Assembly: GCF_002161215.1 (NCBI RefSeq)
Contig: NZ_NFMB01000011.1
Location: 1 to 64,000 of the forward strand
Reading direction: 5' to 3'
From: Flavonifractor sp. An10
GTDB lineage: Bacteria > Bacillota > Clostridia > Oscillospirales > Oscillospiraceae
DNA: 64,000 nt
Position 1 is the first letter of the stretch. The number at the start of each line of letters is the position of its first letter. A program made the position numbers and the translations under genes. Of the stretch, positions 1 to 64,000 are shown piece by piece. Under the pieces are notes generated by a model. The model searched no databases, was not told the DNA's origin, and saw only the letters and a program-made list of their open reading frames with translations.

Positions 1-332
1 TCCGGGGTCAGGGGAACCGGCTGCAAGGCGGGCGGGATATACCGGCCCACAAAGTTGAAGTAGATTTCAACCTCCTGCGTGGTGTCCTGGCTGCCTTTCC
101 GGGCGCGCTCATGGACAAGAATTTTCTCTACAAACTCGTTGAGCATGGTGTTTGTCAGCGTGTCGAAATTCTCATACTTGTCAATCAGGGCTATAAACTT
201 CTCCGCAGATTTCCGGCTCTGCTCATAGCCGGTAGCGTATCCGATTACTGATATGGATGTGCCGCTCTGATACCATTCCATATCTTGTTTTAATTTGCTG
301 CATAGGAGAGATGTATCCCGTAACAGCTCTGC
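1..332 (-). pseudogene. C-terminal remnant of a large serine recombinase (DUF4368-like)
   Basis: Read leftward, the frame is open from a TGA at 333-335 to the window edge and has no plausible start. It includes KFIALIDKYENFDTLT, EFVEKILVHER and VEIYFNFVGRYIPP, which match the C-terminal region of large serine recombinases of the Tn4451/TnpX and DUF4368 type. The catalytic resolvase domain is absent: the homology stops near position 240 and the sequence upstream is unrelated. It is therefore a truncated recombinase, perhaps left by an older transposon inside the element. The 3' end runs off the window. Family assignment is from recognition of the motif pattern only. Confidence 0.6.
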
Positions 333-376
333 TCATAATAGATACGGCCATCACTACTATAACCGGCCATACATTC

Positions 377-398
377 ATAAAGGAACGGTTTCCTTTAT
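377..398. terminator. 9-bp perfect hairpin at the end of the SLOG gene
   Basis: ATAAAGGAA, loop CGGT, TTCCTTTAT. It overlaps the stop codon of the leftward SLOG gene and could end its transcript; no long T-run follows. Confidence 0.4.
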
Positions 399-940
399 AC
401 CAGAGTTAATCCCGATACCTTTCCCGTATCTGGATGGATCAATACCACAGGCAGTTTCCTCGCCTCTGCCATCCGCAACACCGCCTCCACGCCGCTCGGG
501 CCAGCAGTCTCATCATCACACACGGTCACCAGGCAATCAGCGTGTTCTACCATGTAGGCAGTGCGCTCCCGATACCCCTGGGCCCCCACGATTTTGCTGC
601 CCATTACAAACTGGTCGCAGTTTTCCTTCAGATGGCGCAGACGCTCCCGACTCTTTGGGTCCCATCGCTCGTCATGGCCCGGAAACGGGTAGACCAGCAC
701 GATCTCCAGCTCCTGGTACTCTTCCTGCCGGCGCATTTCCAGCAGGATCTCGCCGGCCCATAGATCAACGCCAAGGGCCCCACCAACATAGAACCGGCGC
801 ACACCGCGCCGGTACAGTTCGGTAAAAACATCGTGCAGCCGTTTCTTCAGGCGCTTGCACGAGGTCATATATTCCTGATACTTGAATTTGAACCGTGTAG
901 GCCGCTGACTGGTAATTGCACACGAGTAAAACTGGGACAT
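395..940 (-). CDS. SLOG-domain protein (DUF1273/YpsA-like)
   Basis: A 181-residue protein with the Rossmann-like SLOG fold pattern. An N-terminal strand (CAITSQRP) is followed by RRFYVGGALGVDLWAGE, where GGALGVD is the glycine-rich nucleotide-binding loop, then LVYPFPGHDERW and a late HADCLVTVCDD segment. SLOG proteins are thought to bind nucleotides or nucleotide-derived ligands; DUF1273 members are common on plasmids and ICEs of Firmicutes, but their role is not settled. The start at 940 is chosen because GGAGGAGA lies at the right spacing; an upstream in-frame ATG (979) has no ribosome-binding site. It is divergent from the XRE gene at 1072 with a 131-bp shared promoter region. Confidence 0.75.
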   Translation of the reverse strand: MSQFYSCAITSQRPTRFKFKYQEYMTSCKRLKKRLHDVFTELYRRGVRRFYVGGALGVDLWAGEILLEMRRQEEYQELEIVLVYPFPGHDERWDPKSRERLRHLKENCDQFVMGSKIVGAQGYRERTAYMVEHADCLVTVCDDETAGPSGVEAVLRMAEARKLPVVLIHPDTGKVSGLTLV

Positions 941-1045
941 CTCATCTCCTCCAGAAACTTTTTTCTCAATATAGCCCATTATACTTGCTATGGCTGATGA
1001 AGTTCAACCATGGCCGCTTAATTTTTTATGTTATAGCGGATAAAA

Positions 1046-1055
1046 TATAGCTATA
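1046..1055. promoter_or_regulatory. Palindrome TATAGCTATA, possible XRE operator
   Basis: A perfect 10-bp palindrome within a run of TATAGC repeats, just upstream of the ribosome-binding site of the XRE gene and inside the divergent intergenic region. Autoregulation is an inference. Confidence 0.3.
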
Positions 1056-1071
1056 GCATGGAGGGTTGCGA

Positions 1072-1407
1072 ATGGGCGAACTTTTGAAAGAAATGGGCCA
1101 GCGGATGCTGGACCGGCGCAAACAACTAAAATTGACACAAGAGGCTCTGGCCAAGATGGCGCATGTCACGCCCCAGACCGTTTCGACTGCGGAGCTGGGC
1201 ACGAAAGCCATGCGGCCTGAAACGATGCTGAAGATCTGCGATGCGCTTGACATCAGCACAGACTATCTGCTGCGCGGTCAGGTCGTGGAAGGTGACACCC
1301 GCTTGCTCAATCAAAAGGTCTCGTCGTTGACTCCCTGCCAATACCGACACCTGGAAAATATTATCGACAACTTCATCGCGGCTATACAGGAAGAAAAAGA
1401 GGTATGA
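1072..1407 (+). CDS. XRE-family transcriptional regulator
   Basis: A 111-residue protein with an N-terminal Cro/CI helix-turn-helix at about residues 5-65 (QLKLTQEALAKMAHVTPQTVSTAELG, then LKICDALDISTDYLLRG) and a C-terminal helical tail. GGAGGG lies six bases before the ATG at 1072, which is preferred over a TTG at 1066. It probably controls the element's maintenance genes: it is divergent from the SLOG gene and convergent with the partition operon. Its stop codon lies inside a bidirectional terminator shared with parR. Confidence 0.85.
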   Translation: MGELLKEMGQRMLDRRKQLKLTQEALAKMAHVTPQTVSTAELGTKAMRPETMLKICDALDISTDYLLRGQVVEGDTRLLNQKVSSLTPCQYRHLENIIDNFIAAIQEEKEV

Positions 1408-1442
1408 GAGCCAGCGGCAATGCAGCCCTCATACCTCTTTTT
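1399..1442. terminator. Bidirectional hairpin terminator (GAGGTATGAG/CTCATACCTC)
   Basis: A 10-bp perfect stem (1399-1408 with 1428-1437) is flanked by A5 on the left and T5 on the right, so it can end both the XRE transcript and the leftward par transcript. A near copy lies at 7343-7381. Confidence 0.7.
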
Positions 1443-1445
1443 ATA

Positions 1446-1880
1446 TCATCTCCCCTGGCGAAAAGCTTCCATTGTGCTGGAGATCAGGCCGAGGATCGCA
1501 TCATCTGCCTCCGGTTCCTCTCCCAGCTCCGACACATATTCCGGCTCCGGCGTCCGCTCCTGCGGCACCGGGGCCGTTGTTGTTTCTGCATCCGGGCAGG
1601 CGGCGGGGGCGGCGGCAGGCTTTTCAGAGTGCCTCGTCTCTTGGAGCAGAATCTCACGCACGATGGCTTCAATGGCGGCCCGGTCTATGGCCGGTGCCGC
1701 TGCTCTTAACGGTTGTGGATCATCCGCGAAGTGGGTATCGTAGAAAACGACTGCATTGGCGATATACTGTGCTTTCCCGTGGTCAGGCTGTTTTTCCAGC
1801 AGTTCGACCGTTGCCAAATGGATCGGGTCGCTGATATTGAACCGCAGGGAAAAACGCCCCCGTTCTTTCTTGGCCGCCAT
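1446..1880 (-). CDS. ParR-like partition adaptor
   Basis: A 144-residue protein immediately downstream of the ParM-like gene. The N-terminus (RGRFSLRFNISDPIHLATVELLEKQP...KAQYIANAVVFY) fits a ribbon-helix-helix DNA-binding domain as in ParR adaptors. The middle is proline/alanine/glutamate-rich and probably disordered, and a short hydrophobic C-terminal helix (ILGLISSTMEAF) could be the actin-filament contact. The start at 1880 has AGGTGA seven bases upstream; a GTG at 1889 overlaps the parM stop. ParR sequences are poorly conserved, so the call rests mainly on gene order and domain layout. Confidence 0.65.
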   Translation of the reverse strand: MAAKKERGRFSLRFNISDPIHLATVELLEKQPDHGKAQYIANAVVFYDTHFADDPQPLRAAAPAIDRAAIEAIVREILLQETRHSEKPAAAPAACPDAETTTAPVPQERTPEPEYVSELGEEPEADDAILGLISSTMEAFRQGR

Positions 1881-1885
1881 AGCTG

Positions 1886-2797
1886 TCACCTGCCCGCAGC
1901 TTCAAGGCGGTACAGATACTCATATCCGGCTGCATTGGCGTTGATATTGGAGACGAACAACGGCTTACCCACTTTTCCGGATGCCTCAATCTGCCGGCGC
2001 AAAAGAATGGCGCCGCCGCCCACAAAGACCACCGTGCAGTAGCGCAAGTCCAGCATCCGCTCCCGCAGGGTGCTGAACAGGTCGTTGACGAACTCCTGTG
2101 CCAGCTGCTCCACCAACCGGACTACCGACGGCGGGTACTGCGTCTGCTTGCCGGTGAGGATGGCGTCCACATCTCCCTCATCCAGCAGAAGATCCAATTC
2201 TGCGTTGCCTCTGGACCTGATCTTATTGTAAAGCAGGATTACGCCGTTTTCCAGCGAATCACAGGAGCTGAGGTCGGCTTTTCCATTTTTCATCAGCAGA
2301 TAGTCTGCCGTGAAGCCGCCAATGTCCACTACTACCGCCTTGGCCTCATTCATCAGCGTGTGGAGCATGGTGGCCGCCGCCGCGTATGCCTGGGGATAGC
2401 AGGCCACATCATCAATGCTGATGGCATAGTGCTTGTCCCGGTACTGGAATTCTACGATCCCTTTCTTCTGGAAATAGGCAGTGAACTTTTCCGCCTGGGC
2501 GCCGAAGTGGGCCGGCGGCAGCCCCACCGGCAGCTGGATACGGTACAATTCTTTCTCGTCAACGCCGCGGGCCGTCAATTCCTCCGCAATCGCAATCAGG
2601 GTGAGGATAAAGAAGCGGTCATCCCCAGTCTTGTCCTTGCGGTAAGGAATGCGCTCGTTGGAGAGCGTATAGTAGTTGCCGCTGTATTGCAGGCTCGGCC
2701 CAAACGGCCGGGTCATGCTCTGCTGCAGGCCGGAAACGAACGGGGTGCAGTGAACCGTCTTAATTTGTTTATTGCCATGATCGACACCAATTAACAT
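1886..2797 (-). CDS. ParM/StbA-family actin-like ATPase
   Basis: A 303-residue actin-fold protein. Phosphate-1 motif IGVDHGNKQIKT lies at the N-terminus, phosphate-2 motif VVVDIGGFTADYLL in the middle, and FVGGGAILL is the late adenosine-binding glycine motif. ParM proteins polymerise to push plasmid copies apart through a ParR-centromere complex. The following gene has the features of ParR, giving a type II partition system. This suggests the element is plasmid-derived or has an extrachromosomal, replicating phase. GGAGG precedes the start. Confidence 0.85.
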   Translation of the reverse strand: MLIGVDHGNKQIKTVHCTPFVSGLQQSMTRPFGPSLQYSGNYYTLSNERIPYRKDKTGDDRFFILTLIAIAEELTARGVDEKELYRIQLPVGLPPAHFGAQAEKFTAYFQKKGIVEFQYRDKHYAISIDDVACYPQAYAAAATMLHTLMNEAKAVVVDIGGFTADYLLMKNGKADLSSCDSLENGVILLYNKIRSRGNAELDLLLDEGDVDAILTGKQTQYPPSVVRLVEQLAQEFVNDLFSTLRERMLDLRYCTVVFVGGGAILLRRQIEASGKVGKPLFVSNINANAAGYEYLYRLEAAGR

Positions 2798-2895
2798 AGG
2801 TGAATGCCTCCTTTTTTGCTTTATACATATCCTTTACGCCTGGATGACGCCTTTCTCAACAGGCGAAGGCAAAATTGAGAAAATTGCCTTGTGCA
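2798..2895. promoter_or_regulatory. Inverted repeats upstream of parM (candidate centromere or operator)
   Basis: TTTCTCAA (2853-2860) pairs with TTGAGAAA (2875-2882), and AAGGCAA with TTGCCTT encloses the second arm. No iterons of the usual parC type are evident, so the centromere role is only a possibility. Confidence 0.3.
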
Positions 2896-2924
2896 TTGAC
2901 ATTTCTCAAACATAGTGCTATACT
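2896..2924 (+). promoter_or_regulatory. Strong sigma-A promoter of the ABC/Sdp operon
   Basis: TTGACA, exactly 17 bp, TATACT with an upstream TGC (extended -10). A dyad TTAACC-AAAA-GGTTAA (2937-2952) lies at the predicted start of the transcript and is a candidate operator for the SdpR-like repressor encoded in the same operon. Confidence 0.8.
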
Positions 2925-2957
2925 GAAAATAACCAATTAACCAAAAGGTTAAAAGCT

Positions 2958-3728
2958 ATGAAGGGGGTGTTCACCTTGTTGAATGTGTCCAGCTTGTCTT
3001 TTCATTACCAGCCGCAAGTACCTGTGCTGACCAATCTTACCTTTTCTGTGTTGGATGGAGAAATCGTTGGCCTGTTAGGGAAAAACGGAGTTGGAAAAAC
3101 CACAACCTTAAAGCTGATTTTGGGATTACTACCGATTGAAAAAGGCTCTATCTGCCTTGGTAATTACTCTCTGGAGCAACACCCCATGCAATACAAGAAA
3201 CAAATCAGCTATGTTTCTGACAGCCATGATATATACAACAATCTTACGGGAAAGGAATATTTGAATTTTATAGCGGATATGTACGAAGTACCTTCTGAAA
3301 CAAGAGGTAAAATTTATGCTCCGCTGATAGAGGCGTTCCAGGTTGAAAAATATCTGAACAGCCCTATCAAAAAATTATCTCATGGGACAAAGCAGAAAAT
3401 TGCGATTATAGCTTCACTGGTGAATGATCCCCTTCTTTGGGTGTTAGATGAGCCGATGACGGGACTGGATGTAGAAGCGGTTCAGGTCTTGAAGAAATTG
3501 ATTCAATCCAGGGCGACCTTCGGAAAATCGGTTCTGTTTTCCTCTCACATATTGGAAATTTGTGAGAACCTATGTGATAAAATTGTAATTATGCAAGCTG
3601 GCATGATTAAGAAAACAATCGAACTTCGAGATAACCCTTCCGAAACTTCTTTAGAGGATATTTATATGGAGGTGGTTAATGATGTACCGATGGGCAAAGA
3701 TTTTTCAATTAAGCAAAGCAATCGGTAA
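2958..3728 (+). CDS. ABC transporter ATP-binding protein
   Basis: A 256-residue ATPase with Walker A GKNGVGKTTT, a degenerate signature SHGTKQKIAI, Walker B LLWVLDEP and the H-loop SSHI. It is of the type that pairs with a separate membrane exporter subunit. First gene of an operon with a permease (50-bp overlap), a DUF1648 membrane protein, and SdpR- and SdpI-like genes, so a role in export of or defence against a toxic peptide is likely. Two starts are possible: ATG 2958 with AAGG upstream, or TTG 2976 preceded by AGGGGGTG. Base composition is clearly AT-richer than the surrounding backbone. Confidence 0.85.
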   Translation: MKGVFTLLNVSSLSFHYQPQVPVLTNLTFSVLDGEIVGLLGKNGVGKTTTLKLILGLLPIEKGSICLGNYSLEQHPMQYKKQISYVSDSHDIYNNLTGKEYLNFIADMYEVPSETRGKIYAPLIEAFQVEKYLNSPIKKLSHGTKQKIAIIASLVNDPLLWVLDEPMTGLDVEAVQVLKKLIQSRATFGKSVLFSSHILEICENLCDKIVIMQAGMIKKTIELRDNPSETSLEDIYMEVVNDVPMGKDFSIKQSNR

Positions 3729-5274
3729 GATCAATTTTAGCTTTTTGAACTTCCGATATAAGTTAAAAGAACGCCCTGACGCCTACGTTATTGTGCTGAG
3801 TTGCTTTGTTTTAAGTATTATAAGCGTGTTCTATTACTACTATTTTCAAATGCTGGGACAGCTTTATGATGGACTTTCCGAGTTGGGGCTGGGAGCATTG
3901 TTTTGTCGGCTTACACTGTTTGCAGTGGCAATGATACTCTCGATTGCGAGCGCCTTCCTGCTGATCAACGTTTTTTGTTTTTCAAAGGATATAGGACACT
4001 TGCTGCTATTTCCTGTGAGGCCATGTGATGTTTTTACAGGCAAGTACATTACCGTAATCTTGTTCTGCTATGGGATTGAAACTTTACTGCTGCTTCCCGT
4101 CTGTATAGTTCACGCGCAATACATGGGAAATGTTTCTGTGATAATTACATATATCTCTGCGGCAGCAATACTTCCTCATATTGTTGTGTTCCCTTTGGCG
4201 GTTCTTGTGACAATATGCTTGAAATTTGCCATGCTTCTGAAACGCATGAGGACACTGCTGGTGGTTGCAGGAATCATAGTGTATTTTGCGGGCGGCGTGA
4301 TTGGCGGTCTATTATCCAATGGACAAATAGATGAAAAACGAGACTTATTAAACTGGGTTAATGATTTCATTGTACCATTCCCATTCTATAATCAGTATAT
4401 CGGTTTTCATCCCGTACTAAAGCTGCTCTGCATGATACTTGTTGTGATATTTATTGGCGGCTATTACTATTTGAGCTATCTTGTGATCGGAAAGAAATAT
4501 GCCATTTATGATAAAGAAGGACGGATTCGTTTATCGACGATGGAATACAGCTCGTCGTCAAAGCTGAGAAGTTATTTTAAGAAAGAGTATCAAACTTTTT
4601 TCCGTAATCCAGTATATGTCATAAATGGACTGTTTGGGATTTTTGTTACCCCCTTTTTACTGCCGCTGTCTTTCCGGATCAGTACAACCGCAGAAAGTAT
4701 AGAACAAATAAGAACCTTGGTATCTGCCCCGGAGTTTTCCTTCTATGCAATGTTATTTGCGATTGCGGTTATAGTCCTCACATCCACAATCAATGTAGTG
4801 GCTTCCAGCAGTTTTTCCAGAGAGGGGGCAAGTTTCTGGATAGCGAAGATTATTCCGTATTCATTAAAGCAGCAAGCGTTTGTGAAGGCCCTGTTTTCTA
4901 CAAGTATTTCAATGATGGGGATTATCATAAATTGCTTCATATTTAAGGTTTACTTCCACTATGGTCTTATCCAGATTGGAGTAATTGCTCTTGTTGGCAT
5001 ATCATTTGCAGCGTTATGGAACTTGATCGGAGTATGGATCGACATGAAGCGGCCCAAATTGGAATGGACAAATGAAACAGAGGCGATTAAGCAGAATGTT
5101 AATGTGGTTTTATCCATTTTGCTTTGCATCGCAATTTCAATAGGATATATATTTGCGGTTGCAAAAATGCTTCAGAATGGATTCCTTGCCGGGGGCGTTA
5201 TAACCTTTCTGTTGTGCAGCGTATGTATTTTAATTTTACTTGTGTGTAAAGGAATTGCTTCACATCGGGAGTAA
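3679..5274 (+). CDS. ABC exporter permease, large putative-exporter type
   Basis: A 531-residue, highly hydrophobic protein with about twelve predicted membrane helices and no recognisable enzymatic domain. It matches the general layout of putative ABC exporter proteins that pair with a stand-alone ATPase. The start at 3679 (or 3682) has GGAGG upstream within the ATPase gene, so the two are translationally coupled through a 50-bp overlap. Substrate unknown; the SdpI-like gene downstream suggests an antimicrobial peptide. Confidence 0.75.
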   Translation: MMYRWAKIFQLSKAIGKINFSFLNFRYKLKERPDAYVIVLSCFVLSIISVFYYYYFQMLGQLYDGLSELGLGALFCRLTLFAVAMILSIASAFLLINVFCFSKDIGHLLLFPVRPCDVFTGKYITVILFCYGIETLLLLPVCIVHAQYMGNVSVIITYISAAAILPHIVVFPLAVLVTICLKFAMLLKRMRTLLVVAGIIVYFAGGVIGGLLSNGQIDEKRDLLNWVNDFIVPFPFYNQYIGFHPVLKLLCMILVVIFIGGYYYLSYLVIGKKYAIYDKEGRIRLSTMEYSSSSKLRSYFKKEYQTFFRNPVYVINGLFGIFVTPFLLPLSFRISTTAESIEQIRTLVSAPEFSFYAMLFAIAVIVLTSTINVVASSSFSREGASFWIAKIIPYSLKQQAFVKALFSTSISMMGIIINCFIFKVYFHYGLIQIGVIALVGISFAALWNLIGVWIDMKRPKLEWTNETEAIKQNVNVVLSILLCIAISIGYIFAVAKMLQNGFLAGGVITFLLCSVCILILLVCKGIASHRE

Positions 5275-5318
5275 TTGCCTTTCAAAATATGTCAATCAAT
5301 CAAAAGGAGGAAGAAGCT

Positions 5319-5525
5319 ATGAGTAAGAAGAACTTGATCCCTGTGGCGCTATTGATCGGAGCCTTTGTCATTTTGTTTGTGGCAACATTTTTTCTTCCAG
5401 ACAAGATACCTTTCCATTTTGATGCAAATGGCGAGGCAGGATGGTATGCAAGCAAGTATTTTATTCTGCTGCTTACGCCGGTTCCGTATTTGATTTACCA
5501 TCAATTCACGCGAAAGAAAAAATGA
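5319..5525 (+). CDS. Small DUF1648-like membrane protein
   Basis: A 68-residue protein with two hydrophobic helices. Between them lies FLPDKIPFHFDANGEAGWYASK, the pattern of DUF1648, a domain found at the N-terminus of SdpI-type immunity proteins. AAAGGAGG precedes the ATG at 5319; an upstream in-frame ATG at 5289 has no such site. It sits between the exporter and the SdpR/SdpI pair and probably helps form the immunity complex. Confidence 0.7.
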   Translation: MSKKNLIPVALLIGAFVILFVATFFLPDKIPFHFDANGEAGWYASKYFILLLTPVPYLIYHQFTRKKK

Positions 5526-5556
5526 ATACAGTATTATAGAAAGGAGATTCGTTTAG

Positions 5557-5856
5557 ATGACTACTGTATTCAAAGCTCTATCTGATGATACCAGACGACA
5601 AATCCTAAAGCTGCTTGCGAATGGTGATATGACAGCGAAAGAGATTTCTGAAAACTTTACGATTTCAAAGCCTGCCATATCAAAGCACCTTGACATTTTG
5701 AAAGAAGCAAGGTTAGTGACAAGCGAGCGGACGGGGATGTCCGTTACTTATTCCCTGAATGCTTCTGTATTGCAAACAACTTTAGGCGCATTTTTGGAGT
5801 TTTTTGATACCAATAAAACGGTAGGAAAAGAGGGAGACGAGAATGAAACTATATAG
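5557..5856 (+). CDS. ArsR-family repressor, SdpR-like
   Basis: A 99-residue winged helix (VFKALSDDTRRQILKLLANGDMTAKEI, then FTISKPAISKHLDILKEARLV, then the wing RTGMSVTYSLN). This is the SdpR subgroup of the ArsR family: no metal-binding cysteines, and gene overlap with an SdpI gene. In Bacillus subtilis SdpR represses sdpRI until SdpI senses the SdpC toxin; the same circuit is inferred here. It overlaps sdpI by 14 bp. Confidence 0.85.
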   Translation: MTTVFKALSDDTRRQILKLLANGDMTAKEISENFTISKPAISKHLDILKEARLVTSERTGMSVTYSLNASVLQTTLGAFLEFFDTNKTVGKEGDENETI

Positions 5857-6457
5857 AAGTCTGAATACGATATTCTTGATTATATTCATCATAGGGACGG
5901 TTCTGTGTTTTAAGTACCTTCCCAGTGAAATCCCTTTGTTCATGCAAAGCCCTTCCCGCTGGGTTTTTATCGGGATTTGTTTTGCTCTTTTGTTAGCGTT
6001 AGCTATTGTGGCATTTTTCCCTCATAAAATCTCCAAAAGTGATAACAAAGTGAGAAATGATATTACTCTGACTGCGATTAACCTCTTGGGGCTTGGAGTT
6101 TTTCTTTTCTATTTTGTCACGGTAGCTAAATACTGTGGTTTGCAGATGAATTACATGAAAGGCATAGTGCTTATCGTGGGAGGCGTAATGGTATTGGTTG
6201 GGAATTTATTGCCACAAATGCCTTACCGCAGCCGCATTGGGTTTAAATTGCCTTGGATTCTAAAGGATAAACTATGCTGGCAAAAAACACATCGGTTTGC
6301 TGGATACACGGCGATTCCTTTTGGGATTATTCAATGTTTGCTTGTCTTGTTTGTGCAAAACAACAATCTTATATTTTTGCTGGGAATTGGTCTTTGGATT
6401 ATAGCTGTTTGCATATACTCATTGATTATCTTTTGCCAAATCACGAAAAAGATATAA
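5843..6457 (+). CDS. SdpI-family immunity membrane protein
   Basis: A 204-residue protein with about six membrane helices. The segment GNLLPQMPYRSRIGFKLPW followed by KDKLCWQKTHRFAG is the conserved SdpI loop. SdpI protects against the SdpC killing peptide and sequesters SdpR at the membrane. No SdpC-like toxin gene is visible, so this is probably a resistance rather than a producing locus. The ATG overlaps the end of sdpR. Confidence 0.85.
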   Translation: MKLYRSLNTIFLIIFIIGTVLCFKYLPSEIPLFMQSPSRWVFIGICFALLLALAIVAFFPHKISKSDNKVRNDITLTAINLLGLGVFLFYFVTVAKYCGLQMNYMKGIVLIVGGVMVLVGNLLPQMPYRSRIGFKLPWILKDKLCWQKTHRFAGYTAIPFGIIQCLLVLFVQNNNLIFLLGIGLWIIAVCIYSLIIFCQITKKI

Positions 6458-6551
6458 CCCAAGAATAATGGGCGCATTTGCTATTGACAGTTATACCCGT
6501 CCGTGCAGATTAGCAAATAATATATTTGGTTTGAAACAACGGAGATGCGCC

Positions 6552-6836
6552 ATGATGAAGGAGTCTGAAAACACACTGGATAAGAAATTTCAAGTGTTGT
6601 CAAATCGAACCAGGCGAGAAATCCTGATGCGGTTAAACCAAGAATCACACTCTGCCGGAGAGATTGCAACTTGCTTTCAGATAACACCTGCCTCAATTTC
6701 TTATCATCTTTCCTTATTGCAAGAGAGTGGGTTGATTTCCTGCCACCGAGTAGAAAGACGGAGGATATATCGCCTCAACCATGATGCACTTGATGAATTG
6801 TATCTATGGTTACAAAATCTATATAAAACTAAGTAA
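6552..6836 (+). CDS. ArsR-type winged-helix regulator (copy 1)
   Basis: A 94-residue protein: LDKKFQVLSNRTRREILMRLNQ, SAGEIATCFQITPASISYHLSLLQESGLISCHRVERRRIYRLN. It is a close paralogue of the gene at 12964-13257; both are followed by the GC-rich winged-helix cassette. The start at 6552 is chosen for the CGGAGATG site just upstream. TTGACA at 6484-6489 is a possible -35, but no good -10 is at the right distance. Confidence 0.8.
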   Translation: MMKESENTLDKKFQVLSNRTRREILMRLNQESHSAGEIATCFQITPASISYHLSLLQESGLISCHRVERRRIYRLNHDALDELYLWLQNLYKTK

Positions 6837-6878
6837 AATAAATAATCAAGTAACTATACAAGGAAAAATTTAAGAGGA

Positions 6879-7289
6879 GGTGATCCACATGGGAAGTTTA
6901 TAATTCTATCCTTCAGCGACGGTGAGGACGCCATCTTTGCAAACACTGTGACGGCCCTTGCTTCTGTCGCAGACTTCTCCACGGTGGCCGCCTCCGCAGA
7001 CGCACCACTGCTCTTTGGCTCTCTGCAAATCGACCCGCAGCGCAGGCTGGTGTGGCAGGCCGGCCAAATGGTAGACCTAACGCCAATGGAGTTTGACATT
7101 CTGCTCCTGCTGGCCCGCCGGCCAGGGCAGGTGTTCACCGCCCGTCAGATCTACGAAGCTGTCGCCGCGGACTCCTTTGACGCCGGCTGGACCGGGATCT
7201 CCAGCATGGTCTATAAACTCCGCCGCAAGCTTGGCTCCGACATCATCGAGACGGTGCGGGGCCACGGCTACCGTTTCACACCAGAATAG
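6879..7289 (+). pseudogene. Winged-helix (OmpR-type) cassette copy A, start out of frame
   Basis: AGGAGGTGATCC, a full match to the anti-Shine-Dalgarno tail, precedes ATG 6889, but that frame stops after three codons (TAA). The winged-helix frame begins one base back, at GGG 6891, and runs to 7289 as about 132 residues: KFIILSFSDGEDAIF at the N-terminus, then an OmpR/PhoB-type effector domain (LTPMEFDILLLLARRPGQVFTARQIYEAV, SSMVYKLRRKLG, IETVRGHGYRF). There is no receiver domain. A GTG at 6948 could start a shorter form. One extra G after the ATG would restore the frame. It may be a pseudogene or be expressed by recoding. GC content is far above its neighbours. Confidence 0.6.
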
Positions 7290-7295
7290 CAAAAC

Positions 7296-7326
7296 AGCGC
7301 CACCTCGGCTCTACCGGGGCGGCGCT
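7296..7326 (+). terminator. Hairpin after cassette A
   Basis: AGCGCCACCTCGG pairs imperfectly with CGGGGCGGCGCT. The same hairpin, with changes, follows copies B and C. Confidence 0.6.
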
Positions 7327-7342
7327 ACTGTTATATTGCAAA

Positions 7343-7381
7343 GAGGTATGAGCGCCAGCGACAATGCAGCTCTCATACCTC
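7343..7381. repeat. Second copy of the GAGGTATGAG hairpin
   Basis: GAGGTATGAG/CTCATACCTC with a 19-base loop closely matching that of the terminator at 1399-1437. The T-run is missing here, so it may be a relic of a duplication or insertion event. Confidence 0.6.
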
Positions 7382-7465
7382 AGGTGAAGGCAAAATTACA
7401 ATGAAATTCTGCAAATAGCTGTACCTCAAAAATTAAGAGATGCAGCTATAATTTTTGTCAGTCTA

Positions 7466-7494
7466 TTGACATCAGCGTATTTCCGTTATATACT
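7466..7494 (+). promoter_or_regulatory. Promoter of the GntR-ABC operon
   Basis: TTGACA, 17 bp, TATACT. Just downstream, ACTGT (7492-7496) and ACAGT (7511-7515) form an inverted repeat with a further ACAGT, a candidate operator for the GntR protein. Confidence 0.8.
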
Positions 7495-7550
7495 GTTATC
7501 ATAGAGCAATACAGTTAATACAGTGCATAACAGAGAGGAGGAGAGATAGA

Positions 7551-7928
7551 TTGGAGATTGTCGTAAGCAACAAGGCAAGCCAGCCGCTATATGAACAAAT
7601 CGCATCTCAAGTTAAAGCCGCTATTATGAGCGGTGAACTAAGTGCCGGTGAGCCACTTCCTTCGGTGAGAGCTATGGCAAAATCCTTACGCATCAGTATT
7701 TTGACTGTTCAAAAAGCCTATGGTTGCCTACAAGATGATGGGTTCATCGAAATAACGGCAGGAAAAGGCTGCTATGTATCAGCACAAAATCAGGACTTCT
7801 ACCTGGAAGAACAACAAAAGAGAATAGAAGAAAAATTTGCAGAGGCAATCGAGATTGCCCGCACAAGCGGAATATCTCTGGATAAACTGACCGAACTGCT
7901 TACACTTATGTATCAGGAGGATGAATGA
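7551..7928 (+). CDS. GntR-family regulator, YtrA type
   Basis: A 125-residue protein: an N-terminal winged helix (PLYEQIASQVKAAIMSGELSAGEPLPSVRAMAKSL, then VQKAYGCLQDDGFIEITAGKGCYV) and a short helical C-terminus. This short layout is the YtrA subfamily, which represses adjacent ABC operons and is often relieved by cell-wall antibiotics. The start is TTG with GGAGGAGAG upstream. It overlaps the ATPase gene by 4 bp. Confidence 0.85.
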   Translation: MEIVVSNKASQPLYEQIASQVKAAIMSGELSAGEPLPSVRAMAKSLRISILTVQKAYGCLQDDGFIEITAGKGCYVSAQNQDFYLEEQQKRIEEKFAEAIEIARTSGISLDKLTELLTLMYQEDE

Positions 7929-8791
7929 TGACTGATAATGTTTTAGAAATCCGAGAGCTATCAAAAGACTATGGCGATTTTGTTCTTGACAGAGTGAGCT
8001 TTGCTTTACCTCGCGGCGTAATTATGGGCCTAATAGGAGAGAATGGGGCTGGCAAATCTACGACTATCAACTGTATTTTAAATGAAACACAAAAAAGCGA
8101 TGGTCAAGTCCTCATCTTTGGCAAGGATCATATTGCAGACGAAATTGAGATCAAGGATAAACTTGGCGTCGTATTTGATGAGAACCACTTCCCTGACATT
8201 TTCACGCCAGAAGAAATCGGAAAATTCATGTGTGGCATTTACTCTGGCTGGGATTGGCAGCTCTACCATCAGCACCTTGAAAAGTTTGAATTGCCAAAAA
8301 ACAAGAAAATAAAAGACTTCTCCAAAGGCATGAAAGTGAAGCTGGCCTTTGCCGTAGCATTATCTCACAATGCAGAACTACTGATTTTGGATGAAGCTAC
8401 CAGCGGCCTAGACCCAATTATTCGCGATGATGTGTTAGACATGCTGATTGATTTCGTTCAAAACGAAAAGCACTCTGTACTGGTATCCTCTCATATCACC
8501 AGTGACTTGGAAAAGGTTGCAGATTATATTACTTTCATCCATAAGGGCAAACTAGTCTTTTCTCATGAGAAAGACGATTTGATTGACAATTACGGAATAG
8601 CCAACTGTAAAGCTGCCGTATTTGATGCTATGGACAAATCGCAGATTATTGCCTATCGAAAAGAAGATTACCAATATAAGGTCCTAGTTCGGAATCGGCA
8701 CACAATCACTAAAAAGAACCCAGATGTAATCGTTGGACCTGCTACGATTGAAGAAATCATGCTATTCTATGTAAAGGGGGAAATGAAATGA
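7925..8791 (+). CDS. ABC transporter ATP-binding protein, YtrB/BcrA type
   Basis: A 288-residue ATPase: Walker A GENGAGKSTT, signature FSKGMKVKLAFA, Walker B LLILDEATSGLDP, H-loop SSHIT, and a C-terminal extension of about 80 residues typical of BcrA/YtrB proteins. Operon position between a YtrA-type repressor and an ABC-2 permease suggests export of, or resistance to, a peptide antibiotic. ATGATG at 7925 gives two adjacent start choices. Confidence 0.85.
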   Translation: MMTDNVLEIRELSKDYGDFVLDRVSFALPRGVIMGLIGENGAGKSTTINCILNETQKSDGQVLIFGKDHIADEIEIKDKLGVVFDENHFPDIFTPEEIGKFMCGIYSGWDWQLYHQHLEKFELPKNKKIKDFSKGMKVKLAFAVALSHNAELLILDEATSGLDPIIRDDVLDMLIDFVQNEKHSVLVSSHITSDLEKVADYITFIHKGKLVFSHEKDDLIDNYGIANCKAAVFDAMDKSQIIAYRKEDYQYKVLVRNRHTITKKNPDVIVGPATIEEIMLFYVKGEMK

Positions 8792-9432
8792 AAGGGTTAC
8801 TGACAAAAGATTTTCTGACAGTCAAGAAAAAATACGGAATTGCCCGCCTTATCATGGATCTCGCCATTATCGCTGCGTTGATGATTATTCTGGAAGGAGC
8901 TGGTTCTATTTACATCAGTTTTCTTCTTGTTCCGTTGGAAATTGCTTCTATGATTATTACTCTTGCAAACTCCGATGAACAATGGAAATGGAGTAAATAT
9001 GCCGTTGCTCTGCCACTTTCCAAAAAACAAATCGTTACCAGCCGATATGCCTTTGCAGGCATTGGTGCTGTCATTGGATTGTGTGTTGCGCTTGTAGTAA
9101 ACACCATTTCCTATTTCTGTTTTCCCGCATATCGATATGGGTTTTATCTTTTCTTGTCGGTAGCCTCTTTCTGTATTGTGCTGCTGTTCCTCGCCTTTAT
9201 TTTGCCCTCTAACTATTGGATGGGTGTCAATGCAGGATTTGCGGTGATGTTCATTTTGATTATCCTGCTGGTTGTACTTGGAATTTGGTCAAAAGTAACT
9301 GATAACGCAATTATGGGATTTATCGTAGAGCATTTTGATTTAAGCATGGCTATCGGCTTTATTGGCGTTCTGGTACTCTTTGCAATTTCCTATATTCTAT
9401 CAGTCGCACTCTTTAAGAAAAAATATTGCTAA
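8788..9432 (+). CDS. ABC-2 type permease
   Basis: A 214-residue membrane protein with about six helices. It starts in a 4-bp ATGA overlap with the ATPase. It has the size and layout of the permeases paired with YtrB-like ATPases (N-terminal MKGLLTKDFL, helix pairs, basic C-terminus). Probably the membrane half of the exporter. Confidence 0.8.
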   Translation: MKGLLTKDFLTVKKKYGIARLIMDLAIIAALMIILEGAGSIYISFLLVPLEIASMIITLANSDEQWKWSKYAVALPLSKKQIVTSRYAFAGIGAVIGLCVALVVNTISYFCFPAYRYGFYLFLSVASFCIVLLFLAFILPSNYWMGVNAGFAVMFILIILLVVLGIWSKVTDNAIMGFIVEHFDLSMAIGFIGVLVLFAISYILSVALFKKKYC

Positions 9433-9519
9433 TTAAGCCGCTTGTCACTTTCAATGTCTCTGCACAAATCATTTGAAAGAAGTTTTAGAACAAACTCCAC
9501 ACCAATAGAGGAAGGAAGA

Positions 9520-9726
9520 TTGAAAAATATAGTCCGACAACTTCGAGTAGAAAATGGGTTGACTCAAACAGATCTAGGGCAAATGGTTAATGTCTCCCGC
9601 CAGACAATTTATGCTGTAGAATCAGGTCGTTTCGATCCATCTATTTGGCTGGCTTTTGATATTGCGCAACTATTTGATATGAAAATTGAAGATGTATTTG
9701 ACTTCACTGATAGAATTCGGAAGTAA
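9520..9726 (+). CDS. Small XRE-family regulator
   Basis: A 68-residue Cro-like protein: RQLRVENGLTQTDLGQMVNVSRQTIYAVESGRFDPS and then a hydrophobic tail ending DVFDF. This is the short family usually found beside ABC or membrane-protein genes. TTG at 9520 is preferred because AGGAAGG lies upstream and family members begin near this point; the frame is open further upstream to 9442. It is followed directly by cassette B. Confidence 0.75.
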   Translation: MKNIVRQLRVENGLTQTDLGQMVNVSRQTIYAVESGRFDPSIWLAFDIAQLFDMKIEDVFDFTDRIRK

Positions 9727-9729
9727 TTG

Positions 9730-10142
9730 GAGGTGATCCACATGGGAAGTTTATAATTCTATCCTTCGGCGATGGCGAGGACGCCATCTTTGCAAATACC
9801 GTGACAGCCCTTGCTTCAGTCGCAGACTTTTCCACGGTGGCCGCCTCCGCAGATGCACCACTGCTCTTTGGCTCTCTGCAAATCGACCCGCAGCGCAGGC
9901 TTGTGTGGCAGTCCGGCCAGATGGTGACCCTGACGCCGATGGAGTTTGATATTCTTCTCCTGCTGGCCCGCCGACCGGGACAGGTGTTCTCCGCCCGCCA
10001 AATCTATGAAGCTGTTGCTGCGGACTCCTTTGACGCCAGCTGGACGGGGATATCCAGCATGGTCTATAAGCTCCGGCGCAAGCTGGGCGCCAGCATCATT
10101 GAGACAGTGCGGGGCCACGGCTACCGCTTCACACCAGAATAG
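9730..10142 (+). pseudogene. Winged-helix cassette copy B, start out of frame
   Basis: It has the same layout as copy A: GGAGGTGATCC, ATG at 9742, TAA after three codons, and the winged-helix frame one base back from 9744. Over the 113 residues after the internal GTG (9801) it differs from copy A at about six positions. Most base changes between the copies in the N-terminal stretch are at third codon positions of the long frame. It follows the small XRE gene. Confidence 0.6.
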
Positions 10143-10147
10143 CAGAA

Positions 10148-10186
10148 CAGCGCCGCCTCGGCTCTACCGGGGCGGCGCTGCTGTTA
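10148..10186 (+). terminator. Hairpin after cassette B
   Basis: CAGCGCCGCC pairs with GGCGGCGCTG with further outer pairs. A longer variant of the hairpin after copies A and C. Confidence 0.6.
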
Positions 10187-10274
10187 TATCGGTATGTTCA
10201 ACAATTTGGCTCGATAGTGTAATCGACAGCAACCTTTCTTTATTTTGGGGAATGAGGGAGTAAAATTTCGGGCT

Positions 10275-11033
10275 TTATAACTGCTTTTTATTAAATGCCC
10301 GGATTGCTGCCGCTAAAAATACCACAGATAAAACCACTGAAACAATAAATGGAATAAGAAACTCCGTCATTGAAATCTCACCTGAAATCAGGTCAACATT
10401 TCGTGAAGTGAGGACAACCGGGTTAAAGGCAGATAACGGTTTTACAACACTTAAAACAGAGAACAGGGCTACAATCCCGCCAGTAAACAGGATACTTGTA
10501 AAAGTCTGCTTGAATAGAACACAACCGAGTATGAGGATGCTAAGATAGAGAAATCCAATCATCCACATAAAAAACGCAGACGGTACAACATTTGAAAGTG
10601 AAGCATCTGGCCAAAGGTAATATGTATATCCATAGGCACCTACAAAGCTCACCCAAAAGCTAACCGTCATAGATACTGCTGCTACGGTGTACTTTGCCAT
10701 AATCACAGATGGCCTTGCCAATCCCTTTGTCACCAGCAGTAGCAATGTCCCTTTGGAATACTCACTGGACATACAGCTTCCAAACAGAATGATAAATGCG
10801 CTAAATCCAATGCCGGATATGTTTTTAAAGAATTGCTGCCATGCGTCAAGGGCGACAGGTTCCTCGGTGATTTCTAATCCGGCTCCAAATGCAGCTATAA
10901 TTTCCGGCGTGAATTTTGCCAGAAAAGCACTGGACATTCCGAAAACCGCAAAGATTGCAAACAGGATTAAAAAGCGGTAGTTTTTTAGATTTTCTACAAA
11001 CTCTTTTTTTACAAATGCAATATAGCCTTTCAT
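10275..11033 (-). CDS. ABC-2 permease
   Basis: A 252-residue membrane protein with about six helices and the N-terminal pattern GYIAFVKKEFVENLKNYRFLIL typical of ABC-2 permeases. It contains the short cytoplasmic segment SSEYSKGTLLLLVTKGLARPSVIMAKY that follows the second helix in this family. Last gene of a three-gene leftward operon; 4-bp overlap with the ATPase gene. Confidence 0.8.
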   Translation of the reverse strand: MKGYIAFVKKEFVENLKNYRFLILFAIFAVFGMSSAFLAKFTPEIIAAFGAGLEITEEPVALDAWQQFFKNISGIGFSAFIILFGSCMSSEYSKGTLLLLVTKGLARPSVIMAKYTVAAVSMTVSFWVSFVGAYGYTYYLWPDASLSNVVPSAFFMWMIGFLYLSILILGCVLFKQTFTSILFTGGIVALFSVLSVVKPLSAFNPVVLTSRNVDLISGEISMTEFLIPFIVSVVLSVVFLAAAIRAFNKKQL

Positions 11034-11947
11034 TTTATCACCTCCAAAAATAGGCTTTCAAGCGACGGCTCCATAAGTTCCACCTTGACCGGCACAAGGT
11101 CTGCTTCGGCTAAAGTGGAGAAGATGGTATGCTGGGCCTTTTTCATCTCCCGGCTGTGTATTACAATTTCCCGCCCCTTTTCTTCTGATCCGTTCAGGAG
11201 CGATTGTCCTGTCATACATTCTTTGAAATGCTGTAAATCGGCCTCGGTTGAAAATTCAATTAACAGGCTGTCATGGCTATGCAACGCTTTGATTTCCGAA
11301 AGCGTTCCGCCAACAGCAATATTACCGTCATTCAAGAGTGCCACATGATCGCAAATGCGCTCCACATCGGATAAAATATGCGTTGAAAACAAAACCGTTG
11401 TTGTCCCACGGATTTTATAAAGAATGTCCAAGATTTCTTTTCTTCCCACCGGGTCAAGGGCGCTGGTAGGTTCATCACAAATCAGCAGTTTAGGATCAGC
11501 CAATAACGCCTGTGCAATTCCAAGGCGCTGTTTCATACCACGCGAATAACCGCCAACACGCTTTTCTACGCCATCAAGACCGACAAGGGAAAGTAGCTTT
11601 TTTCCCTTTTGAGAAATGCTTTCTTTGGGAAGGCCAACAATTTCTCCGCACAGTGTAAGATACTGCATTGCAGTCATATAGTTATAAAATTCCGGCACAT
11701 CCGGCAAATATCCAATATACTGATTTGTTTTGGTCTGCCCAAAGCGAACCGGTTCATTACACACAAGGATTTCTCCCTGATCGGGCTGCAAAAGCCCCAA
11801 AACCATTTTCATTGTTGTTGTTTTTCCTGCACCGTTTTGTCCAATGAAGCCAAAAACGCTCCCCTCTGGAACAGACATATTCAGATCTTTTATAATTTGC
11901 TGCTGTCCAAAACTTTTAGATAGATTGCGGATAGAAAGCACATTCAT
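11030..11947 (-). CDS. ABC transporter ATP-binding protein
   Basis: A 305-residue ATPase: Walker A GQNGAGKTTT, signature YSRGMKQRLGIAQ, Walker B LLICDEPTSALDP, H-loop STHIL, and a C-terminal accessory domain of about 80 residues. It is similar in build to bacitracin-type (BcrA) ATPases. Overlaps both neighbours by 4 bp, giving tight coupling of PLDc_N protein, ATPase and permease. Confidence 0.85.
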   Translation of the reverse strand: MNVLSIRNLSKSFGQQQIIKDLNMSVPEGSVFGFIGQNGAGKTTTMKMVLGLLQPDQGEILVCNEPVRFGQTKTNQYIGYLPDVPEFYNYMTAMQYLTLCGEIVGLPKESISQKGKKLLSLVGLDGVEKRVGGYSRGMKQRLGIAQALLADPKLLICDEPTSALDPVGRKEILDILYKIRGTTTVLFSTHILSDVERICDHVALLNDGNIAVGGTLSEIKALHSHDSLLIEFSTEADLQHFKECMTGQSLLNGSEEKGREIVIHSREMKKAQHTIFSTLAEADLVPVKVELMEPSLESLFLEVIK

Positions 11948-12147
11948 TTTTCCTCACCTCTCCCAAAAACAAAATAGATAATCGGGCCAAACATAAGGAT
12001 AACCAGAGAGATTACAAGCCACATAGCCCTGTTCCCAAAGCGATAATGCGGATGCCGGAGAATATGCCGGACAGCGGCCACGGCAAGGATCACATCAATC
12101 ACAAAGATGGGAATAAGAAGCGGAAATATTTCCTGCAACAAAGACAT
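11944..12147 (-). CDS. Small PLDc_N-domain membrane protein
   Basis: A 67-residue protein with two membrane helices and the PLDc_N pattern (RFGNRAMWLVISLVILMFGPIIYFVFGR). This domain is found at the N-terminus of cardiolipin synthases but also stands alone next to ABC exporters, where its role is unknown. AGGAGGTAAA precedes the ATG. Confidence 0.8.
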   Translation of the reverse strand: MSLLQEIFPLLIPIFVIDVILAVAAVRHILRHPHYRFGNRAMWLVISLVILMFGPIIYFVFGRGEEK

Positions 12148-12210
12148 ACCAATTTACCTCCTATTGTTATAATTCGTATCGATATTTGCGGGGGTTCGAC
12201 ATTTTCGCCT

Positions 12211-12259
12211 TAATATTCCCGCACAGGTTATATTACCACTATGGAAACAAAAAAGCAAT
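12211..12259 (-). promoter_or_regulatory. Leftward promoter overlapping a 25-bp dyad
   Basis: Read leftward, TTGCTT, 17 bp, TAATAT. The -10 lies in one arm of the dyad TAATATTCCC-N5-GGTTATATTA (12211-12235). The same dyad architecture overlaps the -10 of the gene at 12964. Confidence 0.5.
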
Positions 12260-12267
12260 ACCCTCCC

Positions 12268-12296
12268 TTGACTTTTTATTTCCGAAATGATAATAT
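12268..12296 (+). promoter_or_regulatory. Promoter of the regulator at 12317
   Basis: TTGACT, 17 bp, TAATAT. The predicted transcript starts within a few bases of the AAAGGAGG site. Confidence 0.75.
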
Positions 12297-12316
12297 TTTC
12301 AAAAAGGAGGTTGAAC

Positions 12317-12871
12317 ATGGGCAGTAAGAATTTGAATGAAAAGATTATGGAATGTATTTCAAATCCGGCCAAGAGCCGCCTGCTGATAGAAATAATGCGT
12401 CGAGGGGAAGTTACCGCAAAGTATTTGGCTGAAAAATGCTCAGATATTCCTCAAACTACACTATATCGTAATTTGAAACGAATGACCGATGATGGACTAT
12501 TGAAAATCGTTAATGAAACACCAATACGCGGAACAGTTGAAAAGACTTACGCATTAACTTTTGACCCGTCTGATCCTCCATCAGTTCTCGGAGAAAATTC
12601 TGGTGCCATTTATATGCAGATGTTCTTTCAGTATTTTTTGACCTTCGCCAAGATTTTTCAAGAATACTGCGACACACCGGGAATTGACATAAAAAGGGAT
12701 CGGTCTGGTCTTAGCCTTTCTCATGTTTATTTGACAGATGAGGAACTGGAAAAAGTGGTATCGGATATTGCTCAAATCTTATATCCACTTCAAGATAATA
12801 AACCAGAGCCGGGTCGCAGATTAAGAACGGTTGGATTGATTATCTCCCCGGAGCATAAAGCGGACGAATAG
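12317..12871 (+). CDS. Winged-helix transcriptional regulator (HTH_20-like)
   Basis: A 184-residue protein with an N-terminal winged helix: ISNPAKSRLLIEIMRRGEVTAKYLAEKCSDIPQTTLYRNLKRMTDDGLLKIV, then the wing RGTVEKTYALT. The C-terminal half (residues about 85-160) is a helical domain with aromatic residues (YMQMFFQYFLTFAKIFQEY) and may bind ligand. AAGGAGG lies six bases before ATG 12317. It is divergent from the PLDc_N-ABC operon and is its likely regulator. Confidence 0.75.
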   Translation: MGSKNLNEKIMECISNPAKSRLLIEIMRRGEVTAKYLAEKCSDIPQTTLYRNLKRMTDDGLLKIVNETPIRGTVEKTYALTFDPSDPPSVLGENSGAIYMQMFFQYFLTFAKIFQEYCDTPGIDIKRDRSGLSLSHVYLTDEELEKVVSDIAQILYPLQDNKPEPGRRLRTVGLIISPEHKADE

Positions 12872-12906
12872 AGAAAAACGCCCTATATGCACAGGGCGTT
12901 TTCTCT
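12871..12906 (+). terminator. Rho-independent terminator
   Basis: GAGAAAAACGCCCT pairs with AGGGCGTTTTCTC, ending in a T-rich tract directly after the stop codon of the regulator. Confidence 0.75.
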
Positions 12907-12935
12907 TGACTTAATATTCCCATAATGGTAATATT
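12906..12935 (+). promoter_or_regulatory. Promoter of ArsR copy 2 with overlapping dyad
   Basis: TTGACT (12906-12911), 17 bp, TAATAT (12929-12934). The dyad TAATATTCCC-ATAAT-GGTAATATT covers spacer and -10, a typical repressor position. Confidence 0.7.
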
Positions 12936-12963
12936 TTGTTATCGGGAACAATGGAGATACATT

Positions 12964-13257
12964 ATGAGAAATGGGCGCGAAAATGCACTGGACAAAAAAT
13001 TCCATGCGTTATCAAATTCAACCAGACGAGAAATTCTAACGCGGCTAAGCAAAAAACCACACTCTGCCGGAGAGATTGCAGGATATTTTCAGATAACACC
13101 TGCCTCGATTTCTTATCATCTTTCTCTGTTGCAAAGGAGTGGCTTAATTTGCTGTCGTCAAGTAGAAAAACAGAGGATATATAGCATCAATCGCGGCGCA
13201 TTGGATGAAGTGTATCTGTGGCTAATGGGGCTATATAATGCTAAGTCAAATAAGTGA
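12964..13257 (+). CDS. ArsR-type winged-helix regulator (copy 2)
   Basis: A 97-residue paralogue of the protein at 6552-6836, with LDKKFHALSNSTRREILTRLSKK and an identical helix-turn-helix core ITPASISYHLSLLQ. The start at 12964 follows TGGAGATAC. Its promoter carries a dyad that recurs before the neighbouring ABC operon, so one protein probably controls both. It is followed by cassette C, as copy 1 is by cassette A: the pair seems to have been duplicated together or re-inserted at the same type of site. Confidence 0.8.
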   Translation: MRNGRENALDKKFHALSNSTRREILTRLSKKPHSAGEIAGYFQITPASISYHLSLLQRSGLICCRQVEKQRIYSINRGALDEVYLWLMGLYNAKSNK

Positions 13258-13280
13258 TTGTAAATTATTCGAGCAAAAAT

Positions 13281-13698
13281 TAGGAGGTGGGGGAAAATTG
13301 GGAAATTTATAATTCTATCCTTCAGCGACGACGAGGACGCCATCTTTGCAAACACTGTGACGGCTCTTGCTTCTGTTGCGAACTTCTCCACAGTGACCGC
13401 CTCCGCAGATGCCCCGCTGCTCTTTGGCTCTCTGCAAATCGACCCGCAGCGCAGGCTTGTGTGGCAGTCCGGCCAAATGGTAGACCTGACGCCGATGGAG
13501 TTTGATATTCTGCTCCTGCTGGCCCGCCGGCCGGGGCAGGTGTTCACTGCCCGCCAGATCTATGAAGCTGTCGCCACGGACTCCTTTGACGCCGGCTGGA
13601 CGGGGATCTCCAGCATGGTCTATAAGCTCCGGCGCAAGTTGGGGACTGGCATCATCGAAACAGTGCGGGGCCACGGCTACCGCTTCACAACAAAATAG
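13281..13698 (+). pseudogene. Winged-helix cassette copy C, start out of frame
   Basis: AGGAGGTGG and TTG 13298 take the place of the strong site and ATG of copies A and B; the TTG frame again ends at TAA after three codons. The winged-helix frame starts one base back (GGG 13300) and reads GKFIILSFSDDEDAIF and then the OmpR-type domain to 13698. It is over 90% identical at protein level to copies A and B. Confidence 0.6.
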
Positions 13699-13704
13699 AA
13701 GAAC

Positions 13705-13739
13705 AGCGCCGCCTCGTTAGAATCGAGGCGGCGCTACTT
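13705..13739 (+). terminator. Perfect 12-bp terminator hairpin after cassette C
   Basis: AGCGCCGCCTCG, 7-base loop, CGAGGCGGCGCT, then ACTTTT. Confidence 0.75.
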
Positions 13740-13751
13740 TTCACAGTTCAG

Positions 13752-13780
13752 TACAGATTTCCGAAGCACTGTGGTATAAT
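13752..13780 (+). promoter_or_regulatory. Extended -10 promoter
   Basis: TGG followed by TATAAT at 13775-13780; the -35 (TACAGA) is poor. It may have served the sigma-factor gene whose remnant lies at 13938. Confidence 0.45.
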
Positions 13781-13937
13781 TTTTTGAAAAGCTAAATTGC
13801 ACTGAGAGTTCGCGGTTGAAATTATACTTTTGAGTCCCCCAAATTTTTTAACCTTTTTTCATTTTTCATGCAATGAATAACAAATTTTGTTGTGTATATA
13901 GGTGAAAGGCCTTTACGCAACAGGAAAGGAGGACGCA

Positions 13938-14078
13938 ATGAAGGACAATGAAATCATCGGATTGTATTGGGAGCGGAACGAAGCTGCCATAACTGCAAGT
14001 GCAGATAAATACGGCGACTATACAAAGTATCATAATGGAAAATGTGAAAAAAGTGAACTTAGCACTCTTTTTTCTTGA
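13938..14078 (+). pseudogene. N-terminal fragment of a sigma-70 family factor
   Basis: After AGGAGG and ATG, the frame reads MKDNEIIGLYWERNEAAI and continues to about residue 28 (DKYGDY). This is the characteristic N-terminus of a clostridial sigma-70-like factor subgroup. The match then ends abruptly, followed by about 18 unrelated residues and a stop. Regions 2-4 are missing. The fragment runs into the 3' end of the convergent YrvL-like gene, so a deletion probably joined them. Confidence 0.55.
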
Positions 14079-14478
14079 TATCGCTAATCCCAAAGAGCGC
14101 AAACACCAGAGCCAAAACAATCAGCGAAATAGTATTTGCAGATACAGAGGGCATGAAATAATCGACGATATAGAAACCGTAAAATGTAGCGATAGTATCT
14201 AACAACACATACATACAGACAGCTATTTCCCTTGTTATTCTGTCAAGATTAAGCAAAGCTTTTGGTAGTGCGCCCGCTATTAAATTTATGGGATACGAAA
14301 CAACCGATGCGATTATAAAATAGAGGATAAAGCCGCCGACGCTCTCATATTCAAAGCCGAGCAGACGCATAATTGCACCGCTGAATATGGCGATTATGGC
14401 CAGGACGATGATGATTAGAAGCGCCCCAAAAATGAATGTGATTATTTTTTCCCGCTTTTTGTTGCTGTTATTATCCAA
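14059..14478 (-). CDS. YrvL-like membrane protein
   Basis: A 139-residue protein with four predicted membrane helices and the central segment LINLIAGALPKALLN-like (here PINLIAGALPKALLNLDRI). It resembles the YrvL family, described in Bacillus as a regulatory protein connected with an alternative sigma factor. The start is TTG 14478 with AGGGGGCG upstream. The truncated sigma-factor gene next to it fits a former sigma/regulator pair. Family call is from memory of the pattern, not a search. Confidence 0.5.
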   Translation of the reverse strand: MDNNSNKKREKIITFIFGALLIIIVLAIIAIFSGAIMRLLGFEYESVGGFILYFIIASVVSYPINLIAGALPKALLNLDRITREIAVCMYVLLDTIATFYGFYIVDYFMPSVSANTISLIVLALVFALFGISDIKKKEC

Positions 14479-14569
14479 GAGTTTCGCCCCCTTATATCGT
14501 GATTTGAATTTGAAGCTGATATGAGTATATCATAGGAATATGAACTTTTCCATTGGAAACAAAAAATAC

Positions 14570-14604
14570 CGCCGGGCAGAAGGAAAATCCCTCTGCCCGG
14601 CGGC
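14570..14604. terminator. Strong hairpin at the end of the backbone operon
   Basis: CGCCGGGCAGA pairs with TCTGCCCGGCG. It lies after the last gene of the long leftward operon (stop at 14637), with a T-run on the leftward side (TATTTTTTGT). Confidence 0.7.
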
Positions 14605-14636
14605 GTTGCGTTTGTTACACGAAATCAGCGTACTGT

Positions 14637-15269
14637 TTAGGTATGTACGCTGTACTGGGCCTTTGCCAAGTCCTCGGCGCTATTCAGGATGATACCGCCG
14701 CAGATCCCTATGCCATAAGGCGTGTATTCTTCAAAAAAGAAGCTGTAAGGCTGGCCGTCATCATAAATGACGATCTTTTCTGTGCCGCGCCACTGGAAAT
14801 GCCGCCCCAGGACTCGTCCCAGCTTGCGCCGGAGAACGGGCCGCCGGGCAACCTCATGGAGATTTTTCCGGCTGTGGAACTCATAACGAGGCATGAGCAT
14901 TTCCGGAACGGAAAGGTGGCGCCACTCTGCGCCATCCATATCCTCTCCATTTTCCACAAAAACATGGAACGGCTCATAGGGTAGCCGAATATTCTCCTGC
15001 CAGCCGTGTACTTTACCGGCGCCGATCTCCTGAAGCCAGGTGAACCGGATCTCCAGCATCTTCATGTCACCTGGCCTCTGCGTCAGCCGCAGGACGGCAA
15101 AGGAACCGCAGTCACCGGAAATCAGCCGGTTTTGTGGCCGTTGCTCCAGTTGCTGGAGTTCGCTTCTCAAAATGGAAAAACTGTAGGGGGATTTCCGGGT
15201 CCAGGATACAGTCCGAATATCCAACATTTCCTTATTGCATCGTAATTTTACCAGAGTGCGGTCATTCAT
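14637..15269 (-). CDS. Uncharacterised element protein (210 aa)
   Basis: I do not recognise this protein. It is soluble and mixed alpha/beta by eye, rich in arginine and aromatic residues, with no membrane helix or obvious catalytic motif. The start at 15269 is preferred over 15278 because AGGAGG lies nine bases upstream of it. It overlaps the end of the 824-residue gene by 8 bp, so the two are translationally coupled. It is the last gene of the leftward backbone operon. Confidence 0.6.
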   Translation of the reverse strand: MNDRTLVKLRCNKEMLDIRTVSWTRKSPYSFSILRSELQQLEQRPQNRLISGDCGSFAVLRLTQRPGDMKMLEIRFTWLQEIGAGKVHGWQENIRLPYEPFHVFVENGEDMDGAEWRHLSVPEMLMPRYEFHSRKNLHEVARRPVLRRKLGRVLGRHFQWRGTEKIVIYDDGQPYSFFFEEYTPYGIGICGGIILNSAEDLAKAQYSVHT

Positions 15270-17736
15270 ATAATTCATCCTCCTTCTGCGGCGCTGCCGT
15301 GCGCATCGCCGCCTGTTCTACGAGAAAAACAGCCCCCGTATATTGCTCTTTGTGGGAAGTCACCGCGGCGCCTCCCATTGAATCCAGATACTGCTGTCCG
15401 TTTTTGGATTTTGAGATATACACATAGAAGTGGCTGCCAACATACTGATCGCGGTCATAGCAGCCCAGATAGCGCCGCGCCAGCACAGCGACGGCGCCGA
15501 TGGCCGCCGCTTTCTGCGTCACCAGGGAAACGGCCAGCTTCATTGCGGTTTTCACTTCTTCATCGTTCAATCTGGAAGTATAGATGCGCTCCAAAAACAG
15601 AACCAGCATTTCGTCAGCAGCGCGCTTTTTATCCGCCGACTGCACTTGAGCCAGATCAGCAAAAGAAAAATTAAAGTCCGCAGGTCGTTGGAACGCCCCT
15701 TTTGTCAGCCGGATGCAGGCGCGGCCCACAATGTCTTCACCTTTCCGAATCAAGATCATCTTCTTGTTGGAATCAAAGGCTGCCAGCAGGCAGTCCCTCT
15801 GGTTTCCGTCCCAGCAGGAAAGGCATGTGGTGCGGGGCAATTCTCCCAGCCTCATCGTAAAGTAGAAATCATCCGCTTCTTCCGCGGAAAATGCTCCCCG
15901 CTTCAGTGTGAGATTGGGTTTCCATGTTGCCTCCTGCACCTCGCTGATGGGATAGCGAATCTCCCGCTGCAGGTCATCGGCAAAATATTTCAACGCATAG
16001 AATTGGCCCATCAGTTCGGCCTGTACGATCCTTCTCAAGGCCTCAATAGCCTTGTCGTTGCCTTGCAGGTAGCCGTACAGAGAGCGCACCATCGCACTGC
16101 CGCCGCGCAGCAGGAAATTGGTGACCGGCTCCCTGTGCTGCTCCACAAATTCATCGGTAATGGAAAACCTTTCTTTCAGGTCAAGCCAGTCCCGATCCAT
16201 CGTCAAAACAGCGGCACGAACCTGCGTCCAGTTTTTCTGTCCGGCAATCACCGCCCCGTTGTTGAGCGCAAAGATCGCGTCCGCCTCGGACTGCATCTCC
16301 TGGATAAATACCTGCAGCTGCTCATATTTCCGCAGCAGCCACATGGCCGTCCTCCGGGTCAGGCCGCGGATGTGTCCAAAAGTGCCTCGATACCACTCAC
16401 TGAACGGCTTTTCCAGCAGACACCGGGCAAGCTGTTCCAGTTCCTGGTCTTCCATGTGGTGGCTGACCAGCCCATGCTTCAATAGCTGGCGCAAAGTGAG
16501 CAGCCGTCTGTCCACGGAAAGGGGCGTCAGCATGGCGTAGAGCCGGACATAGATTTCATCCTGCTGCCACAGCAGCCACATCTCTTCAAAGGTGTACTGC
16601 CTGCCGTCTTCCAGCAGGTCAAAATGGCTGCTGCCGCGTTCTACTGTATCGCACGCCTGCAGGTTCCTGGCTGTGAGGCTGTTGAGGTTGCAGTGTTCAC
16701 AGAACTTATCCTCAAACAGCAGCGCATACCGTCCCAGCGAAAGGAACAGCTCGCTGTGCTCGCTCACCAGATCCAGAAAATGCTTCTTCCCATGCCGCAC
16801 TGCATAAGTGAGGATAGGGAATTGATGACGCCGGATAGAGCTGAAATCCAGATGGAGCCTCCCGGAGTACAGGGCGTTGAGATAGCTCAGGTCATTTCGC
16901 AGGATCTCCTGCCGCTGTCCTTTGTCCAGCGGCGCTGTGTGCGAGATAAACCAGTTAAGGTCATACTGCCCCGCGTGATTTTCCAGCCACCGCTCAAAAA
17001 AGGCATCGATGTCTTCGGTATCATATTCAAAGGCGGCCAGCAGGCGGCGGAATTTCATCACATCGGCCGTCTCTACCCAGCAAAGGTCTTTGAGCCGTGC
17101 CGCGTTCAGATCAAGCGCCACCCCCTGCCGGTAGAGCAGTGTCAGGACCCGCTGAAGGGGCTTGTTCTGTTCCAGCAGCTCCAGCGCCTCGCGCGCATTG
17201 TTGTTCCAGTTGAACAGGTACGGGCCGAGAAACGGCTGCCGCATCATGTTCTTCTGTGCGTCCGTCAATGCGGATAATTCCTCCCGTTCTGTGGCCGGGA
17301 AGGCATTGATGTTGTCAATGATGGCCTCTCCTTCTTCCTCATACTTGATAAACGGCAGGTAGAATTTCATGTAATAAAATCGCAGGGACAAAGGGATATC
17401 CGTTCCCGCTGCCGCCAGCACCTGTTCTTTGGGATACTGCGTCAACTGCTCATCGCAGGCTACAGCCGACTGGAGCATACTTGTGATCGACCGGTCATCC
17501 ACCCCATCATTGCACAGCGCATGGTAGAGCGCCGCAAATTCCGGCGTCCGTACAAGTTCCTTCTGAATTTGCGTATTGTCATTTCCGGTGCGGAGCCTGT
17601 TCTGTAATTGAAAAGTTTCCACCCGCTCGCAGGTCTGGTCCAGGGCATCCTCCGGGAATTTTCCCGTCAACCCCAGTTTCAGGCCGCTGCTCTCCATGCG
17701 GACGAGCAGGGCTAAATGCTTCAATGTGTTTGTCAT
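15262..17736 (-). CDS. Large uncharacterised element protein (824 aa)
   Basis: Unrecognised. The first ~590 residues are predominantly helical without clear repeats. From about residue 610 there is a compact alpha/beta region containing TTCLSCWDGNQRDCLLAAFD, NKKMILIRKGEDIVGRACIRLTKG and a C-terminal YVYISKS segment. The two cysteines CLSC could bind a metal or be structural. It starts in a 4-bp overlap with the 705-residue gene upstream (GGAGGTGA before the ATG) and overlaps the 210-residue gene downstream: the three look like one functional unit. Confidence 0.6.
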   Translation of the reverse strand: MTNTLKHLALLVRMESSGLKLGLTGKFPEDALDQTCERVETFQLQNRLRTGNDNTQIQKELVRTPEFAALYHALCNDGVDDRSITSMLQSAVACDEQLTQYPKEQVLAAAGTDIPLSLRFYYMKFYLPFIKYEEEGEAIIDNINAFPATEREELSALTDAQKNMMRQPFLGPYLFNWNNNAREALELLEQNKPLQRVLTLLYRQGVALDLNAARLKDLCWVETADVMKFRRLLAAFEYDTEDIDAFFERWLENHAGQYDLNWFISHTAPLDKGQRQEILRNDLSYLNALYSGRLHLDFSSIRRHQFPILTYAVRHGKKHFLDLVSEHSELFLSLGRYALLFEDKFCEHCNLNSLTARNLQACDTVERGSSHFDLLEDGRQYTFEEMWLLWQQDEIYVRLYAMLTPLSVDRRLLTLRQLLKHGLVSHHMEDQELEQLARCLLEKPFSEWYRGTFGHIRGLTRRTAMWLLRKYEQLQVFIQEMQSEADAIFALNNGAVIAGQKNWTQVRAAVLTMDRDWLDLKERFSITDEFVEQHREPVTNFLLRGGSAMVRSLYGYLQGNDKAIEALRRIVQAELMGQFYALKYFADDLQREIRYPISEVQEATWKPNLTLKRGAFSAEEADDFYFTMRLGELPRTTCLSCWDGNQRDCLLAAFDSNKKMILIRKGEDIVGRACIRLTKGAFQRPADFNFSFADLAQVQSADKKRAADEMLVLFLERIYTSRLNDEEVKTAMKLAVSLVTQKAAAIGAVAVLARRYLGCYDRDQYVGSHFYVYISKSKNGQQYLDSMGGAAVTSHKEQYTGAVFLVEQAAMRTAAPQKEDELYE

Positions 17737-19850
17737 GCTGCTTCACCTCCTACGATGGTTTGCACCATTGTCAATATCTCTCTGCGCGGCCGAGGCTCAT
17801 ACATCACAAGACTCCCGCACAGCTCAAAAAATTTCCACATTTCCGCCGCCTCAAGGGTCTGAGCGTAGCCTGCCGGCCATTCCAACAATTTTTCATAGAC
17901 CATACCCAGCGCAGCTTTCCTGATCTCACCAAAATGATATCCGTGCATGAACTGGATCAGGGATTCCGCGCTGCCATTATAGCAACTTGCCAGTTTCTCC
18001 TGACACTTCATGACCTGCTGCTGCCACTGGCGTTCCTTTTCCTGTTCTTCCTGTTCGGCGGTGGCTTTTCGGTCGGTCTCCATTTCTTCCTTGGAATAGA
18101 ACCGCTCCTTTAACTGATTTACTTCGTAGCCATTGCAGGCATCGTGTGTCAGAAGCTGCCTCAGCACAGACGCCAGCAGCGGTTTGTCATAGATGCGCTG
18201 GATCACCGGGGCCTTCAGGGCACAGAGGACAAACGAATCATAGTATTCCGGCTCTGTCTGAAAGAGCGAGGCATCGATCCAGTCATAAAGCTGGCGGTGC
18301 TGCTCCGCTGTCAGGAACGGCCGGACCATAGAGAACGATTGGACTTTTTTGTTATAATAGCTTTCCTTCTTGACAAACTTCTGGTGGAAATAAAAGTTAT
18401 CTCCGAAAATTTCCTGTAGCTGGGAGAAAGTGTACTGACTGAACAGCTTTTGCGCAAACCGAAAGCACCGACAGCTGGAGATTTTCAGCGCATATTCCTC
18501 TAAAAGCTCCAGAGGATGGGCACGAGCCCCGTCCCCCTTGTGCTGCTCAAAAAACTGCCACAAATTGATCTCCTTTCGCTCCACCAGCAAAACAAAGCTG
18601 CGAAGCGTAAGCCAATGGCGCTTGTTAAAATACTCAATATACTCCACACCAGTCAGGGCCTGATACCGCGTAAGCCAGCGCCGTAGCGGGATCGCCGCAC
18701 GGGAACGGAGCATCTGCACGGTAAACAGTTCCGCATATTCCTCATTACTCAGCTCGTTTGCCAGAATGTCGTATCGCGGGTCGAAGACATCGAAGCGATA
18801 AGGGAACTGTCTTTTAATTGTTTGATTCATCCAGAGGATAGTCTGGGGGGCTGTGGGTGCAAGCCCCGTCTGGATGGCTGCCCAGAGATCCTGATATCCC
18901 TCGTACCTGACCTCAAATTTCTTGTAAACCTGGAACAGCCAGCTGATGTACGCATAGATCTCTTCCGGCTGTCCATCCGGGCCGTTCAGCAGCATTCGGA
19001 CGCAGGCCACCGCGATCTTTTCCGCCACAATGCCTTTGGATGAGAGCCGGTCCGGTATCCGGTCGGCCCACACCGCCAGGGAATTTGCCATTGTAATCTC
19101 TTCCATGCTGTACCCGGCAGTATGCAAAACCGAAAATTCCCGACTGTCCGGCTTCATGTTCATGTAGGGCAGCTTCATCAGCGTCCGCAATACCAGATCG
19201 TTTTTTCCCCGATAGCGTTTTGCCTCTTCAGCGTAGAAACGGATGAACCATTCCAGCACGCCGAAATCCCGTGCCATAGAAATCGTCCTTTCTGGTCCAA
19301 ACAGCCGCGTCAGCTGCGGCCGCATAGCCCGATAGCCGGTCTCCGGATCATCAAACAGGGAGAGCACAAACAGAGCCTCCTCCGTCCTGGCGTATTCCCT
19401 GGCGGCCAGTTCATCCAGCCGCGTGCGGCGCCGGAGAGCGTCGGTTTCCAGCAGATAGAGCGCGCCTTGCAGGTAAACATCCGTCCCGGTGGTCCTGCGA
19501 AGTTTTTGAATAAAATCGTTCCGCTGATTGCCCACAAACATTGTGTCGGCCTGGCACCGGCGGGTGTAGCCCAGGGCCAGCGCCAGCGCGCGCAGGATGC
19601 GTATGTCTGTCCCCAGTTTTTCCTCGAAGCGTTCCAGCACTTCGCCGGGATAGCGCAGGCTGTAAGCTTCAAAATAGCTGGAAACATTCTGATCTTCCTG
19701 CCAGATTTGTCTCGCTTCCAGCTGGCGGTAGAGGATTCTCGCCTCACCGTCCTGGGCTGTCTGTACAACCAATTCAGCAAAGGCGTGATACAGCGTAAGA
19801 TCTATGTCCTTCTGGAAGGTGCTGTATGCAGGTATAATTTCTTGGGTCAC
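17733..19850 (-). CDS. Large uncharacterised element protein (705 aa)
   Basis: Unrecognised, mainly helical, with a charged glutamine/glutamate-rich coiled-coil stretch near residues 600-640 (EQEEQEKERQWQQQVMKCQ). No nucleotide-binding or nuclease motif seen. GTG 19850 preceded by AAGGAGGG is chosen as start; the frame is open upstream to 19937 but without a ribosome-binding site. It is similar in length and coupling to the 824-residue gene and may form a complex with it. Confidence 0.55.
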   Translation of the reverse strand: MTQEIIPAYSTFQKDIDLTLYHAFAELVVQTAQDGEARILYRQLEARQIWQEDQNVSSYFEAYSLRYPGEVLERFEEKLGTDIRILRALALALGYTRRCQADTMFVGNQRNDFIQKLRRTTGTDVYLQGALYLLETDALRRRTRLDELAAREYARTEEALFVLSLFDDPETGYRAMRPQLTRLFGPERTISMARDFGVLEWFIRFYAEEAKRYRGKNDLVLRTLMKLPYMNMKPDSREFSVLHTAGYSMEEITMANSLAVWADRIPDRLSSKGIVAEKIAVACVRMLLNGPDGQPEEIYAYISWLFQVYKKFEVRYEGYQDLWAAIQTGLAPTAPQTILWMNQTIKRQFPYRFDVFDPRYDILANELSNEEYAELFTVQMLRSRAAIPLRRWLTRYQALTGVEYIEYFNKRHWLTLRSFVLLVERKEINLWQFFEQHKGDGARAHPLELLEEYALKISSCRCFRFAQKLFSQYTFSQLQEIFGDNFYFHQKFVKKESYYNKKVQSFSMVRPFLTAEQHRQLYDWIDASLFQTEPEYYDSFVLCALKAPVIQRIYDKPLLASVLRQLLTHDACNGYEVNQLKERFYSKEEMETDRKATAEQEEQEKERQWQQQVMKCQEKLASCYNGSAESLIQFMHGYHFGEIRKAALGMVYEKLLEWPAGYAQTLEAAEMWKFFELCGSLVMYEPRPRREILTMVQTIVGGEAA

Positions 19851-19866
19851 AATATTTCCCTCCTTT

Positions 19867-20091
19867 TCACTGCGGCCAATGCCCGCCGGTAGAATAGTTC
19901 CATTCAATCGTCCCATCTTCGTAAATTTGCGGTCCATGCGCAGTCAGGCTCCAGCCGTCGGACAGCCTTGTGAAATAGGCTACCGTTTCCCACGGGCAGC
20001 TGCCCTCCACGAAGCCGGTGCAGCGGTACTGTTTATTATTGCGGTTGGTATAAACGCGATTGACAACAGGGATGAAATACTTTCTTTCCAT
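19867..20091 (-). CDS. Small uncharacterised protein (74 aa)
   Basis: MERKYFIPVVNRVYTN at the start, then a tryptophan-rich body (CPWETVAYFTRLSDGWSL, IEWNYSTGGHW). No known domain recognised. TGGAGGAA precedes ATG 20091. Gap of 16 bp to the 705-residue gene. Confidence 0.55.
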   Translation of the reverse strand: MERKYFIPVVNRVYTNRNNKQYRCTGFVEGSCPWETVAYFTRLSDGWSLTAHGPQIYEDGTIEWNYSTGGHWPQ

Positions 20092-20115
20092 ATGGTGTTC
20101 CTCCATAAAAATATA

Positions 20116-20142
20116 GGGAGAGGACGCAGACCGCCCTCTCCC
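20116..20142 (-). terminator. Hairpin between ligA and the small gene
   Basis: GGGAGAGG pairs with CCTCTCCC, and leftward TATATTTTTA follows. It could end or attenuate the upstream part of the operon. Confidence 0.5.
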
Positions 20143-20170
20143 CATTGTCAAACTCTGATGAACCGACTGG

Positions 20171-22192
20171 TTAAGCCACACCGGCCATGCGGAAAAATTC
20201 CTCCGGCGTCAGCACCGGGATATCCAGTTCCCGCGCCTTGGACAGCTTGCTGCCGGCTTTCTCGCCGCAGACCAGATAATCGGTCTTGCGGGTCACCGAA
20301 CTGCCGGCCACTGCCCCCAATGAGGCGATCAGGCTGTTCATCTCGTCGCGGGTGTAAGGCTCGACCTTTCCCGTGACCACAATGGTCTTTCCGGAAAAAG
20401 AATTGTCCCTGTTGATGGTCTGGTTGTCGGCCTCCACCGGTTTCTGAATGTTCATCATCATCTGTAATTCCTCCCAAATACAGAAATTTTCTTCCTTGTT
20501 AAACCATTCTTGAATGTTGTTGTGCAGCGTCTCTCCAAAGTCCGGGAGCTGTCGGAAGTCATAGCCCCCATAGACGGCATCCCGGAATTCGTCCAGACTG
20601 CCGTGAAATTCCCGGCAAAGGACCTTGCTGGCGGTATTGCCGACCATCGGGATGTCCATAGCGATAACATACCGCTCGAATGTCGTGCTGCGGCTCTGCT
20701 GGATGGCGTCCCAAAGACGCTGCCAGGACTTTTCACCGAAACCGTCCATCCGGATGATCTCATTCCTATGTTGATCCAGGCGGTAAATGTCCAGATAGCT
20801 GTGAATCCAGCCGCGGCCAATCAGCTTTTCCAGCGTTCCTTCCGACAGTCCCTCAATGTTCATGGCCTTTTTGCTCACAAAATGGACGAACTGTTTAAGG
20901 CGCCGGGTCTCGCAGGCGGCGTTGTCGCAGAACAGGGTCTTGATGACCCGTTCCTCGCCGTTTTCACCGCGGCCACTGGTTTCATGGATTCTGGTCGGTT
21001 CTCCGCAGCAGGGGCACTGGTGCGGGATCACGGCATCCATAGAAAAATTGCCCCGGTCCAGGTTTTCCTCCACATGGGGAATGATCATGTTTCGCTTGCT
21101 CACCAGGATACGGCAGCCCGGCACCAATTCCAGATCCTCAATGAAGGACAGGTTGTGCAGGCTGGCTCTGGACACTTCGCATCCGTCGATCTCCACCGGC
21201 TCAAAAATGGCAACCGGGGCAATCTCGCCGGTGCGGCCGGGCGTCCATTCAATCGTCTGGAGCTTTGTCTGGAACAAATCATCCTCAAATTTGAAGGCAA
21301 GGCCGTCCTTGTAGTGATGGCCCGTGCGCCCGCAGCTTTTGGACAGCGCGATGTCGTTGTAAGTAATAACGATACCGTCAATGGGAATATCAGCGTCCGC
21401 CGCATACTCCTTGAGCTGACGGATACCGTCCTCGGTTTCCTTCTGCGTCAAAGGGCGCTTGGTGACCATGTACTTGCAGGGCAGAAAGCCCAGCGGCCGC
21501 AGCGCCTTGAGGCGCTCCGACTTGCGAGGCAGTTCCTCCATGCCCTCCAGCACAGTGAACGGCATGAACATCAGTCGCCGTCCCAGGCAGGTCCCGGCGT
21601 CAAACAGGCGCACTGAGCCGGCCGCCAGATTGCGGCCGTTCTTGTAGGGTTTCCCATCGCTGTCCACCAGAGTGGTCTTCAGCTGTTCAAAATCGCTGGG
21701 GCGGATGAACGCCTCGCCGGTGACCACCAGGCGGTCTTCATATTGGATATTCTCGGGGATGCCGCCAATAGCGCGGGTGTTGTGGGTCACGATTTCGCCC
21801 ACATCACCGTCGCCCCGGGTAGCTGCCTCCACCAATTTGCCCCCTTCATAGGTCAGCTTGATGGTAAGGCCGTCCAACTTGAGCATGAACATCACCTGAT
21901 GCTCTCCCATAAAGCGGCACAAATCCTCCGCATTCTTCACTTTATCCAGAGACAGCAGCGGAATCGAGTGATTTGTTTTTTCCAGTTTGCTGACCGCCGG
22001 GTATCCTACGGTATTGGTGGGCGAATTTGACATCTGGACGCCCGTTGCACTTTCCAACTCCTGCAGTTCCTCAAACAATCGGTCATAGACCGCATCACTG
22101 ACGCTTGGGCTGTTGAGATTGTAATACTCATTCCGGTAGCGGTTGAGCCGGTCGTTCAGCTCCCGCTGCTTCATTAACAAATTCTGGTCCAT
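20171..22192 (-). CDS. ligA: NAD-dependent DNA ligase
   Basis: A 673-residue, full-length LigA. Domain order: Ia, adenylation domain with catalytic Lys105 in KLDG, OB fold, a zinc finger (CPCC...CDNAAC), helix-hairpin-helix segments (NIEGLSEGTLEKLIGRG, DGFGEKSWQRLWDAI, MVGNTASKVLCREF) and a C-terminal BRCT domain (FSGKTIVVTGKVEPYTRDEM...TDYLVCGEKAGSKLSKARELDIPVLTPEEF). It seals nicks using NAD+. Because it sits inside a mobile element it is probably a second ligase beside the chromosomal one, serving the element's own replication or recombination. Confidence 0.95.
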   Translation of the reverse strand: MDQNLLMKQRELNDRLNRYRNEYYNLNSPSVSDAVYDRLFEELQELESATGVQMSNSPTNTVGYPAVSKLEKTNHSIPLLSLDKVKNAEDLCRFMGEHQVMFMLKLDGLTIKLTYEGGKLVEAATRGDGDVGEIVTHNTRAIGGIPENIQYEDRLVVTGEAFIRPSDFEQLKTTLVDSDGKPYKNGRNLAAGSVRLFDAGTCLGRRLMFMPFTVLEGMEELPRKSERLKALRPLGFLPCKYMVTKRPLTQKETEDGIRQLKEYAADADIPIDGIVITYNDIALSKSCGRTGHHYKDGLAFKFEDDLFQTKLQTIEWTPGRTGEIAPVAIFEPVEIDGCEVSRASLHNLSFIEDLELVPGCRILVSKRNMIIPHVEENLDRGNFSMDAVIPHQCPCCGEPTRIHETSGRGENGEERVIKTLFCDNAACETRRLKQFVHFVSKKAMNIEGLSEGTLEKLIGRGWIHSYLDIYRLDQHRNEIIRMDGFGEKSWQRLWDAIQQSRSTTFERYVIAMDIPMVGNTASKVLCREFHGSLDEFRDAVYGGYDFRQLPDFGETLHNNIQEWFNKEENFCIWEELQMMMNIQKPVEADNQTINRDNSFSGKTIVVTGKVEPYTRDEMNSLIASLGAVAGSSVTRKTDYLVCGEKAGSKLSKARELDIPVLTPEEFFRMAGVA

Positions 22193-22512
22193 CAGGCCGC
22201 CTCCTTTTCTAAAACACGGAACGCCATAATCAGCGTCTCCGCCGTATGTTCGCTACGGGTGTATGACTTGCACACCCCATCTTCAAATTCCCAGGTGCGC
22301 GCGGCTCCCCACCAGAGGATGGCGCCGCGCCCCTCGTTTGCCGCATTGAGCTTCGGATCGGGCGGATTGAGCGTTTTGGTATAAAAGCCCTGGGTATTGA
22401 CCCAAGTGACCTCCCGCAGCTGCCCAATGCACCCCGGCCGGCAGTGGCCGATAACTTCCAGACGCATACCAGGCCGAAGAGCGCGTTTGAGCTGGTTCAG
22501 GTTTTTAATCAT
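22192..22512 (-). CDS. Uncharacterised element protein (106 aa)
   Basis: No domain recognised. A conserved-looking core RPGMRLEVIGHCRPGCIGQLREVTWVNTQGFYTKTL suggests a small beta-barrel fold. AAGGATGG precedes the start at 22512. Its stop shares one base with the ligA start, and it overlaps the upstream 72-residue gene by 8 bp. Confidence 0.55.
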   Translation of the reverse strand: MIKNLNQLKRALRPGMRLEVIGHCRPGCIGQLREVTWVNTQGFYTKTLNPPDPKLNAANEGRGAILWWGAARTWEFEDGVCKSYTRSEHTAETLIMAFRVLEKEAA

Positions 22513-22723
22513 GCCGCACCATCCTTTCCCTGTCCGGGGCATACCGGCCAAAATTCAATTCCCGGATGATGCTCTGGATCGTCTCATCATCATCCCATTT
22601 TGCAGTGAGGACGGCCCGTTCCGGCCCCTCTCCTGTGTGTACGCTTACCTCGCTGCCATAAATCTGCATCAGCACATCGGGGCGCTGGGCGCAGACCACG
22701 GCCAGATTTCCAAGCTGTTTCAT
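22505..22723 (-). CDS. Small uncharacterised element protein (72 aa)
   Basis: MKQLGNLAVVCAQRPDVLMQIYG followed by an acidic stretch (DDDETIQSIIRELNFG). Small mixed alpha/beta protein of unknown role, coupled to both neighbours. GGAGA precedes the ATG. Confidence 0.55.
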   Translation of the reverse strand: MKQLGNLAVVCAQRPDVLMQIYGSEVSVHTGEGPERAVLTAKWDDDETIQSIIRELNFGRYAPDRERMVRHD

Positions 22724-22735
22724 GGAGTTCTCCTT

Positions 22736-23218
22736 TCATGCCGTATAAAGCCAGACCACTACCGGCCGGCTCAAGTCGGCAACCACATAATTTTTCCGCA
22801 CATGAACCGGGCGGAAATTTCCGTCAAACTCACATTCGGTACTCTGTTCAATACGCCCGCCGGTCTGGGCCAGATGTTCCCGGTAGAGGCGCAGGATACG
22901 CAGGCGCTCTTTGGGCGTGTCACTCTCCCTACACCGAAGATTGGAGCAATACACATACCGATGCGGCTCGTCTTTGAGAAGAAAGCCATAGGTCATGTAC
23001 CGCCGGCACTTGTGTTCCCGCTCCCGCTCGATGTGCTTTACATAGGCTACACCCGCCTTGCCGCCTTGGGTCATACAGAGATAGCCCATTTTCCGACGCT
23101 GTTCACCCGACAACGAGATCTGCTCCATTTTCTGTCCCGGCAATCCTTTAAAAGCCCGGAAACTCTCAGGCGCATACCTGTAACCGCGTATCTCGTACTC
23201 AAATCGTTTTCTCCCCAT
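22736..23218 (-). CDS. Uncharacterised basic protein (160 aa)
   Basis: Basic, rich in Arg/Tyr/Cys, with the pair CSNLRCRE and a late beta-rich part (VHVRKNYVVADLSRPVVVWLYTA). It may be nucleic-acid binding given charge and context, but no motif proves it. It starts 64 bp after the end of the PcfJ-like gene. Confidence 0.55.
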   Translation of the reverse strand: MGRKRFEYEIRGYRYAPESFRAFKGLPGQKMEQISLSGEQRRKMGYLCMTQGGKAGVAYVKHIEREREHKCRRYMTYGFLLKDEPHRYVYCSNLRCRESDTPKERLRILRLYREHLAQTGGRIEQSTECEFDGNFRPVHVRKNYVVADLSRPVVVWLYTA

Positions 23219-23282
23219 CTAAGACCTCCATTCTATAAAGTGGGCCGGACGCCCCGAAAGACGCCCGGCCGTTGAACCTGTC

Positions 23283-25475
23283 TCACGCGGCAGCAGGGAG
23301 TGCCTGCGGCTGCATGACTTCCGTATTTTCCATCAAATCGGCCAGCAGCACCTCTGCCAGCAGACGGCCGGCAAGATGCCCGGTGTGAATGATCACACGG
23401 TCTTTCTGCATCTGGATGAATTCCTCCTTCCGCAGCTCACGGCTCCGCTCAGCCAGCTTCAGGTCGCGGCCGGTAAGGCGGGCCGCAATGACCTTCTGCC
23501 ATTTGATCAGGAATTCTGTTGCCTGTTCAATATCTTCATACTGCCGGTCAAACAAAGTGCGCTTCTGACGAACTGTTCCATCTGGTTCAATCTCCAGAGT
23601 ATAGTAGGGATCGTTAGGTTCCTCCGTCCGGCGCAGGAACATGATGAAGCTTTCCCGGCGTTCCATGCGGTCATAGTACCGCTCGCCGGCGCCATCATTG
23701 CCGACACAGTGATGAAGCATGCGCCCCTCCTTGATGATTTCAAAGATGTCTTGGGGCGCAAGCACCGTGTAGTCGTCATCGCTGTAGGCATATTTTTCCT
23801 GCAGTTCCACGCAGATGGCATTAACATGGGGATATTTCGCCGCCATTTTCGACGCCTGCTCTTCCAGGCTCCCGGCTTCACTCTGAAGGACCAGTTCATC
23901 GTGCCGCTGGCGCAGTTTTCGCACACGGTAGACGATCTCATCGCTGGTGTCATAGTGCAGCCGTTCCGCCATAGCAAGATAGTCCTGCCAGGTGGTCAGC
24001 GCCTGCTGGCAGCTGCCATCAAAATACTCTTTTTGCCGCTCCAGATAATTTTTGATCTGCACCAGGCTCATTCGGTCTGCGATAAACACCAGATCCTTGG
24101 CGCTGATCTGTTCCTTTTTGCTCCAGCGCAGCATGTCGTCCGTGATACGCTGTCCGGTCCGCTTCTCAAGCTGCAGCCAGGCCAAAGTTTCTGTGTCTCC
24201 ATCCATCTGCCGCAGGCGGCGGAATTTTGAGGCATCCAGACCCAGAGCGCGGATCAGCCCGGGCTCACTGGGGTTCAGCACCAGCTTCCGCACATTGTCG
24301 CAGTTATGGAAACACTCCTTTGTCAGCCGCTGCAGTCCAGCCTTCCAGATCTGCTCCATCTGGGGAAGCCTTTTCCAGACTGCCAAGTATTTTTCAGGAT
24401 CAGTGATCGGATGGCTTCGTATCCACTCGGCCAAGCCGGTTTGACGAAGTTCTTTTTTCTCCAGGCTGGGCAAAGTCTTTCCATATACCCGGCCGGATTG
24501 ATCACCATAATAAGCGTAATAGCAGGGGCTTCCCGCGATCCAGCGTGTTTCCCGCTGGCAGTACATCCCCCAGTAATAGGAGCGGATTTCGCCGGTGCGG
24601 TCATAAATCGAACGCCGGAACTCATGCCAATAGGGCTCGCTGTGCGGCAGGGTATCCTTTCGGTAGGTCCTGTCCGCCCGGAATTCCCGAACGACAAATC
24701 CATCCCTGCACCGCTGGACCAGATAAGCATAATACTTATCTGTTTGAAAATAGCCTGCGCGCCCCAAAGCCTTGAACATTACGGGATGCCGGCAGCGGGT
24801 GCAGCGCCCTTTTTTGTTGTGGTAGGGATGCCCGGAAATGGGCACCTCCTTCCCGCAGAAGGTGCAGTAGCCTGTTTTAGCGCCACCGCGCTTGTAATGG
24901 TAAAATATAAAATTTTCCCGCACGGCCACCTTGTCGGCCCAGTGCGCCCAATCCTTGGGCAGCTCCGGCACCTGGGCAAGATCCTGGTCCCACGGGTCGG
25001 TAATCCGTTTGTGGCGCCGCTCCAGCTGCTCATCCCGCACATTCCGTTGAAAATCGAGAATGCCGAGGGCGCCACCGCGCTCGCCGGAAAAATAGTCTTG
25101 AACCAGGGCCGCATCTTCCTCGCTGACCCAGCAGGTAGCGTAGTAGTTCCTGCCATGCCATTCCAAACGGTCTAATTTGGCGTCCCGCCATTTTTTCTCC
25201 AAGTGATCGTAGGTCAGAAACTGGCGGTTTTCCTTGTCGAGAAACACCTCATAGACAGGGTTGTTTCCATCCAGCCGCAGATGATCCGGCAGGAAAAAAG
25301 CGGCTTTCAGAATGCCATCCTGCACCAGACAATTCATATATGCGAAATAGGTGCGGGTAGTATAGGTATGGCCGTAATAAGTCGTCTCCTTTTTGGGCTC
25401 GTCCGCCATCGCTGCTTGTTTCATCTCCGGCGATGCCGTCAGCATCGGCATCGCCAGAAGCATGGATTTCTTCAA
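23283..25475 (-). CDS. PcfJ-like protein
   Basis: A 730-residue protein. Residues about 210-240 hold a zinc-ribbon pair (CTFCGKEVPISGHPYHNKKGRCTRC). The C-terminal third has the PcfJ signature: EGRMLHHCVGNDGAGERYY, then IMFLRR...PYYTLEIEPDGTVRQKRT. PcfJ was named from the pCF10 conjugative plasmid and is widespread on plasmids and phages; its biochemical role is not known. The start is TTG 25475 with AGGACGGTGAG upstream, 1 bp after the preceding stop. Confidence 0.8.
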   Translation of the reverse strand: MKKSMLLAMPMLTASPEMKQAAMADEPKKETTYYGHTYTTRTYFAYMNCLVQDGILKAAFFLPDHLRLDGNNPVYEVFLDKENRQFLTYDHLEKKWRDAKLDRLEWHGRNYYATCWVSEEDAALVQDYFSGERGGALGILDFQRNVRDEQLERRHKRITDPWDQDLAQVPELPKDWAHWADKVAVRENFIFYHYKRGGAKTGYCTFCGKEVPISGHPYHNKKGRCTRCRHPVMFKALGRAGYFQTDKYYAYLVQRCRDGFVVREFRADRTYRKDTLPHSEPYWHEFRRSIYDRTGEIRSYYWGMYCQRETRWIAGSPCYYAYYGDQSGRVYGKTLPSLEKKELRQTGLAEWIRSHPITDPEKYLAVWKRLPQMEQIWKAGLQRLTKECFHNCDNVRKLVLNPSEPGLIRALGLDASKFRRLRQMDGDTETLAWLQLEKRTGQRITDDMLRWSKKEQISAKDLVFIADRMSLVQIKNYLERQKEYFDGSCQQALTTWQDYLAMAERLHYDTSDEIVYRVRKLRQRHDELVLQSEAGSLEEQASKMAAKYPHVNAICVELQEKYAYSDDDYTVLAPQDIFEIIKEGRMLHHCVGNDGAGERYYDRMERRESFIMFLRRTEEPNDPYYTLEIEPDGTVRQKRTLFDRQYEDIEQATEFLIKWQKVIAARLTGRDLKLAERSRELRKEEFIQMQKDRVIIHTGHLAGRLLAEVLLADLMENTEVMQPQALPAAA

Positions 25476-25476
25476 A

Positions 25477-26022
25477 TTAACTCACCGTCCTTTTCTCAAG
25501 ATTCGCTCCATACCAGACATCCGGCAGGAGCGTCTTTCCATCAATGGTAGCCACCACGATCTGCTGGATGCTGCCGGTGGCCGGGTCCTCCTTGGCAAAG
25601 GCCAATACATCACCCTTCCGGCAGCCCTTGGCTATGGGGTCGGCGCCGCGGACGACCGCATAACCACCCCGCGCTTCAGCCCTGTCCTTCCGAACATGCT
25701 TGTTCCACTTCCGCTTGGGGTGGTCTGCCATAAAGGCGAGGCCGTGGAGAAACAGTTCTTCTTTCGTCAGCCGTTTGAGGACCGTCAGCTCGGTGCAGGA
25801 GATCTTGGAATCCACCTCGTCCTCATCGATGTCCCCGCCGGCGTTGACGATGTAATATTCCGAATGGTCTACATCGCCATAATAGCTCAGGCAGTCTAAC
25901 GGGTCCTCCGCACAATGGAATCCATTTTGGCGGCAGTTGGCCTTTTCCGTCACATTGAGGCCCATCTGAAACTGATAGTCAATGCAGATCATGCCGGGCC
26001 GAAAACCTTTATACGCAATCAT
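25477..26022 (-). CDS. DUF7666-like protein
   Basis: A 181-residue protein beginning MIAYKGFRPGMICIDYQFQ, with CRQNGFHCAEDPLDCLSYYG and EYYIVNAGGDIDEDEVDSKISCTELTVL. This follows the pattern of a small phage/plasmid family (KGF..., GFH..., SKI). Function unknown. It lies between the PcfK-like and PcfJ genes. Confidence 0.6.
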   Translation of the reverse strand: MIAYKGFRPGMICIDYQFQMGLNVTEKANCRQNGFHCAEDPLDCLSYYGDVDHSEYYIVNAGGDIDEDEVDSKISCTELTVLKRLTKEELFLHGLAFMADHPKRKWNKHVRKDRAEARGGYAVVRGADPIAKGCRKGDVLAFAKEDPATGSIQQIVVATIDGKTLLPDVWYGANLEKRTVS

Positions 26023-26033
26023 ACGCTGCCTCC

Positions 26034-27008
26034 TCAGCCGGCCTTTGCCATGCCAAAATCCATCAGGGACATCTGGCCGTCAGCAGCAGGCTTCTTTTCC
26101 GGCGCCGGCTTGGGCTCAGGCTTTTTCTTCTCGGCAGGCTTTTTCTCGGCTTTCTTTTTCTTGGAGGATTTCACGGAAGACTTGCCATAGTAGGGGCGGG
26201 GGACAAACTTTTCTTCCTGCTCCTGGTCCTCTTTGGCGTCCGGATCGCGGAAATAGTCCTCCGACCACTGATAGCACAGGTCATCCGGAATATCGCAGCC
26301 ATACCCCTGGCTGCCCTGGCCCGGCTGGATGCCGTTTGCTTTCAATTCGTCCTGGATGTACTCCCATGCCTTGCGGCTGATGTACTGGAAGCAGTGAACC
26401 ATTGTTTTCTTCGGGTGCATGGTGAGGCGGGCAAAGGCCGGATCTTCCAGGCACTTGGTCTGGATATACTCCGACACGCACTCCTTCATATTGCGCCGGG
26501 TCAGCTTTTCCACATCGCCGCTGACCCGCTGCATGGAAGCAGCCACCACCTCATCGTCGCTCATGGCGGCCAAGCGGTCCATCTGCTCCTGCAGGGCCTT
26601 CTTCTTTTCCGCCTGTTTCGCCTCCCACTCAGCCTTCCGTTTGGCTTCGGCGGCCTCATGCTCGGCACGTCGCTGTTCCTCGTCAGCGTCCGCATTGGAG
26701 GCATCGGCCTTGGCAGGCTCCGCCTGACCCTCATCGGCATTGTCCTCCTCATCGGTTTTTTCTGCGGGAGACTCAGCCTCGTCAGGCTGTTCCAGCTCTT
26801 CCGGGGCCTCATCCAAATCTCCGTCGTCCTCAAAAGCAGGCTGCGGCGCCGGCTCTGCGGCAGGCGGTACGGGCTGACGGTCAGCCGGCGGCACCGGCAG
26901 CTCGTCAAAGTTCTCCCCGTCCTCAAAAGCGCACTCGCGGGTGAGCGAGGCGGCAGACGGTTTGCGGCCTTCCTGCATATCCAGCGACATTTCCGAAAAA
27001 TATCCCAT
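26034..27008 (-). CDS. PcfK/AcrIIA9-like protein with disordered N-terminus
   Basis: A 324-residue protein in three parts. Residues 1-120 are acidic, Pro/Ala/Glu-rich and probably disordered. A charged coiled coil (EQRRAEHEAAEAKRKAEWEA) follows, and then a folded domain from about residue 150 with the PcfK/AcrIIA9 pattern: FARLTMHPKKTMVHCFQYISRKAWEYI, GCDIPDDLCYQWSEDYFRD. The tail is Lys/Pro-rich and ends in QMSLMDFG (312-319), resembling a sliding-clamp-binding peptide. ATG 27008 follows GGAAAGGAG. AcrIIA9 homologues inhibit Cas9, but most PcfK-like proteins are untested. Confidence 0.6.
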   Translation of the reverse strand: MGYFSEMSLDMQEGRKPSAASLTRECAFEDGENFDELPVPPADRQPVPPAAEPAPQPAFEDDGDLDEAPEELEQPDEAESPAEKTDEEDNADEGQAEPAKADASNADADEEQRRAEHEAAEAKRKAEWEAKQAEKKKALQEQMDRLAAMSDDEVVAASMQRVSGDVEKLTRRNMKECVSEYIQTKCLEDPAFARLTMHPKKTMVHCFQYISRKAWEYIQDELKANGIQPGQGSQGYGCDIPDDLCYQWSEDYFRDPDAKEDQEQEEKFVPRPYYGKSSVKSSKKKKAEKKPAEKKKPEPKPAPEKKPAADGQMSLMDFGMAKAG

Positions 27009-27033
27009 AATAAACTCCTTTCCGTTGACAAAA

Positions 27034-27069
27034 ATGGCATGGATCAGGATAAAACCTGTTCCATGCCAT
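27034..27069 (-). terminator. Strong interrupted hairpin
   Basis: ATGGCATGGA pairs with TCCATGCCAT with an inner CAGG/CCTG stem, followed leftward by TTTTTGTC. A good Rho-independent terminator upstream of the PcfK-like gene, so the downstream part may need readthrough or its own promoter. Confidence 0.7.
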
Positions 27070-27081
27070 CGTTTACCTGTG

Positions 27082-27333
27082 TCACAGCACATAGAGTAGT
27101 GTGCTGAAGCTGTCGAAACAGTAACATACCACATTGGGATACTGCTCCGACCACTTTTTGATCCTGTCCTGCACCTCCTGGGCTTTCCGCTGGGCCGGGC
27201 CATTCCACGGCGGCGGGACCGTCACCGTAAAATATCCCTTATCCGTGCGGGGCCGCACATCAGCGTTCAGATGGGCGCATTGCTCCAGAAGCGCCAGAAG
27301 TTGCCCTCTCTTCGTCTCATTTACAACAACCAT
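27082..27333 (-). CDS. Small uncharacterised protein (83 aa)
   Basis: MVVVNETKRGQLLALLEQCAHLNADVRPRT, then KGYFTVTVPPPWNGPAQRKAQEVQDRIKKW. It resembles a small alpha/beta protein; no family recognised. GAGG precedes ATG 27333, ten bases after the primase stop. Confidence 0.55.
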   Translation of the reverse strand: MVVVNETKRGQLLALLEQCAHLNADVRPRTDKGYFTVTVPPPWNGPAQRKAQEVQDRIKKWSEQYPNVVCYCFDSFSTLLYVL

Positions 27334-27343
27334 TGAAGCCTCT

Positions 27344-29122
27344 TTATGTCCCTTCTTTGATGTCCTTTTTGGCAAGCATGGGGGAAAACTTGACCTGCGG
27401 AAATTCATGCTCCCCATTGACATAGTAGTAGATCCTTCGTGGAGAATGGTCCAGTTCTACCACATCAGAGAGCGCCATTGGCCGCCCGTGGCAGCCCTCC
27501 GGCAGTTCCTCCCGGCAGTCAGCAAACAGGCGCTTCAAAATCTCTGCGTCGCTCTGTTCCACCGGGCAGTAGACTTCGCCAGACCCGGCCATGCGGTACA
27601 TGGCGGCGGGCGGCTGTTCATAGCCGGCCTTTTGCAGCGCCGCAAGTTCCTTGAAAGCAAATGGGATCGCTTTTTGCTCGTCCAGTTCCAACTGATAGAG
27701 CACAAATCTCTGTTTCCGCCGCTGGGGTTCCAGCAGGGTGCCGAGGGCATCCCTGCCTTGCCGCAGGAAAGTTTCATGTTCCTCTCTGGTCAAACCAAGA
27801 TACTCCGTCAGGCAGGTTTTGTTTTCAGCCAAGTGCTGCCATAGTTCGATGCAGTCCTCAATATGCGCCAGTTCACACAAACCGCGGAGGTACTGCGCCT
27901 TAAAACTAAGTCTATCGATCTCCTTTCTCCGTTGATTTTCCCGGCGAAGTGCCAGCTGCCAATCGTCAAATCCCTTATAGTTGGGATTCCAGGTCAGCCT
28001 CCGGCAGTTCATGCCATACTTCCGGGCCGTCAGATAAATTTTCGACGCCCCGGCCATCGTCATTTGATTGTTGTACTTGTCCATATCGTGGGCTTCAATG
28101 ATTTCCTCCGTGCCGTTCTGCGCCAAAAGGGCAAACAACGGGTCCAGCGGGCTGGTGTTGTTGGCCCCGGCAATCGCGGCAAAGGTGCGCCCGGTCAGAC
28201 AATGGGAAATATCTGCTTTCAGCAGCCCCTCGATCACATAGACCACCCGGGCGGATGGGTCACCGATCAGATGTACCGGGCTGCCGGAGCCTGTCCCGTC
28301 TGTCTTTGAGGAAGAGGAAAACCAGATGTACTTGGCCCCCGGTTTCTCCGGCGGGTCATCCTTGTGTTTCAGCGGTACATCCAGCATGATCTGAAATCCC
28401 TGAAGCCGGCCGTCAAAGCCTATGGCGGGAATCAGGATGCCGGAGGTCTTCTTATAAAATGCCATTGTCCAGTGGCCGCTGTCGTCCCGGTAAAATCCGG
28501 GTACGCCCTGCACCCTGCATCCCTGCCTGATCAGCCGGTCCGTGATAGAGCGGCATAAGAAGGGCGGCGGGGTACTCTTAAAGCCCAGCGCCTCGATTTG
28601 TTCATCAGACAGCCCACGCTTTGGTGAACGCAGATGTTCCCGATGTGCCGGCCGCAGCGTAAGCTGGGCCAGCAGGAGGGATAGCGTCTGATGGATCTCG
28701 GCCGGGCTGGCTTTGTCCGACTGCGGCACAGTTTTTCGCTCGGAAGAAGAATAACCTGCAGCGGCCGCCCGGGCCCCCGAAGATGGGGACCCGGTGCTGA
28801 CCGGCTGCTGTTGGGCTTCATTCCCGGAGCGTGCGTGTTCCTCGTGGGTATTGTCACACAGAGCTTCTGCAATTTCCCAATAAGCGTCAGAGGTCGTCGT
28901 GTGATTCAATTTTGCATATAGCGCCAGCATTCCGCCATGTTCGTCGCAGTGATTGCACCGCCAGACATTTTTGACGAAATTGACATTCATCCGCCCGCGG
29001 CGGTCACCGCAGAACGGGCAGTCCACATAGACGCTGTTTGCCTGCTGGCGCCTGACCCGCAGGTGCAGCAGTTCCACAACTTCCATGATACCGAAGGGAA
29101 ATTCATCCGGGTACGAGCCCAT
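27344..29122 (-). CDS. DnaG-like primase (CHC2 zinc finger + Toprim)
   Basis: A 592-residue protein. The N-terminal zinc finger CPFC...CNHC (Cys35, 38, 56, 59) is the CHC2-type finger of primases. After a linker, residues about 290-400 carry a Toprim-like core: VVYVIEGLLKADI, then EIIEAHDMDKYNN with the acidic DMD. It probably lays primers for element replication. The C-terminal 200 residues match no helicase domain that I can see. GGGAGG precedes the ATG. Confidence 0.75.
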   Translation of the reverse strand: MGSYPDEFPFGIMEVVELLHLRVRRQQANSVYVDCPFCGDRRGRMNVNFVKNVWRCNHCDEHGGMLALYAKLNHTTTSDAYWEIAEALCDNTHEEHARSGNEAQQQPVSTGSPSSGARAAAAGYSSSERKTVPQSDKASPAEIHQTLSLLLAQLTLRPAHREHLRSPKRGLSDEQIEALGFKSTPPPFLCRSITDRLIRQGCRVQGVPGFYRDDSGHWTMAFYKKTSGILIPAIGFDGRLQGFQIMLDVPLKHKDDPPEKPGAKYIWFSSSSKTDGTGSGSPVHLIGDPSARVVYVIEGLLKADISHCLTGRTFAAIAGANNTSPLDPLFALLAQNGTEEIIEAHDMDKYNNQMTMAGASKIYLTARKYGMNCRRLTWNPNYKGFDDWQLALRRENQRRKEIDRLSFKAQYLRGLCELAHIEDCIELWQHLAENKTCLTEYLGLTREEHETFLRQGRDALGTLLEPQRRKQRFVLYQLELDEQKAIPFAFKELAALQKAGYEQPPAAMYRMAGSGEVYCPVEQSDAEILKRLFADCREELPEGCHGRPMALSDVVELDHSPRRIYYYVNGEHEFPQVKFSPMLAKKDIKEGT

Positions 29123-29160
29123 CTGTCATTCCTCCCTTCATGCCCTCGCCGGGGGCCATA

Positions 29161-30249
29161 TCAGCCGGCCTTTTGAAGCGAATTCAAAACCAGCTGGGCG
29201 GCAGCGCGGACCATGTTGTTTTTGCTTTTGCCCGGGATCAAGTAATACCGCAGGTTGACAGGCCGCTTCTCGGCCACCTGGGCAATCGTCATGCCCTTGC
29301 AGATGCCATCGTCTACGATGACCTGCTGGGCCTGTTCCAGCGTCATGACCTGCAGAATATCCTCCATAGGCGTGTCCTTCGTGTAAGAGGGGGTATCCAC
29401 CGCAGTATCCGCCGCCCCGGCAGCGTCATCTTCGGGCTGCATAGGCTCGGCGGCAGGTTCGGATTCCTCCGTGTGCTGGACCGGCAGCTCCGTTACATTG
29501 CCGCGGACGGGCAATTCATCCGCCTGCTCATTTTCAGCCGCCGGCTGTTCCGTCTTTGGCGAAGCGTCAACCGGGAGCGTATCGAATTTCTTCGCCGGCT
29601 CCACCGGCAGGTGCTGCTTCACCGGTTCCGAAGCAGTGTTTTCCTTCGACGGGGCCGTTGTCGCTGTTGCCGCCTTTTCGCCCTCAAACGCCCTCTGCGG
29701 CGTTTCAACGGGGCTGGCAGGGGATTTCCCCTCGGCAGGCTCATCGGCCCTCTGAGGGGCGCTGTGGGGCTCCTGCGGCGGTGCCGTGCATTCCGCCGGC
29801 CCGGCAGGCGGTTCTGCGGCCTTTTTGACAGACGCTCCGGCGCTTTTCTCCATCAGATCGGCCTGGGCGCCGGCGCTGATCAGCTGGATGCCAAAACCGG
29901 CGTCCGTAAGGGCCTGGCTCAGCGCCTCATTTTGGGCGGCTTTCACGAAGTCGCGGCTGTCCTGGGTAGTCTGCTGGGCCGTGCTCATACTGAACGGCTC
30001 CGCGTCACTGCGGTCCAGGAATACCTTGGCCTCAAAAATCGCCATCTGCTCCGTGATCCGCAGCGCCGTCAGACGCATACGGCCGTTGGGATGGGCCATG
30101 CGGAACCAGAGTTTCTGGTAAGGCAGGTCCAGCTTCAGGGTGTCCTTGGTGCGGCGGAGGAACTTGAGCGGGTCAAAGCCCGGCACCTTGTTCAGTTCAG
30201 CGGCCGCAGGCACAGTTTCGTACATCGTTTTCGCATTGCTGTCGTTCAT
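29161..30249 (-). CDS. Candidate single-strand annealing (Erf/Rad52-like) protein
   Basis: A 362-residue protein. The N-terminal domain (residues about 15-130) has PGFDPLKFLRR, KLDLPYQKLWFRMAHPNGRMRLTALRITEQMAIFEAKVFLD and DFVKAAQNEALSQALTDAGFGIQL. This last pattern (paired alanine-rich helix ending AGFG) is like Erf/Rad52-type annealing proteins. A long acidic, proline-rich, probably disordered middle follows, and then a C-terminal helical domain. With the exonuclease and helicase genes next to it, it would make a recombination set. AAGGAG precedes ATG 30249. Family call tentative. Confidence 0.4.
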   Translation of the reverse strand: MNDSNAKTMYETVPAAAELNKVPGFDPLKFLRRTKDTLKLDLPYQKLWFRMAHPNGRMRLTALRITEQMAIFEAKVFLDRSDAEPFSMSTAQQTTQDSRDFVKAAQNEALSQALTDAGFGIQLISAGAQADLMEKSAGASVKKAAEPPAGPAECTAPPQEPHSAPQRADEPAEGKSPASPVETPQRAFEGEKAATATTAPSKENTASEPVKQHLPVEPAKKFDTLPVDASPKTEQPAAENEQADELPVRGNVTELPVQHTEESEPAAEPMQPEDDAAGAADTAVDTPSYTKDTPMEDILQVMTLEQAQQVIVDDGICKGMTIAQVAEKRPVNLRYYLIPGKSKNNMVRAAAQLVLNSLQKAG

Positions 30250-30317
30250 GTCATATACTCCTTCCTGTGTAATAAATAGGAGACGCGGGGCAATTTTCTG
30301 CACCTTGCGCCTCTTTT

Positions 30318-32591
30318 TTAACCAGCGTATTTCAGTTCTTCTTCCAGAGCCGCCGGGACCGGGATTCCGGCCCGCTTGGCATAGGCCTTATAGTACATGC
30401 CGATGCGCTTGCCCAGAAGCGTATTCCTCTTGACGATTTCATTCCGGTGGATCGCCATAAACAGCACCTGCTTTTGGCCGATCAGCACCACGCGCTTTTT
30501 GGCCCGGGTGATGCCGGTATAGAGCAGGTTGCGGTAGAGCATGACGGTGTGCGCTTTCAAAAGCGGCATGATGACCGTTTCATACTCAGAGCCCATTGCC
30601 TTGTGGATGGTGGTGGCGTAGGCTAGGTCCAGATTGACCATATCCTCTACGCTGTATTCCAGCTCTCGGCCCACACCGAAATCCAGGCCGACGCGCTTGC
30701 CATCTTCATCGTCTTTGATATAGCGGATAAATCCCAGGTCGCCGTTGGACACCTTGGCGGTGTTTTTGGTCTGCATGATCCGGTCGTTGACCCGGAACAC
30801 TTTGACGCCGATCTTGATTTCTTCCTCGGCAGAGCGGAACGGGTTGACCACCTCGCGGATGGCCTCGTTGAGTTGTTCCGCCGACGCAGCGCCTTCCGAA
30901 CGGAAGGGAGACAAAATCTGCACCCGGTCGATGCCGCTTTCCGCGATTTCCCGGCAGTAACGGGCGATGATCCGCTCCGCAGCCTCCGCCTGGTTATCGC
31001 TTGCCATAAATACAAAGTCCGGCCCAAAGTACAGCTTGGTGTTGCCCTCGTTGATAAACTTGGCGTTATAAGCGATCAGGCTGTCCTTGGACTGACGGAA
31101 GATCTGGTCCAGCACCGTGACGGGAATCAAGCCACAGTCGATCAGTTCGCGGAACACAGTCCCGGCGCCCACACTGGGGAGCTGGTCGGGGTCGCCCACG
31201 AGAACGACACGGGCCCCATCCTTGATGCGGGAGAAAAATTTGTCTGCCAACCACATATCCACCATAGAAAACTCGTCCACAATGATCAGGTCCGCCGACA
31301 ACGGCTCCTGCTGTCTGCTGCGGTTGGCGTCATCTTCTTCACTGCCGAGGCCCAGGCCGCTGTGGAGCGTCCGCGCCTTGTCAAAGCCAGTGCTTTCCGC
31401 CATACGACGGCTGGCACGGCCGGTCGGCGCCATCAGAACGATTTCACCTTTCGGGTGCAGGCGGCGATAAACTTCCAAAATGGTCTTGAGCACCGTTGTC
31501 TTGCCGGTGCCGGGAGAACCAGTGATAATGGACAGGCTGTGGCGGTAAGCCGCGTAGACCGCTGCCTCCTGTTTGGAAGACAGCACCAGCCCCATTTCAC
31601 GCTTGACCTGCTCCAGCGCCTGCTCAATGCGCTCCGGCGCAGACGGCTCTATCAGCCGCATGGCAATACGCCGGGCCGTTTCATCTTCCTGTGCGAATGT
31701 GCGGGGCAGGTAGATGTTATCTTTGACGGATACCACCTCGCCATGAAGGATCATGTCCTGAAGCACATCCGCGACCTCCTGTTCATGAAGCCGGAGAGAC
31801 GGGACGGGGATCTTTGTGTTGAGAAGCCGAAGAGCCTCCTTCCGCAAAGTTTCACCAGGCAGGAACAAATGTCCTTTGCCGCCCTTGCTGTCCTCCAGCG
31901 CCCAGAACAGCGCGCCTTTGACCCGCATGGGGTCATGCAGGTCGCCGCCGTTTTTCTGAACGATGGCATCTACCCGGAGAAATCCAAAACCGGACACCTG
32001 GCACAGTTCAAAGGGACTCCTTTTCAAGATGTCCACGCTGGCGGGCCCGAAGTGCTGGTAGATCTTCAGGGCCGTTTTCGGCGTGATCTTGAATGGGGAG
32101 AGCAGCGTCATCAGGTCTTGGAGCATCCGGCTCTCCGCATACGAGGTTTTGATATCCTCCAGCTTGCTTTCCGTAATGCCCTTGACCTCCAGCAGCCGCT
32201 CGGGATGGTTTTGCAGAATATCCAGCGTTTCCACGCCAAACCGGGAGACGATCTGCGCGGCAGTCGCCGGCCCAATACCTTTGATGAGGCCGGAGGCCAG
32301 ATAGCCTTCCACGCCGTCCTTGGTCTTGGGAACGATCTCGCGCCACTGTTCCACCTGAAGCTGCACACCATATTTGCCCTTTGTCCATTCGCCGTCCAGT
32401 TCCAGCTCTACCGCGTCCGTGCGGGGCAGTTCATAGCCCGTCGCAACAAAGCGGATCAGATGATCTCTGTACCGGCGGGTGGAACGGGCCTCCTGGGGCA
32501 CCTCCTTATCAGCGGTCTTTACGCTGATGATGCAGAACTTGTTCACCGGGTTGTGGTAGATCGTCCCGTCATAAGTTCCTCTATGGATCAC
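30318..32591 (-). CDS. RecD2-like ATP-dependent DNA helicase
   Basis: A 757-residue SF1B helicase. N-terminal OB-like region, helix-hairpin-helix segments (SGLIKGIGPATAAQIVSRFG, LLEVKGITESKL), then motif I GSPGTGKTT (358-366), DEFSMVD (motif II), GDPDQLPSVG (motif III) and late motif VI (YTGITRAKKRV). RecD2 enzymes unwind DNA 5' to 3' outside RecBCD. It lies between the annealing-protein gene and the YqaJ-type nuclease gene and is likely part of the element's replication/recombination set. Confidence 0.9.
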   Translation of the reverse strand: MIHRGTYDGTIYHNPVNKFCIISVKTADKEVPQEARSTRRYRDHLIRFVATGYELPRTDAVELELDGEWTKGKYGVQLQVEQWREIVPKTKDGVEGYLASGLIKGIGPATAAQIVSRFGVETLDILQNHPERLLEVKGITESKLEDIKTSYAESRMLQDLMTLLSPFKITPKTALKIYQHFGPASVDILKRSPFELCQVSGFGFLRVDAIVQKNGGDLHDPMRVKGALFWALEDSKGGKGHLFLPGETLRKEALRLLNTKIPVPSLRLHEQEVADVLQDMILHGEVVSVKDNIYLPRTFAQEDETARRIAMRLIEPSAPERIEQALEQVKREMGLVLSSKQEAAVYAAYRHSLSIITGSPGTGKTTVLKTILEVYRRLHPKGEIVLMAPTGRASRRMAESTGFDKARTLHSGLGLGSEEDDANRSRQQEPLSADLIIVDEFSMVDMWLADKFFSRIKDGARVVLVGDPDQLPSVGAGTVFRELIDCGLIPVTVLDQIFRQSKDSLIAYNAKFINEGNTKLYFGPDFVFMASDNQAEAAERIIARYCREIAESGIDRVQILSPFRSEGAASAEQLNEAIREVVNPFRSAEEEIKIGVKVFRVNDRIMQTKNTAKVSNGDLGFIRYIKDDEDGKRVGLDFGVGRELEYSVEDMVNLDLAYATTIHKAMGSEYETVIMPLLKAHTVMLYRNLLYTGITRAKKRVVLIGQKQVLFMAIHRNEIVKRNTLLGKRIGMYYKAYAKRAGIPVPAALEEELKYAG

Positions 32592-32608
32592 TTCTTTTTT
32601 CCCTCCTT

Positions 32609-33673
32609 TTATGCCGCCTCGGCGTCACTCTTGACCGTGAAGCGGCGGTGCACGGAAACAGTCACATACTGCTCATAGATGTCCGGATGTTCCAGCTTCA
32701 GCCTGTTCAGATTATCCTTGTCAATACCGGGGGTCCGCACCGGATTGTAGGTGACGGTATAGTTCACCCCATCCTGCTGGCAGATGGCTTTGCAGCTTTT
32801 CCCCATTTTGGCAATGATGGCAGCCTTCAGCCGCTTCATATCTTCCTCGATTTCCTTTTTGCCTGCTTCTGCGCCTTTTTTCTGCTCTTGGAGCTGGAGA
32901 AAACGCATCAGCTTGGCCGTCAGGGGCAGGTCGAGTGATACAGCGGGGGCCTCCTTGTCAGCGGGGCCAGTGTACCGGCGCACGCTCTCGATCACGAGGT
33001 CGCCATCTTCGGTGTAAGGCGGCGGCGTTCTGGTAAGCACATGATTTTCCCAGAAATTCTGCTCCAGGAAAATCATCTCATCCTCATAGGCCAGATCTCT
33101 CTGCATATCACGGATAATGCTTTCCTGCTCGTTGTTGCCATACAGGCAGCAGAAAAAACAGCGGTCCACATCCATAACGGCCATGTAATGCCGTCCCTGG
33201 GACTCATAGTAGGCCGGAATGGTTTCCTCACCATCCAGCCACCAGTTGTCTTTGGCGTTGTAGTTTGTGGTCTTGATCTCCAGAATAGCGGTGGTGCCGT
33301 CCGGCAGTTCTACAAAGTAGTCCACATCCGCCAGCATCCAGGGATACTTCGGGTGCTGGAACATCTTTTTGATCTGATAGACCTTGTAGCCGGTCCTGTG
33401 CTGGAAGATCTTCGCCACCAGCGGTTCCAACAGGTGTCCCATCTCCAGGGCCACCCAGTTGTCCTCATGGTCCTCGACCACGGCAATGTTCAGCTTGTCA
33501 TAAAACAGATCCCGGGCCGTCCGCCACGGTGAAATGCCCAGCAGAGCTGCAACATCGCTGCCGCCAATGCCTTTCCGGCGGTAAGCAAGCCATTCTTCTT
33601 CGGACAAGCCTGCCGTATCCACCAGCACCAGGGGCTGATGCCGCTCTTTGACAGCCACACTGCCTGCCGGCAT
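32609..33673 (-). CDS. YqaJ-family (lambda-exonuclease-like) nuclease
   Basis: A 354-residue protein with the YqaJ fold: WLAYRRKGIGGSDVAALLGISPW, then GHLLEPLVAKIF, MLADVDYFVE and LEIKTTN, which supply the acidic and lysine residues of a PD-(D/E)XK active site. The C-terminus has a charged coiled coil (QEQKKGAEAGKKEIEEDMKRLKAAI). It would resect DNA ends for annealing-type recombination. ATG 33673 is preceded by GGAGGGGGTG; the frame is open further upstream. Confidence 0.85.
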   Translation of the reverse strand: MPAGSVAVKERHQPLVLVDTAGLSEEEWLAYRRKGIGGSDVAALLGISPWRTARDLFYDKLNIAVVEDHEDNWVALEMGHLLEPLVAKIFQHRTGYKVYQIKKMFQHPKYPWMLADVDYFVELPDGTTAILEIKTTNYNAKDNWWLDGEETIPAYYESQGRHYMAVMDVDRCFFCCLYGNNEQESIIRDMQRDLAYEDEMIFLEQNFWENHVLTRTPPPYTEDGDLVIESVRRYTGPADKEAPAVSLDLPLTAKLMRFLQLQEQKKGAEAGKKEIEEDMKRLKAAIIAKMGKSCKAICQQDGVNYTVTYNPVRTPGIDKDNLNRLKLEHPDIYEQYVTVSVHRRFTVKSDAEAA

Positions 33674-33675
33674 AC

Positions 33676-33831
33676 TCAACACCCCCTCCGTGTCCTGCGG
33701 GGAATGACGGGCGCCCGAATCACCGGGCAATGCTTCTGTGCGGACTGGTTCAGCTTCTGGTACTGCCGCCAGCTCTCCATCGGTTTTCTCTTACTCGTCA
33801 GAGACTCCTGACTCCGCTTTTTTACATTCAT
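33676..33831 (-). CDS. Small basic protein (51 aa)
   Basis: MNVKKRSQESLTSKRKPMESWRQY then an Arg/Pro-rich tail. Ends 2 bp before the YqaJ gene start. AAAGGCAGG precedes ATG 33831. It could be a real first gene of the operon or a leader; no family recognised. Confidence 0.4.
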   Translation of the reverse strand: MNVKKRSQESLTSKRKPMESWRQYQKLNQSAQKHCPVIRAPVIPRRTRRGC

Positions 33832-33837
33832 GTTCAT

Positions 33838-34148
33838 ACCTGCCTTTCTGTGATTTTGGTATATCCTCAAAGCCGTTCCCGGCATTTGGGCAGAAAAAAG
33901 CGAGGGTGACAGTGGGCGTAACGCCTGATGTCCATAGTTGCCTATGAACCAAAGTCATCCTCGCTGACGGGAGCAAAAGTCCCGGAAAACAAAAAAGCCA
34001 GTAATATACCGGCCCAGAGGGGCGCAGTAATACTACTGGCACAAGTACAATCTTGACTGCGTGTGCAATGCAGATTTTTCAATCCGCGGTACAGAAACTA
34101 GGTCTGTATCCCACAAGGGGAAAACGCACAAAAATCAATTACAGAAAC
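33838..34148 (-). promoter_or_regulatory. 310-nt leader of the backbone operon with tandem hairpins
   Basis: Between the promoter at 34149 and the first gene are two terminator-like hairpins on the transcribed strand. One has GCCAGTA/TACTGGC ends followed by TTTTTTG (ending near 33990). The other has AGCGAGG/CCTCGCT ends followed by TTTTTT (33897-33973). Two T-run hairpins before the first gene suggest attenuation or antisense control. No known riboswitch consensus was recognised. Confidence 0.5.
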
Positions 34149-34177
34149 AGTGTAACACAATATCTTGCGTTAGTCAA
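34149..34177 (-). promoter_or_regulatory. Promoter of the leftward backbone operon
   Basis: Read leftward: TTGACT, exactly 17 bp, TACACT. Palindromes CTATATATAG just upstream (about 34190) and CCTATATATAGG (34279-34290) may be operators. Confidence 0.75.
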
Positions 34178-34605
34178 GGAATATCATCTATATATAGTAT
34201 CTTTCTGTTGCTGAAAATGGCATTGCTCAAAAAAACTCATCAAAAGGCACAGGATTTGCAGAAATTTGGCCGCCATCTCCTATATATAGGGCGTACAGAC
34301 ATGGCATGGGACTCCGTAGCCGGTCTGCACGCTCTTTTTGTACCTTGACAAGCCCCATAACCTTTTCCATTGGAGTTATACAGGGATCGCGGACAGTGTG
34401 CGATGACCACATGGAGCCCGCCCACGATTGAAATACCGCACAGCGGGCCCTGGCAATACGCGGCGGAAAGCCCCGGCGCAGGAAATGGCCTTTGGAAGAG
34501 ACCCTACACTTCCCGATGAATTTGAATGACTTCATTGTTTTTGTTGAAAACCTTCCACTACAAATCGTAGGGGATATATGTAATTGCAAATAAAGGAGGG
34601 CAATT
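34178..34605. other. Non-coding region between the backbone promoter and xis
   Basis: No convincing gene. It holds two similar TATATATA-centred palindromes and an imperfect hairpin GCGTACAGAC/GTCTGCACGC (34291-34300 with 34323-34332) followed rightward by TCTTTTTGT. The GC-rich stretch 34400-34490 contrasts with AT-rich flanks. It could contain the element's origin or recombination-protein binding sites, but I see no iterons. Confidence 0.4.
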
Positions 34606-34806
34606 ATGGAAAAAAGAAAACCCAATGACCTTTCACCGGATCAGTGCTTGGCGGTCGATACGGAATCGCTTTGCAAACTGCTCGACTGCGGGCGGCATAC
34701 GGCCGTTCAGATCGGCGACCTGGCCCACGCCCGCATCACCATGAATTCTCGTGTCCTTTGGAGCGTTCAGCGAGTGAAGGAATATTTGTACGAGATCTCA
34801 TGCTAA
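34606..34806 (+). CDS. Excisionase-type DNA-binding protein
   Basis: A 66-residue winged-helix protein of the excisionase group: LAVDTESLCKLLDCGRHTAVQIGDLAHARITMNSRVLWSVQRVKEYLYEI. AAGGAGGGCAA precedes ATG 34606. It lies 57 bp before the integrase gene in the same direction, the usual xis-int order of Tn916-like elements; it would direct excision by bending DNA at the element end. Confidence 0.85.
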   Translation: MEKRKPNDLSPDQCLAVDTESLCKLLDCGRHTAVQIGDLAHARITMNSRVLWSVQRVKEYLYEISC

Positions 34807-34863
34807 CAGAACCTTGCCCATTCCGGGCGCAGCAACACACAAAACATCGGGAGGTATCAGCCT

Positions 34864-36093
34864 ATGCCAAAAGTTAGAAAAGACAACAAAGGCCGCAACC
34901 TGCGGCCAGGAGAAACACAACGCTCAGACGGCAGCTATATGTTTGTCTATAAGCTGGGTAAGAAGAAAAAGTACATTTATGATTTTGACCTTGCCAGCCT
35001 GCGGGCCAAAGAAAAAGTTCTCAACCGTGACAGCGAAGACGGTATTCGCACCCAGGAGGCTATGAAAATCACCCTAAATGATATGTTCAAAGTCCTCATG
35101 GATACGAAGATCCAGTTAAAGGCTTCTACACGGGCGAATTACGAATATCTTTGGAGCAACTATGTGAAGGATGAGCCGTTTGCCAACATTCCCCTGCCCA
35201 ACATCCGAAAGAGCGACATCCTGACATTTTACACGAAGCTTTTGAAAAAAGGCTTTGCGGTCAATTCCTTGGAAAGCATCAATAACCTGATTCACCCCAC
35301 GCTTGAATTGGCGGTCGATGATGACTACATCCGAAAAAATCCAAGCAAAGGCGTCTACCGCTCTCTCAAAACAGAGGGAGCCGGGGCGCCCCCGAAGAAA
35401 AGAATCGCGCTGACCATGACACAGCAGAAGAACTTCCTTCAGTTCATTTCCAAGTCACCGATGTATAGCCACTGGCTGCCTGTCATGGTCGTACTGCTCG
35501 GTACGGGAATGCGTGTTGCGGAATGTACCGGCTTAACTAAAAATGATGTGGACCTGGAGAACAACACCATCTCTGTCAATCACAACTTGATCTATCGCGT
35601 GATCGATGGGAAAGCAGGTTTTCATATCACCACCCCTAAAACAGCCAGCGGCACCCGCACTATCCCTATCCTGTATCCGCAGGTTGCTGAACAGCTCCGC
35701 ACATTGATTGAAGTCATGGACACACTCTATCCGGAAGACCTTGTGATGAATGGGTATCACGGTTTCCTTTTTAGGAATCGGGAAGGTTACTTTCTCAGTG
35801 CCCATAATATCAATCGGGCCATCCAGCGTATCTCCATCGCCTACAACGCCGAAGAAATGGATCAGGCTGAACTGGAAGATCGTGAGCCGGAACTGCTGCC
35901 GCATTTTAGCGTACATAACATGAGACACACATTCTGCACGCGGCTCTGTGAAAGCACCAACGACATCAAGTTTATCCAGCAGGTGATGGGCCACGCTGAT
36001 TTTTCCACAACTATGGATATTTATACGCATATTACGCAAGAAAACATGAGGGAAAAAGCAGAGGCAATCAAGGGTAATTTGGTGCTAATGTGA
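34864..36093 (+). CDS. int: Tyrosine integrase
   Basis: A 409-residue integrase of the Tn916 type. The N-terminal arm-binding domain (SDGSYMFVYKLGKKKKYIYDFD) is followed by a core-binding domain (residues about 70-165) and a catalytic domain with Arg217 (GTGMRVAE), Lys259 (TPKTASGTR), His351 and Arg354 (HNMRHTF), His377 (GHADFSTTMDIYTH) and nucleophile Tyr387. All catalytic residues are present, so it should be active. It is the last gene before the chromosomal lysS, marking the right end of the element. Confidence 0.95.
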   Translation: MPKVRKDNKGRNLRPGETQRSDGSYMFVYKLGKKKKYIYDFDLASLRAKEKVLNRDSEDGIRTQEAMKITLNDMFKVLMDTKIQLKASTRANYEYLWSNYVKDEPFANIPLPNIRKSDILTFYTKLLKKGFAVNSLESINNLIHPTLELAVDDDYIRKNPSKGVYRSLKTEGAGAPPKKRIALTMTQQKNFLQFISKSPMYSHWLPVMVVLLGTGMRVAECTGLTKNDVDLENNTISVNHNLIYRVIDGKAGFHITTPKTASGTRTIPILYPQVAEQLRTLIEVMDTLYPEDLVMNGYHGFLFRNREGYFLSAHNINRAIQRISIAYNAEEMDQAELEDREPELLPHFSVHNMRHTFCTRLCESTNDIKFIQQVMGHADFSTTMDIYTHITQENMREKAEAIKGNLVLM

Positions 36094-36106
36094 AAATTGC
36101 AAAAAA

Positions 36107-36139
36107 GGGCAAATCCGCATAAAAAACACGGATTTGCCC
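36107..36139 (+). terminator. Terminator after int
   Basis: GGGCAAATCCG pairs with CGGATTTGCCC, 11 bp. Confidence 0.75.
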
Positions 36140-36176
36140 TTCATTTTGGCCCGTCTGATGCCGTCTGATTTCAAGC

Positions 36177-36198
36177 AAAAGTTGTAGAAAAGTTGTAG
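36177..36198. repeat. Tandem 11-bp direct repeats near the element's right end
   Basis: AAAAGTTGTAG twice in a row, followed by TTGTA. Position between int and lysS suits arm-type integrase sites. GCCGTCTGAT is also repeated nearby (36149-36169), and the attachment core may lie in 36199-36260. Confidence 0.5.
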
Positions 36199-36263
36199 TT
36201 GTAAGCCCTTTTTACTACATCTTGTGCCGTCCGGTTTCGTCAGACACTATATATTGTGGAATT

Positions 36264-37769
36264 TTAGTCCAGAGGCTTCATTGTCGGGAACAGGATCACG
36301 TCCCGGATGGAGTCGGAGTTGGTGAGCATCATGACACAGCGGTCAATGCCGATGCCCATGCCGCCCGTGGGGGGCAAGCCGTACTCCAGGGCGTTGATGA
36401 AGTCCTCGTCCATCATGCCGGCCTCGTCGTTGCCCATCTCCCGCAGGGCCAGTTCGTGCTCGAAGCGGCCGCGCTGGTCGATGGGGTCATTGAGCTCGGA
36501 GAAGGCGTTGGCGAACTCACAGTGGTTGATGAACAGCTCAAACCGCTCGGTGAGCCGGGGATCCTTGGGGGAGCGCTTGGTCAGCGGGGAGACCTCCACC
36601 GGGTACATGGTGATGAAGGTGGGCTGCACCAGCTTCTCCTCCACCCGCTGGTCAAAGGCCTCGTACAGGGCGGTGCCCCAGGTGCGCTCACAGCCCTCCA
36701 TGTCGATGCCCTTGGCCTCCACGGCCCTGCAGGCCTCCTCGTCGTCGGAGATGGCGTCGAAGTCCACGCCCACATACTGCTTGACGGCGTCGGTCATGGT
36801 CAGGCGGGGCCAGCCAGGGGTCAGGTCGATGTCCACGCCCAGCCAGTTCACCTGGTAGGAGCCCAGGATCTCCTTGGCTGCGGTGGACAGGATGCCCTCG
36901 GCGATGTCCATCATGTCGTGGAAGTCGGCATAGGCCTCGTACAGCTCGATGGTGGTGAACTCCGGATTGTGCTTGGGATCCATGCCCTCGTTGCGGAAGA
37001 TGCGGCCGATCTCATACACCCGCTCAAAGCCGCCCACGGTGAGCCGCTTCAGGTTCAGCTCGGTGGCGATGCGCATATACATGTCGATGTCCAGGGTGTT
37101 GTGGTGGGTGATGAAGGGCCGGGCGGTGGCGCCGCCGGAGATGGTGTTGAGGACAGGGGTCTCCACCTCCAGGTAGTCCCGGTCGTCCAGATACTTGCGC
37201 ACGTGCTTGATGAAGGCGGTGCGGATCTGGAAGGTGCGGCGCACGTCCTCGTTCATGATCAGATCCACGTACCGCTGGCGGTAGCGCATCTCCTTGTCGG
37301 TGAGGCCGTGGAACTTCTCGGGCAGGGGCTGAAGAGACTTGGAGAGAAGAGTCACCTTGTGGGCCTTGACGGAGATCTCACCCCGCTTGGTCTTGAAGAC
37401 CTCGCCTTCCACGCCCACGATGTCGCCGATGTCGGTCTTCTTGAACTTGGCGAAGGCCTCCTCGCCCAGCTCGTCGATGCGGACGTAGATCTGGATGCGC
37501 CCCTTCACGTCCTGCAGATCACAGAAGATGGCCTTGCCCATGCCCCGCTTGGACATGATGCGGCCGGCGATGGAGGTCTCGGTGCCCTCCAGGGCCTCGA
37601 AGTTCTCCTTGATGTCGGCGGAGTGGTGCTTCACCACGTATTTGGTGATCTGGAAGGGATCCTGGCCGGCATCCTGGAGCTCCTTGAGCTTGGCGCGGCG
37701 GATCAGGCGCTGTTCGGACAGGGAGGGCTGCTCCTCAGGCTGGTTGACACTTCTCTCTTCAGTACTCAT
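36264..37769 (-). CDS. lysS: Lysyl-tRNA synthetase, class II
   Basis: A 501-residue LysRS: an N-terminal OB-fold anticodon domain (residues about 65-175) and a class II catalytic core with motif 2 (FRNEGMDPKHNPEFT) and motif 3 (GMGIGIDRCVMML). It charges tRNA-Lys. Twelve bases separate it from greA upstream, with which it forms an operon. Its 3' end faces the element's integrase; its coding sequence is complete. Confidence 0.97.
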   Translation of the reverse strand: MSTEERSVNQPEEQPSLSEQRLIRRAKLKELQDAGQDPFQITKYVVKHHSADIKENFEALEGTETSIAGRIMSKRGMGKAIFCDLQDVKGRIQIYVRIDELGEEAFAKFKKTDIGDIVGVEGEVFKTKRGEISVKAHKVTLLSKSLQPLPEKFHGLTDKEMRYRQRYVDLIMNEDVRRTFQIRTAFIKHVRKYLDDRDYLEVETPVLNTISGGATARPFITHHNTLDIDMYMRIATELNLKRLTVGGFERVYEIGRIFRNEGMDPKHNPEFTTIELYEAYADFHDMMDIAEGILSTAAKEILGSYQVNWLGVDIDLTPGWPRLTMTDAVKQYVGVDFDAISDDEEACRAVEAKGIDMEGCERTWGTALYEAFDQRVEEKLVQPTFITMYPVEVSPLTKRSPKDPRLTERFELFINHCEFANAFSELNDPIDQRGRFEHELALREMGNDEAGMMDEDFINALEYGLPPTGGMGIGIDRCVMMLTNSDSIRDVILFPTMKPLD

Positions 37770-37781
37770 TGTTCTGGCTCC

Positions 37782-38255
37782 TTACTTTTGAATCTCTAGG
37801 ATACGGTATCGCAAAACACCGGCCGGTGCCTCCACCTGCACCTCGTCGCCGATGGCTTTGCCCAACAGGGCTTTCCCAAAGGGGGAGTCCTCGGAAATCC
37901 GGCCGTTCATGGGGTCGGCCTCCTGAGAGCCCACCACCTGGTAGGTCTCCTCCTCCTCAAACTCCAGATCCATCACCTTGACCGTGGAGCCCAGGCGGAC
38001 GGAGTTGGGGTCGGACTCATGCTCCTCAATGACCACATAGTTGGACAGGATGTTCTCCACCTCCGCAATGCGGGAGTAGAGCTTGCCCTGCTCGTTCTTG
38101 GCCTCGTCATACTCGCTGTTCTCGGACAGATCTCCGAAGGAGCGGGCCTCCTTGATCTGGTCGGCCACTTCCTTCTCACGGACGGTTTTCAGGTAGTTGA
38201 GCTCCTGCTTGAGCTCCTCCAAGCGCTCCGCGCTCAGCTTGAATTCTTTCGCCAT
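37782..38255 (-). CDS. greA: Transcript cleavage factor GreA
   Basis: A 157-residue protein with the N-terminal coiled coil (ERLEELKQELNYLKTVREKEVADQIKEARSFGDLSENSEYDEAK) that carries the catalytic acidic tip (DLSENSEYD), and the C-terminal FKBP-like domain (SPFGKALLGKAIGDEVQVEAPAG). It rescues backtracked RNA polymerase. First gene of the greA-lysS operon. Confidence 0.97.
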   Translation of the reverse strand: MAKEFKLSAERLEELKQELNYLKTVREKEVADQIKEARSFGDLSENSEYDEAKNEQGKLYSRIAEVENILSNYVVIEEHESDPNSVRLGSTVKVMDLEFEEEETYQVVGSQEADPMNGRISEDSPFGKALLGKAIGDEVQVEAPAGVLRYRILEIQK

Positions 38256-38362
38256 GGTTGTCTGCGCACACCTTTCCTTTTTGCTTCCCGTTCTCTATTT
38301 CACGGGCCCGCCCGGGCCCGTCCAATCGTCACAATAGAAACAATCCGCCACGTTAATACGAT

Positions 38363-38391
38363 ATTATAGGTAGTTTCCATCCTCCTGTCAA
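38363..38391 (-). promoter_or_regulatory. Consensus promoter of greA-lysS
   Basis: Read leftward: TTGACA, 17 bp, TATAAT, a perfect match to the sigma-A consensus. Confidence 0.9.
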
Positions 38392-38406
38392 GTCAATTCT
38401 TTGCCG

Positions 38407-39111
38407 TCACGCGGGGAAAATCCGGATCTGCTCCGGGCGCAGGCGGCCGCACTCCCACAGCAGGGTCAGCAGCGGCAGCGGGGCCAGCCCCGGCGGCAGC
38501 GTTCCCTCCTCCGGCAGCAGGCGCAGCCCGTCCAGCTGCGGCGCCGGGCCGTACAGCCGGAGCACCGCGCCCCCGCTCTCCCCGCCCGCCGGGCCGAAGC
38601 AGGCCGTCACGTCCGCCGCCGTCCCCGGCGGCAGCACCGCCGCGCCGTACTCCTCCCGCAGCCAGGCCGCCAGTTCCTCCCCCTCGCCGGGCACATCCAC
38701 CACCAGGCGGCGCACCTGGGGGCACAGGGCCTCCGCCGCCGCGAACAGGGGGCGGCTCACCCGCTGCCCCGCCAGGGCCACCGTGGCCTGGGCGCGCAGG
38801 ATCCGGGCCCGGCGGAGGGCCGCCAGGGCCAGGGGGACGGCCATGGCCTGGCAGAAAGGCTCTGTCTCCACCGGGCGCAGCCCGGCGGCCTCCAGCACCG
38901 GCCAGCAGGGGAAATCCTCCGCCGCCAGCACCCGCCGCACCCCAGCCCGGGCCAGGGCCGCCGCGGCCCGCTCCGTCCTCCGGCGAAGCCTGGCATCCCG
39001 CAGGCCGGGCGGCGCGGGCACGCCCGCCCGCAGGGCGGGCATGCCCCATACCGCCCCCTCCTCCAGCGCCGGCCTGCGGCCCTTCCGCGCCTCCAGCGCC
39101 ACAATTCCCAC
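38407..39111 (-). CDS. Uncharacterised GC-rich protein (234 aa)
   Basis: Very Ala/Leu/Arg-rich. Reading frame VGIVALEARKGRRPALEEGAVWGMPALRAGVP, a middle segment ARAGVRRVLAAEDFPCWPVLEAAGL and a Rossmann-like LCPQVRRLVVDVPGEGEELAAWLREEYGAAVLPPG with ACFGPAGG. It looks like a soluble alpha/beta protein; no family recognised. Several frames are open here because of GC content. This one is preferred for its alternation of hydrophobic and polar residues and a GAGGTGG site before GTG 39111. The exact start is uncertain. Confidence 0.5.
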   Translation of the reverse strand: MGIVALEARKGRRPALEEGAVWGMPALRAGVPAPPGLRDARLRRRTERAAAALARAGVRRVLAAEDFPCWPVLEAAGLRPVETEPFCQAMAVPLALAALRRARILRAQATVALAGQRVSRPLFAAAEALCPQVRRLVVDVPGEGEELAAWLREEYGAAVLPPGTAADVTACFGPAGGESGGAVLRLYGPAPQLDGLRLLPEEGTLPPGLAPLPLLTLLWECGRLRPEQIRIFPA

Positions 39112-39224
39112 CAAGTCCACCACCTCGGATACAGGATATGCGTCAGGGGCCGGTTTATGCCGGAGGGAAAACCGGAGGCATCGGGAGCGGATGCTCCCGG
39201 TGCCTCCGGTTCTCAGGAAAAGCC

Positions 39225-39644
39225 TCAGTGCCCCCGGCGCTTCTCCTTTTTCTTCTCCTGGCGGAGCTGAAATTTCCGCTCCGCCTCCGCCGCGTCCCGA
39301 TGGCGGCTCTGTGCCTGACGCGCCTGCTTCCGCTCCTCCCGCTGGAGCTGGAGGGCCTGCTGGGCCCTGGTACCCACCCCCCGCTGCTCCGCCGCGGCCC
39401 GGGCCTGCCGCTGAGCCCGCTTGGGGCTGAGCCGTCCGGCCTCCCGCCGCTCCAGAGCCACCGCCGGGCTGAACGCCAGGGTGCGCCACGACGTCAGCAG
39501 CCACTGATACACCTCTCCGTCCCGGGGCTCGGCGCCGAACACCTGCCGGCACACCGTCAGGCACCCGGCCTCCTCCCGCTCGTAGACGGCCACCCAGAAG
39601 GGCGCTTCAAAGCAGACCGTCAGTCTCGCGCAGTCACATTCCAT
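39225..39644 (-). CDS. yjdF: YjdF family protein
   Basis: A 139-residue protein with the YjdF (DUF2992) pattern. The N-terminal part is LTVCFEAPFWVAVYEREEAGCLTVCRQVFGAEPRDGEVY, followed by PKRAQRQARAA, GVGTRAQQALQLQREERK and a highly charged tail ending RKFQLRQEKKKEKRRGH. Function is unknown; in Firmicutes the gene often follows the yjdF RNA motif, which binds aromatic nitrogen compounds. AAGGAGGA precedes the ATG. Confidence 0.9.
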   Translation of the reverse strand: MECDCARLTVCFEAPFWVAVYEREEAGCLTVCRQVFGAEPRDGEVYQWLLTSWRTLAFSPAVALERREAGRLSPKRAQRQARAAAEQRGVGTRAQQALQLQREERKQARQAQSRHRDAAEAERKFQLRQEKKKEKRRGH

Positions 39645-39659
39645 ATGCAGTTGTCCTCC

Positions 39660-39785
39660 TTAAATATAGATACTGCGCGGAGCGCGGACAACCAAGGAGG
39701 CAGGTTACTGACGGCTCATGGGGCTGGGACTCGCCCCGCCGCGCCCGGACTACCAACCGGGCCGTGTTTTTCGCTTCGCGGGGCC
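39660..39785 (-). ncRNA. Structured leader of yjdF, candidate riboswitch
   Basis: On the transcribed strand GCCCGG-TTGGTAGT-CCGGGC is a perfect hairpin, followed by a GGGGC-GAGTCCCA-GCCCC hairpin inside a CGGC/GCCG stem, then CAGTAACCTGCC and TTAAGGAGG. ACGGC and GCCGT could close the whole domain. I cannot match it base by base to the yjdF motif; the proposal rests on gene identity and visible folding. Confidence 0.4.
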
Positions 39786-39814
39786 ATGGTACCACGCCCG
39801 CCCCGCCCCGTCAA
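39786..39814 (-). promoter_or_regulatory. Candidate yjdF promoter
   Basis: Read leftward: TTGACG, 17 bp, TACCAT. It puts the transcript start just before the structured leader. Confidence 0.45.
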
Positions 39815-39832
39815 TCCCTACCGACATCCTTC

Positions 39833-39908
39833 TTTACAATTTCTTACCCGTTTTTTGCAATCCTTTACCGGGGGCTGATAGCGGCATGGGGCAGAATTCC
39901 GCTATGAT
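39833..39908 (+). promoter_or_regulatory. Pho-box-like repeats and -10 of the alkaline phosphatase gene
   Basis: TTTACA (39833), TTACCC (39844) and TTGCAA (39855) recur at exactly 11-bp steps, with TTTACC at 39864. The -10 is TATGAT (39903-39908) without a good -35. This resembles a PhoP-activated promoter. Confidence 0.5.
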
Positions 39909-39955
39909 CTTCACGGTTTCAACCAGTCTAACAACAAACTTTGGAGGAATTGAGC

Positions 39956-41524
39956 ATGAACTGGAAGCGTCCCCTGGCCCTCTCCCTGGCCGCCCTCACC
40001 CTGGGCGGCGCCCTGACCGCCTGCGGAACTCCCACCGCGTCCACCCCGGAGGAAACGTCCGCCCCCGCCGCTGAGGTGCAGGCCCTGGCCGCCACCTCTC
40101 AGGCCCTGACCGCGCCCAAGTATGTGTTCCTGTTTATCGGCGACGGCATGAGCTATCCCCAGATCCAGTCCACGTCCGACTATCTGGGCGCCCTGGCCGA
40201 CGAGGACTACTGGCAGGCCCAGCCCAGCCTGGACGACAACGGCGGCGCCGTTCTGGACGGCCCCGAGTACCTGAACTTCATGAACTTCGAGGGCGTCGGC
40301 TCCGCCGTCACCTATGACTCCAACTCCTTCGCCCCCGACTCCGCCTCCACCGCCACCTCCCTGTCCACCGGCCACAAGACCTACTCCGGCTCCATCAACG
40401 TGGACGAGACCGGCACCGTGGAGTATGAGACCATCTCCGAGAAGCTGCACAGCCAGAAGGGCTACTCCATCGGCGTGATCACCTCCGTCAACCTGAACCA
40501 CGCCACTCCCGCCGCTTTCTACGCCCACCAGGCCAGCCGCAACGACTACTACGACATCGGCCTGGAGCTGGTGGACTCCGGCTTTGAGTACTTCGCCGGC
40601 GGCGGCCTGCTGGATCCCGACGGCGCTGAGGGCGACCAGGAGAACCTGTACGACCTGGCCGAGCAGGCCGGCTACAACGTGGTGACCACCCAGGCCGAGG
40701 CCGAGAAGGTCACCGCCGGCCCCGTGGTGATCATCGACGAACACCTGGCCGACTCCGACGCCATGGCCTATGAGCTGGATCGCACCGACGACATGTGGGC
40801 CCTGTCCGACTACGTGGCCAAGGGTATCGAGGTGCTCTCCCAGGACGAGGACGGCTTCTTCATGATGTGCGAGGGCGGCAAGATCGACTGGGCCTGCCAC
40901 GCCAACGACGCCGCCTCCACCATCCACGACACCCAAGCCCTGGCCGACGCGGTGCAGGTGGCCATCGACTTCGCCGCCGAGCACCCCGAGGAGACCCTGA
41001 TCCTGGTCACCGGCGACCACGAGACCGGCGGCCTGACCATCGGCTTCGCCGGCACCGACTACGACACCTACCTGGATCTGCTGGCCAACCAGAAGATCTC
41101 CTTCGCCAAGTATGACAGCGACTACGTGGCCAAGTACAAGGAGAACAAGACCTCCTTCGAGGACGTGCTGGTGGACATCGAGGCCCTGTTCGGCCTCAAG
41201 ACCGAGGGTGAGGAGGGCGACAAGCTGGTGCTCACCGACTACGAGCTGGAGCAGCTCCGCGCCGCCTACGAGAAGAGCATCAACGGCACCGCCACCAGCC
41301 AGTATGAGCAGGAGGAGTACGTGCTCTACGGCACCTACGAGCCCCTGAGCGTCACCATCACCCACATCATCAACAACAAGTCCGGCATCTCCTTCACCTC
41401 CTACAGCCACACCGGCCTGCCCGTGGCCGTGCTGGCCCACGGCCTCAACGCCGAGGTGTTCAGCGGCTACTACGACAACACCCAGGTCTACTACAAGCTG
41501 GCCGACATGCTGGGCGTCCAGTAA
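39956..41524 (+). CDS. phoA: Alkaline phosphatase, lipoprotein
   Basis: A 522-residue enzyme with a lipoprotein signal (hydrophobic stretch and lipobox LTAC, Cys23), then a Thr/Ser/Pro linker and the PhoA fold. FLFIGDGMS holds the first metal ligand (Asp63). DSASTAT carries nucleophile Ser129. CEGGKIDWACHAND and VTGDHETGG hold further metal ligands, and HTGLPVAVLAHG lies near the C-terminus. It frees phosphate from organic esters at the cell surface. GGAGG precedes ATG 39956. The upstream Pho-box-like repeats suggest induction by phosphate starvation. Confidence 0.93.
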   Translation: MNWKRPLALSLAALTLGGALTACGTPTASTPEETSAPAAEVQALAATSQALTAPKYVFLFIGDGMSYPQIQSTSDYLGALADEDYWQAQPSLDDNGGAVLDGPEYLNFMNFEGVGSAVTYDSNSFAPDSASTATSLSTGHKTYSGSINVDETGTVEYETISEKLHSQKGYSIGVITSVNLNHATPAAFYAHQASRNDYYDIGLELVDSGFEYFAGGGLLDPDGAEGDQENLYDLAEQAGYNVVTTQAEAEKVTAGPVVIIDEHLADSDAMAYELDRTDDMWALSDYVAKGIEVLSQDEDGFFMMCEGGKIDWACHANDAASTIHDTQALADAVQVAIDFAAEHPEETLILVTGDHETGGLTIGFAGTDYDTYLDLLANQKISFAKYDSDYVAKYKENKTSFEDVLVDIEALFGLKTEGEEGDKLVLTDYELEQLRAAYEKSINGTATSQYEQEEYVLYGTYEPLSVTITHIINNKSGISFTSYSHTGLPVAVLAHGLNAEVFSGYYDNTQVYYKLADMLGVQ

Positions 41525-41563
41525 TCCTTCCCCCCGCTTTCCACTTTCCCACTCCATAAAAAA

Positions 41564-41603
41564 CCAGCAGACGGATGCGGCAGATGCCGCATCCGTCTGC
41601 TGG
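41564..41603. terminator. 18-bp perfect hairpin after phoA
   Basis: CCAGCAGACGGATGCGGC, loop AGAT, perfect complement. The run of six Ts lies on the leftward side, so as a Rho-independent terminator it suits leftward better than rightward transcription. Confidence 0.6.
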
Positions 41604-41626
41604 TGCAGAAAGGACAATCACACCCT

Positions 41627-42835
41627 ATGACTTCCCTTCTCCGCGACCCGGCCAAGCGCCGGTATTACGCCCCCCTGGCCCTGTGCCTGCTGCTGATCGT
41701 CATCCTGATGGCCATCCCCACCGGCTTTGAGGGGGCCCTCCAGTACCGGGAGGCCGACCGCTGCGCCGCCCGGGTGCTGGCGGTGGACGACTCCGCCATC
41801 ATCGACACCGGCCTGGTGCGCTCCGGTGAGCAGACCTGCACCCTGGAGCTGCTGGGCGGCCGCTTCAAGGGCCAGACCGCCACCGGCGTCAACATGCTCA
41901 ACGGCTCCCTGGAGCAGGACAAGATCTTCGCCCCCGGCGACAAGGCCATGGTGGTGGTGAGCTACCAGGGGGACGAGATCCTCTCGGTCACCATGACCGA
42001 CCACTACCGCCTCAACAAGGAGGTTCTGCTGGCCGCCATCTTCGCGGTGTTCCTCATCCTCTTTGCCGGGCGCACCGGCGTGCGGGCCATCGTCTCCTTC
42101 GTGATGACGGTGCTCATGCTGTGGAAGGTGCTGGTGCCCCTCTACCTCAAGGGGTACAACCCCATCTTCATGGGCCTGGCGGTGACCCTGGTGCTCACCC
42201 TGTTCATCATCGCCCTGGTCTACGGCTTTGACCGGCGGTGTGCCGCCGCCGTTTCGGGGGCCTTCCTGGGGGTGCTGGTCACCTGCGTGCTGGGTGTGAT
42301 CTTCACCGACCTGTTCCAGATCCACGGGGCGGTCATGTCCTACTCCGAGAGCCTGCTCTACGCCGGGTTCCAGGATCTCAGCCTCACCCAGATCTTCATG
42401 GCCTCCATCTTCATCGGCTCCTCCGGCGCGGTGATGGATCTGGCGGTGGACATCACCTCCGCCGTCCACGAGGTGGTGGAGAAGCGGCCCGATCTCTCCC
42501 GGTGGGAGGCGGTGCGCTCCGGCATGAACGTGGGCCGGGCCGCCATGGGCACCATGACCACCACCCTGCTGCTGGCCTACTCCGGGGGCTATGTGGCTCT
42601 GCTCATGGTGTTCATGGCCCAGGGCACCCCCCTGTACAACATTCTCAACTACAAATATGTGGCCTCGGAGATCATCCACACCGTGGTGGGCTCCTTCGGC
42701 CTGGTCACCGTGGCCCCCCTCACCGCCCTCACCAGCGGCTTCCTGCTGGCCGGGCGGAAGGGAACCGCAGAGGCGGGCCTTACTCCGCCTCCGCGGCCCG
42801 ACGGGGCAACGCTGCGGTCTGAATCCGGTCAATGA
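41627..42835 (+). CDS. YibE/F family membrane protein
   Basis: A 402-residue protein with an N-terminal helix, a beta-rich extracytoplasmic part (residues about 35-125) and then seven or so membrane helices. It includes KVLVPLYLKGYNPIFMGLAV and the C-terminal SGMNVGRAAMGTMTTTLLLAYSGGYVALLM typical of YibE/F proteins. Function unknown. The ATG at 41627 (AAAGGA upstream) is likelier than GTG 41603, which lies in the phoA hairpin. Its last 56 bp overlap the convergent yitT-like gene. Confidence 0.85.
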   Translation: MTSLLRDPAKRRYYAPLALCLLLIVILMAIPTGFEGALQYREADRCAARVLAVDDSAIIDTGLVRSGEQTCTLELLGGRFKGQTATGVNMLNGSLEQDKIFAPGDKAMVVVSYQGDEILSVTMTDHYRLNKEVLLAAIFAVFLILFAGRTGVRAIVSFVMTVLMLWKVLVPLYLKGYNPIFMGLAVTLVLTLFIIALVYGFDRRCAAAVSGAFLGVLVTCVLGVIFTDLFQIHGAVMSYSESLLYAGFQDLSLTQIFMASIFIGSSGAVMDLAVDITSAVHEVVEKRPDLSRWEAVRSGMNVGRAAMGTMTTTLLLAYSGGYVALLMVFMAQGTPLYNILNYKYVASEIIHTVVGSFGLVTVAPLTALTSGFLLAGRKGTAEAGLTPPPRPDGATLRSESGQ

Positions 42836-43433
42836 GGAAGGACGACAGGGTCACCGTCACCAGGGAGCAGGCAATGCGCCCCACGGGAATGTAGGTGAGG
42901 GACAGGGCCAGCACCGTCAGATCGGTGAACAGATAGGCCCTGGACAGCCGCCAGTGGGTCACACGGGAGATGGTGAGGGCCAGGGCGTCGTCGCCCCCGG
43001 CGGAGCCCCCCTGCCGGACGATCAGGCCCACGCCGATTCCCACGAAGGCGCCGCCCGCCAGGGCGGCCAGCAGGGGCCAGCGGGAGAGGTCGGGCAGCAT
43101 GTTGGGGAACTGCTCCCACAGCTTGTAAAACAGGGCCACGCTGCCGGTGGACAGGACGGAGATCTTCAGGAACTGCCCGCCCAGGCACTTGAAGGCCAGC
43201 AGGTAGCACAGCGCATCCAGCAGGGGCGTCAGCAGGGCCGGCGACAGGCCGAACCAGTGGTGGAGCAGCAGCATCAGGCCCATGATGCCCCCCTCGGTGA
43301 TGCCCACCTGCTGGTGGATGTTGTGGATGCCGAAGGTGGTAATGGCCGCCCCCAGCACAATGCAAAGGATCTTCTTCCAGGTGAGCCCCTCCGTCAGCTT
43401 CCGGACGGGGCCCGCGAGTATCTCGGGTATCAA
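42780..43433 (-). CDS. YitT family membrane protein
   Basis: A 217-residue protein with five membrane helices and the YitT pattern (ILCIVLGAAITTFGIHNIHQQVGITEGGIMGLMLLLHHWFG...GGAFVGIGVGLIVRQGGSAGGDDALALTISR). This family lacks the C-terminal cytoplasmic domain here. Substrate unknown. The start is TTG 43433 with AAGGAGG upstream. Its promoter has a 19-bp spacer with a perfect dyad and is probably controlled by the MerR-like gene next to it. Confidence 0.85.
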   Translation of the reverse strand: MIPEILAGPVRKLTEGLTWKKILCIVLGAAITTFGIHNIHQQVGITEGGIMGLMLLLHHWFGLSPALLTPLLDALCYLLAFKCLGGQFLKISVLSTGSVALFYKLWEQFPNMLPDLSRWPLLAALAGGAFVGIGVGLIVRQGGSAGGDDALALTISRVTHWRLSRAYLFTDLTVLALSLTYIPVGRIACSLVTVTLSSFLIDRIQTAALPRRAAEAE

Positions 43434-43458
43434 ACTAAAACCTCCTTATTTGTCTCAC

Positions 43459-43489
43459 ATTATAAACCCTCGTATCATACGAGGGTCAA
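43459..43489 (-). promoter_or_regulatory. MerR-type promoter of yitT with perfect dyad
   Basis: Read leftward: TTGACC, 19 bp, TATAAT. The perfect dyad CCCTCGTAT-N-ATACGAGGG (43467-43485) fills the spacer, the geometry of promoters untwisted by MerR-family activators. Confidence 0.75.
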
Positions 43490-43512
43490 GAGGCGCACCC
43501 TTTGCAGTTCAA

Positions 43513-43545
43513 ACAAAAGCGGCGGCCCATCGGGCCGCCGCTTTT
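43513..43545. terminator. Terminator after the MerR-RDD gene
   Basis: AAAAGCGGCGGCCC, short loop, GGGCCGCCGCTTTT: a perfect bidirectional hairpin with A/T-rich ends. Confidence 0.8.
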
Positions 43546-43547
43546 GT

Positions 43548-44987
43548 CTATGTCGTCTGTTCCAGGGTGAACACCAGATGATAATAGGGGGCCTCCCCAT
43601 CCTCCGAGGGTAACAGAACCAAAGGATTCCCTCCATCCAATCCATCATAGCCCTGAACATCCACAGTCTGGGTGATGGTCACGTCCCCGGCCTGGAGGGT
43701 GTAGTCGTCAAAGCGCCGGCTCTCAATGGCCTGGAGCACCCCGCTGCTCCACCAGGAGATGCCGTTGTAACTTCGCTGGGCGGCGGCGAAGGCCAGGGCC
43801 GCCAGGGATCGCTGGGTGGTGCTGCCGGACACCAGCTCTCCCCCGAGCTGCTCCACCTCAATGCACACGCCGGTGACATGGCCGTCCTCATCCACCGTGA
43901 GCTGGTGGGACGGCGTGCTCCCGCCGAACAGATTTATCACATGGGAATTTGGCGCGTCTACCCAGTTTCCCTCTGCGTCCATCCGCTCATAGGACTGTAT
44001 GTCCAGGATCCGGCACATGTCGTTGACGTTGGCGGCGTACTGCTCCGGGGTGAGGGGCCCCCGGTGGATGGGCAGCATGGACTGGAGCGCCAGAAAGGCA
44101 CTCAGCCCAATCAAGGCCGCCCGGGCGGCCACGAAGCCCCAGCACCGCCGCACCCTGGTGTCCCGGATGGTGTAGGAGGTGTCCTCCTCCCACGCCTCCG
44201 GCTCCCCGTCTTTGCACTGGCGGTAGCACTTGTACTTGCGCCAGAGCCTGTAAAACGGGATGCCGTAGCCCTCGCCCCGGGCGAACACCCCCCACGTGCG
44301 ATCCACGGCCTTGCCCCAGGTGAGCTTCTGCCCCAGGGGATTGCGCACCGCCAGGCCGAAGATCCACTTGCCCGGCGTATAGCCCCAGGTACACAGGAGG
44401 ACGGGCTCCAGCACCAGCAGGATGCCGTAGGCCACATAGCTGTTCAGCAGGCGGATCGGCCAGGTGTTGTCCGGGTGCCAGCGGAACAGGAACAGGCAGA
44501 CCGCCATCCACAGCAGACTGCACAGGCCCAGATCCAGGCTGCGGGCAAAGAACCGCCGCCAGGGGTGGGACACGGTGGGGGCCGCGTCGGAGCGCAGATC
44601 GAAGAAGCCGGGCTGATCCGCCGGGCGGTTCAGCCGGTTCAAGTACCTGGGAGCGTCCAGGGTGGCGAAGTCCACCCCGTCCTCCCGCATGGCATGGCAT
44701 ATCTGCCCCGCCCAGTCCAGATCGGCCCTCTGACGGGCCAGGGCGGCCTCCTGCTCCGCCAGCAGGGCCGCCAGGGGGCGCTCCCCCCGCTGGGCCTGCC
44801 GGATGTCCTCCAGGGACAGGCCCAGCTGCCGCAGCAGCTTCACCTTCCGCAGGGTGTCCGCGTCCTCCTCCGAGTAGTCCCGGTAGTTGTTGGCCTCCCG
44901 CTTCGGGTGGATGAAGCCCTCCTGCTCGTAAAAGCGGATGCTGGCCCGGGGCATGTCCAGCAGGGCCTCCAGCTCGCCGATGGTCAT
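43548..44987 (-). CDS. MerR-RDD membrane fusion regulator
   Basis: A 479-residue fusion. Residues 1-75 are a MerR helix-turn-helix with wing (MTIGELEALLDMPRASIRFYEQEGFIHPKREANNYRDYSEEDADTLRKV), followed by a helical dimerisation region. Residues about 140-290 hold an RDD-type domain with membrane helices (FFARSLDLGLCSLLWMAVCLFLF, LVLEPVLLCTWGYTPGKWIFGLAVRNP, ALIGLSAFLALQSML). A C-terminal domain of about 190 residues is probably extracytoplasmic. Such a layout would couple a surface or membrane signal directly to DNA binding. Its own promoter also has a 19-bp spacer. Confidence 0.85.
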   Translation of the reverse strand: MTIGELEALLDMPRASIRFYEQEGFIHPKREANNYRDYSEEDADTLRKVKLLRQLGLSLEDIRQAQRGERPLAALLAEQEAALARQRADLDWAGQICHAMREDGVDFATLDAPRYLNRLNRPADQPGFFDLRSDAAPTVSHPWRRFFARSLDLGLCSLLWMAVCLFLFRWHPDNTWPIRLLNSYVAYGILLVLEPVLLCTWGYTPGKWIFGLAVRNPLGQKLTWGKAVDRTWGVFARGEGYGIPFYRLWRKYKCYRQCKDGEPEAWEEDTSYTIRDTRVRRCWGFVAARAALIGLSAFLALQSMLPIHRGPLTPEQYAANVNDMCRILDIQSYERMDAEGNWVDAPNSHVINLFGGSTPSHQLTVDEDGHVTGVCIEVEQLGGELVSGSTTQRSLAALAFAAAQRSYNGISWWSSGVLQAIESRRFDDYTLQAGDVTITQTVDVQGYDGLDGGNPLVLLPSEDGEAPYYHLVFTLEQTT

Positions 44988-45009
44988 TCTGATCCCCTCC
45001 TTGGCCTCA

Positions 45010-45040
45010 AGTGTAAGGTATCAAGCGGGTTTACAGTCAA
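45010..45040 (-). promoter_or_regulatory. Promoter of the MerR-RDD gene, 19-bp spacer
   Basis: Read leftward: TTGACT, 19 bp, TACACT. GTAA and TTAC at the spacer ends form a weak dyad. Consistent with autoregulation. Confidence 0.6.
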
Positions 45041-45076
45041 GGGTTTTCGCAGGTTTTTCCGGCTTTGGGGCGGAAA

Positions 45077-46210
45077 TCACTCCGCCAGCAGCTCCAGGGC
45101 GGCCGCCAGCTGGGCGTCCGTGCCGTCGTCGGTGTTGTACACCTCCGCGTCCAGGGTCAGGCCGGTGCCGATCAGGGAGGTGCCGCTGCCGGTGCAGTAG
45201 GCGGCGGTGGAGATGTTGACCGCCCCGCCGTAGGCCAGGGTGAAGGTCTGCTGGGAGTAGCCCTTGCCGCTGGTGGGCTCCCCCACGATCACCGCCACCC
45301 CCTGCTCCTGGAGCTCGGCGGCGAAGAACTCGGCGGCGGAGTAGGTGTTGGCGTTGACCAACACCGCCATGGGCAGCTCCACGCAGGAGGCGTCGGAATA
45401 GGTGGTCTCCTCATTGCCCGCCCGATCCCGGCTGATGAAGATGGGCCCCTCGGGCAGGAGGAAGTCCAGCATGTCGGTGAGCTCCCGGAGGTAGCCGCCG
45501 CCGTTGTCCCGCATGTCGAACACCAGGGCCTGGGCCCCCTGCTCCTGGAGGGCGGTCACCGCCTCCTCCAGCCGCTGGGCGCTGTTGTCGTAGAAGTTGG
45601 ACAGGGCCACGTAGCCCACGTCCCCCTCCAGCATCCTGCTCTCCACCGGGTCGGTCTCGATGCTGGCACGGGTCACCTCCACGGTGCGGGTGCCGCCGTC
45701 GGCGCCCAGCACCTCCAGGGTGACGGTGGTGCCCTCCTCCCCCTGGATGAGATCGGCCCCCTCGTAACGTGCCTCCCCGGCCAGGGAGATGCCGTCCACG
45801 GCGGTGATCACCTCGCCGGGGAGAAGCCCCGCCTCCTCCGCCGGGCCGCCGGCGGCCACCTCCAGGATCTCCAGGCCCTCCTCGTTTGCGTAGTTGACGG
45901 TGATGCCGATGCCCACATACTGGTTGGTGCGCCGCTGGTTCTGGGCGGACAGCTCGTCCGCCGTCAGGGTGTAGCTCCACCGGTCGCCCAGGGCGTTCAC
46001 CATGCCCTCCAGCGCGCCGTCGATCACCGCTTCCTGGTCGTACTCCCCCACAAACCGGGTGTTGATCAGGTGCCACGCCTCCACCAGGGAGCGGCCGCCG
46101 GCGCCGCCCAGCAGGTGGTTGACCGCCAGGGCGCCCGCCGCCAGCACCACCGCGGCGGTGAGCGCCGCGGCCAGAAGCAGTTGGAACAGGGAAAATCGTT
46201 TTTGCCGCAT
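45077..46210 (-). CDS. S41-family carboxyl-terminal processing protease
   Basis: A 377-residue CtpA-type protease: a membrane anchor (residues about 8-30), a PDZ domain (YVGIGITVNYANEEGLEILEVAAGGPAEEAGLLPGEVITAVDG), and the S41 core with catalytic Ser in NTYSAAEFF and Lys in GEPTSGKGYS. It cleaves proteins outside the membrane. It lies downstream of ftsEX and two EnvC-like genes, where it may adjust cell-wall hydrolase activity. AAAGGAAGGAA precedes ATG 46210. Confidence 0.9.
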   Translation of the reverse strand: MRQKRFSLFQLLLAAALTAAVVLAAGALAVNHLLGGAGGRSLVEAWHLINTRFVGEYDQEAVIDGALEGMVNALGDRWSYTLTADELSAQNQRRTNQYVGIGITVNYANEEGLEILEVAAGGPAEEAGLLPGEVITAVDGISLAGEARYEGADLIQGEEGTTVTLEVLGADGGTRTVEVTRASIETDPVESRMLEGDVGYVALSNFYDNSAQRLEEAVTALQEQGAQALVFDMRDNGGGYLRELTDMLDFLLPEGPIFISRDRAGNEETTYSDASCVELPMAVLVNANTYSAAEFFAAELQEQGVAVIVGEPTSGKGYSQQTFTLAYGGAVNISTAAYCTGSGTSLIGTGLTLDAEVYNTDDGTDAQLAAALELLAE

Positions 46211-46239
46211 TGGGGTTCCTTCCTTTCCGGGTATCAAAG

Positions 46240-46273
46240 GGGGCGGGCGGAGGCCAACGCCTCCGCCCGCCCC
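46240..46273 (-). terminator. 14-bp GC hairpin between envC-like gene and protease gene
   Basis: GGGGCGGGCGGAGG pairs with CCTCCGCCCGCCCC. A strong stem but no T-run; it may dampen readthrough. Confidence 0.5.
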
Positions 46274-46298
46274 AGGTTTTCGTCGTTTTCCGCCAAAA

Positions 46299-46475
46299 GC
46301 CTCGCAGAGTTCCGCCGTCCGCAGACGGCGGAATCAAATAAAAGTCCGTCATTTCCGGCGACATGCGCGTCGGAAATGACACTTCTCATGGCGGAAGGGC
46401 CGACTGTTTTGTCAGAAACCGAGGCCCTTCCGCCATGCAGCCCTTTTCGAACAAGCGGCTTTGCCGCTTGTTCGA
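46299..46475 (+). repeat. 177-bp four-hairpin repeat, copy 1
   Basis: Conserved opening GCCTCGCAGAG, then stem 1 (46310-46333, loop CGCA), stem 2 (46348-46380, GTCATTTCCG/CGGAAATGAC), stem 3 (46387-46437, 14 bp) and stem 4 (46447-46475, 13 bp, loop TTT). It ends 4 bp before the stop codon of the EnvC-like gene. An inverted copy of equal length lies at 55138-55314. Confidence 0.85.
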
Positions 46476-46479
46476 GTGT

Positions 46480-47739
46480 TTACCACGGATGTGTCAAACT
46501 CAGGCTGGGGAACTTGCTCTCGGGATCCACCCGGGTGTAGTTGTCCCGCACCTCCAGGTGGAGGTGGTTGCCGGTGGAGCTGCCGGTGGTGCCCACGTAG
46601 CCGATGGTCTGGCCCTGGGTGACCATATCCCCCTCGCTCACCGCCCGGGAGGACATGTGGGCGTAGAGGGTGGAATTGCCGTTGCCGTGGTCGATGACCA
46701 CGTAGTTGCCGTAGGAGTAGTGGTAGGCGGAGGTGACCACCTGTCCGCTCTTGCAGGCCAGGATGGGGGTATTGCCGGGGGCGGGGATGTCGATGCCGGT
46801 GTGGCTGTGGGCCTCGCCGGTGATGGGGTGGATGCGGTAGCCGAACAGGGAGGACAGCCGGTAGTAGCCCGGCAGGGGCCACAGATAGCTGGTCTCCGAG
46901 TCGATGGTGATGTTGTTCTGCCGCCGCTGCTCCTCCAGCTGCTTCTGCTTCTGGGCGATCTCCGCCTGGATCTCGGCGGCCGCCTCGCTCTCCGCGTCCA
47001 GCTGGCGGTTGACCTCCGCCACATCGGCATTGATCTGATCCAGCAGCTTCTGGGCCTCGGCCACCTTGGCCTGCTGCTCGGCCTGCTTGGCGGCCTGCTG
47101 ATCCCGGGCCGCCTGCTCCTCCGCCCGGGAGGTCTCCAGCTGGGTGCGCAGGGCTATGATCTCCTCCCGGATGGCGATGAGCTCGTCCATCACCTGGTTG
47201 TCGTAGTCCATCACCGCGTCGATGTCGGCCAGGCGATCCAGCAGCTCGGAGAAGCTCTCCGAGTTGAAGAGGATAGACCAGTAGGACACCGTCCCCTCCT
47301 CCTCCATGGCGCGCACCCGCTGGCAGAACAGCTCGTACTGGGCCTCCTCATTGGCCTCGGCCTCGGCCTGCTCCTCCTCCTTCTGGGCGATCTCCGCGTC
47401 ATAGTAGGCGATCTGCTTGTCGATGTTCTCGATCTCATTGTTGATGGCGTCCAGCTGGGCCTGGAGGAGCTGCCGCCGCTGCTGGGCCTCCGCCTGATCC
47501 GCCTCCACGTCGGCCAGCTGCTCCTCCAGCTCGTCCTGCCGGGCCTGGCTGGCCGCCTGCTCCGCCTTGAGGGCGTCGATCTCGCTCTGGGTCACCGCCC
47601 CGGCGCCGCCCAGGATCATGGTCACCATGGGCAGCAGGAGCAGCAGGGCCAGCACCGCCGCCAGCCCGCCGAAGAGCACCCGGCGCCACTCCACCTTCTG
47701 CTTTTTGGGTTTTTGATTGGGATTCTGCTTCTTTGCCAC
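46480..47739 (-). CDS. EnvC-like murein hydrolase with M23 domain (paralogue 1)
   Basis: A 419-residue protein: a membrane anchor (LFGGLAAVLALLLLLPMVTMIL), a long coiled coil (residues about 50-270) and a C-terminal LytM/M23 domain with zinc ligands HSHTGID and HLHLEV. The coiled coil is the kind that docks on FtsX; FtsEX drives opening of the hydrolase. Because both zinc motifs are intact it may itself cut peptidoglycan bridges, unlike E. coli EnvC. Tandem paralogue of the next gene. Confidence 0.88.
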   Translation of the reverse strand: MAKKQNPNQKPKKQKVEWRRVLFGGLAAVLALLLLLPMVTMILGGAGAVTQSEIDALKAEQAASQARQDELEEQLADVEADQAEAQQRRQLLQAQLDAINNEIENIDKQIAYYDAEIAQKEEEQAEAEANEEAQYELFCQRVRAMEEEGTVSYWSILFNSESFSELLDRLADIDAVMDYDNQVMDELIAIREEIIALRTQLETSRAEEQAARDQQAAKQAEQQAKVAEAQKLLDQINADVAEVNRQLDAESEAAAEIQAEIAQKQKQLEEQRRQNNITIDSETSYLWPLPGYYRLSSLFGYRIHPITGEAHSHTGIDIPAPGNTPILACKSGQVVTSAYHYSYGNYVVIDHGNGNSTLYAHMSSRAVSEGDMVTQGQTIGYVGTTGSSTGNHLHLEVRDNYTRVDPESKFPSLSLTHPW

Positions 47740-47767
47740 GTCGCCGCTCCTTTTTCCGTCAGTCCGT

Positions 47768-49012
47768 TTACCAGTTGTAGGCCCGGATCAGGGGGAGGCC
47801 GGTGTAATAGGCCTCCGGATCCGTCCGCTGGCCGTTGATGCGCACCTCAAAGTGGAGGTGGGCCCCCTTCACGTTGCCGGTGGTGCCCACAGCGCCGATG
47901 GTCTGGCCCTGCTGAACCAGCTCCCCCTCGCTCACCGCCCGGGAGGACATGTGGGCGTAGAGGGTGGTGGTGCCGTCCCCGTGGTCGATGACCACGAAGT
48001 TGCCGTAAGACCAGTTGACCCCGGTGCCGTACTCCGACATGATCACCTGGCCGCCCCGGGCCGCATAGATGGGTGTGCCGGTGGAGGCCGCCACGTCGAT
48101 GCCGGTGTGGCTGTGGGGCACGTGATCCACCGGGTGCATCCGGAACCCGAAGGCGGAGGTCAGCTTCCTATTCGCCGACGGCAGGGGCCACATCCAGCCA
48201 TTGCCGGCGGGGGGCAGCTGCACGTTGTTCTGCTTCCGCTGCTCCTCCAGCTGCTTCTGCTTGCGGTCGATCTCCGCCCCGATGGCGGCCCACGACGCGT
48301 CCTCCTCGTCCAGCTGGCGGTTGACCTCCGCCACGTCGGCGTTGAGCTCGTCCAGCAGCGCCTGGGCCTGGGCCACCTTCTCCTGCTGGCGGGCCTTCAC
48401 GGCCTCCTGGGCCTCCTTGGCCGCCTGCTCGGCGGCCCGGGCCTCCTCCAGCTGGGCCTGGACGGCCTCCAGCTCCTGCCGGACGACGATCAGCTCGTCC
48501 ATCACCCGGTTGTCATAGGCCATCACCGCGTCCACATCGGCCAGGCGATCCAGCAGCTCGGAGAAGCTGCCGGAGTTGAAGAGGACAGACCAGTAGGACA
48601 CCGTCCCCTCCTCCTCCATGGCGCGCACCCGCTGGCAGAACAGCTCGTACTGCTCCGCCTCCCGGGCCTCGGCCGCCTGGCGCTCCGCTTCCTTCCGGGC
48701 GATCTCCCCGTCGTACCAGGTAAGCTGGTCGTTGATGCTCTCCAGCTCGGCGTTGATGGCGTCCAGCTGCTGCCCCAGCAGCTGGCGCTGCTCCCGGGCC
48801 GCGTCCCGGTCGGCCTCCGCCCGGGTCAGCTGCTCCTCCAGCTCCGCCTGCCGCTCCTGACTCTCCGCCTGCCTGGCCTTGAGGGCGTCAATCTCGCTCT
48901 GGGTCACCGCCCCCACCGGCAGGGCCGAGCCCCACACGGGGGCCAGCAGGGCCGCCGTCAGCAGGGCGCAGGCGCCCCGCCGCACCCTGTGCTTTACACG
49001 GTTTCCAGACAT
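47768..49012 (-). CDS. EnvC-like murein hydrolase with M23 domain (paralogue 2)
   Basis: A 414-residue protein with the same plan as its neighbour: N-terminal signal/anchor, a coiled coil starting VTQSEIDALKARQAESQERQAELEEQLTRAEA, the shared block EQYELFCQRVRAMEEEGTVSYW, and an M23 domain with HSHTGID and HLHFEV. It starts 18 bp after ftsX, so this copy is the likelier direct FtsX partner. The two copies share long stretches of identical sequence in coiled coil and catalytic domain. Confidence 0.88.
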   Translation of the reverse strand: MSGNRVKHRVRRGACALLTAALLAPVWGSALPVGAVTQSEIDALKARQAESQERQAELEEQLTRAEADRDAAREQRQLLGQQLDAINAELESINDQLTWYDGEIARKEAERQAAEAREAEQYELFCQRVRAMEEEGTVSYWSVLFNSGSFSELLDRLADVDAVMAYDNRVMDELIVVRQELEAVQAQLEEARAAEQAAKEAQEAVKARQQEKVAQAQALLDELNADVAEVNRQLDEEDASWAAIGAEIDRKQKQLEEQRKQNNVQLPPAGNGWMWPLPSANRKLTSAFGFRMHPVDHVPHSHTGIDVAASTGTPIYAARGGQVIMSEYGTGVNWSYGNFVVIDHGDGTTTLYAHMSSRAVSEGELVQQGQTIGAVGTTGNVKGAHLHFEVRINGQRTDPEAYYTGLPLIRAYNW

Positions 49013-49030
49013 GTCCGCAATCCGGCCTCC

Positions 49031-49904
49031 TCAAACCTGCAAGAACTTCCGAATGGCCAGCACCGAGCCGCCGGCGCCGATGACAAAGCCGGTGAGGACG
49101 AATACCCCCAGCACCCGCAGGGCCATGGGCTGGAAGGGGAGCACGGTGATCAGGGAGATGGTGTCCTCCCCGCTGATGGCCCTGCCCACCAGTACGTAGA
49201 TGCCCCACTGGAGGAAGAAGGCGGCCACCGCGCCCACCAGGCCCAGGATCAGGCCCTCAAACACGAAGGGCCAGCGGACAAAGGCGTTGGTGGCGCCGCA
49301 CATCTTCATGATGGCGATCTCCTCCCGCCGGTTGAAGGTGGCCAGCTTGATGGTGTTGGCGATGATGAACAGGCTCACCGCCAGCAGGATCACCACCAGG
49401 ATCACGGCCACCGCCCCGGCGATGTTGCGGATCACCGTGAAGCCCTCGGCGATCTCGGGGGCGGACTGGGTGTCGGCCACGCCGGCCACCTCCTTCACCG
49501 CCTCCTCGGTCTCGGTGAGCTGGCTGATGTCGTCCAGATAGATGTGGAAGCGATCCCGGTACACCGTGGAGGGCAGGCCCTCAAAGAGGGGGTTGCCCTC
49601 GTAGTCCGCCTCAAAGTCCGCCTGGGCCTCCTCCTTGGTGACGAACTCCGCCCGGGCCACGTTGGGCACCGCCTCGATGTCGTCCTGGAGGGCCCGGGCC
49701 TCCTCCTGGGGAATGGACTCGTCGATGAAGGCGGTGAACTGGTTCTCCGCCTCCAGATCGCTGAACATGTTCTCCGCGTTTACCGCCACCAGGGTGAAGG
49801 AACCCATGATGAGCAGGCAGCAGACGATCATGCACACCGCGGCAAAGGACATGAAGCCGTGGGTGAAGATACTGTGAAAGCCCTCGGAGAGGAAATAGCC
49901 GAAA

Positions 49905-49921
<17 letters not shown>
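49031..49921 (-). CDS. ftsX: Cell-division ABC permease FtsX
   Basis: A 296-residue protein with four membrane helices, a large extracytoplasmic loop between helices 1 and 2 (residues about 55-165) and the FtsX pattern REEIAIMKMCGATNAFVRWPFVFEGLILGLVGA. It transmits ATP hydrolysis by FtsE to EnvC-like hydrolases outside. Overlaps ftsE by 17 bp. Confidence 0.95.
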
Positions 49922-50597
<676 letters not shown>

Positions 50598-50640
50598 GCT
50601 CGGTTACCTCATCTGTCGTATTCGAAAGAAATGCGCGACA

Positions 50641-50676
50641 CCAGGAGGGGCGCCGCCCCAGCGGCGCCCCTCCTGG
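50641..50676. terminator. 16-bp terminator hairpin
   Basis: CCAGGAGGGGCGCCGC, loop CCCA, perfect complement. It separates the CdaR-like gene from ftsE. Confidence 0.75.
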
Positions 50677-50682
50677 TGTGGT

Positions 50683-51774
50683 TCAGTTGTCGATGCCCCG
50701 GGAGATCAGGTACTTCTTGACCATCAGCGCCACCTTGAAGGTGATGGCGTCGTCAAACTCCCGCAGGTCGAGGCCGGTGAGCTTCTTGATCTTCTCCAGC
50801 CGGTACACCAGGGTGTTCCGGTGGACAAACAGCTTCCGGGCCGTCTCGGACACGTTCAGGTTGTTTTCAAAGAACTTGTTGATGGTGAACAGGGTCTCCT
50901 GATCTAGGGCGTCGATGGGGTTCTTCTTGAAGACCTCCTGGAGGAACATCTCACACAGGGTGGTGGGCAGCTGGTAGATCAGCCGGCCGATGCCCAGGTT
51001 CTCATAGGTGATGATGGTCTTCTCCGTGTCGAACACCCGGCCCACGTCGATGGCGATGCCCGCCTCCTTGTAGGCCCGGGCCAGCTCCCGGATGTGGCCC
51101 ACGATGGTGCCGATTCCGATGACCACCCGCAGGTGGAGCTCCTCGGTGATCTTTTCCTCGATCTGCTTGGCGAGGCGGTAGAGATCCCGGGGCTCCGTGC
51201 CCTCGGAGAGCTGTTTGATGAGGGCCACGTCGGTCTCGCTGATGGACAGGACAAAGTCCACCTGCTTGTCGGGGAACATGGTCTGCACCACGTCGATGAG
51301 GGCCGGATCGGTGGTCTCCACCTGGCGGATCAGCAGCACCGCCCGGGGCGCCTCGGAGACGAAATGCAGCTCCTTGGCCCGGACATAGATGTCCCCCAGC
51401 AGGATGTTGTCGGAGATGATGTTCTTGACAAAGGTGGCCTTGTCGTGCTTCTCCTCATAGTAGGTCTTGGCCCCGTTGAGGGCCACCACGGCCATGGCGC
51501 AGAGTGTCTGGGCCTCCGCGTCCTCCCCCTTGACAAAGGCGGCATAGTCGAACTGGGCGCCCCAGCCGGCCAGTGCCTTGAAGGTGCGGCCCTCAAAGCG
51601 GACGGCGCCGCCGTCCCCCCGGTTGACCGCCTCCACCACGCCCGGCCAGTGCTCGCCAATGCAGCTCAATTCGTTGCAGGCCACCACCGTTCCCTCAGAA
51701 TCAATCACGCCGATGGCTCTGTCTGTGCTGTCCTTCATCTGTAAAACGACGCTCTGAAAAACCCTGCTGGACAT
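50683..51774 (-). CDS. CdaR/PucR-type transcriptional regulator
   Basis: A 363-residue protein. The N-terminal sensing region (residues about 1-130, including IGVIDSEGTVVACNE) is PAS- or sugar-diacid-like. The middle is a GGDEF-like degenerate domain (RVVIGIGTIVGHIRELARAYKEAGIAIDVG). The C-terminal PucR helix-turn-helix is FFENNLNVSETARKLFVHRNTLVYRLEKIKKLTGLDLREFDDAI. It activates catabolic genes in relatives; target unknown here. TAAGGAGG precedes the ATG. Confidence 0.88.
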   Translation of the reverse strand: MSSRVFQSVVLQMKDSTDRAIGVIDSEGTVVACNELSCIGEHWPGVVEAVNRGDGGAVRFEGRTFKALAGWGAQFDYAAFVKGEDAEAQTLCAMAVVALNGAKTYYEEKHDKATFVKNIISDNILLGDIYVRAKELHFVSEAPRAVLLIRQVETTDPALIDVVQTMFPDKQVDFVLSISETDVALIKQLSEGTEPRDLYRLAKQIEEKITEELHLRVVIGIGTIVGHIRELARAYKEAGIAIDVGRVFDTEKTIITYENLGIGRLIYQLPTTLCEMFLQEVFKKNPIDALDQETLFTINKFFENNLNVSETARKLFVHRNTLVYRLEKIKKLTGLDLREFDDAITFKVALMVKKYLISRGIDN

Positions 51775-51888
51775 GGTGATGCCTCCTTAACTTATTGATT
51801 CCCCCTCGGGGGATAACCCTCTCTACATACACTGCCGTTCTATTATACCGGTTCTTTTTGCCCTTTTCAATAGCTTTCTGAAAAACTT

Positions 51889-52341
51889 TTGTGGAAATTG
51901 CCGAAAGAGAAGCGCGAAGCCGTCGTGAGCAGCCCGGATGGACCGGGGCGACGGGTACAAACCAGGCCAGTTCGCAAACTGGCTGTTTGTGCCCGGAGCC
52001 GGAGGGAAGCCGGGCGTCGCGAACAGGCGGAGCGTGACAGCCTCGCCGCAAGCTCCAGATCGTTCGCTTTGCCGCCTTACGGATACGGCGTACCCCTTGC
52101 GGGTTGCCGCGCTGGGCTTCGGCGGGGCCCCGCACCTTCTCCAAACCTCTGCGCATGTGTGGGCGGCCGCGATATATCGCGGCCCTACGGACAGATGGCG
52201 GCAAAGCCGTGTAGGGCCGCCATATATGGCGGCCGCGGCCCATCTCGTAGGGCGCGGCATCCCTGACGCGCCGCCGGACTGCCCGTATATGTTGTAGGGG
52301 CGAACTGCGTTCGCCCGGGGGCGGCCGCAGGCCGCCACTAC
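51889..52341. repeat. Cluster of REP-like palindromes
   Basis: The 563-bp gap 51775-52337 has no gene. From about 52150 it holds successive palindromes, several with a GTAGGG edge: GGCCGCGATATATCGCGGCC, GGCCGCCATATATGGCGGCC, GGGCGAACTGCGTTCGCCC and GGCGGCCGCAGGCCGCC. The 51889-52140 part has further short hairpins such as CCAGTTCGCAAACTGG. The last palindrome supplies the stop codon of the pseudouridine synthase gene. Confidence 0.75.
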
Positions 52342-53042
52342 ACGGATCGGATGGCGGCCAGCTCCTCCGCCGTCAGGGGGCGCCACTCCCCCTTCTCCAG
52401 GGCGGGATCCAGGGACAGCGGCCCCATGGTCAGGCGCTTGAGGTACACCACCGGCTTGCCCCGAGCGGCCAGCATCCGCTTGATCTGGTGGTACTTGCCC
52501 TCCCGCAGGGTGACGATAGCGGTATCCGGCGTGTCCAGCAGCTCCAGCCCGGCGGGCAGGCACGCCAGCCCGTCGGCCAGGGTCATGCCGGCGGCAAAGG
52601 CCTCCGCGTCCTCCCTGTCCAGCGCGCCGTCCACCCGGACGAAATAGGTCTTGTCCACGTGATGCCGGGGGGAGAGCAGACGGTGGGCCAGGGGGCCGTC
52701 GTTGGTGAGCAGCAGCAGGCCCTCGGTGTCCTTGTCCAGCCGCCCCGCGGGAAAGAGCCCCACCCGGCGCAGATGCTCCGGCAGCAGCTCCAGCACCGTG
52801 GGCTGCCGGGGATCCTCCGTGGCGGACACCAGCCCGGCGGGCTTGTGGAGCATCAGGTACACCTGCTTCTCCCCGCTGATGTTCTCCCCGTCCACCGTGA
52901 AGACGGCGGCGGGATCCGCCTTGTCCTCCGGTGCGCGGGCAGTCACTCCGTCCACCGACACCCGGCCCGCCCGGATCAGCTCCCGGGCCTCCTTCCTCGA
53001 CCAGCGTCCCGTGTTCGCCAGAATTTTGTCCAGCCGCTCCAT
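52338..53042 (-). CDS. RsuA/RluB-type pseudouridine synthase
   Basis: A 234-residue protein: an N-terminal S4 RNA-binding domain (MERLDKILANTGRWSRKEARELIRAGRVSVDG) and a catalytic domain with the motif GRLDKDTEGLLLLTNDG (catalytic Asp) and the late KYHQIKRMLAARG. It modifies uridine in rRNA; whether 16S or 23S cannot be decided from sequence alone. GGGGGGAACAGC precedes ATG 53042. Its TAG stop lies in the adjacent REP-like palindrome. Confidence 0.9.
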   Translation of the reverse strand: MERLDKILANTGRWSRKEARELIRAGRVSVDGVTARAPEDKADPAAVFTVDGENISGEKQVYLMLHKPAGLVSATEDPRQPTVLELLPEHLRRVGLFPAGRLDKDTEGLLLLTNDGPLAHRLLSPRHHVDKTYFVRVDGALDREDAEAFAAGMTLADGLACLPAGLELLDTPDTAIVTLREGKYHQIKRMLAARGKPVVYLKRLTMGPLSLDPALEKGEWRPLTAEELAAIRSV

Positions 53043-53147
53043 GCTGTTCCCCCCATCTGCTTGTCCTGTTTTCAACATTTTAGCATAGAAGGGGCAAAAA
53101 GAACATACCAATCAGCAGGAACCAATTTGGGAAGGGAGCGTTGCGCT

Positions 53148-53624
53148 GTGTTCATCTTCACCGCCAAGATCCGCAAAGGACGCATCGCGGCCGTGGCGGC
53201 GGCTGCCGCCGTGGTATGCGTGGTTCTGCTGGCGGCCGCCGGACTGTCTGGAGGGCGGGGCACGGCGGCCTCCGCCGCGGTCAGCCCCAAGGGCGTCCGC
53301 ACCAACGAGGACAGGGTGGCCTATCTGGAGAGCTACGGCTGGGCTGTGTCGGCCCAGCCCATCGCCGTAGAGGAGCTGATCATCCCGGAGGCGTTCGACG
53401 AGACCTACAGCCAGTACCTGGAACTCCAGGCGAGCCAGGGCTTCGACCTCACCGACTACTGCGGCAAGCGGGTGAAGCGGTACACCTATGAGATCACCAA
53501 CTACCCCACCGGGGAGGCCGGCATTCAGGCGGGGCTGCTTATCTATAAAAATACCGTCATCGGCGGGGATGTGCTCTCCCCCCAGTTGGGGGGCTTCATC
53601 CACGGACTGCAGATGCCGGAATAG
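53148..53624 (+). CDS. DUF4830-like membrane-anchored protein
   Basis: A 158-residue protein with an N-terminal membrane helix (GRIAAVAAAAAVVCVVLLAAAGL) and an extracytoplasmic domain (VAYLESYGWAVSAQPIAVEELIIPEAFDETYSQYLELQASQGFDLTDYCGKRVKRYTYEI...GLLIYKNTVIGGDVLSP) matching the DUF4830 pattern found in spore-forming clostridia. Function unknown. The start is GTG 53148 with AAGGGAG upstream. Divergent from the pseudouridine synthase gene. Confidence 0.75.
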   Translation: MFIFTAKIRKGRIAAVAAAAAVVCVVLLAAAGLSGGRGTAASAAVSPKGVRTNEDRVAYLESYGWAVSAQPIAVEELIIPEAFDETYSQYLELQASQGFDLTDYCGKRVKRYTYEITNYPTGEAGIQAGLLIYKNTVIGGDVLSPQLGGFIHGLQMPE

Positions 53625-53628
53625 GCGA

Positions 53629-53656
53629 AAACGCGGCGCTTCTGCGCCGCGTTTTT
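53629..53656 (+). terminator. Terminator
   Basis: AACGCGGCGC, loop, GCGCCGCGTT followed by T5. Confidence 0.8.
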
Positions 53657-53674
53657 CTGTCAGCCTTTCAGAGC

Positions 53675-54157
53675 CTAGGATGCCCTGACGAGGAAAGCCA
53701 GATAGAGCAAGGTGGATACCAGGAGGCCGCCCATGCAGAGCATCATGGGCACTTTGGGTATCTCCGAACCTGGATAAAGAGCAGCGCAGAAATAGCCGGC
53801 AAGCTCCAGCGCCGTGCGGGATGCACAGGCCCTGCACCCGCCGCCCCAGGCCGCCGTCCGCCGCCTCCATTCTCGCGCAGCGGCATACACCAGGCAGAAG
53901 GCGGCCAGGCGGAGCACCTCAACGGCGGCGTATGAGAGCATGCTCGGTATGGGCAGCAGACCGGCCGCCAGCGCTGCAAGGACGACCGGGATGGCTATCC
54001 GGCATCCCGTCCGATACAGGCCCGCCACCGCCAGAAGCAGCGTCGCCGCAAAAGCAGCCGCGCGCAGCAAGGGGAAGGGGAGGAGAATCAGCGCAGCGGT
54101 CACCTGCCCAAGGCACAGCAGCTTCAGTCCCCTGCTCACAGCCCGGTTGTCCGTCAT
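53675..54157 (-). CDS. Uncharacterised membrane protein (160 aa)
   Basis: About five hydrophobic helices with short loops, a Cys pair (GGGCRACAS) and no known motif. It overlaps the mscS gene by 4 bp, so the two are co-translated. Function not recognised. Confidence 0.65.
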   Translation of the reverse strand: MTDNRAVSRGLKLLCLGQVTAALILLPFPLLRAAAFAATLLLAVAGLYRTGCRIAIPVVLAALAAGLLPIPSMLSYAAVEVLRLAAFCLVYAAAREWRRRTAAWGGGCRACASRTALELAGYFCAALYPGSEIPKVPMMLCMGGLLVSTLLYLAFLVRAS

Positions 54158-55017
54158 CCCTTCTCCTCCTTCCGCTCCACCACGTGGACGTTCAGATGGC
54201 TGTAGGGCATCTGGATGCCGTTCTTGTCAAAGGCCTCCTTCACCTGTTCCAGCAGATCGTGGTACAGCGGCCAGTAGTCCGCCGTGGCGCACCATACCCG
54301 CACCACGTACTCCACGCTGGAGTCCTTGTAGGCATTGACCCGGATAAAGGGCTCCGGGGTGAACAGGGCCTGGGGGTGGGCGCCCACCACCTGCCGGATG
54401 GTCTCGATCACCTTCTGAGGCGGGTCGTCGTAGGAGGCGTTGAAGGTGAGATCCACCCGCCGCTGATCCGCCGTGGTGTAGTTGATGATCTTTTCCCCGG
54501 AAATCTGCCCGTTGGGCACGGAGATCACCTTGTTGTCCACGGTGGCCAGCTTGGTGTAGGCCAGACCTACCTCCTTCACCGTGCCGGAGACCCCGCCGGC
54601 CTCCACATAGTCCCCCGCCTTGAAGGGCTTGGATACCAGCACCTGGATGCCCCCCGCCAGGTTGGAGAGCGTGCCCTGGATGGCCAGGGACACCGCCAGG
54701 CCGATGACGCCCACCAGCGCCACCAGGCTGGTCATGGGCACGCCGATATAGCCCAGCACAATGCATACGGTGACCAGCCACAGCACCACACGCAGGGCGG
54801 CATGGAGGAAGGTGCACAGCCCCCGCTCCAGCTCCAGCCTCCGGAAGGTGCGATCCAGCAGCCTGAGAACGATTTTCATGACAACTAGGCAGCCCACAAT
54901 CAGCAGCCCAATGGTGAGCAGTGTCCGGAGATTCAGGTTGTGGAAAAAGCCGCCCAGGGCTTCCAAGGTCTCCTGGGTCTCCTCTGTGGTGACCTCTGTC
55001 AGATTGGTCAGCAGCAT
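54154..55017 (-). CDS. mscS: Small-conductance mechanosensitive channel (MscS)
   Basis: A 287-residue channel: three N-terminal helices, the pore helix and hinge region ALVGVIGLAVSLAIQGTLSNLAGGIQVLVSKPFKAGDYVEAGG, and the cytoplasmic beta/alpha vestibule (VPNGQISGEKIINYT, RVDLTFNASYDD). It releases solutes on osmotic downshock. Confidence 0.92.
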   Translation of the reverse strand: MLLTNLTEVTTEETQETLEALGGFFHNLNLRTLLTIGLLIVGCLVVMKIVLRLLDRTFRRLELERGLCTFLHAALRVVLWLVTVCIVLGYIGVPMTSLVALVGVIGLAVSLAIQGTLSNLAGGIQVLVSKPFKAGDYVEAGGVSGTVKEVGLAYTKLATVDNKVISVPNGQISGEKIINYTTADQRRVDLTFNASYDDPPQKVIETIRQVVGAHPQALFTPEPFIRVNAYKDSSVEYVVRVWCATADYWPLYHDLLEQVKEAFDKNGIQMPYSHLNVHVVERKEEKG

Positions 55018-55086
55018 AGCATCCCTTCTTTCCCCCGTATTCTATCATAGGCATGCCGACGGGGCAAGTTCTTTTCCGGACGGCCC

Positions 55087-55131
55087 GCACCGCGGCAAAA
55101 GAAAATCCCCGCCGGATGGCGGGATTTTCCC
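55087..55131. repeat. Direct repeat with internal hairpin, first copy
   Basis: Begins GCACCGCGGCAAAAG and holds the hairpin AATCCCCGCC/GGCGGGATT. An almost identical copy is at 55464-55510, so the block between them is flanked by repeats. Confidence 0.7.
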
Positions 55132-55137
55132 TGCCTG

Positions 55138-55314
55138 TCGAAAAAGCGGCAAAGCCGCTTTTTCGAGAAAGGCTGCATGGCGGAAGGGACTCGATTTCTT
55201 GCGAAATTGTCGCCCCTTCCGCCATGAGAAGTGTCATTTCCGAGGCGCATGTCCCCGGAAATGACAGGTTTTGATTTTATTCCTGCGGCTGCGGCCGCAG
55301 GAACTCTGCGAGGC
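55138..55314 (-). repeat. 177-bp four-hairpin repeat, copy 2
   Basis: Inverted relative to copy 1 at 46299-46475 and identical in length. Stem 4 is at 55138-55166, stem 3 at 55176-55226, stem 2 at 55233-55265, stem 1 at 55280-55303, and the conserved end GCCTCGCAGAG reads leftward to 55314. Stems differ from copy 1 by paired substitutions. Confidence 0.85.
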
Positions 55315-55521
55315 CTGTCCCACAGAAGCTCCGCTTCTGCGGGAACCCTGTCCATTTTACATGCTCGGCGGAAATGAATTCCGCCTGCGCCGAGATTTTT
55401 GCTTCGCAAAAATGCTCGCACGGCGCTTCGCGCCGCCCCATCTGCGATGGGGCCCCGGGTGGCCGCACCGCGGCAAAAGAAAATCCCCGCCGGATGGCGG
55501 GGATTTTCCAAGGAAGTAAAA
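55315..55521. other. Non-coding hairpin-rich stretch before tuf's 3' end
   Basis: No gene. Further short palindromes follow copy 2: CAGAAGC/GCTTCTG, TTTTTGC/GCAAAAA, GGCGC/GCGCC, CCCCATC/GATGGGG, then the second GCACCGCGGC direct repeat, whose hairpin AATCCCCGCC/GGCGGGGATT may act as the tuf terminator. Confidence 0.6.
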
Positions 55522-56724
<1,203 letters not shown>

Positions 56725-56940
56725 TTTGGATGTTCCTCCTTAAAATCTGATAGTAGGATAGTCCTCATTTCCGCAATAAACGCGAAAATATTGTATAGCA
56801 TTGCATGGAAAAAAGCAATACCTTTTCTGATTCTTTCCAGCCGGAAAGCTCAGGGAATGCGTGGCCGTCACGCTGCGGGCCGCGGGCACGGCCGGGCTGC
56901 TGAGCCCGGATTCCCCGCGCGCACGCCCTCCGCGCTAAAC

Positions 56941-59046
56941 TTAGTCGTCCTTGCGGCCGCGCTCGGCGATGATCTTCTCGGCGATGCTCTTGGGGATCTC
57001 CACGTAGCTGTGGGGCTCCATGGAGTACTGGCCGCGGCCCTGGGTGCGGGAACGCAGATCCGTGGCGTAACCGAACATCTCGCTCAGAGGCACCAGGGCG
57101 CTGATGGCCTGGGCGCCGGGGCGGGCCTCCATGCCCTGGATCTGGCCGCGGCGGGCGTTCAGATCGCCCATCACGTCGCCCATGTAATCCTCGGGCACGA
57201 TGACGTCCACCTTCATGATGGGCTCCAGCAGGACGGGGTTGGCCTTGCGGCAGGCCTCCTTGAAGGCCATGGAGCCGGCAATCTTGAAGGCCATTTCAGA
57301 GGAGTCCACCTCGTGGTAGGAGCCGTCGTACAGAGTGACCTTCACGTCCTCCACGGGATAGCCGGCCAGCACGCCGGCCTGCATGGCACCCTGGATACCG
57401 GCGTCCACCGCAGGGATATACTCCTTGGGGATGGCGCCGCCCACGATGTTGTTGATGAACTCGTAGCCCTTGCCGGACTCGTTGGGCTCCACGTGGATCT
57501 TGACGTGGCCGTACTGGCCCTTACCGCCGGACTGGCGGGCGTACTTGGTGTCCTGATCCACCGCCTTGCGGATGGTCTCCTTGTAGGCAACCTGGGGCGC
57601 GCCCACGTTGGCCTCCACCTTGTACTCGCGGAGCAGACGATCCACGATGATCTCCAGGTGCAGCTCGCCCATGCCGGCGATGATGGTCTGGCCGGTCTCC
57701 TCGTCGGTGTAGGTCTTGAAGGTGGGATCCTCCTCGGCCAGCTTGGCCAGGGCGATGCCCATCTTCTCCTGACCGGCCTTGGTCTTGGGCTCGATGGCGA
57801 CCCGGATAACGGGCTCGGGGAACTCCATGGACTCCAGGATGATGGGATGCTTCTCATCACACAGGGTGTCGCCGGTGGTGGAGTTCTTCAGGCCGATAAC
57901 GGCGGCGATGTCGCCGGAGTAGATCTCCTCGATGTCCTCCCGGTGGTTGGCGTGCATCTGCAGGATGCGGCCGATGCGCTCCTTCTGGTTCTTGGTGCTG
58001 TTGAGCACGGTGGAACCGGTGGTGAGCTTGCCGGAGTAGACACGCACGAAGGACAGACGGCCCACGAAGGGGTCGGTCATGATCTTGAAGGCCAGGGCGG
58101 AGAAGGGGGCGTTGTCGTCGGCGGGACGCTCGTCCTCCTCCTCGGTCTCGGGGTTCACGCCCTGGATGGCCGGGATGTCCAGCGGGGAGGGCATGAAGTC
58201 CACGATGGCGTCCAGCAGCTTCTGCACGCCCTTGTTGCGGTAAGAGGTGCCGCAGGTGACGGGAACCAGCTTGTTGTCGATGGTGCCCTGACGGATCACC
58301 TTGCGCAGCAGATCCTGGGGAATGGGCTTCTCCTCCAGGGCCAGTTCCATAACCTCGTCAGACAGGTCGGCGCAGGCGTCCACCAGCTTGGTGCGGTACT
58401 CCTGGGCCAGCTCCATCATGTCGGCGGGGATCTCCTCCACGCGCATGTCCTTGCCCATCTCGTCGTAGTAGATGTCGGCGTCCATCTCCACCAGGTCGAT
58501 GATGCCCTTGAAGGTATCCTCCTTGCCGATGGGGAGCTGGATGGGCACGGCGTTGCACTTGAGACGGTCGTGGATCATGTTGAGCACGTTGTAGAAGTCG
58601 GCGCCCATGATGTCCATCTTGTTGACGTAGATCATGCGGGGAACCTTGTAGTGGTCGGCCTGGCGCCAGACGGTCTCGGACTGGGGCTCCACGCCGCCCT
58701 TGGCGCACATGACGGTCACAGAGCCGTCCAGCACGCGCAGGGAGCGCTCCACCTCCACGGTGAAGTCCACGTGGCCCGGGGTATCGATGATGTTGATGCG
58801 GGTCTGGGGGAACTGGTTCTTGGAGCCCTTCCAGTAGCAGGTGGTGGCGGCGGAGGTGATGGTGATGCCGCGCTCCTGCTCCTGAGCCATCCAGTCCATG
58901 GTGGCGGTACCGTCGTGGGTCTCGCCGATTTTGTAGTTGACGCCGGTGTAATAGAGAATACGCTCGGTGGTAGTCGTCTTACCGGCGTCGATGTGGGCCA
59001 TGATGCCGATGTTGCGCGTATTCTCCAGAGATACTTTTCTAGGCAT
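56941..59046 (-). CDS. fusA: Elongation factor G
   Basis: A 701-residue EF-G: G1 [36 protein letters not shown] and all five domains, with C-terminal [22 protein letters not shown]. Catalyses translocation. It starts 14 bp after rpsG in the str operon. Confidence 0.98.
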
Positions 59047-59060
59047 ACTCTAACTCCTTA

Positions 59061-59531
59061 TTACCAGCGATAGTGCGCGAAAGCCTTGTTGGACTCGGCC
59101 ATCTTGTGGGTGTCCTCGCGCTTCTTCACTGCGGAGCCGAGGTTGTTGGCGGCGTCCATGATCTCGCCGGCCAGCCGCTCCTTCATGGTCTTCTCGCTGC
59201 GGGCGCGGGAGTAGTTGGTCAGCCAGCGCAGACCCAGGGTCTGGCGGCGCTCGGGACGAACCTCGATGGGCACCTGATAGGTGGCGCCGCCCACGCGGCG
59301 GGCCTTAACCTCCAGGGACGGCATGATGTTCTCCAGAGCGGCGGTGAACACGTCCAGGGGATCCTTCTCGGTCTTCTCCTTGATGATGTCGAAAGCACCG
59401 TAGACGACCTTCTGGGCCACGCCCTTCTTGCCGTCCAGCATGATGCTGTTGACCAGCTTGGTCACCAGGACGGAGTTGTAGATAGGATCGGGCAGAACCT
59501 CCCGCTTGGGTACGTTTCCTCTTCTGGGCAC
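59061..59531 (-). CDS. rpsG: Ribosomal protein S7
   Basis: A 156-residue S7 ([61 protein letters not shown]). The length equals the family norm when GTG 59531 is used; AAGGAGGG lies at the right spacing, so the in-frame ATG at 59549 is rejected. Confidence 0.97.
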
Positions 59532-59730
59532 TTTGCTTCCCTCCTTCATAGTATGATTTCATAGGTACTCGAAGGCTGTTCAAAAGCCCCCGTGTAAGAC
59601 AAGTGCCTGCTTGTCCAGTGCCCCGCTGAAAACGCCCCTGTTATATAGGTAAGCGCTTCCGCAAGGACAACTGCCTTGCGCTTGATGCGCGTTAGTTCTT
59701 CTTCAATGGGTTGTGCAAGTCCTCAGGGCA

Positions 59731-60153
59731 TTACTTCTTGCCGGCCTTGGGACGCTTGGCGCCGTACTTGGAACGGCCCTGCATACGGCCGTTGACGCCC
59801 TGGGCATCGAGGGTGCCGCGGATGATGTGGTAGCGGACGCCGGGCAGATCCTTGACACGGCCGCCGCGGATCATGACCACGGAGTGCTCCTGCAGGTTGT
59901 GGCCGACACCGGGGATATAGGCGGTGACCTCCATCCCGTTGGTCAGACGCACACGGGCGATCTTACGAAGCGCGGAGTTGGGCTTCTTGGGGGTGGCGGT
60001 ACGAACCGCGGTGCACACACCTCTCTTCTGGGGAGAAGGCAGGTCGGTCATGCGGTTCTGCAGGGTGTTCAGGCCCTTCTGCATGGCGGGCGCGGTGGAC
60101 TTGGTGACGGCCACCTCACGGCCCTTACGGACGAGCTGGTTGAACGTAGGCAT
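59731..60153 (-). CDS. rpsL: Ribosomal protein S12
   Basis: A 140-residue S12 ([53 protein letters not shown]). The lysines that change in streptomycin-resistant mutants (TPKKPNS, RVKDLPG) are wild type. 199 bp separate it from rpsG. Confidence 0.98.
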
Positions 60154-60227
60154 GGTTTTCCTCCTTTCTTGGTTTCTAAAGAATATATTTTAACGAAACG
60201 GTGGTGAATTATACCGCCTCGCTAAAA

Positions 60228-60470
60228 TCAGGCCAACAGAGCGGCCACCGCGCTGGGCACGGCGATGCCGCAGGCGGAGCCCAGTTCCTTCATCTGGGAC
60301 ACCCGCTCCACCGGGATGTCCTTCTCCCGGCACAGCTCCTCCACCGGGCCGGTGACCCGGGGATCGGCATCCTCCGCCAGGAAGACGCGGGCGGCCCTGC
60401 CGTCCTCGATGGCCCTTCTGGTCTGCTTGACCCCGGCCACCCTGGCGCCCTGCTTGAGCTCCGACAGCAT
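60228..60470 (-). CDS. L7Ae-like ribosomal protein
   Basis: An 80-residue L7Ae/L30e-fold protein (MLSELKQGARVAGVKQTRRAIEDGRAARVFLAEDADPRVTGPVEELCREKDIPVERVSQMKELGSACGI). Bacterial members bind kink-turn RNA. It lies before rpsL, as in many Firmicutes, and is the first gene of the str operon here. GGGAGG precedes ATG 60470. Confidence 0.9.
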   Translation of the reverse strand: MLSELKQGARVAGVKQTRRAIEDGRAARVFLAEDADPRVTGPVEELCREKDIPVERVSQMKELGSACGIAVPSAVAALLA

Positions 60471-60502
60471 ACGGCAACGCCTCCCATCCCTTGATTTCTC
60501 GG

Positions 60503-60530
60503 AAAAAGCGCCCTGTTTCAGGGCAGAATT
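60503..60530 (-). terminator. Hairpin in the str leader, possible attenuator
   Basis: On the transcribed strand GGAAAAA pairs with TTTTTCC around an inner GCCCTG-AAA-CAGGGC stem, giving a hairpin with a T-run in its own 3' arm, between promoter and first gene. Confidence 0.45.
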
Positions 60531-60563
60531 TTTCCTTTGGCAGGCACACCTGCGCAATTTGGG

Positions 60564-60592
60564 ATTATATCATAGTGAAAAATTGAAGTCAA
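60564..60592 (-). promoter_or_regulatory. Promoter of the str operon
   Basis: Read leftward: TTGACT, 17 bp, TATAAT. Confidence 0.85.
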
Positions 60593-60649
60593 GCAGAATT
60601 TTGCTAGAATTTGCAAGGCTTTGGGCCCCTCTCCCGTCAGAAATGACAG

Positions 60650-60681
60650 GGAGGCGGAGACAAATGCGTCTCCGCCTCCCG
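60650..60681. terminator. Hairpin after brnQ
   Basis: GGGAGGCGGAGAC pairs with GTCTCCGCCTCCC. Confidence 0.65.
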
Positions 60682-60714
60682 AGAGGAGCGGTTCCCGGGC
60701 ACCCCGGGACTGGC

Positions 60715-62046
60715 TTACTTCTCCTGCGCGGACACCTCAGCAGGGTCGGGCAGGGGCTGGTACTTGGGCTTGCCGCGGCAGATGATGGCACCCACGACCA
60801 TGCCGATGATGGTGGGAACCACCCAGGCAAAGCCCAGGCCGGAGAAGGGGAACAGATCCATGAAGCTCCGGAGCCAGCCGATGTTGGGGTTGACGCTGAG
60901 CACCGCGTCGCCCAGGCTCACCACCACGGCCATGAGCACGCCGCCCTTGTAGAAGCCGTCGTTGGGCAGGTACTTGTTGAGCAGGCCCAGCACAGTGTTC
61001 ACAATCAGGGCCGGATAGACCACCAGGAAGATGGGGGTGACGTAGTTGACGATGTTCTGCACGCCGGTGATGCCCATGAAGATGCCGATGAGGCAGGCGA
61101 TGAGCACCAGAACCTTGTAGGGGATCTTCCGCTTGAAGAAGTCGTAGAAGAAGCCGACACAGGTGGTGCCGATGCCCACGGCGGTGGTCAGGCAGGCCAG
61201 GGCCACCGCGCCGCCCAGGCAGGCCATGCCCACAGGACCCATGATGGACTGGATGATGCCGGAGAGCAGGGCGGTCTGTGGGGTGTCCTGGGGATAGACA
61301 CCGCTGGCGCAGGCGCCGATGTAGGTCAGGGTGCCGTAGACGGCGAAGAGCACCACGATGCTGACGACGCCGGCCATGTAGCCGCCCTTTTTGCTCTCCG
61401 CGCCGGTGTAGCCCCGGCGGCGGAGATCCAGCAGGATCACGCTGGCGAACATGATGCCCACGGTGAGGTCGCCGGTGTTATAGGCGGTGAGGATGGCATC
61501 GCCGAAGGCGTTATCAATGCCGGTGTCCACGGGGGTGCCCACGGGAGAGATGACGCCCTTGATGAGCACGATGGCCAGGAGCACCACCAGAATGGGGGTC
61601 ATGTACTTGCCCAGCTTGTCGATAACGGAGTTGGGGTCGCAGGCGAAGAAGTACACCAGCACGAAGAACACGATAACCGTGATCCAGATGGGCACGTTGG
61701 GAAACAGGGGCTGGATGGCCATCTCATGGGTGGTGGCAGCGCTCTTGGGCAGGGTGGAGCCCATGGCGATGAAGGAGCAACCGATCAGGTAGTAGGCGTT
61801 GTAGAACCAGGGGGACACGTGGCCCATCAGATCCTGGGCCTTGTCGCCCACGTTGTTCACCGCCCACAGGGCCAGCACCGGCAGGATGATGCCGCCCAGC
61901 AGCAGGCCCAGGGCGCCCCACATCCACTGATCGCCGCTGAACAGGCCGATCTGGGGCGGGAAGATCAGGTTGCCGGCGCCGAACATGGTGGAGAACAGCG
62001 CCAGGCCGACGATGATAGTGTCCTTCCAGAAATTTTTCTTGTTCAT
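60715..62046 (-). CDS. brnQ: Branched-chain amino acid transporter BrnQ
   Basis: A 443-residue LIVCS-family carrier with twelve membrane helices: DTIIVGLALFSTMFGAGNLIFPP at the N-terminus and GYMAGVVSIVVLFAVYGTLTYIGA in the middle. It takes up Leu, Ile and Val with cation. GGGAGGT precedes ATG 62046. It lies 64 bp after the amidohydrolase gene and is probably co-transcribed from the sigma-54 promoter. Confidence 0.93.
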   Translation of the reverse strand: MNKKNFWKDTIIVGLALFSTMFGAGNLIFPPQIGLFSGDQWMWGALGLLLGGIILPVLALWAVNNVGDKAQDLMGHVSPWFYNAYYLIGCSFIAMGSTLPKSAATTHEMAIQPLFPNVPIWITVIVFFVLVYFFACDPNSVIDKLGKYMTPILVVLLAIVLIKGVISPVGTPVDTGIDNAFGDAILTAYNTGDLTVGIMFASVILLDLRRRGYTGAESKKGGYMAGVVSIVVLFAVYGTLTYIGACASGVYPQDTPQTALLSGIIQSIMGPVGMACLGGAVALACLTTAVGIGTTCVGFFYDFFKRKIPYKVLVLIACLIGIFMGITGVQNIVNYVTPIFLVVYPALIVNTVLGLLNKYLPNDGFYKGGVLMAVVVSLGDAVLSVNPNIGWLRSFMDLFPFSGLGFAWVVPTIIGMVVGAIICRGKPKYQPLPDPAEVSAQEK

Positions 62047-62110
62047 CTTCTTACCTCCCAAGCATGAATGGAATCAGATCCTCTCTTTTCTTCCACAGCG
62101 CAGAGCGGGC

Positions 62111-63700
62111 TCACTGCTCCGCGTGGTAGACGGTCGTTCCGTTGAGCACGGTCTCCAGCACCTTCACCTGGGGGAAGGTGTCCGGCTCGATGTCGAACAG
62201 ATCCTGATCAAGCACCACCAGATCTGCCAGCTTGCCGGTCTCCAGCGTGCCGCGGACGGCCTCGTCCCGGCTGGCCCAGGCCGCGTCGGAGGTGAACAGG
62301 CGCACCGCCTGCTCCACAGAGAGGGCCTGCTCCGGCAGGTAGGTCTTGGTGCCCGCCCGGTTCTTCCGGGTGATGGCGGCGCGCATGTTGTCCAGCACGT
62401 CGAAGGGTTCCACCGGGCAGTCGGAGCCGCCGCTGACCCGGATGCCCAGATCCTCCATGCTCTTCCAGTTGTAGCAGTCTTTGGCGTGGCGCTCCCCCAC
62501 CCGCTCCTCGATGATGTTCATGTCCGCGTCGATGAAGATGGGCTGGATATAGGCCTGCAGGCCCATGACCTTCATCAGCCGCAGCAGGGCCGGGGAGGTG
62601 GTCTGGGCGTGGACAATGCCGTGGCGGTGATCCGGCCAGGGGTTGGCCTCCTGGGCCTTGTAGATGGCGTCGCACACCTTCTGGAAGGCCAGGTCGCCGA
62701 TGGCGTGGACGGCCACGTCCATGTGCTGGTCGTGGGCCGCCTTGATCCAGGCGCACAGCTCCTCCTCGGTATAGATGGGGATGCCGTGGTTGCTCCGGTC
62801 GTCCACATAGCCGTCGATCATCTCGGCGGACTTGGCGCCCAGGGAGCCGTCCTGGAGCAGCTTGCGGGGGCCGGTGCGGAAGAGGCTGGTGCGGTCGTCC
62901 GGGTCGCTGCGCGCCGCCAGCAGGCGGCCGAAGTCGGGCTGATCCACCAGGCACTGCTCGTACACCCGGACGGTCAGCTTCCCCTCCTCCTCCATCTCCC
63001 GGAACAGGTCGATGAGGTGAATGGGATCCATCCCCGCAATCACCTTCAGATCGTCGGAGTGGACGCAGGTGATGCCGGCGGCATTGAGATCCCGCTGGCC
63101 GATCTCAATGAGCTCCCGCACGTAGGCATCGTCCGCCTTGGGAATCACGTCCATGTACAGCCGCATGGCGTCCTCCCGCAACAGGCCGTTGATGAAGTCC
63201 ACGTGGCTGATGGTCTCGGGATCCACATTTTTCAGCTCCCGGATGCGCTCCAGCATCACGGTGTTGCAGGCGGCGATGTGGGCGCAGGTGCGCAGCATGC
63301 ACACGGGGATCTCAGTGGAGATGCGATCCATGTCCTCCCGGGTGGGCATGCGGCCCTCCTTCATGGTCTCCTGGTTCCAGCCCATGCCCAGCAGGTAGTC
63401 GGGATGGTTCTTTTCAATCCGTTCCCGGCAGCGCTCCACGATGGTCTCGATGGAGTCCACGCCGAACAGGGCCACGTTTTTCTGGAACATGGCGTAGTAG
63501 AGCATGTGCAGATGGGTGTCGTTGAAGCCGGGCAGCACCATGGCCCCCTGGAGATCCTTCTTCTCGTCCCAGCTCTGGGCCAGGGCGTCCGCGCTGGTGC
63601 CCAGGAAGACAATCTTGTCGTCCTCCGCCCCCACCGCCTCGTACCGGGTCATGGCCCCGTCCATGGACACGACCTTTCCGTTGTACCAAAGTCTCCTCAT
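62111..63700 (-). CDS. Amidohydrolase, YtcJ-like
   Basis: A 529-residue metal-dependent hydrolase of the YtcJ/amidohydrolase_3 type: an N-terminal beta-sandwich, GFNDTHLHM (metal-binding His pair), further HSDDLK, DVAVHAIGDLAFQ and HGIVHAQ, a late GSDCPVEPFDVLDNM, and a C-terminal AWASRDEAVRGTLETGKLADLVVLDQDLF. Substrate unknown; linkage to brnQ suggests an N-acyl amino acid or peptide-like amide. GGAAAGGAAG precedes ATG 63700. Confidence 0.88.
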   Translation of the reverse strand: MRRLWYNGKVVSMDGAMTRYEAVGAEDDKIVFLGTSADALAQSWDEKKDLQGAMVLPGFNDTHLHMLYYAMFQKNVALFGVDSIETIVERCRERIEKNHPDYLLGMGWNQETMKEGRMPTREDMDRISTEIPVCMLRTCAHIAACNTVMLERIRELKNVDPETISHVDFINGLLREDAMRLYMDVIPKADDAYVRELIEIGQRDLNAAGITCVHSDDLKVIAGMDPIHLIDLFREMEEEGKLTVRVYEQCLVDQPDFGRLLAARSDPDDRTSLFRTGPRKLLQDGSLGAKSAEMIDGYVDDRSNHGIPIYTEEELCAWIKAAHDQHMDVAVHAIGDLAFQKVCDAIYKAQEANPWPDHRHGIVHAQTTSPALLRLMKVMGLQAYIQPIFIDADMNIIEERVGERHAKDCYNWKSMEDLGIRVSGGSDCPVEPFDVLDNMRAAITRKNRAGTKTYLPEQALSVEQAVRLFTSDAAWASRDEAVRGTLETGKLADLVVLDQDLFDIEPDTFPQVKVLETVLNGTTVYHAEQ

Positions 63701-63748
63701 TTCCACGCTTCCTTTCCGCCCGTCGGGCAAATCTGTCTGATATTCATT

Positions 63749-63765
63749 AGCAAGCAGGATGCCAA
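63749..63765 (-). promoter_or_regulatory. Sigma-54 promoter of the amidohydrolase-brnQ operon
   Basis: Read leftward: TTGGCAT, five bases, TTGCT, which fits the -24/-12 consensus with correct GG-to-GC spacing. About 48 bp upstream of the start codon. Confidence 0.75.
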
Positions 63766-63787
63766 AGTTGGGCAATCCACACAAAAA

Positions 63788-63855
63788 GCCGCCGGAAATC
63801 CTCCGCCCCTAGGGACAGCTCAGGCTGTCCCGCTCTGGCGCTGGATTTCCGGCGG
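63788..63855 (-). terminator. Terminator of the sigma-54 regulator gene
   Basis: GCCGCCGGAAATCC pairs over 14 bp with its complement, with an inner GGGACAG/CTGTCCC hairpin and T5 on the leftward side. Confidence 0.8.
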
Positions 63856-63915
63856 CCCGTTCGATGCCGCTCCTGCGTACTCAATTGTCAAAATTTTTTG
63901 CACCTGCAAAATTTT

Positions 63916-64000
63916 TTACAGGTCATATTTTTGCAGCTTGTATTTCAGATTCTGCCGCGACAGGCCCAGGTTCCGGGCCGCGGCGGAGATGGAACCGTAT
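63916..64000 (-). CDS. C-terminal end of a sigma-54-dependent activator (partial)
   Basis: Only the last 27 codons are inside the window: YGSISAAARNLGLSRQNLKYK and a short tail, then TAA. This is the Fis-type helix-turn-helix at the end of RocR/NtrC-like enhancer-binding proteins. The rest lies to the right. Its position upstream of a sigma-54 promoter makes it the likely activator of the amidohydrolase-brnQ operon. Confidence 0.8.
   Translation of the reverse strand, partial: YGSISAAARNLGLSRQNLKYKLQKYDL

Follow-up and report, generated by a model that had tools for sequence, protein, structure and literature searches.

Conserved one-base start offset in a family of stand-alone winged-helix regulators suggests an unusual, probably deliberately weak, translation start

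In Staphylococcus aureus, extended Shine-Dalgarno sequences accompany conserved AUU and AUA start codons (PMC13009471). Relative to AUG, output from such starts was about 10% in poor medium and, for one gene, up to 30% in rich medium; the examples given include infC (AUA), ccpN (AUA) and cvfC1 (AUU), one of which is a helix-turn-helix regulator (PMC13009471). In programmed −1 frameshifting (dnaX, IS elements), a Shine-Dalgarno sequence acts as an upstream stimulator (PMC5009743, PMC4066793), its distance being 9 to 14 nt (PMC5009743), and one IS element uses a single Shine-Dalgarno sequence for both initiation and frameshifting (PMC5009743, PMC4066793). The E. coli rule for −1 shifts calls for re-pairing of the A-site tRNA (ZZN to ZZZ), and the six efficient slippery tetramers given for it do not include G_GG.A (PMC4066793).

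In this study, we analysed a 64-kb stretch of DNA (the window) from a gut bacterium, with three copies of a small DNA-binding regulator gene whose start codon lies one base away from the conserved coding frame. As in the S. aureus genes, an extended, start-proximal Shine-Dalgarno sequence is coupled to a start that, in the family studied here, would likewise lower output, and relatives with ATC, ATA or ATT resemble those non-canonical starts. However, the poor codon is in frame in S. aureus, whereas here the start codon is one base off in 16 of 21 close loci. A near-cognate in-frame codon stands at the P-site position in copy 3 (ATT) and in the ATC, ATA and ATT relatives but not in copies 1 and 2 (CAT). 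With dnaX and the IS elements, the mechanism proposed below would share the −1 direction and the spacing of the upstream Shine-Dalgarno sequence, since GGAGG precedes GGGA by 10 nt in copies 1 and 2 and by 12 nt in copy 3. Unlike those systems, the shift would occur at the second codon, the initiating Shine-Dalgarno sequence would itself be the stimulator, the zero-frame product would have only 3-4 residues, and 16 of 19 offset sequences have no classical heptamer, because codon 3 is AAG (copies 1 and 2 included) and the A-site change from AGT to AAG does not re-pair. Codon 3 is AAA in the other three (copy 3, L048 and L101), and the heptamer fits only as GGGAAAT in copy 3 and L048, which are the same over the start region, and as GGGAAAG in L101. 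A paper on AUU initiation and frameshifting reportedly exists for IS911.

Direct reading confirmed in all three copies the layout that a preliminary description had given, namely an ideal ribosome-binding site, a start codon (ATG, ATG and TTG), a stop after three further codons and a conserved frame beginning one base back, and each copy closes with the GC hairpin that it had noted (Table 1). The extended Shine-Dalgarno sequence of copies 1 and 2, GGAGGTGATCC, is complementary to the 3' end of 16S rRNA. Compared with copy 1 over 300 nt, the remaining two show 90% and 89% identity; ArsR-type genes lie upstream of copies 1 and 3, and an XRE-type gene lies upstream of copy 2.

Table 1. Features of the three copies, in window coordinates
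Feature	Position	Strand	Basis
Copy 1, extended Shine-Dalgarno GGAGGTGATCC	6876..6886	+	Sequence and Shine-Dalgarno scoring; core GGAGG 6876-6880
Copy 1, off-frame start and mini-ORF ATG GGA AGT TTA TAA	6889..6903	+	Sequence; ATG 6889-6891, TAA 6901-6903
Copy 1, long frame, solo winged-helix regulator, in-frame first triplet CAT	6888..7289	+	Translation, PF00486, dN/dS
Copy 1, GC hairpin 3' of stop	7296..7326	+	Sequence
Copy 1, predicted long stem (suggestive only) in which Shine-Dalgarno, start and slip site pair with codons ~28-36	6876..6995	+	Folding z −3.3; pair counting
Copy 2, extended Shine-Dalgarno GGAGGTGATCC	9729..9739	+	Sequence; core GGAGG 9729-9733
Copy 2, off-frame start and mini-ORF ATG GGA AGT TTA TAA	9742..9756	+	Sequence; ATG 9742-9744, stop 9754-9756
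Copy 2, long frame, in-frame first triplet CAT	9741..10142	+	Translation, PF00486, dN/dS
Copy 2, GC hairpin	10149..10179	+	Sequence
Copy 3, Shine-Dalgarno core GGAGG	13283..13287	+	Sequence
Copy 3, off-frame start and mini-ORF TTG GGA AAT TTA TAA	13298..13312	+	Sequence; TTG 13298-13300, stop 13310-13312
Copy 3, long frame, in-frame first triplet ATT (near-cognate)	13297..13698	+	Translation, PF00486, dN/dS
Copy 3, GC hairpin with T-rich tail (same stem, other loop)	13705..13735	+	Sequence

The long frame matched PF00486 (Trans_reg_C winged helix) above the cutoff in all three copies (E 3.6e-19 to 6.7e-18), in agreement with the OmpR-type frame described earlier. This match, at residues 59-130 of 133, was the sole Pfam-type domain match at an E threshold of 0.001, and a phosphorylatable receiver domain, sought in the window copies at that threshold, was not found. 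The copies thus have the winged-helix effector domain of the OmpR/PhoB response regulators but no match to the receiver domain that those proteins carry. The best Foldseek hits include PhoP, YycF, VicR and PhoB; among the 25 NCBIfam matches listed per protein, all cover the C-terminal part, from residue 20 or later. About 38 residues, an extended segment plus one helix, lie N-terminal to the effector domain. The same genome has two further copies, a fourth that is off-frame and a fifth, a sibling, that starts with a normal ATG.

The copies probably lie on horizontally moved DNA, given 100% identity to a Pseudoflavonifractor record over 6399 bp. For the 450-bp cassette by itself, the mobility suggested earlier is conjectural. 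No element-borne tRNA was found within the window. Viral spread was rejected as an IMG/VR protein scan and a DNA-pattern scan gave no relative; three more, started from distant relatives, together yielded 2 loci.

Relatives were collected with one profile from open frames of at least 100 and at most 260 residues, scoring at least 60 and matching from profile position 3 or earlier. Merging was applied to rows without a difference over 170 nt, which left near-identical ones in place; as a result, most counts have L048 in place of copy 3. The clade analyses exclude L204; L101 was excluded from the pN/pS of codons 2-9 and from the clade tree but included in the 59-member counts and the 19-sequence comparison. 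The start position among these 59 distinct members holds ATG, GTG or TTG in 27, is off-frame in 18, and holds ATC, ATA, GTC or others in 14, leaving 32 with no canonical triplet there. No canonical in-frame start occurs within ten codons in 21/59 members versus 1/47 full-length response regulators, the latter picked by sequence motif. The 21 close loci, some of them identical at the start, comprise 16 offset loci, 3 with an in-frame TTG and 2 of the ATG sibling group.

An ATG or TTG stands in the wrong frame in all 19 offset sequences compared, including L101, which is 35% identical and has the same arrangement (ATG GGA AAG TGA); the other 18 form one clade, so these counts are not independent. 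By parsimony, the first triplet changed about nine times in a 21-sequence clade, and each observed state either leaves an ATG/TTG off-frame or places a TTG in frame, a pattern with a chance of 0.0014-0.009 in a rough simulation. The off-frame stop by itself is no evidence, because in-frame clade members have it too. Codon 2 is GGG in 19/19 offset sequences (18/18 with copy 3 merged into L048) and in 9/25 other family members having Gly there. This could be a founder effect, since 2 of the clade's 3 in-frame TTG members also carry GGG. An internal start at an in-frame GTG (codon 21) was rejected: GTG or ATG occurs there in only 9/21 close sequences, and selection also acts upstream. Among the papers listed in searches of an open-licence library, none has a title that describes such an off-frame start.

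Between the three pairs of window copies, dN/dS was 0.08-0.11 over codons 2-130, and pN/pS over codons 2-9 in 18 offset sequences (one clade) was 0.04 in the long frame versus 0.63 in the off-frame. Purifying selection therefore acts on the long frame from codon 2 onward, which bears out the synonymous excess reported earlier; an off-frame start and coding in the −1 frame are conserved together in the close loci, the clade and the offset sequences. An out-of-frame start is what plain pseudogenes or a recently decayed cassette would show, and the preliminary description had offered decay as an option, to be accepted if homologues all had an intact in-frame ATG and the copies no excess of synonymous changes. 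Neither is the case: most close loci keep the offset and the excess is strong, which makes decay very improbable. The matched frames also have no internal stop, and the identical offset is present in genomes of two GTDB families (f1 and f26).

The same description had also raised slippage on the G run, as a phase switch. A short G run does lie beside the start, and some in-frame relatives have four Gs, but a phase-variable G tract or transcriptional slippage is extremely improbable, because all 19 offset sequences have exactly three Gs there. Such runs are too short for slippage by usual experience. When homologues were searched for the fourth G, as had been proposed, GGGG with an in-frame TTG was found in 3/21 close loci, but the sister pair L052/L053 differs by a substitution, with the Shine-Dalgarno spacing unchanged. 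The remaining options, recoding close to the start or a non-standard start, are favoured; non-standard triplets also occupy this position in the wider family. That relatives in other bacteria keep the offset suggests an intact gene translated from an unusual, probably deliberately weak, start.

Offset and other non-canonical starts are associated with an extended Shine-Dalgarno sequence, which is present in 27/32 such members (16/18 offset, 11/14 other non-canonical) versus 4/27 canonical members; ordinary genes, selected by the presence of a GGAGG or AGGAG core, had it in 5/54 cases.

RNA folding gave a less definite picture. No clear downstream stimulatory structure was seen in folds of about 100 nt at the three starts, which were no better than shuffles (z 0.1 to 0.9). 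Longer folds, with the Shine-Dalgarno sequence and the start within a stem, had z values of −3.3, −2.6 and −1.7 for copies 1-3, and of 0.6, −0.1 and 0.7 for the relatives L041, L052 and L062. Pair counting over 20 sequences found 7 pairs changed on both sides versus 3.0 in shuffles (1/500 as high) and 0-6 in slid controls, although related sequences can beat such shuffles without any structure. In a comparison of 58 of the 59 members with synonymous shuffles, in which the ATT member L048 was classed with the 14 others, pairing of the Shine-Dalgarno sequence and start exceeded the shuffle mean in 16/17 offset-classed members, L101 falling below it. Mean pairing was 0.80 versus 0.67 in shuffles for the offset class, 0.62 versus 0.59 for the 14 others and 0.71 versus 0.66 for canonical members; folding energy against the same shuffles was unremarkable (offset mean z −0.7). 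A long stem over the Shine-Dalgarno sequence and the start is thus suggested but not established.

We tentatively propose, at somewhat less than even confidence, that the start sites of this family are kept deliberately poor and act as a throttle. The extended Shine-Dalgarno sequence would recruit ribosomes strongly, and the initiator tRNA would pair with the ATG or TTG at the one-base offset, after which the ribosome would read GGA. With the Shine-Dalgarno hybrid still tethering the message at the distance given above, a minority of ribosomes may slip back one base at GGGA, from GGA to GGG, and continue in the long frame as (M)-G-K-F-I-I-L, while the rest would terminate after the 3-4 residue peptide. 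Relatives may obtain a similarly low output from an in-frame ATC, ATA, ATT, GTC or TTG, and we infer that low output is the purpose. In this reading, the window genes are live members of a stand-alone winged-helix regulator family, with a short N-terminal segment and helix followed by an OmpR-type DNA-binding domain. We are a little more hesitant about the stronger statement that this is initiation-coupled −1 recoding in a mobile regulator family, in which the initiating Shine-Dalgarno sequence would draw the ribosome back by one base once the first peptide bond has formed, the protein would be made only through the codon-2 slip, and the conserved throttle would be evolutionarily interchangeable with near-cognate starts.

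Other starts might be used instead. Ribosomes could complete the mini-ORF and reinitiate in the long frame at codons 5-6, on the ATA that the stop overlaps or on the ATT after it. Codon 5 overlaps the off-frame stop in 18/19 offset sequences and is ATA in 17/19, the start position of some relatives holds an in-frame ATA or ATT, and in L101 the stop overlaps an in-frame GTG and ATG. However, Gly-2 and Lys-3, which lie before such a restart, are invariant in 19/19, with only synonymous changes at Lys-3, whereas the off-frame peptide varies (MGSL, LGSL, LGNL, LGSW, MGK). In addition, codon 5 of L052 is GTA, no start codon, and ATG at codon 5, one change away, is found only in L101. Reinitiation is possible but rather unlikely.

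We consider it unlikely, too, that the Shine-Dalgarno sequence directs initiation straight to the first triplet of the long frame, regardless of which triplet this is, with the off-frame ATG/TTG being incidental. This triplet lies 7 nt past the core in 15/18 offset members (8/14 other non-canonical, 13/27 canonical), 7 nt being the commonest spacing in ordinary genes (13/41), and it is ATT in copy 3; but the 8 nt of the off-frame codon are ordinary as well (7/41), CAT and TAT match AUG at no base in register, and all observed triplet states retain the off-frame ATG/TTG or create an in-frame TTG. Finally, an in-frame start upstream of or inside the Shine-Dalgarno sequence might serve part of the family, as 6/18 offset members have a canonical codon within ten codons upstream (ATG six codons up in L004, L054, L055 and L060; TTG one codon up in L051 and seven codons up in L045). 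The other 12, including the three window copies (copy 3 via L048), have none, and L039 has ACG where that ATG would be, making this reading quite unlikely.

If the −1 slip at the second codon is real, then: the frame would be chosen in the first post-initiation steps by the rRNA-mRNA pairing that recruits the ribosome, with no classical slippery heptamer; and gene finders would likely miss or truncate this mobile-element regulator family, given its members without a canonical start triplet. With ATG, GTG, TTG, ATC, ATA, ATT, GTC and the off-frame series in one family, these genes would provide a natural test set for the extended Shine-Dalgarno sequence, initiator pairing and early frame maintenance.

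The layout that the preliminary description had proposed was confirmed for the three winged-helix genes (copies 1 to 3): a strong ribosome-binding site is followed by ATG, ATG or TTG, three codons and TAA, and the conserved frame begins one base back. This long frame of 133 residues is already open upstream of the start codon, and a GC hairpin lies 3' of its stop in each copy. No canonical in-frame start occurs in copies 1 and 2 at the site or across the ten codons upstream, and the in-frame triplet of copy 3 is ATT. The encoded protein is a solo DNA-binding domain of the OmpR type. PF00486 was matched in all three copies, no receiver domain was matched in their proteins, and the predicted structure (mean pLDDT 87; PhoP, YycF, VicR and PhoB among its best Foldseek matches) has an extended segment and a single helix on the N-terminal side of the effector domain, which runs from about residue 40. 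As the ArsR-type genes immediately 5' of copies 1 and 3 share 76% DNA identity, each of these copies may have been duplicated jointly with its neighbour.

Coordinates of features in the window
Feature	Position	Strand	Remarks
Long frame, copy 1	6888-7289	plus	
Long frame, copy 2	9741-10142	plus	
Long frame, copy 3	13297-13698	plus	
ArsR-type gene 5' of copy 1	6535-6834		
ArsR-type gene 5' of copy 3	12947-13246		
ArsR-type gene overlapping SdpI/YfhL-family gene	5557-6457		resembles an SdpR-SdpI immunity pair
Match to Pseudoflavonifractor sp. An85	3888-10286		6399 bp, 100% identity
Azaaromatic (yjdF) riboswitch	39668-39783	minus	72.9 bits, gathering score 45
Inverted repeat	46299-46475 and 55138-55314		177 nt, 86% complementary
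Direct repeats, two families	46502-48523		

The same genome carries a fourth copy with this offset (TTG GGA AGT TTA TAA) and a fifth, of sibling type, with a normal ATG. Close relatives are scarce at the thresholds used, with matches in 2 of 20 genus, 4 of 400 family and 4 of 394 order genomes (overlapping samples); the matching genomes are three with off-frame copies (that of the window, G162 and G218) and one, G009, in which only the sibling type occurs. A two-peptide-pattern scan of 84,980 species genomes yielded 56 loci, 21 of them close (at least 66% identity); these come from records under the names Pseudoflavonifractor, Fournierella, Anaeromassilibacillus, Lachnoclostridium, Enterocloster, Bittarella and Anaerotruncus and from two metagenome bins. 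Some of the relatives derive from such bins. Given the identity of a long stretch with Pseudoflavonifractor sp. An85 and the assignment of G218 to a genus other than that of the window, this DNA has probably been transferred recently between genera.

The offset is found in 16 of the 21 close loci; three have an in-frame TTG, and two fall in the ATG sibling group. The in-frame first triplet of offset copies is CAT, CTT, ATT, TTT or TAT, whereas off frame all 19 offset sequences, 18 of which form a single clade, have ATG or TTG. About nine first-triplet changes fall on the 21-sequence tree (4, 6 and 3 by position; 4, 5 and 3 on a second tree), and every state seen either keeps the off-frame ATG/TTG or creates an in-frame TTG; a rough neutral simulation of these states gave 0.0014 counting ATG/TTG alone and 0.009 with GTG added. 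At 35% identity, L101, from a putative phage-labelled record (human faeces), reads TAT GGG AAA in frame and ATG GGA AAG TGA off frame. The sisters L052 and L053, in two genomes, each lie 3' of the same 490-residue gene, one with an off-frame and the other with an in-frame TTG.

Mostly synonymous change in the long frame, over the first 25 codons, had been noticed in the preliminary description, and dN/dS is indeed 0.08-0.11 over codons 2-130 for the three window pairs. Pooled over 18 offset sequences, pN/pS is 0.04 in the long frame versus 0.63 off frame for codons 2-9, and 0.38 versus 1.07 for codons 10-20. Gly-2 and Lys-3 are constant in 19 of 19 offset sequences; the off-frame peptide varies (MGSL, LGSL, LGNL, LGSW or MGK). 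These comparisons indicate that the long frame is selected from its start onward. Decay of the gene, one option in the preliminary description, is therefore strongly disfavoured, as is an internal start. The same constraint at codons 2-9, the invariant Gly-2/Lys-3 and the variable peptide also speak, less strongly, against reinitiation at codon 5 or 6.

With one profile, 59 distinct stand-alone family members were gathered, whose start-position triplet is canonical in 27 (ATG 17, GTG 7, TTG 3), off-frame in 18 and other in 14 (ATC 6, ATA 2, GTC 2; ATT, TTC, ACG and AAA once each); by position, the non-canonical triplets appear to be used as starts. A canonical in-frame start is absent from the site and ten codons upstream in 21 of the 59 (12 offset, 9 other) versus 1 of 47 full-length response regulators. 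A Shine-Dalgarno extended past its core by three or more paired bases (wobble allowed; a rough score) was found in 27 of 32 off-frame or other-start members, versus 4 of 27 canonical ones and 5 of 54 ordinary genes whose core is GGAGG or AGGAG, contrasts that are inflated by shared descent. Some ATC members are nearly identical across four genomes, and others (L115, L164, L169) make up another set that has diverged further. The former (L104, L105, L126, L128) are stand-alone regulators with in-frame ATC AAA CGA behind a strong Shine-Dalgarno, and one of their genomes, G487, belongs to another family. The normal-start members L127 and L129-L131 (G350:C18) and, in the window's own genome, L006, L009 and L010 lie downstream of a gene with a C-terminus resembling a DtxR-type metal regulator. 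Conserved AUA/AUU starts in S. aureus carry extended Shine-Dalgarnos, and in poor medium they yield about a tenth (10%) of what AUG does (PMC13009471).

Folding predicts that in copies 1 and 2 a segment around codons ~28-36 pairs with the Shine-Dalgarno, the start and the putative slip site (z -3.3 and -2.6; -1.7 for copy 3), with moderate covariation by pair counting; in three diverged members folds were no better than shuffles, though parts of the same pairing are present. Such a stem, if real, would slow translation further and might be opened when ribosomes translate the upstream gene, whose stop lies 39, 2 and ~25 nt before the Shine-Dalgarno in copies 1, 2 and 3.

As to how the long frame might be entered, GGG is codon 2 in 19 of 19 offset sequences, so that a P-site glycine tRNA on GGA could re-pair with GGG one base back, just after a presumed initiation on the off-frame codon; GGAGG lies 10 nt from GGGA in copies 1 and 2 and 12 nt in copy 3. 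Elsewhere in the family GGG encodes glycine 2 in 9 of 25 cases, yet also in two of the three in-frame TTG members of the offset clade. The E. coli slippage rule (PMC4066793) calls for the A-site tRNA to re-pair as well, and a move from AGT to AAG would not allow that; this counts against the -1 step, and a single-tRNA slip, assisted by a Shine-Dalgarno tether, would have to be assumed. For this reason the -1 step at codon 2 is proposed only tentatively, at somewhat less than an even chance; it is highly probable that the window copies and their offset relatives are live genes with non-standard starts under selection.
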